DNA of 64,000 bases from assembly GCA_025602915.1 (NCBI GenBank), contig JAHLJZ010000031.1:124001-188000 (forward strand). The letters run 5' to 3'. Below, piece by piece: positions 1-64,000 of this stretch. Positions within the stretch are counted from its first letter, which is position 1. Every line of letters begins with the position of its first letter. The notes under the pieces are model-generated. The model did no database searches. It worked only from the letters and a program-made list of their open reading frames with translations, and had not been told where the DNA came from. The translations under genes were made by a program, and so were the position numbers. This DNA comes from Paraphysoderma sedebokerense (taxonomy: Eukaryota > Blastocladiomycota > Physodermatomycetes > Physodermatales > Physodermataceae).

Positions 1-919
1 ATTCCGAGCGCTAAAGACGGAGGATTAAAGCGGTATATGGAACAGGTGGTTTCTCCGCAGATACCAACTGTCATCAGGGTTCGTTTCGTTTTGAGAGATA
101 TCATTCCTGTGGTTAATCATCATTTTACTAACACCCCCTATTCGCCTTCCTTCCATACAGTCTTCGTTTCTGAAGGCTCTGACAAATCAGCGGCTTAGAG
201 TTATGCCCAACTCGTTCTTACGTCCCACAAAGCAAACCAATGCTGGTGTCATATTTCTTGGCGATTCTCAAAACATGCGTCACCCATTGACTGGTGGAGG
301 AATGACTGTTGCATTGTCTGATGTTGTACTGTTGCGTTCTTTGTTGAGTACATCCAGGTTTTCAACTTTCGAAGGTAAACAAGACGAGATAGTGCAAGTA
401 TGCAAACAGTGGTATTGGAAGCGAAAGGGACTCAGTAGTGTGGTTAACATTTTGGCTATGGCGCTGTACGACTTGTTCAGTGCCGGAGATGGTACGTTCC
501 TGACTTTTCTGATATTACATGAATATACCATATTTGTACACGTAATGTTGACACATGGTCTTGAAATTTTTCAGATGACGATCTAAAAATTCTCCGTCGC
601 GCAACTTTTAATTATCTGAACCTAGGTGGTCGATTCACCTCCGACCCCGTCGGACTATTGGCTGGGTACGTCTCCCACTGACCATATTTCACTGTTTACT
701 TGCATTGCCCGCTAACAGTTTTCAAATAGCATCCTCCCGCGTCCACTCCTTCTTATCACGCATTTCTTCTCCGTCGCAGCTTACGGTGCCTATGATCTAT
801 TCTCACATGAGCCATGGTACATGTTGCCACGGACACTATGGAAAGGCGTAAGAGCATTATGGAAAGCAACTCAAGTGATGGCTCCGTTGGTTTGGAGTGA
901 AATAAGAGGTGGATTGTAA
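1..919 (+). CDS. ERG1: Squalene monooxygenase (squalene epoxidase), 3' part
   Basis: FAD-dependent epoxidation of squalene to 2,3-oxidosqualene, an ER-membrane step of sterol synthesis. The 5' end lies outside the window. Four exons are visible: 1-78, 161-491, 575-665 and 730-919, with consistent phases. The diagnostic C-terminal FAD-binding stretch is clear (LGDSQNMRHPLTGGGMTVAL, about 245-315), preceded by RLRVMPNSFL. The hydrophobic C-terminal tail (LPRPLLLITHFFSVAAYGAY, then a short amphipathic end) matches the family's membrane-bound C terminus. The first visible intron has an unusual GTTCGT donor but a good TTACTAAC branch site. Family identity is very secure; only the 5' limit is unknown. 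Confidence 0.95.
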
Positions 920-1174
920 ATTTAAACATCAATAGATTAAACCTTTTGCAGTTATTTGAATTATTTGAACGATCAATGTAGGCTTGAATGTTGATTGACT
1001 ACCGTGAATGGTCGATTTTGTTGTGTTAAAATTCAAGTTCATTCCCAATAAATACAGTCCGTCCTACATCAGGCCCTGCATCAGCTCTCGACCGGCCGTT
1101 CATATCAATTTTTGTATAGTTCAATTTATTTTGATCGTAATTTCCAGTTGTTTCGCTTTTTGTTTCTCTGCTGT

Positions 1175-2511
1175 TTACATAAAATCGTCTTCGTCTATCG
1201 GTGTGTACCGATTACTAGCCATTTCGGATTCATCAAACAACGATGTATAACTTTTCAGTTCTTTCTGTTTTTGGTACATCTCTTGTTGCTCTTCCTCCAA
1301 TTTTTTCTACATGAATTGAATTCGATCATGTAAGTTATAAAATCCATCAGAAATTGAAATCTAAGTGCTTATATGAATTAACAAACCCTTTCACGTTCGG
1401 CATTTTTCTTTTCCTCCCTTTCCATTTTCAATTTTTCCAATTTTTCTTTTTCTAAATCTGTATTTCGTTCTTCTTTGGTCTTGTTCAGTCGATTTACTAT
1501 TTCATTGACACGGGCTGGAACGTTCACTCGTCGAACGAGATTCGGATTGTGAAAAGTTACAGTTCCTGTGTCCATTCCTGTAACGGATGATATACAACAG
1601 CAAGCCATCAGATTGAGAGTTAATATCAAGTCAAAGTGAAATGAAGGTGTTTTCAATATTGATTTAGAAATCTATGAGGACTGTACCAGCTGTTTTCTTG
1701 ATATTCGACCATGGCGTATAAATAATTGGGACGTTATTCTTTTTGTTTCCTTCGATTGAGTTGGCTTTCACCAATTGCGCACAATCGGCCAGAAGAGACT
1801 ACAATTCAAGTTTACAAATTTAACACATCTTAGTTAAGTCCTCAAGTCGACAACTGATTACGACAATGCAGATTTACATTGACTCAGCAAATCAACCAAC
1901 CTCTGGAATGCTTTCCCAGTTCCTACACCAAATACCGTCTTCAGGTTCTTTAACCGAATTTGGAGGAACGTTTACAGCTTTACTAGCAGCACTAATGACG
2001 TCTTTGGCATCTTTTCGAGATAATTTTGGAGAAGGTTTTTTAGGGTTTAACGGTGAATTAGGTTTCGAATTGGATTCCGACAGTTTGCAGGGTTGAAGGC
2101 GAAGGTAGACGTGGGCTAATATTACAATACCGTTCAATTAGTACGTTCATAAAGATGAGATGTGGGGTTGGGTTTGATGAAGTTTAAAACTTATAGATAC
2201 CAGAGGAAAGTTTATCAACATGAAACCAGACGTCTTCTTCCCATCCGTGTTTGATTAGATCTTCATCTATACACCGAATTTAAAATTGACAAATGTTAGA
2301 ATGGTGCTTTGGCATCTCCAAGTCATTCGAACCAACGATCGGCCCGATACGAAGGAAAAGATGAGCATACTTTCAAATTTATCTCGGCCCATGTAAATCG
2401 TAATGGGAGGATCGACAACTAAAGGAACGGAGAAAACATAATTAAATGCCTAAACAGCGTAACTCAGACAGTTGCAGGGAACATACCGTTTGAAGTATAA
2501 TATAAAACCAT
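1175..2511 (-). CDS. CCDC25/JLP2 family protein (NFACT-R/DUF814-like domain plus charged coiled coil)
   Basis: Homologue of human CCDC25 and yeast Jlp2. I built the model by matching exons to the family on the minus strand. The start exon (2511-2487) encodes MVLYYTSN. The second begins [14 protein letters not shown] (from 2418). The third encodes [20 protein letters not shown] (about 2273-2210). Then come [24 protein letters not shown], a basic coiled coil containing [20 protein letters not shown], and a last exon ending in [10 protein letters not shown]...DEDDFM. Phases agree at the junctions checked. Odd: about 55 residues rich in S/P/K sit between AHVYLRL and the PE-V-L-x-D-C-A-Q segment, where animals have only a short loop. 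Part of this could be an unrecognised 54-nt intron. An upstream ATG at 2687 was rejected because its product does not match the family. Yeast and animal members are little characterised in fungi; human CCDC25 has been reported as a DNA sensor. Confidence 0.9.
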
Positions 2512-2935
2512 CTTTGTATATTTAGGATCGTTGGATCTGCTCTTGAGGCGGGACGGGATTCCTTACGATGCTTAAACTTGTGGCTTGTTTTGGCACGTGA
2601 AAGGCCTCTTTCCTGGATTCTATCGGGTTGTATCAAACAACAAATTTTAGAATACAAACACTTCTGAGAACCATATGAAAATTCCATTAAAATACGAGAG
2701 CTCAGTTATCAACGTAAGGGATAGTGATAATCAACATGGCGCGGGTATGAAATGACGGAGCCCGCGCAATTTTGACAAGGCATTTAATTCAATTTGGGGA
2801 TATGAATATTGCATTTATTATATTATGACTAACCAAAAAATTACAATTATTAATAGGCTATTAAGTATTATGAAGACTTTAAGACTATATTCTACTATTC
2901 GACTCTGTCATTTCAATTGATTACAGCGAACATAT
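2512..2935. other. Intergenic region upstream of CCDC25-like gene
   Basis: About 420 nt between two minus-strand genes. No coding signal is evident. It contains a perfect 7-bp GC-rich inverted repeat, GCGCGGG at 2739-2745 and CCCGCGC at 2761-2767, with a 15-nt loop. This stands out against the AT-rich surroundings. Confidence 0.5.
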
Positions 2936-3373
2936 CTATTGAGGAGAAGAACGACGTGTCGAGCCTGAACCAAGCACACACAAATAAGTGAATCGAGTTC
3001 GTTTTGTAGGACAGACAGTGCCGAGAGGACAGACGAGATTGTTGGGTCCGCGGCAAAGAGCAGAGTCGTAGGTTGGCATACAGTAGCCTCTGTTATCTTG
3101 AGTCCAGGCGTTGCTTTTGACGCAAGTATAGTCACCAAGTTCTTGACACGAGTCGGTTTTGAAGATATCACATTCGGTGGCAGTGGCAGGGAACGAAGTA
3201 TATGTGCATTCACCGATTCCGTCTTTATCTAAAGTCAAGAAGGATTTTAGGCACGATTGATCCTTATTGGGACAAGGATCTGCAGCTTGTAAGTCACAGA
3301 GTTGAGGGAAGGAGGCAAGGGCCGAGGCGAGAAAGGAAGATATGGTGAAGAGGAGGATGGTGGATGCGACCAT
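2936..3373 (-). CDS. Small secreted cysteine-rich protein
   Basis: Single-exon ORF of 145 residues starting at a real ATG. It begins with a classical signal peptide (hydrophobic run ILLFTISSFLASALA, cleavage probably after residue 20). The mature part has 12 cysteines in about 115 residues. Their even number and spacing suggest a disulfide-stabilised extracellular fold. A basic/serine tail (STRRSSPQ) ends it. I recognise no named family. Small secreted cysteine-rich proteins are common in fungi as wall proteins, adhesins or effectors, but no function can be assigned here. A TATA box lies about 75 nt upstream, consistent with a strongly regulated gene. Confidence 0.75.
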   Translation of the reverse strand: MVASTILLFTISSFLASALASFPQLCDLQAADPCPNKDQSCLKSFLTLDKDGIGECTYTSFPATATECDIFKTDSCQELGDYTCVKSNAWTQDNRGYCMPTYDSALCRGPNNLVCPLGTVCPTKRTRFTYLCVLGSGSTRRSSPQ

Positions 3374-4218
3374 TTTGATTAGCTGACCTGTGCTTTTTCT
3401 TCTGATGATTGGAACTGAGCTGAATTACAAGGCAGGGACTACATCCTTTTATAATGGGGACGAGGGAACAGTTGCCAAGATAGACATCGGGTTGATCGGA
3501 TCCGTTTTAAATTCCGCTCAGTTAAGAATGGTATTAAATCAGGCAAATTCTTGGCAGGGGAACAGCAAGCACCAAGTCTTGAATGTAAAGGGGAATATTA
3601 GGTTATTAGCCGTTTTCGAATTTTTTCTTCTAGATCCATTTTGTAAATGGCAATGTTTGAGTTCTCCTGCGCTAGTGTTTCTTGGCTGTTTCACAACGCA
3701 GTGGAGGGCACATCAGAACCATACAAAGGCCGAGGAAAGTGGTGGTGTTTCCACTTGGCAGTCTTCAGATCAACTTTAGATAGCAAATTAGTTCTTGCAA
3801 CACTGTCACATCATTCTACAACCGATAGGGTTTGGAGTTTAGTGTTGTGGCAATCCGAGCACAAAAGTGGCCGGACGTGGCCTCTGGTCAATCTTTGTGC
3901 CACACGATAATTGCGGCTATTGCGCCGCTGCATCATGAATAAAAGGCTATATATGGGGTTTAGCCTATTTATTTATACTTTGTGGTTTTGCAGATCGAGG
4001 GCACTTGAAGACAGTCTCCTCAAAGATTGAATATTAATATCGCCAGAATAGGCACACTTGTGAGCCGTCAAAAGAGAGTTTGAAAATTCAACAGCGTCGG
4101 CGCTTCAATCCCATCCTGCACGATCGAAACAAAAAAACTCCCCAGAAAAGCTTCTGTTATTCGCTCTTACGTATTCTATGACAACCCTCTTTCTGCAATC
4201 ACAACTGTTATCATTCAA
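3374..4218. other. Intergenic region (divergent promoters)
   Basis: 845 nt between the secreted-protein gene (-) and CDS1 (+). ORFs of 129 and 87 codons occur here but show no family resemblance, no signal peptide and no splice logic, so I do not call them genes. A second TATA-like stretch (CTATATATGG, about 3947-3956) is present, with no gene I can attach to it. Confidence 0.5.
3446..3453 (-). promoter_or_regulatory. TATA box of the secreted protein gene
   Basis: On the minus strand the sequence reads TATAAAAG. It lies about 73 nt upstream of the ATG at 3373, a typical TATA position for a highly expressed or inducible gene. Confidence 0.55.
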
Positions 4219-6133
4219 ATGCGCAGGTCAAAGGTAGCCTTCAAGAGAACCTCCCACTCAAATAATTCATCTCCCTCAAAGCATAGTCCGCCCCATTCAC
4301 CCGTAACTTCTCATCACGATGCCTTATTAAAAGACGCAAAGACAAATGGACATGCAAAAGTGAATGGATTTGTTCCCAATGGAAATGTACCAAAACCAGA
4401 GACAGAGACCCCGGTCAATTCCAAATTAAAGAACTTTTGGATTCGGACCGCCATGACTCTACTCATGGTGTCCCTGTTCACTCTGATATTACTGGCTGGT
4501 ATGAAATTTTTTGAATCTAAAATTGGCGAAACTCAATTGTTTCATACCTATATATACTTTTCTAACTTCAAATTCACATAGGCCACCTTCCTATAATATT
4601 TCTCATCATAACGTTGCAAATACTTGTATTCAAGGAGGTCATTAAAATTGCATGGGTGCCGTCAAAAGAACGCAAAATGAGGTGGTTTAGGCTTGTCAAC
4701 TGGTACTTTTTATTTGTAGTTGAATGGTTCTGGATGGGTCAGGCTGTGTTAGAATTGATTAAGAAGTCGGCACATCGAGATAATGCTGTGTTGGAAGATA
4801 TTGTCACAACGGGCTTGGCAAAGCACAGGTATGTCTGTTGCTTTGTACGAGGACGTAATAACTAGTCTCCTTATCACTAAACCCTTTTCGACCGGTTCAT
4901 TTTTAGGTTTATATCCTTTCTGCTTTACACTTTGGGATTGGTTCTATTTGTCGTGAGTTTGAAGAAAGGTTTGTCATTGATAAATCCTACTGTCAACCTT
5001 CAAGATACTTAAGTTATCTTTCGCCATGGCAACGTATTTATGTCGCCCTCTTAATTTGTAGGTCACTTGAAGTTTCAACTTGGTCAATTTGCATGGACAC
5101 ATATGGCTCTCTTATTAGTTGTTTGCTCCAGCCATTTGATCGTGAAGAATGTACTCGAAGGACTGATTTGGTGAGGAACATTCTGGATGATGTGGAATTG
5201 TTCGCAGCTAATTCGCTTATCTTCCTCTCACTTATTGTAGGTTCATGCTACCTGTGTCGCTTGTAATCACCAATGATGTTTTTGCTTATCTTTGTGGAAT
5301 GATGTGGGGCAAAACACCTCTCATCAAACTCTCACCCAAAAAAACGTGGGAGGGATTCATCGGTGGGGCCATTTGTACCCTTATCTTTGGCTTTATCGTA
5401 AGTCTCTTCCTACATATTTCTCGTGACGGCTATTCCACTCACCTTCAACGTTTTTAAAAACAGGCTAGCAATATACTTGTACGATACCCATATGTCATCT
5501 GTCCTGTCGATGACATCTTGAATATCCCTGATACATTAAGAGCTACAAGCTTGAGCGATATATCGTGTTCGCCCAACCCAGTTTTCATCCCGAGAAAATA
5601 CACGTTGTCCCCCGTGCTATATCAGATACTTAAACTCGTGGTACGCATATCTTCTTCTTCATGGTCTTTTTCATCCAACAGGGAACTAATATATATTTTA
5701 GCTTCCAAATCCGCGACAATATGTCTACCTAGCTCCCATCCAGTTCCACACTTTAGTTTTCTCCTTATTTGCGAGTGTAATCGCTCCTTTCGGAGGATTC
5801 TTCGCATCAGGTGTAAAAAGAGCGTTCAAAATCAAGGATTTCGGTGATTCAATACCAGGCCATGGTGGCATTACCGATCGTATGGATTGTCAATTCCTTA
5901 TGGGTGCCTTTGCATACATATATGTCCAAAGTTTCATTAAGGTAAACATAACTTTTTATTACCTCTTGCTGTTTGAACATCACTACTGACGCAATTACTT
6001 GAAAATGGTGTAGACACCTGTACCCGTCACGCCAGCGTATTTTTTCAGCAAAATTGTCACAGAGTTATCGTACGAAGCGCAACTGCAGTTGTACCAAATG
6101 CTTCAGCAACATCTGGAACAGAAGAGTGTGTAG
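4219..6133 (+). CDS. CDS1: Phosphatidate cytidylyltransferase (CDP-diacylglycerol synthase)
   Basis: Transfers CMP from CTP to phosphatidic acid to make CDP-diacylglycerol, the precursor of phosphatidylinositol, phosphatidylserine and cardiolipin; an integral membrane enzyme of the ER. Nine exons (4219-4498, 4582-4828, 4907-4968, 5062-5170, 5241-5397, 5464-5640, 5702-5941, 6014-6133 and none beyond; eight coding blocks by this count) give 463 residues, close to yeast Cds1 (about 457). All phases close. The N terminus is a polar disordered head of about 70 residues, followed by multiple TM segments. The CTP-transferase signature is complete: [20 protein letters not shown] then ITDRMD. The [10 protein letters not shown] motif is also present. 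Start chosen as the first ATG in frame. Eight exons are the ones I can support. Confidence 0.96.
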
Positions 6134-6426
6134 CACTTTAATAATCAACAACATTCGCAAAATTATTAGCAATTAGGTCGCAACAAACATTGTATGATAT
6201 TTGCATTTGACAATCAATTATTATTTCCGTGACATTGTCTTGCTGTTTTCAATTCCGCGTTGCTGATTAATGTATAGATATATTCACTAAAAGTTGCATG
6301 TAAAAATTTTAATAAGATGCATTAATATTAGTTTTTGATAATTAATTTCCCGTTAAATTTCACTTCCGCTGATAACATATTGAACATAAACCATCGTTAT
6401 GGAGCACTTCCGCACAAAACCCAAAT

Positions 6427-8164
6427 TTACAATCCAAAACGATCTTCCAAACTGCGTACTTTATACCCATTCATCCACTCTTTAACACCCACTTCTTTCC
6501 TATTCACAACTTTTACTTTCTCTACTACAGCCCAATCTTGCTTAGCACGAATGTATAACACATTTGGAGAGTGTTTATTGTAATAAATGGTCCCCGGCGC
6601 AATGGCTGCGTTAGAATCTTTAGGAAGATCAGGCGGTGAATCGACAGGGTGAAGTAATGAAGTCAGATGAAGTGGTTTAGACTTAAAAGTTGTTTGAAGG
6701 GGGATCTACAGATTTGGGAATATTAAAAATTAAAAATTACGTACATTAGAATTCGATTTACGTTTTAAAATAGTCAAAGGAAAGGTATATGAGGAGAGAT
6801 TGAAGAATGGTTACCTGATGGGACACTCCGCGATGTAGATTCCATATTTGCTGAGCTGTCTGAATATCCCAGGATAATAAACCCAACTCTTTGGTAATTT
6901 TAGGTGCTTTTGGAACATCTGAATTTGGTGATAACTGCTCTTGAGACTTTGACGATGCCTTGAGAACGAGGTTATGCACGGGTGAAAGCAAAGCAATCGG
7001 ATAACGACAGACGTGTTACCTTATGTGCATCAAGATTCCGTAACGTCTGAATTAATAAATCAGATCCTTCATCCGCCAATATTGATTCGAGCTCTGAATA
7101 CCGAATATTTGATGGGTCGGGTATGGCCTGGGACAAAAGAAAATGTAGCATTCAATTGTCGTCGGTTTTCCGTTCAAGTGGACCGAGAAAGAAGAGAACA
7201 AACCAGTCGGGTTTGATTGAGAACTCTGCCGGCATCAAAAGTGGTGGGGTGTAGATCAATGATGGAGACTCCTGTCTCAGTATCGCCATTTATTAACGTC
7301 CACTGTATGGGTGCGGCTCCTCGATACCTAAAAGCCCGAGTATCATAAAGTTAAGACGGACACAGGCTGTTCGGCTACAATTGATAAACTCACTTCGGCA
7401 ATAATGACGGATGTACATTGATGGCTGAGACTGGAAATTGTTTGATTAATGACGCTGGAATAAAGTAGTTGAAGGATACGACGATCGCGATGTCGGGTGG
7501 GGGAATCTCTGGCGGTAACTGACGACACAAATCTGTCATTAGATAAGCCCCACCTTCCTATGATAGAGTAAACTTACATTCCAACCATTTAATGTTTTGG
7601 GCGGTGCGTCGAATACCGGGACGTGGTGGGCCATACTAAACTGCTTGAGGGGTGCTGAAAATTTGATATGGCCAGTGGCGGAATTGTCAGTCCAAACTCT
7701 ACTTAAAACTTATCATTAGTAGCTTACATGACGACTCATGTAATCCTCTTCCCTTCCGTTTATCGGGTGGAGTGATGACGTTTATCGATTTAATAAAATT
7801 TGGGGTCCTATCTGCGGTCAAATAATCAGCATGGCGAGGGATGTTCCAAAAGAACTATTCTTGAAATAAAGGCCACCGCCGAGTTATTACTTCTCTCATG
7901 AATTAATTTTTCTAAATGCCTGACAGAGAATTGACAGGAACCGAAAAAGACAATATTGTATCGTTGATCCTGTCGTTGATTTTGCCGGTCATTGATGTGG
8001 GTGGATTTGCTTCGCCGTAATGGCCCTGTCGAAAAGGGTGCCAGACGAAATGGAGCATGCCGTCGAAAACGTGGAGAATGCCCCGAAAGACTCTGTTTAG
8101 AATGAGCGACAAGCGAACGCTTTAGTTGAGGAATGTGAGTATGATTGTGGACGATATGCATCAT
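6427..8164 (-). CDS. FMT1: Mitochondrial methionyl-tRNA formyltransferase
   Basis: Formylates initiator Met-tRNA in mitochondria using 10-formyl-THF. The minus-strand multi-exon model (about 380 residues) has an Arg/Ser-rich N-terminal presequence (RRHAPFRLAPFSTGPLRRSK). The catalytic formyltransferase domain begins with YNIVFFGSCQFSVRHLEKLI. The family motif then spans a splice junction, NVHPSLLPK|YRGAAPIQW, followed by NGDTETGVSI and DAGRVLNQ. The C-terminal domain ends AIAPGTIYYNK...WMNGYKVRSLEDRFGL. Introns share GTAAGT/GTGAGT donors. The start is the Met-Met pair at 8164/8161; the ORF extends upstream only through a GTG codon. Exon phases were checked for the first five junctions; the HQ|IPLQTT junction near 6710-6815 is less certain. 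Confidence 0.92.
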
Positions 8165-8369
8165 TTGAAGTGGCACGAAGAAGGAACCGAAGAACAGAGT
8201 TCAACTGAGCAGAACAGATCCGACGGCCACACAATTCCTCTCTTTTACATGGCAGATATGTCGACGATTATATCCGAGCGGCAGCAGAAGTTCATATAGA
8301 TCATTGCAAGTGTCTGATCGAAGTTATTTATCATTGTATTTCTCATAGCACTACATATATCGCACGAAT

Positions 8370-11300
8370 ATGCGCTTTCGATTCTTCCGATCTCGCCTGA
8401 TTCATATATACGCTATATCGTTATTCGTTTTCATTTTGCTTTATTTATTTTCACAATCATTCAAAGATCAAGAACATAGTGTACACTTATCATATCACAA
8501 TACTGCCGACGAGAGTGACCTCAGAACTGCAGTGACGCAGAAAATTAGCTCATTGATCGAGCGCTCGAGTGCCGACGCATCACAGGAGTATGCTGGTTTG
8601 AGAAGAACGCAGCACGCATTTGTAACATTCATACCTTCGGATAACGAAGATTTGATAAAATCTGCAGAGTTATTGGGTTATTCATTGATTCATAAATTTT
8701 CAACCGATCATGATTTGGTTTGTATGCTGCCCGCGACCATATCAGCCCAAAGCCAGAAGCGGATTAGTCAAGCAGGATTCACATTATATTTTGTTCCAGA
8801 AACTCCAAGGTAAGATTTTGGTAGGAAAAGACGAAATGATTGATAATAACCATCCTGACGAAACGAAATTGTCGTCCCCATCAGCCCCTATTCCGAACCG
8901 TGTAACACGAAAGAACACCGTTACCGCTACGGTTTACATTCATACAATACACGGAATAGTACATATTTCGGAAAGATTCATGCATGGAGTCTTATTCATT
9001 ATACGAAATTGGTCTATCTGGAAGTCACAACTTTCCTTTTTGAAAATATTGACCCCATTTTCGATTTTCCTTCATTTTCGGCTCCGCACAGTTACATTCC
9101 ACAGTATTTCACCTCGCATCTGATGGTTTTTGAACCAAATATCACTATTTACCGACGCATGATCGATCAATTCTTTTCTACTTCCTCCCACGACTGTACG
9201 GAAACTGGATTTTTAAATTCGATATTCCCAGATTGGTTTCACTCTTCCAATCGGATCCCGCTGCATTGGTACGTGGAAACTGTAGCACGAAACCGATACT
9301 TTATACGAGATATTACTCGATTTCTAAATTCGCATTCCGTTAAATCAATCTCTTACTTACAACCGCAGATCGGTCTTCCGCTGGCAAGTTGGCCTTTCGG
9401 CAATGGTGGCATTTCGCAAAAGGTTTCGTCACGTTACTCTGATTTTATCAAATCCCGATTTAGTTTTAAATTCGGCAATCCAGTACTACCTCCGCATCCC
9501 TCGATTCACGCTCATTTGGCTAATTCGACGAACGATGTTTCTATTCCTGATTTGACTAGTTCTGAGGGACTTGAATTAGAGATGCTCTCTCTTCCGAACC
9601 AGAAAAAATTTGCATACGTCCTGCTTCTGTATTCAAACCGAGAGTCAATCGTTCGTTCACTCGAAGCACTATCAACTTCTTTGCAAACGCACACAATCTA
9701 CCCTATCTATGTTCTTATAACAGCAGACGTGAATGCTGTGACCAAATCCAGAATCTCGCTCCTCAATTTAACCAGTATCTTGATTGATCCTGTTCCTGTT
9801 CCGACGAGTTGTTCTAACCCAACACATGACGGTAAAAGAATGGCAGTTTTACGTATATGGCAGTTAGAGCAATTCGATAAGATTATATACATTGACCTGG
9901 ACATTTTGGTGTTATCTTCCGTTGATTCCCTATTCCATCACGCCGACTTGACATTCGCTGCTGGTCATGCCTTCCCAGTCTCAACATTTCTCGACCCGTC
10001 TGTCCTCGTCGTCAGGCCGAGTGAAATAGAGTTCGAAAAGATGATGCTGGCATTAACTGAGACAAATAAGCTCGATGCATGCACCCCCTTCAACTTTCTA
10101 AACTTATTTTACGACTTTCACTGCTTACCCCATCATTTTAGACTTCCCAGTAGTTTCAATACTGATTTGCGAATAATATTATCTACTCCTACATCGGCTC
10201 AAGTTGTTCTCGAAAATTCGCTGAAACCGAAACTCATTAATTTCCATGGCGTGAGTAAGGATGAATTGATCGGAACCGACACAGATTATTTCGAGCTATG
10301 GAGAGATATTTCAAAGAATAGCCGTATGAAACTTCAGGAAGCGTTCACGAAAACTAGGATGAACAGAATTAGGGAAATCAAAGCTAGTATTTTAAGGGCC
10401 GTCAAAAGAGGAATGACTGGAGCGAGAGCATACGTCGTTGTTTCGTATCATGACCCTATGCAGAGTCAAGAATTTATTAGATACTACGCGGCAATGGAAG
10501 TGTTGAAGAAAGTCGTTGGAAAGCCGATATACGAATGTATGATTTTGCGCTCGGATGAATCATTACCGGTCCCTCCATATTTGAAGGTTAGTTCGTTGCC
10601 GCAATGTGACGTTTCGTATCTCCGATCTTTATCACAGAACGGCCTTCTTCATGCAGCGGCTACTCAAGAAAACATAACATTTGTTACACTCCCACCTTCT
10701 GATTCGGACGCCTCACTCCATTTTTCGACATACCTGTCTTGGATTTTTGATTCAAATCCAAGCCAGGAAATCCGCCACATTATGCTCCCTGCTCTAACAT
10801 CTGATATATACTCTCATTTCCATCTTTTATGTCCACAAACAACCATTTTCGTGTCCACTGTGAATTCATACCGGACGCTTCGCCGAAGATTTCCAACTTG
10901 CTCAGTTGAGTTCACTCCACCTTTTGAGCTCGCCCTCGATTCTCCGCAAAATGGCACACCACGGTTACCCTCGAAAGAGTTCACATTTGTTTACAAATCC
11001 TTCAACTCAAGAGGTACTATTGTCAAACAATATCAGCGTTTCCAACAACAATTATCGAAAATTACGTTACATGATATATTTCGGTACTATAATGACTCTA
11101 CGTTACGTTCAGCTGTAGAAAACAGCAAAACGGTTTCGACTTTTGAGTATATTCAAATCATATTCCGTTTTTTCTGGAATTATGTCGGGCGAAGTAAACT
11201 TATCGGAACAGACTCATCATTAATATATAATATAGCTTGGTTAAGCGGGAAAATGATAATTCTCGGCGCCGAGAAAGTGGAAGATTTGGACGAATTAAGG

Positions 11301-11672
11301 AATGACAGTGGTAACGAAGGGCGTGACAATTTAGAGAGCGGTTTTTTGGTGGATTCTGAAAATGTGAAACTGTACCACTATTGGATTCACTCGGCCGGCA
11401 ACATCTCGAGTACATATTTAGAAGATAAAAATTCCAATTCAGACGGGAAAGGAATAGTCGGCCGGAAATCGTACTTGCAAGCTAGATTGGATATACTGAA
11501 TGGGGCGCAGAATGAAGATCAGAGGTCAGAAAGTCAAACTGATGATCAAGAGCTAATGAATCTTCGAGGAAGTGAAGACGATTCTGGAAGGTTAGGTGTC
11601 TATTGGGCGAAAGATGTGCTGGAGTTGATCGATCTGAAATGGCAGATCCTTAGAATGAGGGCCAACGATTGA
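8370..11672 (+). CDS. Type II membrane protein with tandem GT8-like glycosyltransferase domains
   Basis: Two exons (8370-8809 and 8885-11672) encode 1075 residues. A short cytoplasmic tail and one TM helix (about residues 11-28) give the topology of Golgi glycosyltransferases. Domain 1 (about 85-330) begins AFVTFIPSDNEDLIKSAELL and has the GT8 core Y-F-G-K-I-H-A-W-S-L. The metal-binding DxD position reads E193-V-T (YLEVTTFLFENID), so this domain is probably catalytically dead. Domain 2 (about 395-610) keeps the motif as D484-L-D486 (IYIDLDILVL) and ends with HGVSK, the GT8 H-G-x-x-K site. A third region (about 650-1075) with its own Rossmann-like start (AYVVVSYHD) has no family I recognise. 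The sugar donor and acceptor cannot be told from sequence. Family assignment at the GT8 level is good. Confidence 0.8.
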
Positions 11673-12193
11673 TGGGTGCACAAACGACGCGCTAAGTCGG
11701 CGACGATAGATTAATGTGGTCGTATGCATATTCTTGTGTGATCGAGTTTAAATAAAATTCAGAAGTTCTTAAACTAAATTTATGTGTTGTCTCTGCAGGA
11801 GTTTTGATGTAGAAACAAACGGAAATAACACTATTGAGTGCTTCTGCCGTAGGGAGGTAAGCGGCCGGCACAACTTTGTCCCTGAAAAGAAGCTCCAACT
11901 CCATAGAGCACTCTTTTTCGGAAATAGTATAATATTCAAAAGAAAACTGCATTCTTTATTCTCGTTTAAGGAGCGGCATCTCCATTCCCTACTCCCCAGA
12001 AGCCGAGCCACTTCCTTTGCAGATTAAAGCCATTGTGTCCACCAATAGAATTATCACGTTACCATTTTCAACACAGCGTTCACGAGACATATTTGCAAGT
12101 CGCTGCGGTGTATTTAAAGTCATCCAAAATATCTCCTCGGTCAATGTTATATTGTAACCGATAGAAACTCGAAATCGTCCACAATTATAGTGA
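11673..12193. other. Intergenic region
   Basis: About 520 nt between two plus-strand genes. Overlapping short ORFs on both strands have no recognisable product. A CCAAT sequence near 12040 on the plus strand may belong to the carrier promoter. Confidence 0.4.
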
Positions 12194-13582
12194 ATGGGTA
12201 TGTCTGAATGAAACTTATTGACTCTCTCTGCGGACTGAGTGTCTGGCGCTTCATTACGGTCTCCAAAATTTACTCCGCCACTAACAATTTATCTCGTTCC
12301 TTACTTATAGCCGAGTCCAAAAATGATTTCATTGCTGGTGCAGTATCCGGTAGTTTAGGAGTACTCGTAGGTTCGCCGTTAGATGTAGTTAAAGTACGGT
12401 TGCAGACAGAAGGAACAGTGGGTCATTTAAGTCGTTCTCGTAACTTATTCCAGAGTATCCAAGACTTAGTGCGGCATGAGGGGGTGAGTACGGTGCTTCA
12501 TTTTTGGAAAAACTGTCATATGTAAGCTTTATTTTGATTCTGACGACCTTGGCGCCTATTTCGTTTTTCAGGTTACATCTCTATTTCGAGGAATATCTGG
12601 CCCTGTTCTATCTGTTGCTGGACTAAACTCCATATTATTCGTCACATACTCCAATGTGTTGAACCGTTTAAAACCTTACAGTTCTGTTCCATCTTCAAGT
12701 TCTTCTGCTTCTCCGCTCAGTCATGTGTGTCTGGCGGGGTTGACTTCTGGTTTTGCGTGCTTCCTAGTATCGACTCCGTCTGAACTGATCAAATGCCGAG
12801 CTCAAGTGATGAAATCACCAGTTTCGTTAAAATCACTACAATCTTACAATATAGTCAATTCGGCATCTCGTTCTTTTCACTCAGCCAGTGTTTCCTCTCC
12901 TAATCTAAATCCTGGTCGACTGAAACTGTCCTCCCTACCGCCACATTCATCGGTTGCCATTTTCTTACGAACCTTACAGCATGAAGGCATTGCTGGATTG
13001 TACCGAGGCGGGACGATAACATTCCTCAGAGAAGGTCCTGGTTATGCTGTTTACTTCGGGACTTACGAATACACGAAACGGCTATTGGCCTCCTTGCTTG
13101 AATCAAACAGATTATCTTCGCACGACAGGTTACGACCATTGAAACCCAAGACCGAATATGCATCAAATGATAAAAAGTGGGAGCGTCCCATTCAGTTATT
13201 TGCTGGTGGTGTTGCGGGAGTAGCCAGTTGGGTAAGTGTATTAAACTGTCACTTGTTCAAATCTTCCATGGATCACAATATCGTTAACATTCATAATCTC
13301 TTTTTAATTCTGGCAATTTCTATTTATTAGGCTTCGATTTATCCTCTTGATGTGATCAAAAGTCGAGTCCAGACAATACCGAGTCAGTCGGTCGAGACAC
13401 GTATCTATGCGACCAAAAATCCGCTCGCGCAGATATACTATTTATCCAGAGATATTTATATACAGGAGGGAGTTAAACCCTTTGTCAAAGGCATGAAGCC
13501 AACTCTTATTAGAGGGTTTGTGGTGAATGCTGTCACTTTTGTCACTTATGAATGGTTGATGGAGAAGTTGAAAGAATTGTAG
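12194..13582 (+). CDS. Mitochondrial carrier (SLC25) of the carnitine/ornithine-like group
   Basis: Inner-mitochondrial-membrane solute carrier of 362 residues in four exons: 12194-12197, 12311-12483, 12572-13231 and 13331-13582. The first exon holds only ATG G. Its GTATGT donor, CACTAAC branch site and phase-correct acceptor give MAESKNDFIAGAVSGS, the usual carrier start. I prefer this to the longer ORF from 12208. Three signatures are visible: GSPLDVVKVRLQ, STPSELIKCRAQ and YPLDVIKSRVQ, matching Px[DE]xx[KR]x[RK]. Repeat 2 carries an unusually long serine/proline matrix loop (about 150-190). The sequence resembles the SLC25A20/A15/A45-48 branch, but the transported substrate cannot be assigned with confidence. 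Confidence 0.88.
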
Positions 13583-13840
13583 ATACGCCTGTAATAATGC
13601 GAAATTTTGCAGAATGTACCACTTTAATACGCAGTCATAACAGAAATAATAATATTGTATCACACAAGTATGCATGACTCGACAGTGACTCGGCCCCTTT
13701 TGAAAGGAATTCAAGCATGACTCACGATTCCAACTCGGTTCAAAACGGCCCATGCGTTGCCATAGCAACCAACTTTCTCCAACCCACCCGAATATATTTA
13801 TCGTTGGAGCGTGTCTACGATAAAACCATATCCATACAAA

Positions 13841-16663
13841 ATGGCCGACGTCACGAATAAAATGGAGCAAATGAAAATTCAAGATGGCGGCGAGAAGAAG
13901 ACTCAACAACCCAAAAAAGAAAAGGTCAATAAGAAGAAAGGGAAGGATGCTGCAGCTGAAGGCGCTCATCCCCTAGAGGTAAGAACAACTTTGATTTATG
14001 ATGCATGATTGTCTGCTTGATTCTTATATTCTCATCCTATTACAGATGGCTCCTCTTCCGGATTACATTCCGTACAGAATTCAAATGTTCGAAGAACTGA
14101 AAAAGAAGTACGATTCCGATATTGCAGGTTCGTTGATACCGCTCGCTTCTCATGTTTACATCTCTTATCATCCAGTGAATGAAGTCCAGGTTGCTAAATG
14201 ATGTCCATGATATAGCCAAACCACGAGAACCCATCACCATTACACTCCCGGATGGATCCACACGTCCTGGCACGTCTTGGGAAACTTCCCCTCTTGATAT
14301 TGCCCGATCCATTTCAAAATCCCTTTCCGAGAAAGTTGTGATTGCAAAAGTGAATGGAGAACTATGGGATTTACCGAGACCATTGGAAGGATCCTGTAAA
14401 CTGGAGCTACTAGATTTTGAGCATGATGATGGCCGTTTTGTATTTTGGCATTCGTCCGCCCATATCTTGGGCGAAGCTTGCGAACGTCATTATGGTTGCC
14501 ACCTTTGTATCGGTCCTCCAGTTGACGACGGGTTTTATTACGAGATGAGTATGACAAGTGAGCGTTCCGTAACGCCGTCGGATTACGATTCGTTAGAAAA
14601 GCTTGCAACTAAAATTGTGGGTGAAAAGCAACCTTTCGAACGCCTGGTCATGACCAAGGAACAGTTAAAAGAAATGTTCAAGCATAATCCGTTTAAAGTG
14701 TGGTTGATAGAAAACAAAATTCCTGATGGCGGCTCATCCACGGTTTATCGATGTGGTCCATTGATTGATTTATGTAGGGGACCTCACGTTCCCAACACGG
14801 GTAAGGTGAAAGCTTTTTCTGTAATGAAGGTGCGTTTTTTCATTGTCAGTGAATTCAGTAGGTGACTAGAGTCTCAATCGTCTCTTTATTTTTTAGAGCT
14901 CAGCGTCATACTGGCTTGGTGATTCCAAGAATGAATCCCTGCAGCGTGTATACGGTGTTTCTTTCCCCGATAAAAAGCAAATGACTGAGCACAAACATTT
15001 CCTCGCTGAAGCCGCTAAGCGTGATCATCGCAAAATTGGCAAAGTAAATATTTCATGAAAGTTATTTGATCCGTACAGGAACTAACTCCCTCATCATTTA
15101 GGAGCAAGAACTGTTCTTCTTCCACGAATTATCCCCCGGTTCATGCTTCTTCCTTCCTCATGGTACCAGAATATATAATGAACTTGTCAACCTTCAGAAG
15201 GTACCACAAAAATTCCATTCTTTCGTTTGCAACCGTTCTTTAATATTTCACTGTATCTTTTCAGTCTGAATATCGAAAACGTGGATTCGAAGAAGTCGTT
15301 ACTCCCAATGTCTACAATGTCAAACTTTGGGAAACATCTGGTCATTGGCAGAAATATCGCGAGAACATGTTCTGCTTTGAAGTCGAGAAGGAGCAGTTCG
15401 CTCTCAAACCGATGAACTGTCCCGGACATTGTGTCATGTTCGGTCATCGCGTCCGAAGTTATACTGAGCTTCCCATTCGATTTGCCGACTTCGGTGTTCT
15501 ACATCGTAACGAATATAGCGGTGCATTGACTGGTTTGACAAGAGTGAGAAGATTCCAGCAGGATGATGCTCACATTTTCTGTACTCTCGATCAGGTATAC
15601 CTATTTCTTTTGCTGTCACAAGCGTTTTCAACAGTATGCTGAACTGGACTTTTTAAAAAGATTGAGTCAGAAATGACGTCTTGCCTTGACTTCCTTCAAC
15701 ACATCTACGGTATTTTTGGATTCACGTTTTCACTCCGTCTCTCAACGCGCCCGGAAAATTTCCTCGGAAAGGTGGAAACTTGGGATGAAGCCGAAAAGAG
15801 ATTAGAGAAATCTCTGAACAAATTTGGTTACCCTTGGGAACTCAACCCCGGTGATGGAGCTTTCTACGGCCCTAAGGTATGGATTTACTGACGTAAGATT
15901 TCCTGTAAAGACTTTGGCTGACATGGCGTTATTATATTCTAGATCGATATTACCATCAAAGATGCACTTAGACGACCACATCAATGTGCCACTATTCAGC
16001 TGGACTTCCAGTTACCCGAACGATTCAATCTCTCCTACCGTACTGCAGAATCCGGTGACCATGAAAAAGAATGGAAACGTCCCGTCATTATCCATCGTGC
16101 TATCCTTGGTTCTGTTGAACGAATGATAGCTATTTTGACCGAAAATTTTGCTGGTAAATGGTTTGTATTGATGTCGATACCTGTTTCTTCCCGCCTTTTG
16201 AACCGTCTGACCGGATACCCATTTCTTGTCCTCGTGTAGGCCGTTCTGGCTCTCTCCCCGTCAGGCTATCGTTGTTCCAGTGTCGCACACCTTCGACGGG
16301 TATGCCAAGAAAGTACAAGAAACATTGCACCAAGCAGGATTTTACGCTGAAGCCGATCTATCTGACGTCACATTGAACAAGAAAATCCGTAACGCTGAAA
16401 TTGCTCACTGGAATTTTATTTTAGGTAATTTGACGTGACCCTTCATTTCACCATTAGCTCTCCAATGATAACTTATATTTAACTCTACCTTCTTTTTACT
16501 CTTAGTCGTCGGCGGCGAAGAAGAGAACTCCGAATCGGTTAATGTCCGTAACAGAGACGATGTTGGAACAAAATCTAAAGGCGAAATGATGCCATTGAAA
16601 GATCTCGTCTCTAAATTGTCAGATTTAAAAGAAAGTAAAAGATTGGCCAACCAGTTTAAATAA
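13841..16663 (+). CDS. THS1: Threonyl-tRNA synthetase, cytosolic
   Basis: Class II aminoacyl-tRNA synthetase charging tRNA-Thr. Ten exons with closing phases give 730 residues (yeast about 734). Order: Lys-rich N-terminal extension (1-46), TGS domain (ITITLPDG, about 80-140), editing domain with the HxxxH zinc site ([10 protein letters not shown]) and the distal C-x-x-x-H (LCRGPH), catalytic core with [30 protein letters not shown] and [12 protein letters not shown], and the anticodon-binding domain ([12 protein letters not shown] to the end). A short intron (14108-14189) with a GTACGA donor joins FEELKKK to LLNDVHD. An upstream in-frame GTG at 13811 would add ten residues; the ATG at 13841 is preferred. 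No mitochondrial presequence is evident in the main model. Confidence 0.96.
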
Positions 16664-17026
16664 ATTGTGCTGGATGAAGGGACAGTGGAATCTATCAACA
16701 GATCTGATATTTTGCAGCAAATGTCTGAATTCAAGAACTTCCGTAGATTTGGAATGTTGGAGCATTCAATGTGTTGAGTGTACCCGAACTATTAATAAAC
16801 CTATATAGAGAATTGTTGGATGTGCATTAATACTGGCGCAAATGTCTGCTTAACTGTTAACGCAGTTTTATTGTCAATGAGACACAAATATTCATAACTA
16901 GCGTACATAGAAATCAAAGCTATTCTGATCACTGAAAAGTCAATTTAGATTGCCTTTTTCAACTTCTGTTTCCGGCGATAGAGTGATATTGAAACGGAAA
17001 TTACTACCGCTACAGACGAAATAAAC
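16664..17026. other. Convergent intergenic region
   Basis: About 360 AT-rich nt between the 3' ends of THS1 (+) and the next gene (-). It presumably holds both polyadenylation regions. No gene is seen. Confidence 0.5.
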
Positions 17027-19309
17027 TTATGTGAGCAGCTCTAAATCATGAAGTAGATCTGTTTCTTCTTCGTCACTGAATAGAATCATTTCGTCTACAA
17101 TTTCGTTATGTACGGATGCATCTAAACCTAAGTCACTGCTGATATTCGACTTTGTCGGGGTTTCAATCTGCCATGTACTTTGAGAATGATCTTGCGAATT
17201 CGAATTTTGGCTACAGCCAATCGAAGAATGGCAAGTAGAATTAGGAGTAAGCTGTTGTGATGGAGCAAGGTAGGATAAATCTTGGCCGGTTTGGAGGGGT
17301 GAAATGTGCTGAATTGACGTCGACCTTGTCGGTTCATGTTCAGGCTGTGATTCGGGATTGTGTTGTGAATCGAAGGAAGTCAATGTAAGTGTCTGAGGAA
17401 GATTATCCAATGATCGGTTGTCGTTTATACAAGAAGTGTCATCGTTGCGATCTGTCTTGGCTGAACTTGAAAGTGCATTATTGGAAGAATCCATTGAAAT
17501 AGACAGCTCAGAAGTGGAGGACGACGTAGATACTAATTCATCATATCTTGTAAACAGTTTTGCAAGTTTGATTGCATGTTCGGACAACTGCACTTCATCC
17601 TCTTTCTTTCTCTTTAGCGATGGATTCTTACTAGCTGTGTCATGAGTGGTAGCATCTCTGAAAGCTTCTTCGGATGTTTCATTTTGATGTCTCAAGACAG
17701 GTTGAGTAAAGTTAAATTCAGCGAATATATCATTTGAATCGTCAATCTCTTGGCCCAAGAAAAAATCATCGAAAAATGGATCGATGTCAGATTCGACATT
17801 TAAAGGTGCCGATATAACTTGAAAGGATTCCGTGCCCGAGGAAGTGGAAGGGATGATATCCTGTTGTATTAAGTATAAGGGTAATAATACTTCCAAGGTG
17901 GAAATTTGGTTGGGAGAGTTGGAGAAACTTACGTCGACCGATAATGTCGGCTTGACGTGTCTATAATCGCGGGAAAGCATATAGAATATTGAGTTCAAGA
18001 TATCTTGGGCGGACTCGCCACTCGGAGGACACAATCTGGGTGAATCAAATTCGACGTTGTTAAGTTCGAAAGGCAGGTCTAAATGACTTTCATCTGAGGT
18101 GATGTAAGTAGATTTAAGTTTTTGTTGCAACGCCTGGTTTAAGTGAGAAGTTGAAATCAACTTTCAATTTTGCGAGTACAAGGAAGACGAAAAACATTAA
18201 GGGATCAAACATCAATAGAATCTTCATAAGATCTTCGGTGCTTATCTATTTTTGACCGTGATAGTATCGAATGGATGGAATCTGAAATCGATGGAGTCCA
18301 TTGTGATTTGTTTCGGATATCCTTTAGGTACAGACGAATTGGTTCGTTGTAATTCATGCGAAGAGAAGCTTACTATCGCAGAAATATAAAAACCTGGATA
18401 TGCTCCACACTAAAGACTTTTGGGAAGATGAATTTCAGAGTTCTTAACAATGTTTGTAAACCAAGGTTCAACGCTATACATTCACACATCGCATCCGAAA
18501 TGGAACCTGTCTTTAATCTAACTTTGAGTTCATTCAGATGTATTTCTTGGTTAAGGATTTTGAAACAATTAAGATGCTTGTTAATAACAACGGCAAAGGA
18601 TATCGTGGCACTTCATGTCAAACGATAAAGTGATCATTTCAAGAACACCGTTATTTCGAGTATTTTGGTGTCTGGCCAGCAATTGATTCAGTGAGGACGG
18701 CTGAATGTGAAACTCTTTAACAGATAGTTAATAAGTACAATTTTAATTCGTTACCTGAACTGGTAGGTATTCTTACTTACGAAGGAAAGAATCTTCTGCT
18801 GTTGCTATTTTGTCAACGCGGGTTTGACAGAATCCACACTTGGCAAGTGACTGTCGCAATTTGTTAGGTACAAGGATCTGTACCTAATTGCTCCATCATA
18901 CAAAACAACGAACCTTTAGGAACACTTCTAGAACTTTTCGTAAACATAAGACTTTGTCAACGTTGAGGTTAATGCTTTCTTTATTGATGGTAAAGGTTAT
19001 TTTCAGAACGACGCCAGAGCTGTTTGGCACCACATCGTATTTCTGCAATTCGTTCTTAATGTCATGAGACGGTTCAGAAGTCGGAATCTGAAAAGGATAA
19101 GATGTTTTAGACCGCATGGATACTAACAGCTGTCTAAAATTGATATAGTGAGGGGCAATGCTGGCTGAATCAGTGAGAGCATTCTGAAGGTAGTGTGAAA
19201 GCAAAGGAATGACGTGGGACGGCAGAACGGCAAAAGAGTCGGCATTGCAGTGGATGTAGCAGGGATCTGTTTGCGTCTCGACCTCCACAGTGGGAGGATT
19301 GAGCAGCAT
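17027..19309 (-). CDS. Unidentified multi-exon protein with CxxC segment and acidic C terminus
   Basis: I do not recognise this protein. Coding pieces on the minus strand are: 19309-18914 (from MLLNPPTVEVETQTDP to VLEVFLK); 18850-18781 (SLAKCGFCQTRVDKIATAED); an exon starting at 18714 (FHIQPSSLNQLLARHQNTRN); about 18590-18394 (a leucine-rich helical block with LNLGLQTLLRTLKFIFPKVF); about 18332-18235; and a long last exon from about 18160 to 17027. The last exon is Ser/Thr/Gln-rich and ends in EEETDLLHDLELLT. The first three junctions keep phase. The junction near 18620 does not close in my reading, so an intron there is unresolved. The long last exon also contains a basic KRKKEDE stretch that could be a nuclear signal. 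The Ser-rich acidic tail suggests a nuclear regulatory protein (inference). Confidence 0.55.
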
Positions 19310-19682
19310 TACGGAGGATGTCAATCGATGCAAATGATGAGGAATTCGGATGTATTCAATGTTGCCGAGCGCCAATGGAGGAACGAAAGAGGAACGCGGC
19401 AGCTGTGTATGCAAATAATGTGGCTATCAATGGACATACACAAGACAGCGCAATACACACAATCGCTACAATCAATGATTGAGAATGATTGCATACTATG
19501 CGTATGAATATATGTTAAGAACTCCCTCTTTACATAAGATAATCCATGCGCGGGTCCAACTGCCCATCACTGCAAATAATTCGAGGAACGGGCGACTGGG
19601 CCCAAAAAGCCGAAGGAAAACAACACTTTCCGCATCTATGACTTTGTGAACTCCACCGTATTTGAATTGTAAAGAACACCAA
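19310..19682. promoter_or_regulatory. Divergent promoter region
   Basis: About 370 nt between the unidentified gene (-) and the E4-E2 fusion gene (+). No TATA or known motif is convincing. An open reading frame continues upstream of 19309 to about 19414 without an ATG, so the minus gene may have an earlier first exon. Confidence 0.35.
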
Positions 19683-22600
19683 ATGTGGATGATTGTTGTT
19701 GCGGGATTATTACTTCTGGGTCTCTCTGTTATCGTTAGAAGCAGGAAGCGAGCCAGGGAATCCGAGTCTTCGACAATTTCTCCGGAAGAAGTACGTACAT
19801 TTATCGATTGAAGGACTGGAAAGCAAATTATCTATCATTTACTTCAACTGCTATCCGTTTTAGATTCGTCAAAAGCGTCTCAAACGGCTTCCTTCAGGAA
19901 TCAACAACGAGACTTCCGTCACAGAAAAAAAATCCAGCGGTCACGAAAACCCGTTCCTGAAATTGCAAAAATCATCCAGCAGCAATTCCATAAACAACCC
20001 CCAAAGCTCACCAACAAGTAAGCGAGGGCACCCTAAAAGCAATGACATCCCAAATCCTGAGTCCACCCCCAGTGTCGTCGTCGAAAAAGGTAAAGCCTCG
20101 GCTGTAGTATCAAAACAGGAGGAAGTAAGTTAGAATTAAATGACAATCCATTGGAAAATACTGTACTAAAGATTTACCTCCTTCGACAGCTTAGGCAAAG
20201 AGCTACTTCCAAGCTCGGTTCAACTTCACAAAATGTATCAATGAATGATTTAAATCCCTTCTCAAAGTTGAAATCGCAGGCTCCCCCCACCAAAGTATTG
20301 CCCGGGTCTGCCTCTAATCGTTCATCTCAACTTTCGGGGAAGTCTCGGACAACGTTAAACAATGAGGCAAAATCTGGTACGACATCAGAAATCTTGCCTA
20401 CTAACTCCCTACTGCTGGCGCAGATCTTTGAGAAACCAGAAGAATTCATCAGAACCAAAGTAACAGGAGTCAACACCCAAAATCTAAATGATCACTCAGT
20501 GTGCCAAAATATCATCAAAATTTGTCTTGTGACCGATTTTGGATTGTTGCTCGTTCCGTACATTCTGGGTTGTTTGGATAGATGCAATGTGGAACCTTTG
20601 ACGGCGGCAATGACACACAGGTTGCTTGAAATTCTCGGCAAGAAGCAGGTAGTGTGTACCCATAATGATAGAAGAATCTGGCATGGGCACTAATTACTTT
20701 ATTCTCGCACCACAGAAAACGGTTGATTTGTGGTCAGAGTCGCACAATGACGATTGTCTTGACTTTATAAATGCCATCGAACAAGGCGGCAACAGTACCA
20801 AAAGTTTGCTTCATTTTCAAAACTCGTTAAAATCGGCCGCTAGTGACTTGGTGACTTCCGCTACGGACAATTTACTCCGAGCTGGACTCCAACGTTGTAA
20901 AAAATTGACGATTCACGACGCTATAACAACGAACAGTGTTATTAACGGCATTCGCTCGCTGCTTCAATTGTCAAATCAATTTTCCGTTACCCTCAGTGCT
21001 ATTCTCAAGGAGGAAGCGAAATTCGCTCAAACTTGCTTAGGCCGAGATTTTGAATCCATGTCCGTTCTTAGCCCTTTTACACACGTTTGTATTTTAGCAA
21101 TGTCCAAAGCCGATAAAGATTTGTTTTTCGAAATTCCGAATTACCCGGCATGTACCCAATCTGACATATCACAAAAAATGTATTCTATCCGTACGTCAAC
21201 AGATACAGCCATCGAAGCCTTACATTCCATTCTTCTGGCTTGTATTCGATATGGAGATAAAGAGAACGTGTTGGCATGGTTGGCTGCTGTTATCCGTATG
21301 TGCGAAAGTCGACTTGGAATGAATTTCAAAATGATAAATCCACTTCAACCGACACGAGATGAGAACGTGTCTGCTTCTTTCGCCATGGGAATAGTGTCTA
21401 CTTTGTTAACATTCTGTGTTCCCTTTATGGGGAAAGACCCTGAAATTATTGACATTGAATACTTGCATCACCGATATCGAGTCGATAATACGTTAGAGAT
21501 GGTTTTAAGCCAAGGTAGAGTCTTCTTGTTTCCGTGACGACGATTATTCAATTAGTAAACATGAATACTGCAGGTACAGTTGCTGGCTCTGATAAGAACG
21601 GTGAAGTGGACGACACTAGCGAGCTTTTCCGCACTCCCGCCACGCTCGCCGGCAAATTTAACTTTTCAACGGAAATGTTTTTTCTTACCGCTAGAGCCAT
21701 CCACGTAGGATTATTGCCTATTATCCACGAATACCATGCTCAAATGCAATTTTACAGCCGTTATGTGTCATCAGCCGCTGGCAACGACATGCTGTCTGCA
21801 AACCTTCCTCTTATACAGAAAGAGCAACGCGTCGCTTTCGATATTTACCACACGGCCCTAGGATCGCCTGAACTCATAAAGCAAATGACAATGCATATCG
21901 CATTCACTCGAAAATGGCTAAGTCGCATGTTAAAAACCAATTCTCCGGAACTCAAGCGCATTCCAGAATATATGATACTCGACATTGCAATTTGGGTTAT
22001 AACGGTTACAGAGTTAGAAGGTACTATGTCTTCCTCGATTGAAAACATCTGGAGTGAGTTTTTGGAATTTGGAATGATGTGCTTGGAGGTATTTTTGCTT
22101 TTTTAAACTTTACCGTGTTAAACCCAGTCCACCGACATCGTACTTTAATCTTGTTTTAGCATCGCGATAAATTTCAGCGAATTTTCGTCCCTGCCGCCAT
22201 CATTCGATCTATTGAATATGTTCTTGAAAGTCACGAGCGCCAAACCCAAACCCGTAACAATTCTGCCCTATTGCGTAGCGATTCATGGGGAAGCATGTCA
22301 TCGTCTTCCCTCGAATCAACTTTTTTCTCTCATCCATCTACATCTTCTAAAGTCCCTTCCGCCATCTTTGACATTTACGGCAAGATTGATGCAATCGTCG
22401 GACTTGACGTTGATAAACCAGAATACGATTTATTCAATGAGACGTCTATTCGCATTTCAGTTGTCAAGGCGTTGCTAAAGTTACTTGGAGTTCCGAGACT
22501 ATATACAATCTTTGAATCCATCGCCCAAACTTCAAGTTATGGTGATTTCGCCAAGAAAATGTGCCAAAATTTACTATTTTGCTTGGAAGACGGATTGCTA

Positions 22601-24273
22601 AGAATCAGTAACGCAAGACAAATGGAGTTGACGTTGACGGATAATAATGGAGACTCAATGGAGAAGCAGCAGTTTTTAAGGATGGAAAGAAATGCCGCTA
22701 GGGGTCAAATGCAACTGGTAAGACCTTGCTTTTTAGTTTATTCTCACGTTTAGACTGGTTTTAACATCCTGTCTGACGCTTAGACACGTCTCTTGCTCGA
22801 TGTAGTATTGAGATTAACCGCTTCGAACGAGCTCAGCCATGGTTTTGTAGCAACACCAACACATTGCAGTACCCATGCTTCCGTTTTCATTCGTTTTCTC
22901 AATCTCTTGTGTGGACCTAAGCGAAAAATGTACAAAATATCTAACATGGAAGAAATTGGTTTCCAGCCACTCACCGTTGTCGGAAAAAGTTGTCAAATTC
23001 TGGTTCGATTGGCAGTTGAACGGGACTTTTTGGTCGCCTTGACTCAAGATTTGGATTGGGATATGAGTGTAATGAATGAAGTGATCAGCCTGTTAAACAA
23101 GTCGAATGAGCTGGACTCCCAAGTAATTGCTAGTTTTAGTAATGTGGCGCGCAAAGGTTTATTTGTTACCCAACGGATTCAGATTGGAATTTGTTATTGA
23201 CTTCCTTTACCATTAGTGGCATCACTTCGACAAGCAAGCATTCCTAATACGGGGGCAATCACAAAACGCTTATCATTGCCACAAATTGCGATTGATGACC
23301 CTGCTATTGTCGCAAAATATTTAAAATTATTTGAAGACTTTTCTCAAGTGGATAGCACGTCCTTTCTGGTTTCTGAATCTAGTACTAATGTTTACGCTCA
23401 TGCTTGTCACAACGTCATTGAATCCGAGGTTGACCCATTGGCGCCAAAACATCGTAAACTGATGAAAGAACTTCAATCTCTTCAATCTGCTAACGGGTTA
23501 CCACTTCACCCGTCTTCTTCCATTTTTATTCGACACGACGACGAACGAACAGATGTTTTAAGAGCCATGATTACAGGGCCAGAAGGAACTCCATATTTCG
23601 GCGGCTGCTATTTCTTTGACATATACATCCCGCCCACCTACCCTGCTGTTCCTCCCGTGGTGAAATTCATTACAACAGCGAATGGTACTGTTAGGTTTAA
23701 CCCTAATCTATACAATGACGGTAAAGTTTGCTTGAGTTTACTTGGAACTTGGCACGGCGGTAGCCAAAGTGAAAAATGGGATCCCAATAAGAGTTCCATT
23801 TATCAGGTATGAAATTTAAGTTCCAATTGATATTATTTAGTAGTTAGTATTTACCATGTCTTTGCTCTTTTGAATTACAGATTCTTGTGTCGATTCAAGC
23901 CTTGATTCTGATACCCAACCCCCTACAGAATGAGCCGGGTTACGAATCGTTCTCCGCGACACCAGAAGGTATCAGTAAATCAAAATCTTACAATTCGACC
24001 ATTGCTTTCTCGAATATCCGCTCCGCCATTCTTGGGAACTTGGTGAACGCTCCGGCCGGATTTCAAGATTTAGTTAAAAAGCATGTAGCGATGGTTGGAC
24101 CGTGGATTGTGAAACAGGCGGAAAAGTGGAAAGAAGAATGGGTCGAAGGAGAGTCTGATTCTCAGAAATGGAAGAATCTAATTGCAGAGTTGACTGAGGC
24201 GGTCGTTAGGCTGCGAGAGGAGAGCGGGTTCAGAGACGATGAAACACAAATGGATACCAGCGTTGGAAGTTAA
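19683..24273 (+). CDS. Membrane-anchored UFD2/UBE4-type E4 core fused to a BIRC6-class E2 (UBC) domain
   Basis: Nine exons (19683-19790, 19864-20124, 20190-20648, 20716-21514, 21574-22088, 22160-22717, 22784-23156, 23217-23806, 23881-24273) give 1351 residues, with all phases closing. Residues 3-18 form one hydrophobic helix (IVVAGLLLLGLSVIV) followed by RSRKRAR, a membrane anchor. Across the first splice comes PEEIRQKRLKRL (about 35-45), matching the N-terminal EIRRRRLARL of UBE4/UFD2, the p97-binding motif of UBE4B. A disordered linker leads to the UFD2 core (about 150-1020). Its late landmarks are clear: NETSIRISVVKALLK, LLCGPKRKMYKISNMEEIGF and the RDFLVALTQDLDWD region. Normal UFD2 proteins then have a U-box. 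Here a helix (HRKLMKELQSL) and a full UBC fold follow, with FNPNLYNDGKVCLSLLGTWH and catalytic Cys1196. The UBC part is of the BIRC6/UBE2O class. No U-box is found. Expected role: ubiquitin-chain extension on p97-linked substrates (inference). Confidence 0.9.
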
Positions 24274-24517
24274 TCAGACATATAAGCAAAGCTAGCCTCA
24301 ATATATTATGTAATTTATGTGACATATGCAACATCCCTCTAGATGTTCTTCCCTCAACCAACCCGAGTGATGCGCCGCGAACAAAAATTCTGCCCCAGCA
24401 GACTTGGACTCGTTCCTTCACAAACTTTCATTCCCCATCTCTACTATTTGCATCATTGACCTTTTCCACATCGACAACAATTAAACACTTGACAATATAT
24501 ACACAGAATATACCCAA

Positions 24518-26396
24518 ATGGATTTATCCGGCGGACCGCAACTCAATATTGGGGAACTCACAGATCATGAAATTCGATTTACACTATCAAACACAGATTT
24601 AAGGTTTGTGTTCATCTCTTCACTCCCTTTTTATTTCGCATTATACTTTGAACTATTGGATATTGAGTGGATCAGTTATGATTTTGAGAGTTTAAGATGA
24701 AATGGGTGCACTCTATTCGAGTAGCGATTTATTTTCAAGTTTTTGGTGATTGGAATAGTTTTGTTTATTTCAAGTTTGATTTGGTGGCATTCGATTATTC
24801 GTATATTTCGTAAACTCAAGATTGATATTATCATAACGGAGAAGATTCAATCAACTGACTGACTTCTTTTTTGTGTGGATGGTTTTTGTCAATTAAAATA
24901 ATAGCGTCGCTAATGCTTTACGACGAATTATGATTGCCGAAGTTCCGACGATAGGTACGCTATTAATCGCTTAACCAGCATAACTCATTTCGAATTGCAA
25001 CACATGAATAAAACAAATATACGATGGAATGTCGAGTGAATTCATCTAACTGGGTTTTGATTTTCTTCATTTAGCCATAGATTTGGTTGAAATAGAATCG
25101 AATACCACAGTTTTAGCGGATGAATTTATAGCACATCGATTGGGTTTGATACCGTTAGACAGTCATATGGCTGAGCAATTAAGATATACTAGAGTTTGTC
25201 ATCTACATTTTTTCTAAATTCACTCCTCACAATTTGAGTTTATTTCGTGTGAAGAGATCATCAAAATGAACACTTGGCTAACATTCTTTCTTGTGTGTTC
25301 TCCCGTCCCGTTCTCTTCTTGAATTATGATAGGAATGTGTGTGTTCGGAATATTGCCATCTATGTTCTGTCGAGCTAACTTTGAATGTGCGGTGTACGGA
25401 TGATCGTACAATGGAAGTAACAAGTAAAGATTTGATATCGAGTAACCCACAGGTGCAACCAGTGTCATTTGGTAATTTATTTGTTTTATTTACAAAGTCT
25501 TCAGAAAATCGTTCTTTTTACTGAATTACTGTTATTCGAACGTACGTACTACGTTGTGTTCATACGTCTTTTTGACAATTAGGCGACGGCGATCCTGGTA
25601 TTTTAATTGTCAAACTTCGAAAGAACCAAGAATTGAAAATTAAATGTATTGCCAAAAAGGTAATATTTGCGTACTTTCTATTTGCTTACTTTCTATTTGC
25701 GGTACACTTTGATCAAGTTCCTGATGAATATTATTTTCCTTGATTTAGGGAACTGGCAAAGAACACGCCAAGTGGTCGCCTTGTTGTGGAGTTGGTTTTG
25801 AGTATGATCCACATAATAAACTGCGACATACGCAGTACTGGGTTGAAGAAGATGAAGAACAGGAATGGCCGAAAAGTGAGAACGCAGAGTTAGAGCCGGC
25901 TCCGATACCGGGAGAACGTACGTCGCGGGCGATTTCCGTTTTCATTGCAGCACAAAATAGTGATATTCTAATACTGTAATTTTTTGATCTTTCTTAAATC
26001 GTGATAGCATTCGATTATAAGGCCGTCCCCAATATATTTTATTTCGGACTTGAATCAAGCGGCTGCATGAAGCCCGAAGAAATTGTCCTTCAAGGATTGA
26101 AACAACTCCAAGGAAAACTTTCCGTCGTGAATCTAGGATTAAGCCAAGAAATTGCCGACATGAACAGACCACCTGGTGTTCCTGCGCCTGGTATGATGGG
26201 AATGCCCGGAATGGGAATGGGTATGAATGGAATGACGAACGGAATGGGCGGTGCAGGTGGGTATTATACTGGCGGTAGAGTGAATGTAGGTGGGATGGGT
26301 GTAAGCGTTGGTGGAGTTGGCGGTGGTGCAGATTGGGGCGATGTTTGGAATACTGGTGGGGGCGGAGGCGGTCACAGTGGACCGAGATGGACATAA
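24518..26396 (+). CDS. RPB3: RNA polymerase II subunit RPB3
   Basis: Alpha-like subunit that pairs with Rpb11 to nucleate RNA polymerase II assembly. Seven exons (24518-24603, 24905-24954, 25075-25193, 25333-25471, 25583-25659, 25749-25917, 26008-26396) give 342 residues, with closing phases. Landmarks: [16 protein letters not shown] then [20 protein letters not shown], the zinc-binding loop C87-x-C89-x3-C93-x2-C96, [11 protein letters not shown] and the dimerisation segment ending in [20 protein letters not shown]. Odd: the C terminus carries about 75 residues of Met/Gly-rich low complexity ([15 protein letters not shown] and [10 protein letters not shown]), longer and more biased than usual. 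Confidence 0.96.
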
Positions 26397-26712
26397 GGAG
26401 TTCTTGTGTTAAATTCTCCTAATTGAGGGAGACCAGATGTATCAACTCTATGTCTGAGAAAGAGTGATAAATTCAAGAAAGCAATATATACTAGGGATAT
26501 ATTTGTTTAGAACTTTCCTTCTTTTCACACCTGTTAAGTTGACTTCCACCTAAAGTCAATCGGTAAACAGAAGACAACACTAAGCTACCTGGCAGCTAAA
26601 TTTTTACAACGCAATTCAAATATTATCTTTTAGTCGTTAAAGTATGGTACCTCACAAGTCTTCCAGTCATTAGATAGCGCCAAGTCTGTAATTTTCGCAC
26701 TGGAACACTCCA
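26397..26712. other. Convergent intergenic region
   Basis: About 315 nt between the 3' ends of RPB3 (+) and the next gene (-). No gene is seen. Confidence 0.4.
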
Positions 26713-27795
26713 TTACTGACCTCTCAAGTCAATACCCTCCCCCGACGAAGATGAAGTATCTTCTGCTCCGGAATCAATTGAATCTATCTCATAAGCGACA
26801 ATTTCCTGGAACTGGCCCCACAGTTTCGGTACCATCCCTATAAAACCTTTCATTTTATCTTCCCATTCTTCGTCACTCATTATGTGTCTATCTTGACACA
26901 TCAAACAGTCCATAAACTCTTCCATCGATTCTTTGCCCAGTCGGTGCTGGATCATAAAATTATCCACAGTTTCAATAAACTTGGGATACCGTGATGGAAA
27001 ACTCTCCATGATATAAGGGGGGATAGAGCGTAAACTGGTCACGTCTACATGCGCGTGTGTGTGGTAGGCGGGGTGATCTTGGTATTCAATGTTGAGGGAT
27101 TCTTCGGATACAGATCTTTCACTGATTGCCCTAGTTTCTTGGTTGACTTGAAGATGATCTTGAAAATAAAAAGGATCAAATGGATCGTAGTCCGCGTCTT
27201 CGATGTAGCCGACTAATTTGGTAAAATTGTCCCATAATACAGGGTTTTTCTGGGCAAGAACACTAGAAAGCTGGGCTAACCAGTTCTGATCGGACATTTG
27301 AGAGCGCGGAGTATACAGCGTTGATAGGAACGAGGGATAGATATCACATAGAGTGGTTGAAATGAGTTTGAACAAATCTTCATTGTATGACACCAAGTCT
27401 TTAATTTCGGTGGCGCGGTCGTCGGCCAGAGCTACAAGGATTTCGTCGGAAAGAGGTTCAAGGGTAATGACGTTGTCGTTATCGTTTTCGTCAGGTTCAG
27501 TGACAATGATATCGATAGACGATGAGGTGGATGTGGTTGGGCTATAGACAATCGGTGTAGAGATCTGTTCAGGGGCTGAGTCGTTCAGTGTAGAGGGGTC
27601 AACGGTATCTGATATGCCAGCTGATGAGTTCAACTTGAGTTGTTTTTCAAAGGATCCAGCAAGGTTGTCTTCTGAAAGCGGCGACCTTGACGAGCTTATA
27701 TCCTTTGCCAGTTCTGTGATGGAGGGGATTGCAGGAGGGTTAGTGGACGAGGGGGATTCATGATTGGCATTGGGTGGGGAATTTGTAGAGAGCAT
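26713..27795 (-). CDS. Orphan protein with two copies of a helical repeat
   Basis: Single-exon ORF of 360 residues from the first true ATG; the reading frame continues upstream only through non-ATG codons, so an earlier exon is possible. The N-terminal third is Ser/Thr/Pro-rich and disordered. Two related helical units follow. Unit A (about 165-240) runs from SYNEDLFKLISTTLCDIYP to NPVLWDNFTKLVGYIE. Unit B (about 275-345) runs from YIMESFPSRYPKFIETVDNF to VPKLWGQFQEIVAYEID. Both have a P-x-LW-x-x-F-x-x-x-V-x-Y end and an S-D-x-x-W middle (MSDQNWLAQ versus MSDEEWEDK). This indicates an internal duplication. Sizes of about 70 residues and the amphipathic pattern resemble Sin3 PAH repeats, but the match is not good enough to name. 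The C terminus is acidic/serine-rich. Confidence 0.7.
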   Translation of the reverse strand: MLSTNSPPNANHESPSSTNPPAIPSITELAKDISSSRSPLSEDNLAGSFEKQLKLNSSAGISDTVDPSTLNDSAPEQISTPIVYSPTTSTSSSIDIIVTEPDENDNDNVITLEPLSDEILVALADDRATEIKDLVSYNEDLFKLISTTLCDIYPSFLSTLYTPRSQMSDQNWLAQLSSVLAQKNPVLWDNFTKLVGYIEDADYDPFDPFYFQDHLQVNQETRAISERSVSEESLNIEYQDHPAYHTHAHVDVTSLRSIPPYIMESFPSRYPKFIETVDNFMIQHRLGKESMEEFMDCLMCQDRHIMSDEEWEDKMKGFIGMVPKLWGQFQEIVAYEIDSIDSGAEDTSSSSGEGIDLRGQ

Positions 27796-28584
27796 TTTCA
27801 GATTAGCAGGGGAGGGGATTCGACTGATAAATGAATTACTTGAATAAGCAAAGAACAAAAGAGGTGTTCCAGGAGAGATAAATTTGCCGAGTGGAATGAA
27901 TGGAAGGAAGGAAGGAAGGGAATGGAAAGGCGCTGCTGGGGCGAGTTTTGCCAGTGAACCACACAATGCAATCTGCTTGACACACCAGTGAACGGGTGAA
28001 CCGGCAGCAGAGTGACATCATCATTACACTATGGACTATACGGAATCCACTCATCACTATCCATATTCATATCTATAATCAAATATATCCTCTCTTATGA
28101 GCAAATTGTCATTCCCTCAATCAGAAAGACTTTAATTCCGGTCCTCCTCTATGACATCGCTCACCAATTTAAACCTACAATGCCCATTCCTTCCATGCCA
28201 TCATCAGATCCTCACTGATAAGGATTTAAAAGCCATTGTTGCCCCACGCGAACTTGAGTATCAGGGATAGTGATGAGTGATCTAGGCACACAACGGACTT
28301 GGCAATTAACCATTCCATGCGAATGCCCCAATAAATTAAAATAATGCACCCTAGTCGAGTACAATGAAATGGAAGATTATTCCGACAGGTTTGTACACCT
28401 CTTGCTCATCAGAAGTTGTGTGGATAAGTACACATTGTGCAGATTATATTGCGTTACTTGGCATCTCAGAGTTTATAATTCTCTCGCAGCCATAGCAAAC
28501 GACAGCGGTGAGCGAATGTATGAGGTCTCGGAATGTGGGTGTCATGAGTTTGATATATAAAAACAAAATGCGAATTGTACATCT
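27796..28584. other. Intergenic region upstream of tRNA-Lys
   Basis: About 790 nt between the orphan gene (-) and the tRNA gene. It holds the orphan's promoter side. Short ORFs here are not convincing. Confidence 0.4.
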
Positions 28585-28685
28585 GCCCGGGTAGCTCAGT
28601 TGGTAGAGCGTGCGGCTTTTAATCAATACGAAAGTATGTTTGAACGGCCACCGCAAGGCCCTGGGTTCGAGCCCCAGCTCGGGCG
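28585..28685 (+). tRNA. tRNA-Lys (anticodon UUU) with a 28-nt intron
   Basis: Full cloverleaf: acceptor stem GCCCGGG (28585-28591) pairs with CTCGGGC (28678-28684) through one G-T wobble, with discriminator G at 28685. D arm GCTC/GAGC. Anticodon stem TGCGG (28611-28615) pairs with CCGCA (28651-28655), loop CTTTTAA with anticodon TTT at 28618-28620. T arm CTGGG-TTCGAGC-CCCAG. The intron occupies 28622-28649, one base 3' of the anticodon, the canonical nuclear position. A T-run from 28687 serves as the Pol III terminator. The exons closely match eukaryotic tRNA-Lys(UUU). Confidence 0.95.
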
Positions 28686-29000
28686 TATTTTTTCTTTTCC
28701 GTCTGCCCGAGATACCATGAAAAGTGTATTTTTTGAACGGATATAATGATATCATTTGGATCCTGCATGTTTAGGTCCATTTTTACAACAAGAACGGCCG
28801 AAAATATTGTGCAGAACTTTTCAAACCGCTCAAGCCCCAGCATCACCGCTGGACGTGAGGGTCATCCACCTTCATTCATTCCACATTATTGCACACCGCA
28901 GGCATCAAGGAAAACCTACATTAAGTGCCCTTGTCAATTGAATAAAAATCTCTGCAAACTTTTCAACGAAAACAAGGATATAGAAACTATCAAATTCAAC
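28686..29000. other. Intergenic region between tRNA-Lys and seipin
   Basis: About 315 nt holding the Pol III terminator at its left edge and then the seipin upstream region. No other feature is supported. Confidence 0.4.
28687..28697 (+). terminator. RNA polymerase III terminator of tRNA-Lys
   Basis: A run of T residues (ATTTTTTCTTTT region) starts two bases after the tRNA discriminator base. Confidence 0.7.
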
Positions 29001-31200
29001 ATGGCGGCCCGAGCAGATCAGGTATTGTTGGGCGTTTCAAAACCCATGGCACCGCAAATTAACATTTCAACCTTTTTCCTCTTTTGCCCTTAAAATTCGT
29101 TAACATCCCAACCATATACAAATCTATCCGTGCGTCATTCTGTAAATTGCTACATCTTGTCTCTTTTGAAAACTCGATTTTATTCGCCATCGTTTGTTCT
29201 TGCCGTTAGGGCCTCATCAAAATGATACGAGAAGTGAGTAGTTCCGTCCGTCCAGTTAACTACAGCGTTTAATTAAAACTCAGACTGACAGTTTTATCAC
29301 ACTAATTTCATTTGAAGGCCACTCTCTTCTTTTCTTCTCCATTTATACACCTCGTAGAGCCATATTATAATAATATTCATCAGTTCGTCACTTCAGCCAA
29401 AACCCAACGGTTCCTCTTGAAATCCATTATTTTTGCTTTCTTGTTTTTCTTGTTATTCGCTATCGCCGTCACAACCTATGCTGTATTTTATTGGCTTTAT
29501 GTTCCTGAAATCGTACACAAGAGAGATATTTACATGCAGTACAGGTTTGATAATTGTTTTATTGCCGTATAAATTGATTTTTGAAAGATTGAACTAAAAA
29601 TTTGCCTTTTTTTTTTGTACGGTTCTGTTATGGAATTCTGTAGCCGGGATCCAAATGTAATTCCGACTGGACATCTGCTCTTGACACCTGATCCTTATGG
29701 ATATGTAAGTTAATTGGATCTAAACTTTGGCCGTATAATTGTAACCTCTAACAGTCTCTATGCCCTTTCTTTCGCACTCTCATCCTGGATGATTTATAGC
29801 TTCTTGCACCCAACCAACCCTACGATATCTCTCTCACATTACATGTTCCGCTATCTTCAAGTAACATGGAACTCAAGAATTTCATGGTTACCGCTGCTCT
29901 ATTGACTTCGCAAAACGAAACGCTCTATTTCGCTTCTCGTCCCGCCACATTAGTGTACCAATCCCCACTCGCCCGATACATGCAAACAGTATTCTACGCT
30001 GTTCCATTAATTCTCGGTTACAGTAACGTTGAATCTCAAACATTTCAAGTTCCGTTAGTCGAGAATGTTGTTTCCCCGCCTGACGTCAACGATCCAAATT
30101 ACCAGACTCACATCCGTCAATGGAAATACTATCAAGAAGTATTACCTGATTTTCCATCCCCACCTTCTAGTCTCAGCAGTGTTTCTATTGATCCTACTAA
30201 ACCCAAACATGCGACACAAATCGTTGTGACGTTTTCTGATCCGAACCTCAAAATCTACAAAACAGTGCTCAATTTGGATGCGCATTTCCGTGGATTACGT
30301 TATTTCATGTACTATTGGTTCTTTACTAGCGCTTGTATTGGTGTGGGTGTTGTCATGGTTTGGGAAGTCTTGTTTGGATTGGCATTTTGGAGAGTGATCA
30401 TTGGGAAGGTCGGAGTCGAAGAAGTGGAGGCCGAAGAAGAAGAAGAGTACCAACGACGAATTCAAACGACCGTTAGACGAAGAGTAATTGAAGATGGACA
30501 AGAGATTGAGTACGAACAAGTCGTTGAAGAAGAAGGTGAAGGTGAAGAAAGTGTTACAGGGGAAGAATACGAATACGAATCAGAATCATCTCAACAACAA
30601 CCCAACTATTCTTCTGAATCTTCTTCTCGGTTACCATTATTCCAAGAAGAGACGGAAGAAGAACAAGACACCGAAGATACTGAAACTGCGCAAGAGTATG
30701 TCCAAACTACAAACTTTACTCGAGGTGTTCCAGTTGGAGTGATGGCCCAAACTACCGAAACTGAGACCGACGAATCAGACAAAGAAAATCAAAACACATC
30801 TACTTCTGCTAGGACTACCACTGCGAAACCTACAACCACGGGTGCATCAGTCGGAGTATCCAGTGACTCAATGAGAAAACGAAAAGCATTCTCTGGATCT
30901 CTCGAATCATCTCGTGGATCGTCACCGTCTCGTCCGTCTGATCAACCTGGACCGTCGTCTTCGACAATTCCCTCTAGACCTAAAAGCGTAGAAACACCGA
31001 AAAAGAATATCCTGAAAGAAGAACATTCAGTAGAAGATATTAAAACCGAGACAAAAAAACAAGTTACGCCCGAACAAGAAGATGATCAAGAAGTTCAAAC
31101 TGGATCTGGAAGCGGGGATTCAGAGAATGACGTCCAATCAGAAGGTTCTATAGTCGATGTTGGTAACGCTGGGGACGTACCGGAAGATAAACAAGGGTAA
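29001..31200 (+). CDS. SEI1: Seipin (lipid-droplet biogenesis protein) with long acidic tail
   Basis: ER protein that organises lipid-droplet formation at ER-droplet contacts. Five exons (29001-29021, 29210-29233, 29318-29544, 29644-29704, 29800-31200) give 577 residues with closing phases. TM1 is about residues 49-75 (after LVEPYYNNIHQF). The luminal domain starts LYVPEIVHKRDIYMQY and contains GHLLLTPDPYGY then LLAPNQPYDISLTLHVP, FMVTAALLTSQNETLYFASR and YQSPLARYMQT. TM2 is about 280-305 (YFMYYWFFTSACIGVGVVMV). Odd: after TM2 a cytoplasmic tail of about 265 residues is extremely acidic (E/D/S/T-rich), whereas yeast Sei1 totals about 285 residues. Human seipin has an extended C terminus too, but this one is longer and more biased. 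Confidence 0.93.
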
Positions 31201-31666
31201 TTAAGAAAATCATCAAGTTAGTTGTCACCTCAATATAAATGGTACAACAAGTCAAAGTCGAATGAAGTCCTTGTTATTGGTTTTTTTTTTTGTTTTGTCT
31301 GAGTATTGAGTGCATATTATCAAAGTTGTAATAATTTTTGTACCCTTAATTAAGAATTAAAATCAAGTTTATCACATGCTTTTTTAGCATAATTAGACAC
31401 AAAACCAAATATAAAATATAACCCTCTGCCCAGTTTATCATGACAATACGTATAGTAATGAATATCTGTACCTCAACAAAAGACTTATTCGTACATCCAA
31501 CTGAATGTTTTAACAAGGGTGCCATCTAATTCCGACTATTTTGAGTTGCAATCAAACAATCAATACATCTATACAATACAACATGCAAATATTATGAATA
31601 CGATATGAACCGGACAAAATCGACGGATATAATTTGACCGGGATACCAAAAATGAAGCATCGACAC
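31201..31666. other. Convergent intergenic region
   Basis: About 465 AT-rich nt between the 3' ends of seipin (+) and the GATA factor (-), with a long T run near 31280. No gene is seen. Confidence 0.5.
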
Positions 31667-34634
31667 CTAACTTCCAACTGTCACGGGTACAACTACATTT
31701 TTTACTTCTTGTGTTCTCCTGTTCTCATGACTCTCATCATGAGAGTGAGCAGCATTTTGAGGAGTCCGAGAACTCATGGGTGGGATGGAATGCGAATGTG
31801 AATGAGAAACAGCGGTAGATGAGTTAACTCCAGACTGTTCAGGTGCATAGTTAAGTGGAGGAAGTGGTTGGTGCGAATGAGTGCGGGAAGGAGGATGAGG
31901 TAGATTGGAGTTGACAGGATGTGATGGTGGACTTGGAGGCATACTGTGTGGGTGTGTGGGGCGGTTGATTGAAGATGGATCAGGTCCGGGAGGAGGGTAG
32001 GATGACGGGAACGGGGTTGAGAGGGAAAATGACGGAGGGAGCGGATGTGTAGGGTATGGCTGTGAATGCGGATATGCGGATTGCGGTGGGGGAAGTTGGT
32101 AAGAATGAGGCGGTTGTTGAGCATGCAAATTACTAGACTGATACGATTTCGGATCAAGAGGCGCTGTATATGAATATTGAGCAGGAACAGCAGGGTGACC
32201 AAAACCGCTATTTTGTCCGGAAGAAGCTATCTGTGGCTGATTGGAAATATGAGGTACGGCACTGGGTTCCTGTTGGGTAGAGAGCTGAATTTCACTTTGC
32301 ACTTTTTCTCGCCAGCTAGTTACTAGTTTCAACCAACTTTTATCGGAGGCCAAGGCTGTCTCGAGATACGCGATGCGTTTCTTAATATCATCCTCATATT
32401 GATCTAACACATTCAAGTAATCTCTTTTATGATCAGCTGGTGCTTCCGACGGTGGCGGACCAGGAGGCCAGTACATTGGTGGCGGCCGATAAGATGGAGG
32501 AACAGCGTAGGGTTGCGGAACCGGTGCAGAGATGGGTTGATGGTGGGGTGGGTTAGGATACGGGAATGTATGCGAACTGTTGGAGATAGAAGGATAATAT
32601 GTCATTGGAGGAAGCGTAGTTGGCGGTTGAACAGGCGGTAACGATGACTGAGCGGTTGTTGGCTCTTGATATGGAGGTAAGGGTGAACTAGGCGGTTTAT
32701 TATCACGTCCGTGTGATAGCGGTTCCGCAGTTAGGGTAGGGGTACTCATTCCTGATACATGCTGAGGGGAAGAGTTCACAGAATCGGCAGGCGATAAAGG
32801 ACTGTAAACTTGTTGTGATGGGTTACTTGTTGGGTTTATGGCGACATTTGTATTAGGTTGACTCGTTGAGCTGCTTCGAACTGACAAGTTCGGCACATGA
32901 TGAATCCTAACACTACCGTGCTCAACGTCGATATCTCGAGTGCGAGTTTCATCTTTTCGCGTGGAAACAATAGTATTCTGCGAGGAGACATTCGGCAGAG
33001 GTGACATCGATGCAGAGGAAGGATGTTGACGGGGTGGCACAGACGAAGTGACTGGTGCCATCGATAAGGCTATGAGGGCATCCTCGACACCATGCGTGAG
33101 AGGAATATCCGAGGGAATTGATACTGACGGAGTTTGAGAGGCATACGTGCCGGCCGGAAGACGAGCTTGAGCTGAGTCAGTTCTTTGAAGTGAATGCGAA
33201 TTCTCCATATTTTTGACTGGAAATGACTTTACACCATTCGCAGCACCATAGTCACGACTGCTCGAGCTATTTCCCCCGTCACTCGCATGATTCAGAGTTT
33301 GACCATCAGAAGGAGAACCAATCTCTATAGTCTTGTTTCCAAGGCGTTTTCGTCTCTTAATCACAGATTTCTTTAAACTTATCGGTCGATGTTTACCATG
33401 CAGCTTGTAGTACAAACCACAGGCGTTGCAATTGATGTTTCCTTCAGCGTCCCTCCTCCATAGGGGGGTCGTCGTCGTTTTGCAATTGAAGCATTGAATT
33501 GGTTGAGCAGATGAATCCAACTCTTCAGCGGCGGGGTCCAAATCAGCATCGGTACCTCCATTCTTGTCCGTGGCTAAAGCGTCAAAAGTTATTAGAATTC
33601 CATGAAACAGCAAATGAATTTGAGACTAGGATATAAAAATTATTACCATATTTCTTTGCCTTGGAAACATGGAATAAGTGTTGGTTAAAAGTCGGGCAGC
33701 CTTCACAATTCTGATGCCCTCCGGTACCATCACACAAGTTTCCACTGCCAGGACAAGTTCCACCAGATGCGGCAGCATGTACCCCCTCACAATCATTAGT
33801 GGAAGGATTCGATCTGTGGGGCAGTAAATGGGAACCACCCTGACTCGAATCATTCATCGAACATTTCGGTGCTGATGTCCCGTTCGCGGAAGAGCGATTA
33901 CTAGAAAGGGGCCTTGACTGGTTTCGGGCTTTCAAGTAAAGACCTATGCACAGCAGAGTCAGTCATAAGTGAAAGCGATATTCATTGTATGGAATATATA
34001 CATACCGCAAGCATTGCAAACGGTGGAACCGTCCGGAGCTTTTCTCCAGAGCGGAGTTGTCGTTGTGCCGCAATTTGCGCATTTTGTTGCGGTGATAGTT
34101 CCTGCCTGTCTTTTCCGTTTCTTTCTAGGTTCACCTGCCTCCTCTGTTGAACTATTCTTTCTTTTCTCGGAATTTGTATCGAGGTCGCTATTGATTGACA
34201 CTGTATCAGGATGCGACGGGGGGATCATGGATGGTTGTTGTTGACTTTGGGTCGAGAATGACGACTGCCGGTCGTGGTAAACTGAGTATGGAGGATTATT
34301 GTGTTTTCCCTAGAAAGCCAGAATCAGACATCAATGACTGACACCAACTTTTTCGACTGGATACTTGATGAAAGTGCATGCAGAATGATCTAGAAAAACT
34401 TACGCTATGTTGAAGAGATGGCAAAGCTGCTGATTCATGCGGATGATGCTGAATAGGAGGGTATGCAGAATATTGAGAGGGTGGGAGGGATGATGGGACG
34501 TAAGGGTTATTCAGAGTGGGAGGCGGATGGACGGAGGTCTGAGATTGGGGAGGGTACGGGTGCTTATCGTAGCTCTGGTGATGGGCGGGATCCTCATGAT
34601 GCGGGAGGGCAGGCGAGGATTGGTGGTCCAACAT
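31667..34634 (-). CDS. Two-finger GATA factor of the iron regulator type (Fep1/SreA/Urbs1/SRE)
   Basis: Transcription factor that in this family represses iron-uptake and siderophore genes under iron-replete conditions. Four coding blocks on the minus strand total about 900 residues. Finger 1 is [19 protein letters not shown] then [13 protein letters not shown], split by an intron in the second Cys pair. Next comes the diagnostic cysteine-rich block between the fingers, with key residues CPGSG, LCDGTGG and CEGCPTFN, the region that binds iron in Fep1/SreA. Finger 2 is [19 protein letters not shown] then [16 protein letters not shown], followed by a basic stretch VIKRRKR. A predicted coiled coil ([20 protein letters not shown]) lies in a very long Pro/Ser/His-rich C terminus. 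The cysteine block excludes AreA- or WC-type GATA factors. Probable GATA sites lie upstream. Confidence 0.92.
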
Positions 34635-35374
34635 GACGGGAGGATGGGACGAGAGAGAATTCTCAGAAGGTTGAATGTGTGCAGTGATGATGCAATATAT
34701 TCAAGATAGATGATAAAAAAAAGAAAATAAGAAAGCGAAAAAAAGGTGGTGGAAGCGAAAGATCTTATCAGCAGATAACATCACTCAAAATGAAGCCATC
34801 TCGCCACGTGGCTACAGCTGATCTGCTATCATCGCATCTTCCATCATCTATGAACATCTCATTCTGATATCAGAGAGAACACACAAACAACACTTTCACT
34901 GCTCTTGGCGGCATGCTGATCATCCCTGTCACTGCAATATGGGCCTCGTTATCGGCCACTGATTGAAAACTGATTCAGTCTAGCCGACCAATCTTCTGCA
35001 TCAAAAACTATCCCTGCTTGGCCCCACTGTTTGATCTTCATCTATCCCGTATTCAGGGCGAGATTACTCCAACTTTTGTAATGAAAACGCCTAAAATTTG
35101 ACGAACAATAAATTATGGCTATATTTTAAATCTCATATTAAATGTTGTAATTTATGGTGATTCTTATATGCTCTCTGAATCACGGATTGCGTTTGAGCAT
35201 GATAAACTGACAAATCACCAACTGCAATTGTGAAGGCAGTTCAATCTTTCAGTGCCAACTCAGTTTCCATTTGAGTCTCATCGTCCGAGACTTTGTCATC
35301 ATCTAACATAAGTCATTACAGGTGACTAGCTATCAGTAGACGATTAGTATATTTCTTTCAAGCGTTTATTGAAA
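34635..35374. promoter_or_regulatory. Upstream region of the iron GATA factor
   Basis: About 740 nt serving as promoter of the GATA gene. It contains an inverted GATA pair (34766-34779) and other GATA cores, for example TTATC near 34945 and TGATATCA near 34865. No gene is seen. Confidence 0.45.
34766..34779. promoter_or_regulatory. Inverted pair of GATA sites
   Basis: TTATC and GATAA face each other with 4 nt between them (TTATCAGCAGATAA). Fep1/SreA-type factors bind (A/T)GATAA. The site lies about 135 nt upstream of the factor's own start codon, so it may serve autoregulation (inference). Confidence 0.45.
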
Positions 35375-36470
35375 TCAGTCATCGTCTTCAAAGTTGGACC
35401 CATACTGCGAACGCCATAGAGCATTTCTTATGGATAGATCTGTCATGAAGTCGCCTACTTTTCGTTTTGCCGAAGGTTTGACCATAATTCCTAGGTTGTT
35501 AATGTGCCCGTATCTCCACATTTTTGAGAATTCCTCCTGACTAAACACCCCATCCCTCTTGTAAATATCCTTTCTCTTCTCTTCTTCGAGTAGTTGAGTT
35601 TTCAATGATAATAATTTCCTGAATGCCTGATCCATAAACATGGACACCATTGTCCCATCTTTCATCATACCATAGACTTCTAAGAACTTGTGATCATCAC
35701 TTCCCAATCGCTTCCATTCGTCGTGTAATATCTTGCGATCAGAGTATCTTCGTTTAAAGTAACGGTCCCACATATCCTTCTGGCCTTTGTATTTATCTAC
35801 TATTCTTCGCATCTCGTCAGACGTAAACTGCTTGACGGCTTCAAGTGCACTGCATACTTTGGGAATTCTTTGCAAATCGAAATCGATATCCACTTTCTTT
35901 TTACACGAGTCGAGGTGGCTAGATTCTGAATCCGTACGAGATCTCAGCTTGGCTAACGCACGGAAGTCCAGTCGTGTGGGGTCGTTCTCGTCCAGTTTAA
36001 AGGGTTCCAACCAAAGAGGATTGACAGGAGCTTTTATCGGCGGACAATTTGGATGCAGCTCATAGCATTTAGTATTGTTCTCCTTCTTGTAACATCATCC
36101 GCCCCTAACGAAGTCAGTTAGTGCCAGCACAGAGAACCGAGAATTAAGTAACTTAACATACCAGTTCCCTTGCCCAACTCATGTGTGATCCACCATAATC
36201 GTTGACTTGAGTCGTATTCATTCTCCGCATTCTTTTTGATCTCTTTTTAGCCCTTTCCAACTGCGAAACTATTTCCGCTTGGGCAACCTCGTCACCATAG
36301 GACTTGAGTAAAACTGCAATCATATCTTCCTTCCTTTTGGGTAACACTTTGATTGAATCCACATGGCGTTTTCGGTTCTTCAGCTCTTGACGTAGCATAG
36401 AGTTAGTCCAACTGGATGACTGTAATGATGGTTTCTCTACCTTTTGCTCTGACCCGGATGCAGTCTGCAT
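35375..36470 (-). CDS. Orphan basic/helical protein
   Basis: Two exons joined at WAREL|KKENNTKCYELHPNCPP (phase 0; intron GTATGT...AG about 36164-36084). The start is the ATG at 36470, the first ATG in frame. The N-terminal part is short and basic, with a helix-turn-helix-like or SAP-like stretch (MLRQELKNRKR...LLKSYGDE) and then RAKKRSKRMRRM, a probable nuclear signal. The C-terminal exon is highly charged and helical (DEMRRIVDKYKGQKDMWDRY, LLEEEKRKDIYKRDG) and ends FEDDD. I cannot name a family. The gene next to it (-) is the GATA factor; nothing ties them functionally. Confidence 0.65.
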
Positions 36471-38018
36471 GGTAATTGTATCCGCGTGATGTAGCGGTAT
36501 GAAGGAAATGCGATAACCTTGATAAAATTCCAAAGCAACAAAAGCAGTTCGACGAGGAGCCGTTCCCAAGCCGTAGAAAACGAAATCGGCGCGCCGCTGT
36601 CCGGGTGCATATTCTAAATTGAAACACCGTTGCGAAACGGATAGCGGAAACGAAGTTCGGCTTGTTCACTGCTTTTGCACCGCTGTCCGTCCTTCTACTC
36701 CCAAAAATTTATTGATTAATGTGCGTACGAAGACAGCGTCGATATTTCTCTGGCCAGCATGGTCTCCAAATATATTTCGATATAATATATGATTATGCGG
36801 AATGATCGCGGATCCTCTGTCTCAATTTTGAGCTAGGTTAAGTTCTCTCTAAGCCAGCAAGCATTGTCTTTTTCGGAACACTATGGAGCAACCAGTAGAG
36901 CACCTAGAGGCAAACATACGATAGAGAAGAAGATCTGCAGTACAAAATGTCCCATCGTGTATTTAAATTTAACAGATTTTGATTCCAAACGGGGACAACC
37001 CTGGAGTCGCCTGCATCAAATAAATAATTCAGACGGCTGTACCAATTCTATAACCCATCAGTCGATGTATAATTTTTTTAGTCAAATTTCAGTTACGTTT
37101 CCAGTAAACATTCTTTTCAGATTTGGAAAAAAAGCAAAATTAAGGGCAGATAACAGAAAGCAAATCCTTTCTTAGAGAAAATCCATTTTTAGAAGAGTGA
37201 TTCTGAGGTCGCACTGTGGAAATGAGGCTGCAACTTTGGTGGCTTAGTCAATACATATATAGTAAGAAGCATAATGCGGTTGGTCACATCAGAGTTTTAA
37301 TTTCTTCGATCATTCTCCTGCAGCGGCTGGTGAGCTGAGCGATTTTAATTTCCAGGTGGTGTATAGACTGCGAAACAATCGGGAATTGGCAATTGGCGAT
37401 ATGGCGTGAATGGATGTTGTTAGCTTTGTAATACGCTAATATTGGGTGACCCATGCGTGTGGGGAGTTGAGGGGATTATCAGTCCGGGGTTAGGAGAGTT
37501 GTTAGGAGGGCAGACAGTATGGCGAGGAGGCAAACCGGCAATTGCGGGCCATCAGCGGAATGAGTAATAAATGAATTTTCTGATATGCCGCCATAGAGAT
37601 GGGACATAGGGATACCGAGAGCTCGGGGGCGCTATTGTCAGGGAGGCGACATGTGTGGTTGCGGGGTACGTGACCGCGTGACGCGTGACAGCACCGTATT
37701 TCATTCCCGCGGCCGTCGCACAGGATGCCTTCTCATTGCACAAAAACAGTCGCTCAGCACGCCCGCCCTGACAGATACATCCATCAGAGATATAGATATA
37801 AACAGGTCTCAGATACGCCGGCCCCGCATAGCACCCTGACGCATATCCCCTCCCCTCCATGCATCCCTGTCTGCTGCTCGCAAAACGCCAACTCTGAACC
37901 AGACATTAAATTGCAATATCTCACCTCACGTCTCGAATGTCGCACTCCGACCGCACACATTAATACACCCCTCTCTCTGCCAATCCCTATTACCCAATAC
38001 CATTCATCAACTAATACA
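36471..38018. other. Long divergent intergenic region
   Basis: About 1.5 kb between the orphan (-) and the first alpha-arrestin (+). The reading frame of the arrestin stays open upstream to 37725, but without family resemblance. A cluster of three CGTGAC repeats lies at 37669-37689. Nothing else is supported. Confidence 0.45.
37669..37689 (+). promoter_or_regulatory. Three direct CGTGAC repeats
   Basis: CGTGAC occurs at 37669-37674, 37677-37682 and 37684-37689, about 330 nt upstream of the arrestin ATG. The third copy overlaps an ACGCGT (37681-37686). The spacing of 7-8 nt looks like a regulator-binding cluster. Which factor is unknown. Confidence 0.4.
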
Positions 38019-40271
38019 ATGTCGTCGCATTTTCTTCCTATTTCCTTTTTACCCCCGCCCTCAAACCCCGAAGGAATCCCACAAATGCAGTCACATGCTC
38101 CTTCCTTCTCGTCTTCGTCAAAACTGCCGACCTTGAAACTTGCATCGTCCTCTCTCTGCACTATCCCCTACATACTAGGATTACCCGGCATCACTCGTTT
38201 GAATGTGGCCGCGGTGATAGAAATGGATATTCCCAGAGGATTCGACATTGACAGAATTCTCAAAGTTCGTGCTTGCTTCAACGGCTCAAGCCGGGTTGCC
38301 TTTCTAGGAAAGCAGAATGCAACTGTTATCGATACCAAACCCTTCGCAAAGTCGGCCAAAATTATATGGAACAGAAAACATTTAAATACAGCCGAAAACA
38401 ATAGCAGTTCCAGGGCAAGAACTTTGGGAGCAGCAAGACCTGTCCGAACACTCCATGACTCGACACTTGCAACGGAGCCCGATCTATCGTCACCAGAGTC
38501 TTCTCCTGACCTCTCTAACCAGTCCAACCCTCGTCAGAACCAGCAACCACTTCAATATGGAACCAACAAGTTATATTTTACTTTCCCGATTCCCCATAAC
38601 CTCCCGCCTTCGATCCGCGAAACGACGGCTAATATCATCTACACGTTAACTGTCTATGTCCATATTGCCGCCAGCGGTCAGTCATTGTTCGGGAGTACGA
38701 AGCGAAAGATAATTCATGCAACTCAGGAAATCGTACTGCCGAAATGGGATCTGCAGAATTACATTAATGGGTATCAAGCACTCGGTATTTCGCTATCAAA
38801 CCGAGCAATTAAGGAAGACGAAGTGGAATGTGATTCTCCTCGTCTTTTACATTCCAACTTTCACAACGATGAATCCGCATCAACCGAATCTACTTATCCC
38901 TTAACCTGTATGGAGTCACTTGCATATCAACCGGTTTCCTCCCCAACTTCTGGCGAATTTCCGTCCAGCCCTTCTACCCTCCGAAGTCAACGCCGATTTT
39001 CATTCTCAAGCTCAATTTCACCGTCGCCTGTGTCTCAACCCTTCTTACCAGCTCCACCCCCACTAACGTACGACTTGAATTTGCAAACGCCGACACTTCA
39101 CCCCGGCAGGGCGTTGTCTTTTCATCTAACATTGACAACCCCTTTCCCGGACATGATTGTCGACGTCTTGCATGTTGGTCTGAAAAAGTATACAGACACA
39201 TTGACAATGGGAATGGAGGACAGAGAATGCGAATATGTGTGTCGATGGAAAGTAAGGGGTTTGAATCAGTTTTGGAAAGCGGTGGATGCTAGCACTTTGA
39301 GTGACGAGTTCGGCCAGAATGAATCTTCCGTGTCGTTTGAAGATGTCGAAATGACTGACTCCGATCCCGACAGAATAGTGAGCACAGCTCAACCTATCAA
39401 TATCAATCGAAATTCTGACGCACCACCATCTTACGCATCCATCTTGCCGTCCCCTTCTTCGTTCAACCAAGATGTATCTCCCATTGTCGCTGCAAACAAT
39501 AACCGCACTTATGTTTTGTCTCAGACTTTCCATTTCCCACTTCCAGAACAATTGACTCCGTCGGCACAATACCTTTTGCATCAAGATTCATCTTTCAAGA
39601 TATCTTACAAACTCAAATTGTCACTTTCAAGTTGCAATCAATCAACTCCTACCCGGTCGGAATTTTCTCCTGTTTCAATAAATCCACCTATACCTCGATC
39701 TCCTGTCATTTCATCTTCGCCGCCTTCAACTGTTTCAAATAACTCGTACTTTCCAAATACGAACACTTCCAACACCTCTCACGGTCTCCATTCTCCCCCA
39801 CCAAGCCCTACTTCCGAAACTTATCCCTCCTCTTTGTCTCTTGGCACATCACCTCCTTCAGAACCTGAATCGGAGCCACAAACCTTCTTTTCCAAAGCTC
39901 GTCGAAGACTTTCTCTCCTTCCCATTCAATTACCTCATCTCAACTTTTCTTCTATTTCTTCAATGTTCAAATCCTCGTTCGCTAAAACAACCAGAATTCA
40001 AACAGAAGTAAAAGTAACGTGTGGTCCCGTGGAAGGAATGACTGCCAGTGTAGACGATCTAGTGAGAAGATGTACAGAAGGAAACGGATTTTTCAGCGGT
40101 GACACCGTCACAGCAAGTTCAGGTGATTCCCCACCTGCAATTGACGGTAACGACGAGTCAACCGATTTGGATGGATCAAATCGTGCGGGAGTACCTGCCA
40201 CGGGGTACCATGAGTATAGAGAAATGATTGGATTAGATGATCAGGAAGAATTGGATAGGTGGTGGAATTGA
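38019..40271 (+). CDS. Alpha-arrestin (ART-like ubiquitin ligase adaptor), paralogue 1
   Basis: Single exon of 750 residues from the ATG at 38019 (MSSHFLPISF). The arrestin N-like part has LKLASSSLCTIPYILGLPG..NVAAVIEMDIPRGFDIDRIL and FTFPIPHNLPPSIRE..TLTVYVHI. The C-like part contains TYDLNLQTPTLHPGRALSFH. A PPxY motif (P469-P-S-Y472), the site that recruits Rsp5/NEDD4-type ligases, lies between the C-like domain's halves. The C-terminal tip is QEELDRWWN. Long Ser/Pro loops are inserted. The expected role is to link membrane transporters to ubiquitination and endocytosis (family knowledge). It forms a tandem pair with the gene at 41689. The arrestin fold call rests on pattern and the PPxY, not on an alignment. 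Confidence 0.75.
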   Translation: MSSHFLPISFLPPPSNPEGIPQMQSHAPSFSSSSKLPTLKLASSSLCTIPYILGLPGITRLNVAAVIEMDIPRGFDIDRILKVRACFNGSSRVAFLGKQNATVIDTKPFAKSAKIIWNRKHLNTAENNSSSRARTLGAARPVRTLHDSTLATEPDLSSPESSPDLSNQSNPRQNQQPLQYGTNKLYFTFPIPHNLPPSIRETTANIIYTLTVYVHIAASGQSLFGSTKRKIIHATQEIVLPKWDLQNYINGYQALGISLSNRAIKEDEVECDSPRLLHSNFHNDESASTESTYPLTCMESLAYQPVSSPTSGEFPSSPSTLRSQRRFSFSSSISPSPVSQPFLPAPPPLTYDLNLQTPTLHPGRALSFHLTLTTPFPDMIVDVLHVGLKKYTDTLTMGMEDRECEYVCRWKVRGLNQFWKAVDASTLSDEFGQNESSVSFEDVEMTDSDPDRIVSTAQPININRNSDAPPSYASILPSPSSFNQDVSPIVAANNNRTYVLSQTFHFPLPEQLTPSAQYLLHQDSSFKISYKLKLSLSSCNQSTPTRSEFSPVSINPPIPRSPVISSSPPSTVSNNSYFPNTNTSNTSHGLHSPPPSPTSETYPSSLSLGTSPPSEPESEPQTFFSKARRRLSLLPIQLPHLNFSSISSMFKSSFAKTTRIQTEVKVTCGPVEGMTASVDDLVRRCTEGNGFFSGDTVTASSGDSPPAIDGNDESTDLDGSNRAGVPATGYHEYREMIGLDDQEELDRWWN

Positions 40272-41688
40272 GTTAACTAAGTTTAACTAAATCTAGTTTC
40301 TAGCACCTTGCCATACCCATTGCGAACACTTTCTTTTGCGACTCTTCCATTACTTGCCAATTATCATGTATATATTTTCCATTTCACTAGACTAGATGTC
40401 CTGTACATGTGTGTTGTACATACCTTTATTCATCAAATTTATTGTTATTATCCATTTTATTCAAATGATAATACCTGATAAACATTTTACTTGACATAAA
40501 TTGTCTTTGTCCTTGTTGATCCCGCTATGATAATTTACCGCAACCGCCATTCCTGAGGAAGATTGAATGCATTCATGAAAATTAATGTTAAGTTTAACAG
40601 GCGACAACAGATCCCTGTAAGTATGTAGAGTCGACATTAACAGTATGGTTTCGATCCATCCTAACTTATAACATTTCGAATTTTTCAATACATAAGAATC
40701 AGAATTATATTATTGCATCCCAACAGAAAGAATAAACAATAATTCAGTTAATTAGCCGAATACTGCGTGTTTGCGACCCAATCTTTGACATATTTTGCCT
40801 CAATATTTTAAATAAGATACAAACGATTACAAGAAATGATCTGTAAAGTTTATTACGATTTTAACGATATTGGCTGTCACTCGCATTCATATTTCCTCTA
40901 AACTAATCTCCGCTGAATCTGAAAACTGGTTAGATCGCCTACCAATCTGTACGGTGGTATTACTGTTACGATTCCTCAGCGGCGCGCATTTTCACGACCA
41001 AGCGTCGTTTTTAAGATAGAAGATTCCAACAAAAGAAACAGTCGTCACCAATGGCGAAAATAATTCTGACGACAAATGGTGGCGCTAGTTTTAACAGTTA
41101 ATTCTTTGGAATGGAAGATGGCTGTTTTCCGCCGGCGCCCAATATTGTGAGGTACTCAACAGTTTGTCTGTTTTGTTCTGAATACAGTTGTACTGGCGTC
41201 ATTCTGCTAGTGAAGACAATACGTTCGGTACTCCTGGGGTTAGTATCGGGGAAAAAGAGGGTAACAGTCAACAGATAGTGCAACAGAGATGCGGTTTAAA
41301 AATAGGACTGGTAGCGAGGATGGGAGTTGGTGTATAGTGAAACTTAAACATGAGACAATCGTGATCAAGTTGGAACAATTGCGCGGGCGACTCGGAGTCT
41401 CAGACCGAGGGATTTGACTCTGGGCGATTCTGTGATGACTGTTATATATTTCAGAAGGTAGCCAATGTGAGGGGTTCAATTTACAGATTTCCAAATAGAC
41501 GTTCGCAGATAAAGTAAGTCATATATCTCTTAGCAGAACTGTTTCACTATAGAGTAACGGTAGGGTAACTTTGGTTTTCGTACAGATAGTCAACTTTTTA
41601 CGCGATTGGGAATTTGGTACCTCGAATTTAGGAGATTTTTAGTTAAATCGACTATTACATTACCCCACACAGTCACACACCCATATCA
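40272..41688. other. Intergenic region between arrestin paralogues
   Basis: About 1.4 kb with only short, unconvincing ORFs on both strands. It probably holds the 3' end of paralogue 1 and the promoter of paralogue 2. Confidence 0.4.
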
Positions 41689-43755
41689 ATGACTTTTCCT
41701 AATCTTTGTATACTTCCGAAAGCCATCTCCTCTTCTTTTTCACAACCGACCTTGAAACTTTCATCTTCTTCCCTCTGTACGATCCCTTATATCATAGGAT
41801 TACCGGGTATAACTGATCTGAATGTGGCCGCAATAGTGGAAATTGATATTCCCCCCGGATTCGATGTTGACAGAATTATCGGAGTTCGTGCGTGGTTTAA
41901 TGGTTCTAGTAATGTAACTTATGTTGAAAAGCAGCATGAAACCGTGGTAGATACGAAACCAGTCGTGAAGGTAGCAAAAGTCATTTGGCATCGAGCAAAT
42001 TCGAATTTAGGGGGTACGAATGGGGAAAGTCATTCTGATGCCACAGTAAGAAGATTGGGCGAGGAAAGCGTTGATCAAGTTATCCATTCTTCGGAACCTC
42101 CGTTCCATCCAGACCAATCCTCACCGGAATGTTCACCGAACGTTTCTGACCCCTCCAACTGGTCCGATTCTCGTCCACAGAAACGATTTCAATGCGGAAT
42201 TAATAGAATTCCATTTACATTTTCAATTTCACATAATCTTCCACCTTCGGTTCGGGAACCTACGGTTACTGTTTTCTACACTTTAACAGTTTATATGCAT
42301 ATTGCCACCAGCGGTCGGTCATTATTTGGAAGTAAAAAGAGGAAGATGATTCATGTAAGTCAAGAGATTGTACTGCCGAGATGGAATTTGCAAAACTACA
42401 TCGACGGGTTTCAAGCGCCGGGAAGATTTTTATCAAACCGGATTATTCAACATGTCGGCGTGGACCGTCGGCCTCATCAAGTTTTACAATCCAATTACCG
42501 AAACGATCAAATCATGACACCAACACCGAACCGTTTATATTCGTCACGCCGTACCGTTCGCCGGAATCGTCACGGTCACATTTGTCCACCGTCTTTGCCC
42601 GTTCCACCCCCATTAACGTACGACTTGAATGTGCGAAGTTCGACAGTTCAACCCGGCAAAGCCTTATCCTTTCATCTAACATTGACCACCCCTTATCCGG
42701 ATATGATTGTAGACGTGCTGCATGTCGGTTTAAAAATGTACACGGACACAGTGACGATGGATATGGAAGTTACGGAATCTGAATACGTATGCCGATGGAA
42801 AATAAGGGGTTTGGATCGATTTTGGAAAGTGGTAAATGCAAGCGACTTGAGGTATGTCGGTAGACAGAACAATTCAGATACGCCATTCGATAATGGTAAT
42901 ATGGTTCAATCGAGTACAAACATGGAGAATGATGCTCCTCATTCTGGCGCGCCGCCATCGTATTGTCCCTTTTTGGATGAGGTCCGGTCAGATAATTCAG
43001 ATACCAGCATTAATCGACTTTACATTCTGTCCCAAACTTTCCATTTTCCGCTTCCTGACTATCTAACTCCGTCCTCCGATTATCGCGCGCACCAAGTCGA
43101 TTCATCTCCTAAAATTCATTATAAATTCAAAATAAAACTTTCATGTCGCACTCCATCATCTCTATCGCGATCGAAATTCAATTCTGTTTCAGTCAATCCA
43201 AATTTATCTCGGCTTTCACTGTCTCCGCCCTCAAATGATTCCACTCCTTTAAACAGGGTGACATCACTACCAACAAGCTGTCGCAACCAGGACTCCCACC
43301 CACGCAGTTCTCCTACTGCTAACTATCTGTCGTCGTCTCTTCTTCCCCACGCTTCAAAGCCAAATAGGAAACCACGAAGATTTATCGTCTCTGCTCTCCA
43401 AAAATTGTCATACAATCCCACTCAGTTAACACGTCTCAACTTCCCGTCATTCAATTCGATTTTCAAGTCGTTTGGTGCTACAACGATTAAAATTCAAGCG
43501 GAAGTAGAAGTAGCTTCTGGTTCCGTGGAAGGAATGAATCTTAGCGTAGATGAATTGATCAAGCGGTATATGGATCACAGCGAAATACTGGGCGGTTGTG
43601 CGGTCACATCGACTGATAGTCCGACTGAGGAACCTCCGGAAATGGACTTTGGACTTGATTTTAGCCACGTCGATGTAGACGGAACGAGTATACTTTCTGA
43701 AGGAAACAATGAAAGTAGAGACTATCAAGAAGAATTAGATCCGTGGTGGAGTTAG
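41689..43755 (+). CDS. Alpha-arrestin (ART-like), paralogue 2
   Basis: Single exon of 688 residues. It is collinear with paralogue 1: LKLSSSSLCTIPYIIGLPG versus LKLASSSLCTIPYILGLPG, FTFSISHNLPPSVRE, TLTVYMHIATSGRSLFGS, PGKALSFHLTLTTPYPDMIV, LSQTFHFPLPDYLTPS, and the C-terminal QEELDPWWS. The PPxY is kept (P422-P-S-Y425). Ser/Pro linkers differ in length and the loop near 43200-43370 is largely rewritten, so the copy is not recent. Same strand, same intronless structure, no inserted genes: tandem duplication followed by divergence. Confidence 0.75.
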   Translation: MTFPNLCILPKAISSSFSQPTLKLSSSSLCTIPYIIGLPGITDLNVAAIVEIDIPPGFDVDRIIGVRAWFNGSSNVTYVEKQHETVVDTKPVVKVAKVIWHRANSNLGGTNGESHSDATVRRLGEESVDQVIHSSEPPFHPDQSSPECSPNVSDPSNWSDSRPQKRFQCGINRIPFTFSISHNLPPSVREPTVTVFYTLTVYMHIATSGRSLFGSKKRKMIHVSQEIVLPRWNLQNYIDGFQAPGRFLSNRIIQHVGVDRRPHQVLQSNYRNDQIMTPTPNRLYSSRRTVRRNRHGHICPPSLPVPPPLTYDLNVRSSTVQPGKALSFHLTLTTPYPDMIVDVLHVGLKMYTDTVTMDMEVTESEYVCRWKIRGLDRFWKVVNASDLRYVGRQNNSDTPFDNGNMVQSSTNMENDAPHSGAPPSYCPFLDEVRSDNSDTSINRLYILSQTFHFPLPDYLTPSSDYRAHQVDSSPKIHYKFKIKLSCRTPSSLSRSKFNSVSVNPNLSRLSLSPPSNDSTPLNRVTSLPTSCRNQDSHPRSSPTANYLSSSLLPHASKPNRKPRRFIVSALQKLSYNPTQLTRLNFPSFNSIFKSFGATTIKIQAEVEVASGSVEGMNLSVDELIKRYMDHSEILGGCAVTSTDSPTEEPPEMDFGLDFSHVDVDGTSILSEGNNESRDYQEELDPWWS

Positions 43756-44501
43756 CTAGACAGTACTCTTAGTGTATTGCGATCGCAGATAATTTTTTTT
43801 ATAATTATTATACTTGTTTGTCATAATATCTGTCATTTTATTGTACATTGTAGATATACAGTTTCATTCACTTTAAGCGCTTTCCTGCATTTGAGTTGTC
43901 CATGTTTGATAGGCTGTTCCCCTGTGGAACCCTGTTTGCTAAGCCGACAGAGTGTGACAAGGATGATCTTGGTTTTAGAACATGCACTGTTCTGTGCTCA
44001 AAGGCATGCTGAGTCCTGACATAGCCCCAGCCGATCTCTCTCCAAAGTGTGCGAATATGGGACTTGTCGCAGAGAATGCACGGCGTGGACATTACAAATG
44101 ATGCATTCTCTTTGGGGCACCGTACGGATGAAGCCAAAATCAGCGCAGAGAGAGGGAGGAAGGGACGGGCAAAGAGAAAATAGATTGCTGGGCTGTGATT
44201 GGCGGAGACGCGTCAATTTAATAATACGCGGCCAATCAGCGTCGCCAGCTTAAAGTCGCGGCTCTGGTTTGCCAAGGAGGAGAAACAATAGCAAGAAAAG
44301 TCGATTTCGGAGATTCCCCATTGAACGGCCCTTCATTAATCCACCTCTCATTTTCATCCCATCTCCTCCATCTCATCTGACTCTCTCGCTCTCGAGTCTT
44401 GTTTCTCCTGTGGAAACCCCCCCCTCTCTCACAAGTCACTCCCTCCTCCCGACCTTGCATCCCCATACCATCCACGTCGGCCCAGATAGCTGAAAACCAA
44501 C
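43756..44501. other. Upstream region of the RhoGAP gene
   Basis: About 745 nt. Holds the CCAAT/ACGCGT cluster listed separately, then a long pyrimidine-rich stretch just before the ATG. No gene is seen. Confidence 0.5.
44198..44236 (+). promoter_or_regulatory. CCAAT boxes flanking an ACGCGT element
   Basis: ATTGG (44198-44202, inverted CCAAT), ACGCGT (44208-44213) and CCAAT (44232-44236) lie together about 265-305 nt upstream of the RhoGAP ATG. ACGCGT is the MCB element of G1/S genes in yeasts; CCAAT binds the HAP/NF-Y complex. Confidence 0.4.
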
Positions 44502-47500
44502 ATGATATCTGCTTACCCGCCGCCCCCGACGCCGGCGTCCCCTTCCACATCCCAAGATGTCTTTCAACAGATTGTCGCAGAAAGGGACGCTTTGAAATCC
44601 CAAAATGATCAATTGTGGAAGTTGGTAGAGAAACAACGATCAGTTATCTTTCACCTCAGAAGTCAGCTAGAGTCGTTACAGCAGGGACAACCTCTGCCAG
44701 ACTCCAATTCATCGGATACTGCAAATGTCAACGGCATTCCAGAGTCCTCTTTCTCAGCCTCCGATGACCAACAGCAGCAACTAGAAGATACTTCTAGTGT
44801 GTCACAGCAGCTGCCAACACCGAATACGTCGCCTTCGACAAACGACCTGCTTAGTAAAAGTTCAAAAGAGTCCGGTATTGGAGGCAATGGAGAAGGGAGT
44901 ATTGTATCTGTATCATCAAAAGTCGAAAATAGAGAGGCCACAGCATCTCCCCAGCCCTCGTCTTCCATCCCTCCGAAAAATGTCGTATGGAAACCGAGGA
45001 AGTCTAGTCTTTTAGGTGACTCTGATGACGAACAAGCCATGAGGGTAGCTCAGCAGCGTCAACTTTCAGCGCCTTCTCTTTCAACTCAGAACCAATCCCT
45101 TCCACCTCAACCGACTCCTCCTGCTTTGCCACCTAGGCCGTCTACGTCGGTCGAATATCCCATTCCCCCACCCCGTTCCTCCTCTAGCGTCACTAACGAC
45201 CCGAATTCACAAACTGATAGCGATGTGTCACTGAACTTCTCCAACCCTTCAAGTCCATTGAACCTTAATGAGGCACAAATAGCTCGACTAAGGTCTTCCT
45301 TACACACCGCTACCCTGCCCGTTGTTCAGTCCATCATTCGACCGAACCATAGAAACAAAGATGTTGCATCATTTGTGATGTCTGTTAGAACGGACTCGAC
45401 ACCCGATTCTGAATTGTGGTGTGTTGAGAAGCTGTATTCCGATTTTATTCATTTAGATGGCAAAATTCGGTTCCAAACTCGTCAAATTCCAAATGTATTC
45501 AACCGGTTGCCGAGACTCCCTGATAAGACTTTATTTAGCACACATTCGCCAGCTAAATCTGACCAACGCCGTGCCGCCTTAGAATCGTATTTATCATACC
45601 TCCTCATTCTCGTCAGAGAACATCCTTCGATGGCTATTATCCCCTCTCTCTTGGAATTTGTTACGACTAATATCTACAGTCCTCCTCAAGAACCGTCTGA
45701 AGATTCTGCTATTAAGAAGGAAGGATATCTTATCAAACGGGGTAAAAACTGGGGTGGTTGGAAGCCGAGGTACTTCGTTCTGACAGCGTATCAGTTAGAT
45801 TACCTTGAGCAACAAGACGGATCTGTGTCTGGTTCCATCAAATTGCAGCATGCTAGGTGTTTATCATTGGATTCCAACATCAATTCTTCGGCTGGTTCGA
45901 ATGGATTAGATGATATGGATAAAGAGTACAGACATGCATTCGCTATTATACCCGAAAACAAAAAAGGGGGCCAACAGATATTATGCGCTCAAAGTGACGA
46001 AGAGAGAGATAAATGGGTGAAAGCTATTTCGGCGGTAATCAACGGATTGAAATCACAAAGAGTCATTCAAGTTGTGTCGACCGACAGTCCCACTCCGATC
46101 TCGTCCACTCCGTCTACCGATTCTCAAGTCCCTCCCTCAGCACCCGACCCATACGCTACTTCGACCCAGTCGTCGAACACTCAAGGAAAGCTATTCAATG
46201 CATTAAAGCAACCGAAGAACTTGTTTTCAAACTTTAAAAACAATTCTCAGTCCTCTTCTGCTAATCTTCGACCGTCACATGGCCCTGTGTTCGGTGTGCC
46301 GCTTGAACAAGCCATTGCTATTGCCGCCATTGGAGAAGGTCAAGGAATACCTGCTGTAGTGTATCGCTGCATTGAATATTTGGATGCTAAGAACGGTATG
46401 TCTACTCATTCTGGTGTCATTGGTAAAACGCACATGTGACTGAAGAAATTTTTGTTTCTGCAGCCGCTGGAGAGGAAGGTATTTACAGATTGAGTGGAAG
46501 TACCAGTGCTATTCGTTCATTGAAAGAACGGTTCAATAGAGGTAATCATTACATTTTGATTTATAGAAAGCATTTGTGAGTGTCCTGACGATTTGCCCTT
46601 TAAACTATAGACGGGGACATTAATCTTCTAGCCGAAGATGTTTACTACGACGTCCATGCTATTGCTGGCCTTCTGAAGCTATACCTTCGGGAACTCCCAT
46701 GCTCGATTTTGACCAAACAACTCCATTCAGAATTTCTTCATGTCATCGACTTCTCTTCACGAGATGATAGAGTCATTGCGTTATCGCAACTCGTCAAGTC
46801 TCTCCCACCACAGAACTACGCACTTCTTCGCGCTCTCATCACCCATCTCATATCCGTCGTCAATAACTCTGCTAAGAACAAAATGACAGTCAGAAATATC
46901 GGAATCGTATTTTCACCTACCTTGGGTGTTCCTGCTGGTGTATTTACATTATTGATGACAGAATTTGAAGTCGTTTTTGATTTATCATCTACAAGCCGAC
47001 GAGATTCTCAGGTATCTTCTGAACTCACGGTTTCTGAGGTAGAACCCAAACAGACGGAAGAATTACAACATCAATCCAGAAATATCCCTGTCGAGGAAGT
47101 TAAAGAGAGAGATTCAGGGACACCTCAGCAGTTTACTAGAGGAAATCGACGGTCTCAGTATTTCAATTCGGCGCAGCAAGATATGCTGTCGGATTACATC
47201 AACAATGGAATACCGCCGCCATTGCCCGAAGGAGCCCAAGAGAATGGAGAGTTGCCTCACAGGCAAGATGGTAAAACTAGCCGAAAAGGAAGTCATAGAA
47301 AGAACCGAAAAAGTGTGCTCTTTGACGAAAGGTATTATTTAAATTGAACATGATAGTTCGTGATTTGAATCTAATCTTCTTTCTTTTTCGAATGCTTCCT
47401 AGTGCGTCGGAGGCAATCGCAAGGTCTTCTGTGATTGTTGAACCTCGTGATGACGAAAGTAATGATGAATATGATGCTGGTGAAGACGAATTTCAAGATG

Positions 47501-48963
47501 CTGTGACAGATAATGTAGTCATTAGTACGAAAGTTAACGACATACCGATGGTGGAATCTCCTATCCTTGAGTTGCAGCTACCTTCGGTGACGTTATCAGA
47601 TGAAGGGGAAACTCAAGATGCCACTGGCGAAGATTTCCTCAGTCTAATGGACTCGACTCCCGATCAAACCGAAACTGATGTTCAGGAAGCTGTTGCAACG
47701 GATTCAACCCAAAAAAATACTTCAGAGCAAAAACCGAATGATAAAAAGAAGGCTCGAATGAGCTATCTGAATTATTATCAAGGAGCCGAGGCATTGGATT
47801 ACATCGACATTTTGGAAGCTGAAGAAACTTTGGCCTCGTTACCTCTTCCTTCTCAAGTAAACCTTGAGCTCGCTCCAGCTGACGTTCCGACATCATCTTC
47901 CTCTCCGCCTCCTTCGCCTCCATCATCGAACGAAAAGTCAGATGTAACGAAATCAAGTTCTGAGACGTCCAAAGTTGTACCACTGAATCTGAAACCTAAT
48001 GTCACAACCGCTCCTCTAAATGATGCTTCTTTGGTGTCACCTACCACATCGACGTTCACTGAAGATTCACGTCGAGGTGTTCGATTCGCCAAGGAAACTA
48101 CCATCATTGAGCACCTCTGCGAAGCAGATGCTGCGAGTGAATATTCCGCTCAAGAAGCAAAGCAGAATGAAGCCGAACAAGGCGAATCAGATGAACCGAA
48201 ATTTGTCATGAGAGGAACGCCTGGAGAGAATGGTTCTAACGATCGACATCATTCACCACCTCGACAAGCGACATTTCCTCCTCCACGATCCAAGTCCACA
48301 TCATCTACGGCCCACAGACAACGATCAAACTCCTCGGGGAACAAACATCCCAGTTCTCGATCCAGCACTCGTTCATCTCGCGATCGTCGAAACAACAGAG
48401 GTTCTTTCCACCCTAGTATGATTCAACAACAAAATGGAGCCGAGGAACCTCAACGAACGTCGTCTCCATCCCGAAACCCCCATCTCCATCATCTACACCA
48501 ACCAGCTGCTTATCGTAACAGTATCTCGGATTCTCCATCACCAGCTCCGTCCCCTCCACCTGCACCTGCAGGTTACGTTCCTCACCCGTTATCAATTCAA
48601 CAAAGATCAGATTCATTTATTTATGAACCTGTCCGTTCCCAATCCCCAACTTCTGTGACTTCAGCAGCCTCCCCAACTTCACTCGCATCAACGGTCACGA
48701 ATTCAACTTCTCCACCTTCCCCACCTGAATCTCCCAACAATCCGTACCAATCACAATCACAATCACAATCAGTCCCGAAATCCAACGAGATCAAATTAAC
48801 AGACCAAAATGGAATGCTCCAAATCACTGATGAAACCATATCAAAATTGTTAAGCGCCGATAGAGAATCGTTACAAAAATATTTAAGTGGAATGGATCCG
48901 AAACAGTTAGCGCAGTTACAGACGTTGTTGATGTCTAAGGTAGGAGGCATCGGTAAAGCTTAG
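44502..48963 (+). CDS. BEM3: Bem3-type Rho GTPase-activating protein (coiled coil, PX, PH, RhoGAP)
   Basis: GAP for Rho/Cdc42-type GTPases at polarity sites; PX and PH domains bind phosphoinositides. Four exons (44502-46395, 46464-46541, 46611-47331, 47403-48963) give 1417 residues with closing phases. Order: N-terminal coiled coil (about 25-65), disordered Ser/Pro linker, PX (about 270-390, WCVEKLYSDFIHLDGKIR), PH (about 405-510, KKEGYLIKRGKNWGGWKPRY), RhoGAP (about 600-785). The RhoGAP part includes FGVPLEQAI, EEGIYRLSGS with the catalytic arginine, and LKLYLRELP. Odd: about 630 further residues follow the GAP domain, disordered and Ser/Pro/Gln-rich, with an (SQ)n run and a helical end (LLSADRESLQKYLSGMDPKQ). 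In yeast Bem3 the GAP domain is at the C terminus. Confidence 0.9.
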
Positions 48964-49274
48964 TATCAGCTTAGAAACCGTACGATTACAAAGTAGCTTC
49001 CGTATTATCAACAAGTACTGTTTTTTTATATTCTCCTGAGGAGAAAATCAACGAATAGAGTGTAGAATTAAAATTTATGTTCCTATTTATGTATTCATTT
49101 TACAATGAATATTTTTATTTGTTATCCTTGAGTTTTAATACAATCCGGTTATACTATACTTTTCGCTATCCTTTGCTCCCCGATATTTGAGAATTCTCCA
49201 ACTCCGCATTAAACTATTATACATATGGCTATTTTATTACATTTACATATGAAACTATCAACAAATATTTCCCT
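48964..49274. other. Convergent intergenic region
   Basis: About 310 AT-rich nt between the 3' ends of the RhoGAP (+) and the kinase (-). No gene is seen. Confidence 0.5.
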
Positions 49275-51972
49275 TCAGCTTGACGGTAGAGAAAGTTGTG
49301 ACTCCAACTCAGAAACCTTTCTTCTCAATTGCTCAATTTCTTCTTCCTTGGCGAGTAGTTCCTGTGATTGTCGAATAACAGTATCCTCCAAACTTTGAAC
49401 AATCTGGAATTAGACAAAAATAATGCCAAGTCAGTCCAAATTCGCAACGATACCAATAACCAGTGACGAAGAATGATATAACCTTGGCCGTCCCGCTCGT
49501 TTCATTCTTACTAGCAATGCTGTCACCGGGTTCCAACGTTTTTTCCAATTCATCTATAAACTCAATCATGTCGTCGATGGAGGGTCTTTTCGATGGATCA
49601 GTATCCAACCCCCACAATACAAATGCCATTTCCTTTGGAAACAATTTTACCAATTCAATTGGAACAATACCCTTTTTTAGGTCCGAAAGAACACGAGATC
49701 TCTCCATGAGGGTCTGAAAGGGACAATATAGTTCAAACAATATTAACTGGAGAGAATAAATATCTGATGCGGTGGTTGAAACGGAATTGGGAACGAGTTG
49801 TTCTGGAGCTAGACATGTGTTCAATAAATGTTTAGGTACTATTAGCGGTGTCGCTACGGTTCTATAAATTTGATTGCAGGAAAACGTACCAGCATATGAC
49901 GGAGTACCTAAACCAGCGGAAGAAGTTTCAAAGAGCTGAGGACGTCGAAGAACAATTGCCTTGTTCTCATCAGACTTCGAGGAAACGGATGCCAAAGTGA
50001 TCGAGTCCTCGTCAACAGACACTGGATCAATTTCTTTCACTAATCCGAAATCTCCTAATTTTACAATGATATCATTCAGAGTATCCATGCCCATCCAAAC
50101 TGGAAGAGAAGTAGTCGATGATTTTACGATTCCAGCTGGTGTTTCGTTATTATGGTCCAAACTCGGCTGGGAGTCGCGAATTCTGGAGATGAACACATTT
50201 TTAGGTGTGATATCTCGGTGGATAATGTTTAGATCATGAATGTATTTTACAGCATACACAAGCTGTTTAAATATAAATAGGTTTTCTAAGGGGTTAATGA
50301 TTTTGAAGATTTCCGCTGTCGGGAGCTTACCTGCCATGATGTGTTGAGATAACGTGGCATTTCGATGAATAATATAATCGTGAAGTGTGGTATGACAAAG
50401 TTGCATTTGAATGAAGAGAGTCAGGTTTTGAGGAAGGTATAAGCTGGGAAGAAGGTTCGGTGGGTGGACTATTTGAGCAGTTCCAGCTGCAGGGTTGGAA
50501 GCTACAGAAAAATCGATGGTAGTGGTTGAATCGGCATGTATTGAAGACGATATTTCAAATATAGACGATCGTTGCATGTGAATATGTCCAGATACAGATT
50601 CTTTCGTACTCGCAGAGGATTTGGTATCATTGCGCGAAGACTGAACAGACATGACCGATATCTCACGTTGGTTCCAGTCATATTCTACTTTTTCTGAACC
50701 TTTGTCACGCTGGTCGCCAAAAACTATTTCTACTCGACTTTCAGATGTTTTCTCAGCTGTCCAATTGAAATCATACCCCAACAATTTTGGGTTATCGGTT
50801 CGAAAAGAATTATTCATAGAGGGAATCTCGCTGGAAACGTCAGAGAAAAACGAAGTGTCTTGGCTACGCAAGCCATCAGAAGCTCGCGTTCGGTAAGTTT
50901 CGATGTCGTTTTCAACCCAGGCAGAATGATATCGACATATATTTCGATGGTCAAACCGAGCAAGAAACTTCGCTTCGCGCAAAATCTGGGAAACCCAAAG
51001 TTAGATGGATTTCAAGAAACAGGTGCTAAAATATCAGAACCTTTTCATAGGCCCTTCCGTTTTTCAATTTAATTTTCTTCACGGCGTATTCCAACCCATC
51101 GAGACGATGTTTAACATGCCATACACTTCCGAATCCGCCTTTTCCCAGGCACTTCAGCTCAATAAAATCTGTTTGGTACCGAGTAGGGTTCAAGTTCTCG
51201 AATAACGCGGAAGCAAGAGGAAAATCGCTCGTAGGTGAGGTCACTTGGGGTGCGGCAAATTTGGAAAGAATACTAGTAATAGTTTCAACAGAGCTGTGAG
51301 ACTTCAAAATTATTTCGGACGTCGTTCTTTTTAAGGTATCAGGCCTAGAGTGCGTGAGTCTGCCGTTCCTCTGTACAAGATATTCATCAGTTTTGATATT
51401 ACGGCACAATGATAAAGTAGTTGCAGCTCACTTTTATCGTGTCTAACGCTTTTACGACCAAATCCCTAAATGCTTGCTTGTATGAATTACGAATGCTTCC
51501 AAACCCGTCAAGATAATCTTGCTCTGTGATAATGCCAAGGTCACTCAGTTGTTTACAGATCAAGTAGAAAAGCTGCCTATTCTGATACGGATCTTCATGG
51601 AGGGAGCAAAAATTATCCAGCAAGGATACCAAGAGAAGACGACCTATAGGCGAAAAAACCATTAGAGGCACGAAGCCATTACAAAATACCAAAGCTCTTG
51701 GTGAATAAGTAACCTTGTTGCGCTCGATCAGGCAAAATGTGGGTTGTCGTGGATGAGTCGTTAACGGGACTCGTACTGAATATGGACGATGCAGAATCTG
51801 ACCACCCGTCGAAAATTAATCTTCTTCAATAATACATATATAAATTGAATATAAGCTTACCTCCACGCCCGGTAATATTGATAGACCCATCCACTGATGT
51901 GGAATTTGACGAACTTGACGACTCGTCGGCCCAAAACGTACCCTTAAGTGCATCATTGAACCGTTCTGACAT
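49275..51972 (-). CDS. HRI-type eIF2alpha kinase
   Basis: Phosphorylates eIF2alpha to lower translation initiation under stress. Multi-exon minus-strand model of roughly 700 residues, starting at the ATG at 51972 (MSERFNDALKG). After a serine-rich head, an HRI-like N-terminal helical domain is clear (DNFCSLHEDPYQNRQLFYLI ... LDGFGSIRNSYKQAFRDLV). The kinase domain has GKGGFGSVWHVKHRLDGLEY (P-loop), AVKKIKL (lysine), IIHRDITPKNVF (catalytic loop), LGDFGLV (DFG) and, across an intron, GTPSYA|APEQL. An insert of about 190 residues splits the N and C lobes, as in all eIF2alpha kinases. The last exon encodes a C-terminal coiled coil (SLEDTVIRQSQELLAKEEEI) ending LSLPSS. HRI kinases are known in fission yeast and animals but not budding yeast. 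Confidence 0.88.
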
Positions 51973-52475
51973 TAAAAGCTTTAGTAATTGACCAAAAGAT
52001 TGCAATTGCCATCGAATATGAAACGAAGAGATGGTATATACTTTCATTGGACCACGGTTCGCTCGACGATGACCTGTACATTAAACAAGGGACATTCGCC
52101 TTTCGTCAAAAAACTGTATAACCGCAATAAGATGAAAACAAATAAATTTACCCAGACTCAGAAATATCTTTCATTTCTGGCGAGTGCATCACTTATGCAG
52201 TTCATAAGTGCGAAACTAAAGAGGTAGAAGGAGAACGAAATTCATTGAAATGCAACGGAAGCGAGCCGTTGACTTAGCAATTTCTCGAACGCTTTGGAAT
52301 CATTGTTCTTCCTCCTCGCATTTTTGCTTCTACAAGTAGAAGATTATGCATTTGTCAATAACATTCGTACTGTATACAAATTATTCAAGATTCAATAAAC
52401 ATATTAAATATATTTTTCAATTCACAAAATTGACGGTGGGCGCTTTTTCCATCCAAGACTAAGATCTTCGAGAGA
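51973..52475. other. Upstream region of the HRI-type kinase
   Basis: About 500 nt between the kinase (-) and the end of the next minus-strand gene. No other gene is supported. Confidence 0.4.
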
Positions 52476-55400
52476 CTAGTCGACTCCCTCATCGACATTC
52501 ACCTTCTCATATCCTACTATTTTCAATTTTGTACCCTTCCTCTCTATAACGGATTTCCAGGTTCCAGTAATTTCTCTTCGAATAGAGAATTGACGCGGAT
52601 TAAACGTCGGAGGGGGATATGTCGAGCAAACAGGTGGGACTGTGAACACGAACGGATCTTTGCTTTGTTCAACCGGTTTCTTGGGGCTAGATCTCCAAGT
52701 ATTACGGACTCGAAAGTGTGTTGATCGTTCTGTAGCACAAACAGGATATGGAAGTGCCGAATTTTGGGATAAATCGTCATCCAATATCTTTAAAAGATTC
52801 GGATCCAGATTCATCACATCTTCACGATTTGGTTGAAGTAACCAAAAGTCGTCATCCACACGGTCGTGGGTATCTTCATTCCGAATCTGTCTGGTTGTGG
52901 AATTATCATGTTGTTTCCCCGTAAAGTTTCTCCCTTCTTCGGTCGTACTGGTGGGTTCTGAGGGTCGAGATTGCTTGGACGGATCGAGACGGTCTATTGT
53001 TCCAGAATTTGTTGCCGACACAGGCTGAATCAAAATATTGTTATCCTCAACCAATCTACTCCCAACCTCACAACAAGATATTTCACATTCTCGATGACTC
53101 ACTGATTGCAAGGTCGTTTTCGTTATTTTAGTAGTTAATTCGTCAAGCATACCGTCCTTGTTTTGCTTTACATTGGAAACATGAGGGATACTGATACTTT
53201 CGTCCGAAGGGAACTCTTCGAAATCAATCGCCATAGAGTTCTGAGATGTTGAAATGATTCGGTCGAAAGAGTCCTCGCTCGAAATTTCGTTTCCTAGCTT
53301 CTCGTTGGATTTTGCGATTTGCGGTGAAGCTGAACCCTTTTCTCCCGTCGGTGTGTTACAGTTCGATGCGTCTATCTCAATTTCAACCAATTCTGCATCA
53401 TCTCCAGTGAGATCAATGACAATTCGAGAAGGCTCACTCAGTATAGCACTTCTTTGATATGAATGATCTCCGTTTCGAGTAATCGCTGTAGCTGGATTAG
53501 TTTTGACAGATAGCGAAACGTGGGAAGATCGATTCATGAGCGAGGTATGGCGAAGTATCAAAAGGGACGTGAGTTTAAAATCCAAAGAGAAAGCATAGAA
53601 TTATTCAACCCACCTGGAATTGCATCGGTTGCAACGTCATCGTTATGACTAGTAAGTTCGCCACAAGACAACCACTGTTCCGAAGTTTTATGCTCAGATT
53701 TGTGAGATATATTCCTACGCTCAGCTTCTGATAGATGCGATAAACTTGTTTCCGATTTCACGACCGGTTTTATGGAGGGTACGAGCGAACTGATGTCAGA
53801 TGTCCTTGTCTTCTTACTACGCGACACACTCCCACTCTTGGACAGTGAGATGCATGCTAATAGGTCTTGCTCCACTAATCCGCCGAAAAACTCTGTCAGA
53901 TCTATGATCTCGTTTCTCTTTTTAAACTCCTTTTTAAATGTATTCTGCAGTCGTGCAGAAGAATTGCTCTGTCTTTTTAAATTGTCATTAACATCGGACA
54001 TCCGTTTCGAACACTTCGATGACAATGATCCGGACAGTCGGGAAGACTGGCTGATTGATTTTTCATTGCCATCTTTAATTTTTCTTTCTCCCATATTGCT
54101 CGGTTTCCTTTGCTCGCTGGGGGTCACAGCGTTGTCGCTTCGCCCCTTTGTAGAGTGAACAATATCTGGATGTAATTTTTCCCCTGCCTTATTTGGGAAT
54201 CTTCTATTCGTTCCCAAATCTGTCCGTCTGTTAGATGAAACACTCGGTGTTGTCTGTTTTGAAGAAACGTTTGCGGAAGAGATTAATGGATATGATTTCG
54301 TTGATGAATGAATAATAGCAGATGAGAATCTGCGGTTATGATTTTCGTTCTTCAAAACTTGCTGGTCTGATAGTTTCGGTACTTTCGTCGAACTAGATGG
54401 TACATCAGATGAAGAACGGGATTTCACATTCTCACGCTTTGCTGCTAAGGAAGATGATGTATTTGAATTGAATTGAGGAGATGCACTTCGATGTTTGGGA
54501 TAAGGACGCGAATGCATCGGGGCCAAATTGGGTAGTTGGCGCTTGGTACTCGAGAGGTTGCAGGTATCAATTTTTTCAGCGGTTTCAGGACGATTCTGAA
54601 TACGTCGAACATTCTGATCACGGTGATGCCATGGAGTTGCGCCTCTCGTCGAGCTTGCATTCTCATTGCCATTCGTTTGACTGCCGGAACAGAGAATGGA
54701 GGCCGGTGTACCGCGATGTATATGAGAAAATTTTGAGGAATCACAATTTAGACCATTGGCTGTATGTTTACTTGGGTTCCAACGTTCATGAAGATGGGTT
54801 AAACGTGTGGTCTCGGTGACACGAGTTGATTTAAAGATTTGAGGGAGCAAGATGCCGGGGTTCCAGCCAGAAGAGGGTAGTACGGATTTGGCCCCGGTTG
54901 TTTGATTTGAGAGGGTTGTGTTTTGTAAAGATGCAGTGGATTGGAGGGCATTGATGTCCTGTTCCGTCTTCTTCTGAGAGGAAGAGCTATCGTCCTCTGA
55001 GGTTAAGATAAATTTGGCGGGCCGTATATTGTCCTCTGAAGTCGAGAAATTCCAAGAACTGAGTTAATGTTAAATATGATATGGCAGATAATGAATTGGA
55101 AAAACACCAATCGTTAGGACATCCTGGCCATTTGGTAATCTACTCTTTTGATGCATTATCGTCTTGACCCTTTTGCTCAACTTTAGATCAATAGAAGAAC
55201 TACTTAATCGTCGTTTTCTATCAATTTTGCTTGGATTTAGCGTCGACAAGGCTTCCGCCTGCGAGTTTTGGCCACTACTGTTTCCATCAGAAACGCACAT
55301 TTGATTTGCAATTTTGGTAGTGTCGTGATATGAGCATTCTAGTATCGAAAGATTAGTAAAACGTCGATCTGACGGACATCAGTTATAGAATGAACAATCA

Positions 55401-55753
55401 AAAAGCATAATTATACAATTCAGTGTCTATGAAGTTGCTAATGGTGAAACCCTAATGGTTTCGGATTTGTAGGCTTTGCCGCCATGTCTTTCTGGTCTTC
55501 CTCCAATAATGCTTAAAATCACCAACAATATCTATTAACAAAAAATCATTCATATGTGACAAGACTCACCATTTTTAATGTTCATGGACACATTATCCCA
55601 TGCTATATCGATCGAAGTACCGAAATTGTCTTCACTGGGGACGCCGTCAAGTTGAAGTTCCGGGGACTGCGACTTCAGTCGACCTGACAATCTTTTGGAT
55701 AAGGATTCATGGGCAAGCAAACTTTTACTAGAATCTAGAATGGAAGAATTCAT
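52476..55753 (-). CDS. Large disordered protein with SUMO-interacting motifs
   Basis: Multi-exon minus-strand gene, about 1000 residues, from the ATG at 55753 (MNSSILDSS). Junctions that close in phase: MNIKN|ALLEEDQKD; DVLTI|EDNIRPAKFILTSEDD; and DAIP|ATAITRNGD near 53610-53490. It is Ser/Lys/Arg-rich and nearly all predicted disordered, with basic stretches such as RKRR and SKRVKT. Two segments fit SUMO-interacting motifs: EIIDLTEFFGG (large middle exon) and RIVIDLTGDDAELVEIEI (last exon), hydrophobic cores followed by acidic runs. Other acidic/hydrophobic patches occur. It looks like a nuclear SUMO-pathway or repair/chromatin scaffold (inference). No catalytic domain and no RING is visible. 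The last exon ends with a conserved-looking segment, RQFSIRREITGTWKSVIERK. Confidence 0.7.
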
Positions 55754-56293
55754 CAGTTTGTTTTCATGAATACATTTCGTATATCGGGCCCGGCAATATT
55801 TGCTATTTTCATATAAACACAGGACTTCACACAAATGGCGCACGCCTCTGTGGCGCCAAACTAGACGCTAATGTGGCGATGGCCAGATCGCTCAATCTTC
55901 CCTACTTCAATTAACATGGGATGGAATGTGAATACAGATATGTCCCCATATCAATTTCAAGCAATCATAAAGGCAATGATTGGAAACTTAGTAGAAGTGA
56001 ACCAATTTTGTGTGGCACATATCGAAAGACATGCGGATTATAGTCCGTAGGGGTACGTAATTTTATTGTAATTAGAATCTACCCATAAGTCACATACGTG
56101 CAACATGTTTGGTGATATTCTCTATCAATGAATTTATCATAATTGCCCAGTCTTTCGCAATTCGACTTGCCGTGGTTGGTTCTGTGGCGTGCTTAAGTAT
56201 TTTGTCGAAAGTTTTCCTTCATTATTAGTTGTCTCATTCAGAAATTAAGATTTTGTTGGCGATGTTTGGTCTTGCACTCCATTAACAGCACTT
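55754..56293. other. Intergenic region
   Basis: About 540 nt between two minus-strand genes, serving as promoter of the SUMO-interacting-motif gene. No gene is seen. Confidence 0.4.
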
Positions 56294-58047
56294 TTAGCTG
56301 GTACTCTGTTTACCAGTCTTCACTTCTTCCTCAATGACAGTTAGTTCCTTCTCCAACATAAAAAATAAACTTTGTATATCTTTAGCATGGCCCTGGGAGG
56401 GTTGGGAAGGTTGCGTTGCAGTATTGGGTTGCGTAACCGGCGTTGGGTGTGTCAAGTTTGTGATCTTTTCATATGTTGGAAGTGCGGGTAATGCTGATGT
56501 CGGTGGAGGAGATACGCGAGAGTGGAGGGAAAGTTGTTTGCTTATAGTTGACTACAGATAAAAAACGTAACAAGTTTTCATTGTCAGTGCGGAGTTATTT
56601 GTTGGCCGACATGCAGGAAATGGAGGAAGGAAACACACTAGCAGCGCTGTTAATTGTCCTACGGGACCAGTAATAAACTGGCTAGAAGGTCTGCTACCAG
56701 TTGCAAAGCATCGAGATTCTCGTGGTTGCGGAACTCGATTTAGTGTGCTACGGCGTTTAGTTAATTCCTCTTGAAGCTTCGCGCTATCTGTATTGTCAAG
56801 AAAAGCAAACAAAATTTTAATATTAGGCTATCATTGAGTAAAGGATGTTTGAATTATGTACCCATTCTGCGTGGACTTATTTGCGCTGTAGTATTACGCG
56901 GAACGGAGGGCGGTGGCCGACTTGGTTTCGGCGAACCTTTGGGCGGAGATTTTGGTGGCCTAAGTTGTGGGGATGATGGTAGTGGACTAGATGTATTTTC
57001 CAGAGAGTGTTAATCATAACGTATATCTCAACGCAAGATTCATTAGACAAACCTTCGGGAACTGTCCTCCAGCACTTGTTGTTTTGCCAATGCTAATTCC
57101 TAAACAGTTTTGTTAGCTGTCATCTCCAATGCGTCGGCTGGTTTGAAGCGAGAAGTCTTTTACTTTAAACCGTGAAAACTCAGCAGCAGAATCGTTCAAC
57201 TGAGACCTAATTTTAGACAATTCGTCTTTAAAAGTTGCCGGGTCTAGCCTTTCTTCAACCTTTTGCACTATTTCGGGTTGTTTTGAAGATGGTGGATGCT
57301 GGGTTTGAGAAATCGATGCCGAGAACATTGCTGTGTTATCCGCGGATGATGTAACTGGCGGATTAGGAGTGTTGAATGTCGGAGCTGGGGTTTTCAGAAG
57401 CGAATTTTTCACACCGAGCCCTTCTTCCAATACGGCAATTCTTTGCTGCTGTAAAGCCATGATTTCTTCGACATGTTGTCGTTTCAGCAATTCGTCTTCG
57501 TACTTCGCTTTCAACTCGTTGAATTCATTGACGGCTTTCCTTACAGCTGATATGGGAAGAAAGTTGGCGTTAATGATGCTTCTATTGTTAAATATTGAGA
57601 AGAAGATGAAGTCAATAATACTTGATGAAATTTTTAGGACAACTTCCTCTCGTCGGTTAAACTGCTCTTCAATCGTCTTGTGATTTCGCTGCGTTATATG
57701 TAACTGTTCTAACAACACATCTCGCTCGTTTTCTAAATCACTATTTTTTTGTCTTAGTCTTACAATATCCTCGTATGCTAAATATTTAATAAAAATTTAA
57801 AGAAAAATGTTAAGGAGGGTTGGACTTGTAAGAACACGAGAGATGCAGGTGTGTCATCCTTGTTACCTTTGTGAGATACCTGCTGTAGTTTCCTCAGGGT
57901 TGTCAATAAACTAAAGTTTTCTTCTTCTAAATTCCTTGTCGATGATATATTGGCTGAACTGTGTGATTTACGAATGCCGTTCCCAGGAAGAGCCTCAGAC
58001 GAGACCGTTGGTGAATTTTGCAACGACCGATTCTGGACGGATTGCAT
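56294..58047 (-). CDS. Coiled-coil protein with proline-rich segment
   Basis: Multi-exon minus-strand gene from the ATG at 58047 (MQSVQNRSLQNSP). Order: Ser-rich head; coiled coil 1 (ILEEEN...LLTTLRKLQQ region, then YEDIVRLRQKNSDLENERDV, HKTIEEQFNRREE); coiled coil 2 (AVNEFNELKAKYEDELLKRQ then HVEEIMALQQQRIAVLEEGL); a Pro/Ser linker; a charged segment (KDELSKIRSQLNDSAAEFSR); a polyproline region (LRPPKSPPKGSPKPSRPPPS); and a C-terminal helix (DIQSLFFMLEKELTVIEEEV) ending TGKQSTS. Several short exons; I checked only some junctions. No motor, kinase or other domain. Its promoter is shared head-to-head with RABL2, so a cytoskeletal or ciliary role is possible but unproven. Confidence 0.65.
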
Positions 58048-58374
58048 CTCGGTGTATACGCGACGGCGAATTTGTGAAGGATGGAGGGAGGAGGAACGAA
58101 TACGGAAAGGACGAAATTTTACTCTCACGGCAATTGTTTTACTGCAAAAAATAATCAGATAAATGGTTACCACATGAAAAAATTAGTTGTCACGGTGGTC
58201 AGTAGACTCTGGATACATTTCTCAAATGAATTTATTTGACGTTCAAATGTGTCTCGTAACACCTGCAAATGCACGTTAACACGTTGTGCACACCTAACAA
58301 TTAACATTGTTTGACAATCATTCTCTCTGGGGAGCTTGATTCCTATTCATCTGTATATCTATATCTATCACTTC
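58048..58374. promoter_or_regulatory. Shared divergent promoter of coiled-coil gene and RABL2
   Basis: About 325 nt between two start codons facing away from each other. I looked for an RFX X-box (GTTNCC-AT-RGNAAC) and found only a poor partial match near 58164 (GGTTACCACATGAAAA), not enough to call. Confidence 0.5.
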
Positions 58375-59188
58375 ATGAATAGTCCTTTGGATCCTACACA
58401 ACCTGCAGATCTTAAAATCATTCTTCTAGGTGACTCTGCTGTCGGTGAGTAACTAACCCAGATTTCTGAGTGCAAATCACTGGCTTGACGCATTCAATTG
58501 ACAAGAGTTTATGTACTCTTTATTAAATCATAAAGGCAAATCGAAGTTAATAGAAAGATTTCTTCTCGATAACTACCTGCCGAACACATCTTCCACGTAT
58601 GCGCTTGCACTATATCGTTATCAAACGTCACACCCTATATCCAATGATCCAATATTGATCGATTTCTACGATACTGCAGGGCAAGAGAGATTTCAGTCAA
58701 TGCATGCAAGCTATTATTATGGCGCTCATTGCTGTTTATTATGCTTCGATGTCACACGCAAAATCACTTACAAGAATCTGGATAATTGGTATCAAGAATT
58801 AAAAAGATTTAGACCTAACATACCAGTTTTACTGGTTGCAAATAAGATCGATCAAGATCCAAGGATGGCAAAGAAGACATTTGCATTTGCCGAAACAAAT
58901 AAACTGCCAATATCATTTGTCAGTGCCAGGTATGCAGTTTGAAATTTCGCAGATGAGCCCTTCCAATTGATACTCACTCATCGACCTAGTGATGGTACGA
59001 ATGTTGTTAAAACATTCAAACATGCTATAAGTGTTGCGTTGGAATACAAAGATGACGGCTCAAAAGGTGACTTTTTGGAGGAAGTGATGCAGTTACTCAA
59101 TGATGACACATTTATCGACGGTCCGACCAAAGAAAAAGATGCTGCAATGACTGACAACGCAGAACAATCAAATCTACGAATCTCATAA
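58375..59188 (+). CDS. RABL2: RABL2, Rab-like GTPase of ciliary/flagellar transport
   Basis: Small GTPase that in ciliated eukaryotes binds the IFT-B complex and helps start intraflagellar transport. Three exons (58375-58444, 58536-58929, 58990-59188) give 220 residues with closing phases; human RABL2 is about 229. Motifs: P-loop GDSAVGKS, G3 DTAGQE in FYDTAGQERFQSMHASYYYG, G4 NKID, G5 SASDGTN. The switch-I segment TSSTYALALYR matches RABL2's STYALTLYK, and NLDNWYQELKRFRPNIPVLL and SDGTNVVKTFKHAISVALEY are RABL2-specific. There is no C-terminal prenylation cysteine, as expected for RABL2. Fungi that lost flagella lack this gene in what is known of the family, so it argues for a zoosporic host. 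Confidence 0.93.
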
Positions 59189-59278
59189 ATATCACATGGA
59201 GGTTGATAATAAATAATTTATGCAACAGATATACAGTGCCTATTTGCAAGAGCCAGACCAAGTTAAAATTTCCATTCA

Positions 59279-60412
59279 TCAGACTACGTTTTCACCGTAG
59301 ATAGTCGCGGCTGATCGATCCAACCACGAGCTCGACTCCTTTTTCCTAATCATTTTGAGATCTAAATACGTATTGATTAAAGATTCGAGTTCATACAATC
59401 GCTGATTCAAGCTTGCGGCGGTCTCTAATGGCTATTGAATAACGGTTTATTTAAGTCAATTTGGCTTCCGGTCGTTCAACCACAGTAGAAATTACCTTAT
59501 CTTCTAATGTAGTTTGATTCCACTGCACCAAAGAAGGGGCTAGGTAATGTAGCATTCCGAATGGAGAATATTTCAACCGACCTAGTAGCAAAGTGTACAA
59601 ACCTGTCGCCACAGAAGGGATCACGAACAATGCACTCAACAGCTGCATTAATGTATAGGAGGATTCTTCTCTGAATACGTGTTCTTGAAATAGCAACGGT
59701 GACAACCTGAGTGTGGCCCCATTTGAAGTGGTTTCAGGGAATACGCCCCTATCTACTGCAGTAAAGTCTGTACTATATCTCACTGTCTCATTCAATAACA
59801 CTTTCTTGGTTCTAGAGAATTTGATTCCGGCGTAATGATTGCGTGGCAAAGTTAAAAAGGAGATTCCAGATAACTCATTTTCAGATAGAGACTGGTCGTA
59901 AAACGAAACGAGAACGAAATACGTGAACTGGGATATTCTAATGTTTACTAGATCCAAAGGTTCTGTGGAAGGCCGAGATTGAGCAGATAAGTATGCGTCC
60001 GAGCTAAGAACTTCATCTGCGATGTCAATGATTGTGCATGGTCTTCGAAAAGCAGGTGTAGATATCTGCGGCCGAAAAATCGGAGAAGATGAAGTTCCAT
60101 TGCGCATGTCAATTGTGGTTGTTGTGTTGTCTACATTGATGATCGAAACTTGTATTGTGAAAGTTCCAAAACTATTTGAATCGGGACACAGGATTAGCTG
60201 AGAATGAGTCGTCAGTAAACAACAAAATCCAGTACATTGTGCCGTGTCAAACCTGGTGGTTTCATGGTGCTCTTCAGATTCGGAGCTTCGGATATTAACA
60301 ACGTCGGCGCCGTCAGGTACTGCATCACATTTTTGAAAATGTAGATGGCGATCCCTACTATCAACAAGAGTATGACCGAAATCCTTGCTAGAATTATTCG
60401 AGACTGAGCCAT
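59279..60412 (-). CDS. Two-TM membrane protein with luminal/extracellular domain and C-terminal coiled coil
   Basis: I do not recognise this family. Three exons: about 60412-60250 (MAQSRIILARISVILLLIVG, TM1 at about 9-27), about 60200-59485, and about 59425-59279. The middle exon begins LILCPDSNSFGTFTIQVS and carries N-glycosylation sites (NTT, NGT) in a beta-rich stretch, then TM2 (LMQLLSALFVIPSVATGLYT). The last exon (PLETAASLNQRLYELESLIN ... WLDRSAATIYGENVV) joins in phase 0 at LEDK|PLET through a GTAATT donor. Reading on past that donor gives a shorter C terminus that I reject. N- and C-termini are probably cytoplasmic with the central domain luminal, a layout like seipin but without seipin motifs. 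It lies tail-to-tail with RABL2, 90 nt apart. Confidence 0.7.
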
Positions 60413-61085
60413 CAGGGTACGAGCGAATTAAATACTCTGAATCGAAAGAAGCAACCGAATGAGTTCATATTAATAAACTGAAAGGTGGGTGGACCGCTTC
60501 GTACTTGGACCAAGCTTACATCCCGTTGTTCGCAGTTGATAAATGGTCAAACGAAAACAACTGTTTGAATTGTGTACATGACTTGCTCTTCTTGTATTCA
60601 ATTGTACTATAGCAGTCTTGTATCTTTTGGTGTGATCGTGGTTAAACGGAAAAACGAATCAGTATTCTTCTGTGTAATTCTTCTATCAATTCCAGCCATG
60701 CGTTAAGAGACACATATTCTAGACGGTCATCCTAATACAAGACGGTCATCCAAGTACAATAATAGATCGTCATCTCTCATTTAATCTTTTGTGCAACCTT
60801 CGTACTCGCACTGCTGACTGTGAATAGTACGCATGAATGCCAATAAATGAAGCGCTCTTGAATGTACGCGTGCGTAAACTAATGTGATAAACTCTGATTA
60901 CAATTATAAATTACGTCATGTACGAGAATTTCTCTTCAGACTCTTCAGTTCATATCTTGCATCCCTTCCGCTGCGGACTCCTTCACTTTATTTCCCCTTT
61001 CGTCCCTTAAAATAACAGTTGAATCGTAAATCCTCAACCCAAAACTTGCAGTCTTCTATTTTGTATAATTGCAAAGAACTTACTC
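60413..61085. other. Divergent intergenic region with a short tandem repeat
   Basis: About 670 nt between the two-TM gene (-) and the HAM1-like gene (+). A 19-bp unit is repeated in tandem at 60722-60740 and 60741-60759. No gene is seen. Confidence 0.5.
60722..60759 (+). repeat. Two tandem copies of a 19-bp unit
   Basis: Both copies begin GACGGTCATCC and end TACAA, differing at two positions. A third, degenerate piece (ATCGTCATC) follows at about 60766. Confidence 0.6.
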
Positions 61086-64000
61086 ATGTTAACGGTACTT
61101 CTGTCTTTCGTCCCTGCTCTTCAGACGATGCCAACATTCATTGCACCTTCGCTGATACTAACAGCGAGCTTTGCTTTCTATCTCGTCAGACACGTCGGCC
61201 ACACAAAGAAATCGCTTTGCGCCCTTCGAGAGGTGCTCTCACCAAAGTTGCATCGCAAGAAGAAAAAGAATATTACAAGGAACGAGAGTTTCGTATATTA
61301 GATGCCCTTCAGGCCCTTCGCGAAGGCAAACTTCCAACAAATGATCAGGCATTGGAATGGATCGAATATATGCAACGTTCAGGTTGGTTGGAAACCGCCA
61401 AACCTCAATTAAGTTCAGACGGCAGAAAGTTGTTTGGTCATTTATCCGAGCTGATGGATACCATGAAGAGAGTGGTTACCGAGAAGAACAAAGATGAAAG
61501 AATTCAGGAGTTTCTGTTTCATACGCGGTAAGTATTATTGATCAATTTCTTCAAGACATCGTTTCACTGGGTCATTTGGCTCGAGAATCTACTTCCATCT
61601 TCTGAAACTTCTAAGTAATGCAGTACTTAATGTTCTGATCATTATAGATTGGCAACGGAAGCTGGACTCAAAGAATCCAGAGGAACAGGAATCGGCGGAA
61701 TTCCATCCAAGGATCAAGCTCAAATGCGCGAGGGTGAGCAAATCTGATTACTGTTGGCGACCTCGAGATTTAAAGCTGACTTTACCTAGCTATGAATGCT
61801 GCCAGCACAATGGGCCGACTTTTAGTTACCAACCAAAAATTCAGAGACATTTTGGGCGATATTTTCGAGGTGAAATCACTTTTGTTCGTCGCTATCGCTT
61901 GATATAAGCTCATTCCTTGCTATTATCAATCAGATCGTTGAAGATATATTCGGCCGTCAATCCGCCTCCATGAAACAGAAGATTCGTGGTCAACCGTCTG
62001 ATGACCAGCAATACGGAAGTTACGGTGGAATGGGCGAACAAGGATACGGGGGTGATCGTGACGGATACGGTAGTAGGGGTGACGACTACTCTCAACGCTA
62101 TAATACAATGGGTTACGGTGGTCGCTATGGAGATTCTCAGTATGACCAAGACAGGAGCCGTGGCAACTCTGGCCAGGATTCCTCCGAAGAGCGAGGACTC
62201 GTTCCTCGTGCTGCTGGAGCATTAGCTGCATATGGCTCTCAAATTCCTCAAGAGAAGATCGATCAATTGGTTCAGAAATTGAAAGAGACTTTAATGGAAA
62301 TTGCTAGTAACGAGGAATTTCAAAGTTCTTTGGACTACATTATCGATACTGTCTCTGATTTGATGAGCAGAGGAGGAGGACTACTCGGGAGAGGCTTCCG
62401 ACAAAGCCGCAGAGACGCAAATGTTCTTCACGCTACTATGGAACTAAAGGTATGACATCAAATGGTCTGAACGAAATATTGGATTTAAAATTGACGCAAT
62501 GATACTTCTATCGTAGGGTATCATCGAAGATTTTGCCAATGGTCATTCTTTGAATCCATTGTTCGATGCGATTTACGAGATGTACATGCACTACCAGAAA
62601 GATGTTTTTTTCAAGACGTACATTGATGAAGTATGACTCCATAATTTTAGGAAAGCGTGTTTGTAAGTGCTAAAGTGCTAAATTCTTCTCCGTAGGTCCG
62701 CGAATTTATTTACCGCTCCATCAAAGACCCCGAATTTTTGGGCAATCCCAATTATGATGGAAGAGCAAGAGTTCTGATCGAACGTGGTCGCGACATCATG
62801 ACTCGCAACTATCAACGAGATACGGATCGCTTGGTGCGGGAGATGAATGGATTTATGACCGCTTACTCCTCCGATCCAGTCACGACAGCTTTGGCTGAAA
62901 ACATGCGCCATATTACTAATGATTTGATGTATGATAGGTTAGGATCACTCTCACAAATGCTTTGTAAGGTGATGAAGATGTACTAATTAATGTTCGTTTC
63001 AGTGAAGGGAACATGACGTTTAAAGCTGAACTATTCAATGATTTCAGAAATGTTATCCTTCCGGTACGTTTTGATTGCTTATTTGTCTCCCTAATTAAAG
63101 AGAATTTGACATGAGTATGTGCATAGGCTCTGGTTAAGGAACTCCGCTTTATTGCGATCCCTCGTATCGAACATCGTGATCCCAACATCGATTTAATCTT
63201 GGATAATATCATTGTCACTAGTGATAATTTCCTCCCTAACGTATTTGAAGTCAAGGTATGTATAGCAATCAGAGTTTATTCGTGGGCTAAGAACTAACGA
63301 TATCTTTAATGGATGGTTAGATGGAGAATGCCGCTATACTTAGTCCTCGAAATGAGATTCAAGATGAATACACTCATACGTTCACTTTGAATACGTAAGT
63401 TCTGTTAGAAGCGACAATCTTTGTACTCTAAAGTTTCAACTAAATTCCATGCTAGGTTCCAAATTCAAGCCGATGTTCGTGATGTTTCCTTCTTTTACCG
63501 TAAAAAAACCGGATTCCCTCGCATGTCCGACCATGGTGTAGCCGATTTTACAGTACGTTTCTTTCATTTAATGCCTGCCAAATTATGAACCTCTTTAACG
63601 TTTGAAACAGATTAGCGGACAAGGTATCACCGTACTGACTACCGTGCAATACAACCGATGGGATCCGCACCGCACCCTTATCCCCCGAAAAGTTCAGTGC
63701 AGAGTTGATGAGCTGAATGTCAATATTCATCATTCCAATCATGAGTATGTGCTCTTCATATATTATCATACTGGCCAACTTAATAACCTTATCACATAAT
63801 CTATAGTACTCTCTACAAATTTGCAGGTGGTATGATTAAGGGTACACTCAGAAAGGCCATTGCTCGTGCTATCGAAGATAATATTCTCAACTGGATCGAT
63901 TACGCTGATGAACAACTTACCGTCATGAAGACTAAACAAAGATCCGAGAAGAAAACAACCTTCGACTTCACTCGACAGTTCGTTCCTGGTTTCATGCGTC
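61086..64000 (+). CDS. HAM1-like (DUF5923-type) fungal protein, 5' part
   Basis: Runs off the right edge. The start is built from ATG TTA ACG (61086-61094), then an intron 61095-61189 with a GTACTT donor, a TACTAAC branch site and acceptor CAG. This joins MLT to TRRPHKEIALRPSRGALTKV in phase; the continuous frame above it has no ATG. Later exons follow with short introns (for example 61528-61647). Family features: ILDALQALREGKLPTNDQAL, MQRSGWLETA, RLATEAGLKESRGTGIGGIP, STMGRLLVTNQKFRDIL, then a Tyr/Gly/Asp-rich low-complexity insert (GYGGDRDGYGSRGDDYSQRY, about 62035-62160), IPQEKIDQLVQKLKETLMEI and repeated alpha/beta segments. The fungal HAM1-like N-terminal plus DUF5923 proteins fit this. 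Their function is poorly known. Confidence 0.8.

What the first reader, a model, noticed from the sequence alone, without database searches (positions are those of the whole stretch)
19683..24273. UFD2/UBE4-type E4 in which the U-box is replaced by an E2 (UBC) domain
UFD2/UBE4 proteins elongate ubiquitin chains using a C-terminal U-box that recruits an E2. Here the core continues to the normal U-box position and then runs, in phase across a 60-nt intron (23157-23216, AAA G|TG GCA), into a BIRC6-class UBC domain with catalytic Cys1196 (NDGKVCLSLLGTWH). The protein would carry its own E2 instead of recruiting one. Seen: full-phase nine-exon model, UFD2 core landmarks, UBC landmarks, no U-box. 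Inference: a self-contained E4-E2 chain-elongating enzyme. I know of no description of this architecture but cannot search for one.
Basis: partly seen in the sequence, partly recalled or inferred. Interest (0 to 1): 0.88.

Follow-up and report, generated by a model that had tools for sequence, protein, structure and literature searches.

The report
Ancient membrane-anchored E2–E4 ubiquitin hybrid
This gene encodes one protein that joins the body of a ubiquitin-chain-lengthening factor to its own ubiquitin-carrying enzyme, probably behind a membrane anchor, and it belongs to an old, uncharacterised family seen in animals, algae, protists and this probable fungus.

The parts
19683..24273 (+). 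whole gene, nine exons, 1351-aa E2-E4 hybrid
19686..19736 (+). N-terminal hydrophobic, presumably transmembrane, helix (residues 2-18) in exon 1, followed by RSRKR
   Evidence: Kyte-Doolittle mean 2.28 over residues 1-19; simple hydropathy only
19791..19863 (+). intron 1, phase 0, directly before the Ile of the VBM-type motif; by eye the genome's U-box UFD2 has an intron at the same place
19864..19887 (+). IRQKRLKR (residues 37-44), fits the published VCP-binding motif [aliphatic]RXXRXXR
21073..23218 (+). Ufd2 core (residues 396-1025), interrupted by introns
23157..23216 (+). intron 7 (60 nt, in-frame TGA 23198-23200) at the end of the core
23217..23512 (+). linker between core and UBC; in the family profile the stretch before the UBC is matched by BIRC6 too
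23513..23922 (+). UBC (E2) domain, residues 1124-1235 by Pfam, BIRC6 class; similarity to BIRC6 covers 1096-1321; contains intron 23807-23880
23729..23731 (+). codon of catalytic Cys1196

Best explanation
Shown: this is a member of a widespread paralogue family of UFD2, undescribed as far as I could find, in which the C-terminal U-box is exchanged for an E2 domain of the BIRC6/UBE2O class. Inferred: exon 1 anchors the protein in a membrane, most likely the ER, with the rest in the cytosol. The basic motif behind the helix docks it on p97/Cdc48. The Ufd2 core holds ubiquitin-tagged clients there. The fused E2, charged directly by an E1, adds ubiquitin without recruiting a separate Ubc4-type E2. 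It would thus lengthen or branch chains on clients being extracted by p97, in parallel with the U-box UFD2 that the same genome has.
Against: No activity, localisation or binding is tested. The motif is seen in 15 of 45 sequences examined (some are incomplete at the N-terminus); of the 12 with a helix only 4 (window, P0004, P0127, P0139) fit the strict consensus, the other 8 having Lys for the last Arg. Mollusc and algal-type members lack it, and the Lingula and two diplonemid-type records have the motif without a helix. Membrane anchoring may be opisthokont-specific. In the model the catalytic loop (residues 979-995, with Cys985) is under pLDDT 50. The core tree alone does not fix where the window sits. 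A mitochondrial outer-membrane anchor would look similar.
Confidence: 0.6

Rival explanations
1. It works like UBE2O/BIRC6, an E3-independent E2/E3 that starts ubiquitination on its own substrates, with the Ufd2 core serving only as substrate receptor; it is not an E4.
For: Nearest UBC relatives are BIRC6 and UBE2O, named in the PDB as dual E2/E3 or E3-independent; hybrids lack the E2-recruiting U-box.
Against: The Ufd2 core is kept with the yeast Ufd2 fold in the modelled relative, and weak UIM matches and VBM-type motifs occur, which fits work on already tagged clients; initiation and elongation are not exclusive.
Confidence: 0.28
2. Gene-model artefact: two neighbouring genes, a truncated UFD2 and a BIRC6-like UBC, joined by a false intron.
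For: One in-frame TGA (23198-23200) separates the halves, and the donor GTTTAT is not the strongest; no cDNA was available.
Against: 40 other proteins have the same join, including records labelled as transcripts (P0015, P0016, P0023); the hybrid UBCs form their own clade; GTTT donors fit introns of the genome's other UFD2.
Confidence: 0.02
3. The UBC was fused more than once, and this gene arose from the organism's own UFD2 line.
For: Deep branches of the core tree are weak, and placing the window core beside the U-box UFD2 clade as a whole is not rejected (AU p 0.32). Two distant hybrids (P0017, P0037) score no better against the window core (50 and 47 bits) than its own UFD2 (49 bits).
Against: Hybrid UBCs monophyletic 99.3/100; pairing the window core with its own UFD2 is rejected, delta lnL 118; the 27 animal-type hybrid cores score 125-195 bits.
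Confidence: 0.05
4. The E2 domain is a non-catalytic scaffold; the protein tethers p97 or ubiquitin.
For: No activity data; a U-box-independent role of yeast Ufd2 is reported (abstract of PMC4582114).
Against: Cys and Asn of the active site kept across the family.
Confidence: 0.05

Closest known systems
UFD2 / UBE4A / UBE4B (E4 ubiquitin-chain elongation factors)
   Different: No U-box; an E2 domain at that place; an N-terminal hydrophobic helix; separate from the three U-box UFD2 cores in the core tree
BIRC6 (Apollon) dual E2/E3
   Different: No BIR domain hit, far shorter, Ufd2 core instead; hybrid UBCs in a clade of their own
UBE2O, E3-independent E2
   Different: UBC less similar than BIRC6's; Ufd2 core in place of the UBE2O N-terminal parts
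Membrane p97-docked ligases of ERAD (Hrd1, gp78)
   Same: Membrane helix plus p97-binding motif in one ubiquitin enzyme (PMC5559722 passages); similarity of layout only
   Different: They are multi-spanning E3 ligases; no sequence relation was tested

Membership tests
UFD2/UBE4 E4 ligases | Ufd2 core (PF10408) | tested here: met
   E=1.8e-55, profile 3-627 of 628
UFD2/UBE4 E4 ligases | C-terminal U-box | tested here: not met
   none at E<=1 in the window protein or in any of 21 members scanned; so it is filed as a paralogue family, not a member
UFD2/UBE4 E4 ligases | N-terminal VBM-type sequence, as in UBE4B (sequence only) | tested here: met
   IRQKRLKR fits the consensus; binding not tested, motif in 15 of 45 sequences and often not strict
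UFD2/UBE4 E4 ligases | chain elongation on pre-ubiquitinated substrate | not testable with these tools
   -
BIRC6/UBE2O-class E2 | UBC domain of this class | tested here: met
BIRC6/UBE2O-class E2 | catalytic Cys with upstream Asn | tested here: met
   C1196 and N1188 invariant in 21 aligned; motif in 39 of 40
BIRC6/UBE2O-class E2 | E3-independent ubiquitin transfer | not testable with these tools
   -
BIRC6 proper | BIR domain | tested here: not met
   no BIR family at E<=1

The most novel reading that the evidence does not exclude
Early eukaryotes, perhaps already their last common ancestor, had a second kind of UFD2: a one-piece E2/E4 without a U-box. It seems absent from yeast and vertebrates and so was never studied. 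In opisthokonts it sits in the ER membrane and docks on p97, and in cnidarians, molluscs and sponges a lumenal EF-hand may let ER calcium gate chain elongation during protein extraction.
Probability: 0.3. Interest if true: 0.9.

Novelty: new variant of a known kind. Interest (0 to 1): 0.76.

Why it matters
Ubiquitin enzymes are taught as separate E1, E2, E3 and E4 steps. Here an E4 body and an E2 are one molecule, kept together across distant eukaryotes, with a probable membrane anchor and a p97-type docking motif in part of the animal and probable-fungal branch. It predicts a p97-linked ubiquitin pathway that the usual model organisms may not show, and gives a simple recombinant test of whether an E4 core can drive chain growth from a fused E2.

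Tried and rejected
Core-only search with the window protein (residues 190-1090) returned one protein, itself a hybrid: the core is too divergent for word-based search. The core tree (43 sequences) puts the three U-box UFD2 sequences in a clade of 100/100 apart from the 40 hybrid-side cores, but deep branches are weak; placing the window beside that clade or with animals is not rejected (AU p 0.32 and 0.26, 5000 resamplings, which the program calls too few). Only three U-box UFD2 cores were at hand, so animal UBE4A/UBE4B are not in the tree; UBE2O and UBE2Z were not put in the UBC tree. Shared introns: of five hybrid introns in the core none lies within 10 alignment columns of a UFD2 intron, the nearest being 12 away (UFD2 boundaries approximate). 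Organism: chitin synthase profile PF03142 gives 46 matches, best E=4.8e-204, but the same profile also rings in 4 of 14 bacterial control genomes, and Zn_clus gives only five hits; four requests for the 18S rRNA did not complete. 'Probably an early-diverging fungus' stays an inference. A search of the own genome with hybrid P0136 gave its best matches at the window gene and no second hybrid.

Rows dropped before counts: P0145 left out of the 40-hybrid motif count; P0126 and P0145 out of the UBC tree (no catalytic pattern found), then thinning at 88% identity took 140 to 105 sequences; P0023, P0138, P0141 and P0145 were not put in the core tree; P0139, whose record lacks the UBC, was kept there. 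One search measured the helix-motif gap in the 15 motif-bearing sequences only. In one search only 120 of 214 hits were listed and only the 8000 candidates sharing most words were scored. In one search the rows 2qiz and 9khs_A run past Ufd2 residue 879 (to 903 and 912); ranges give only first and last aligned residues.

Literature: ten paper searches over a library without most subscription papers or preprints. Eight looked for the fusion; two were for the VBM and Ufd2/Ubc4. Passages seen: PMC3087547 (says Ufd2 relatives carry a C-terminal U-box), PMC6548493 (a Biomphalaria ufd-2 with only the Ufd2 core detected, which could be a hybrid, not followed), PMC11354881, PMC7838096, PMC5559722, PMC10641518, PMC2408969; abstract and outline of PMC4582114. 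All other papers: search listings only.

Full report
What is there. The window holds a nine-exon gene at 19683-24273 (+) whose spliced product is 1351 aa with no internal stop. Pfam finds two families above their cut-offs: Ufd2P_core over residues 396-1025 (E=1.8e-55, profile 3-627 of 628) and UQ_con over 1124-1235 (E=1.1e-22); UEV overlaps weakly below its cut-off, and no U-box appears at E<=1. The best solved relatives are the E2 domains of BIRC6, then UBE2O and UBE2Z. The splice that joins the halves (23157-23216) removes an in-frame TGA. Its GTTTAT donor is not the strongest, but three introns of another gene of this genome also fit only with GTTT donors.

It is a family. The search with residues 150-1351 listed 120 of 214 hits; 19 of these 120 carry both Ufd2P_core and UQ_con. 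The core-only search gave one hit, also a hybrid. The search with part of the Lingula core gave 30 hits: 26 with both domains, 3 with the core only (among them P0139, a sponge by its label, with EF-hands), and 1 U-box UFD2. Together these are 40 distinct hybrid records (clusters at 90% identity) besides the window. Source labels name Lingula, three Branchiostoma, Haliotis, Nucella, Littorina, Babylonia, Patella, Gigantopelta, the chiton Liolophura, the annelid Owenia, Actinia, Oculina and Chrysophaeum (a pelagophyte). The labels Ulvmu1 and Hpha I read as Ulva mutabilis and the diplonemid Hemistasia (the expansions are recalled). Many records are unlabelled metagenome proteins. Names given are 'uncharacterized protein' or generic, with P0139 called E4 B. 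No vertebrate, insect, yeast or land-plant hybrid appeared among the labelled rows; with word-based search this suggests absence but does not prove it.

One fusion. In a tree of 105 UBC domains all 31 hybrid domains form a clade (SH-aLRT 99.3, bootstrap 100) apart from 74 non-hybrid UBCs drawn from the same search; inside it the window groups with 17 animal-type sequences (73.7/85). In the core tree the U-box UFD2s (this genome's, yeast's, P0144) form a clade of 100/100, and pairing the window core with its own UFD2 is rejected (delta lnL 118). The window core scores 125-195 bits against 27 animal-type hybrid cores and 49 against its own UFD2, but two distant hybrids (P0017, P0037) score only 50 and 47, and deep branching among the cores stays open. 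Presence in opisthokonts, a green alga, a stramenopile and Euglenozoa with a monophyletic UBC points to an early origin. Lateral transfer is not excluded.

Residues 2-18 are strongly hydrophobic, followed by RSRKR. Then comes SPEE-IRQKRLKRL. The VCP-binding motif consensus is [aliphatic]RXXRXXR, and UBE4B binds p97 through an N-terminal one (passages of PMC5559722). The window sequence fits it once; shuffles give one in 0.5% of trials for residues 19-190 and 3.4% for the whole protein. A motif of this type stands in 15 of 45 sequences examined. In 12 of the 15 a hydrophobic helix ends 15-18 residues before it; the Lingula record and two diplonemid-type records have no helix. Of the 12, four (window, P0004, P0127, P0139) fit the strict consensus and eight have Lys for the last Arg. 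Cnidarian-type members have an EF-hand, the helix and the motif, most with a hydrophobic start (a signal peptide by eye). Most molluscs have EF-hand and helix without the motif. EF-hand models hit up to 4 of 21 members. By eye this genome's own U-box UFD2 begins MEPLSDADK-IRAKRLAKL with no helix, and in both genes a phase-0 intron stands right before the Ile. The motif region is therefore probably homologous, and the hybrid's first exon supplies the anchor.

How it most likely works. Shown: domain make-up, kept catalytic residues, family history; the gene model rests on frame and homology, without cDNA. Inferred: membrane anchoring (ER most likely because animal relatives appear secretory at the N-terminus), p97 docking, direct charging by E1 as for BIRC6 and UBE2O (PDB titles include E1-BIRC6 and E1-UBE2O complexes), and chain lengthening or branching on clients held by the core. 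PDB 9khs and 9kht show Ufd2 with Ubc4-Ub on K29-linked chains (titles); the hybrid would have the E2 built in. Weak UIM matches in some members fit work on tagged clients. The rival that it acts as an E3-independent E2/E3 is close.

Novelty. Eight paper searches aimed at the fusion turned up no description of a Ufd2 core joined to a UBC in their listings and in the passages opened; the evolutionary study seen in passages describes Ufd2 relatives as carrying a C-terminal U-box (PMC3087547). The library lacks most subscription papers. Protein databases already hold these records with both domains assigned, so the pairing is visible there, but I found no name or study.

Noticed in passing
P0075, P0096, P0101, P0104, P0112, P0117 and others: Proteins whose listed domains combine ubiquitin-activating enzyme (E1) families with a BIRC6-type UBC: apparent E1-E2 fusions from unlabelled metagenome contigs; several cluster together in the UBC tree.
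   Followed up: no
P0036 (Pecten) and P0114 (Saccostrea): Bivalve proteins of 2000 and 1784 aa with AAA/ORC-like families and a UBC, P0114 also with PF01426.
   Followed up: no
P0139 (label scpid, probably the sponge Sycon): Record named E4 B with hydrophobic start, two EF-hands, membrane helix, two VBM-type motifs and Ufd2 core, ending before any UBC; possibly a truncated hybrid.
   Followed up: partly
window 28585-28685 (+): Rfam finds a tRNA over 101 bases (probably with an intron) that ARAGORN does not report.
   Followed up: no
window 37689-40268 and 41647-43752 (+): Two neighbouring long open frames, each with an arrestin N-terminal match, one above and one just below the family's cut-off.
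   Followed up: no
window about 24518-26396 (+): The gene directly downstream looks like RNA polymerase II subunit RPB3 (by eye from the translations; not searched).
   Followed up: no
P0005, P0007, P0008, P0129 (mollusc-type hybrids), after the membrane helix: They lack the VBM pattern but carry a basic stretch at a similar place (QKEAWLNRM, RREAWLTKV, KREEWLKRV, RQEWLNRL); possibly another p97-binding form.
   Followed up: no
Biomphalaria glabrata ufd-2 BGLB026024-PA (PMC6548493): Reported with only the Ufd2 core and no U-box; may be a mollusc hybrid whose UBC was missed.
   Followed up: no
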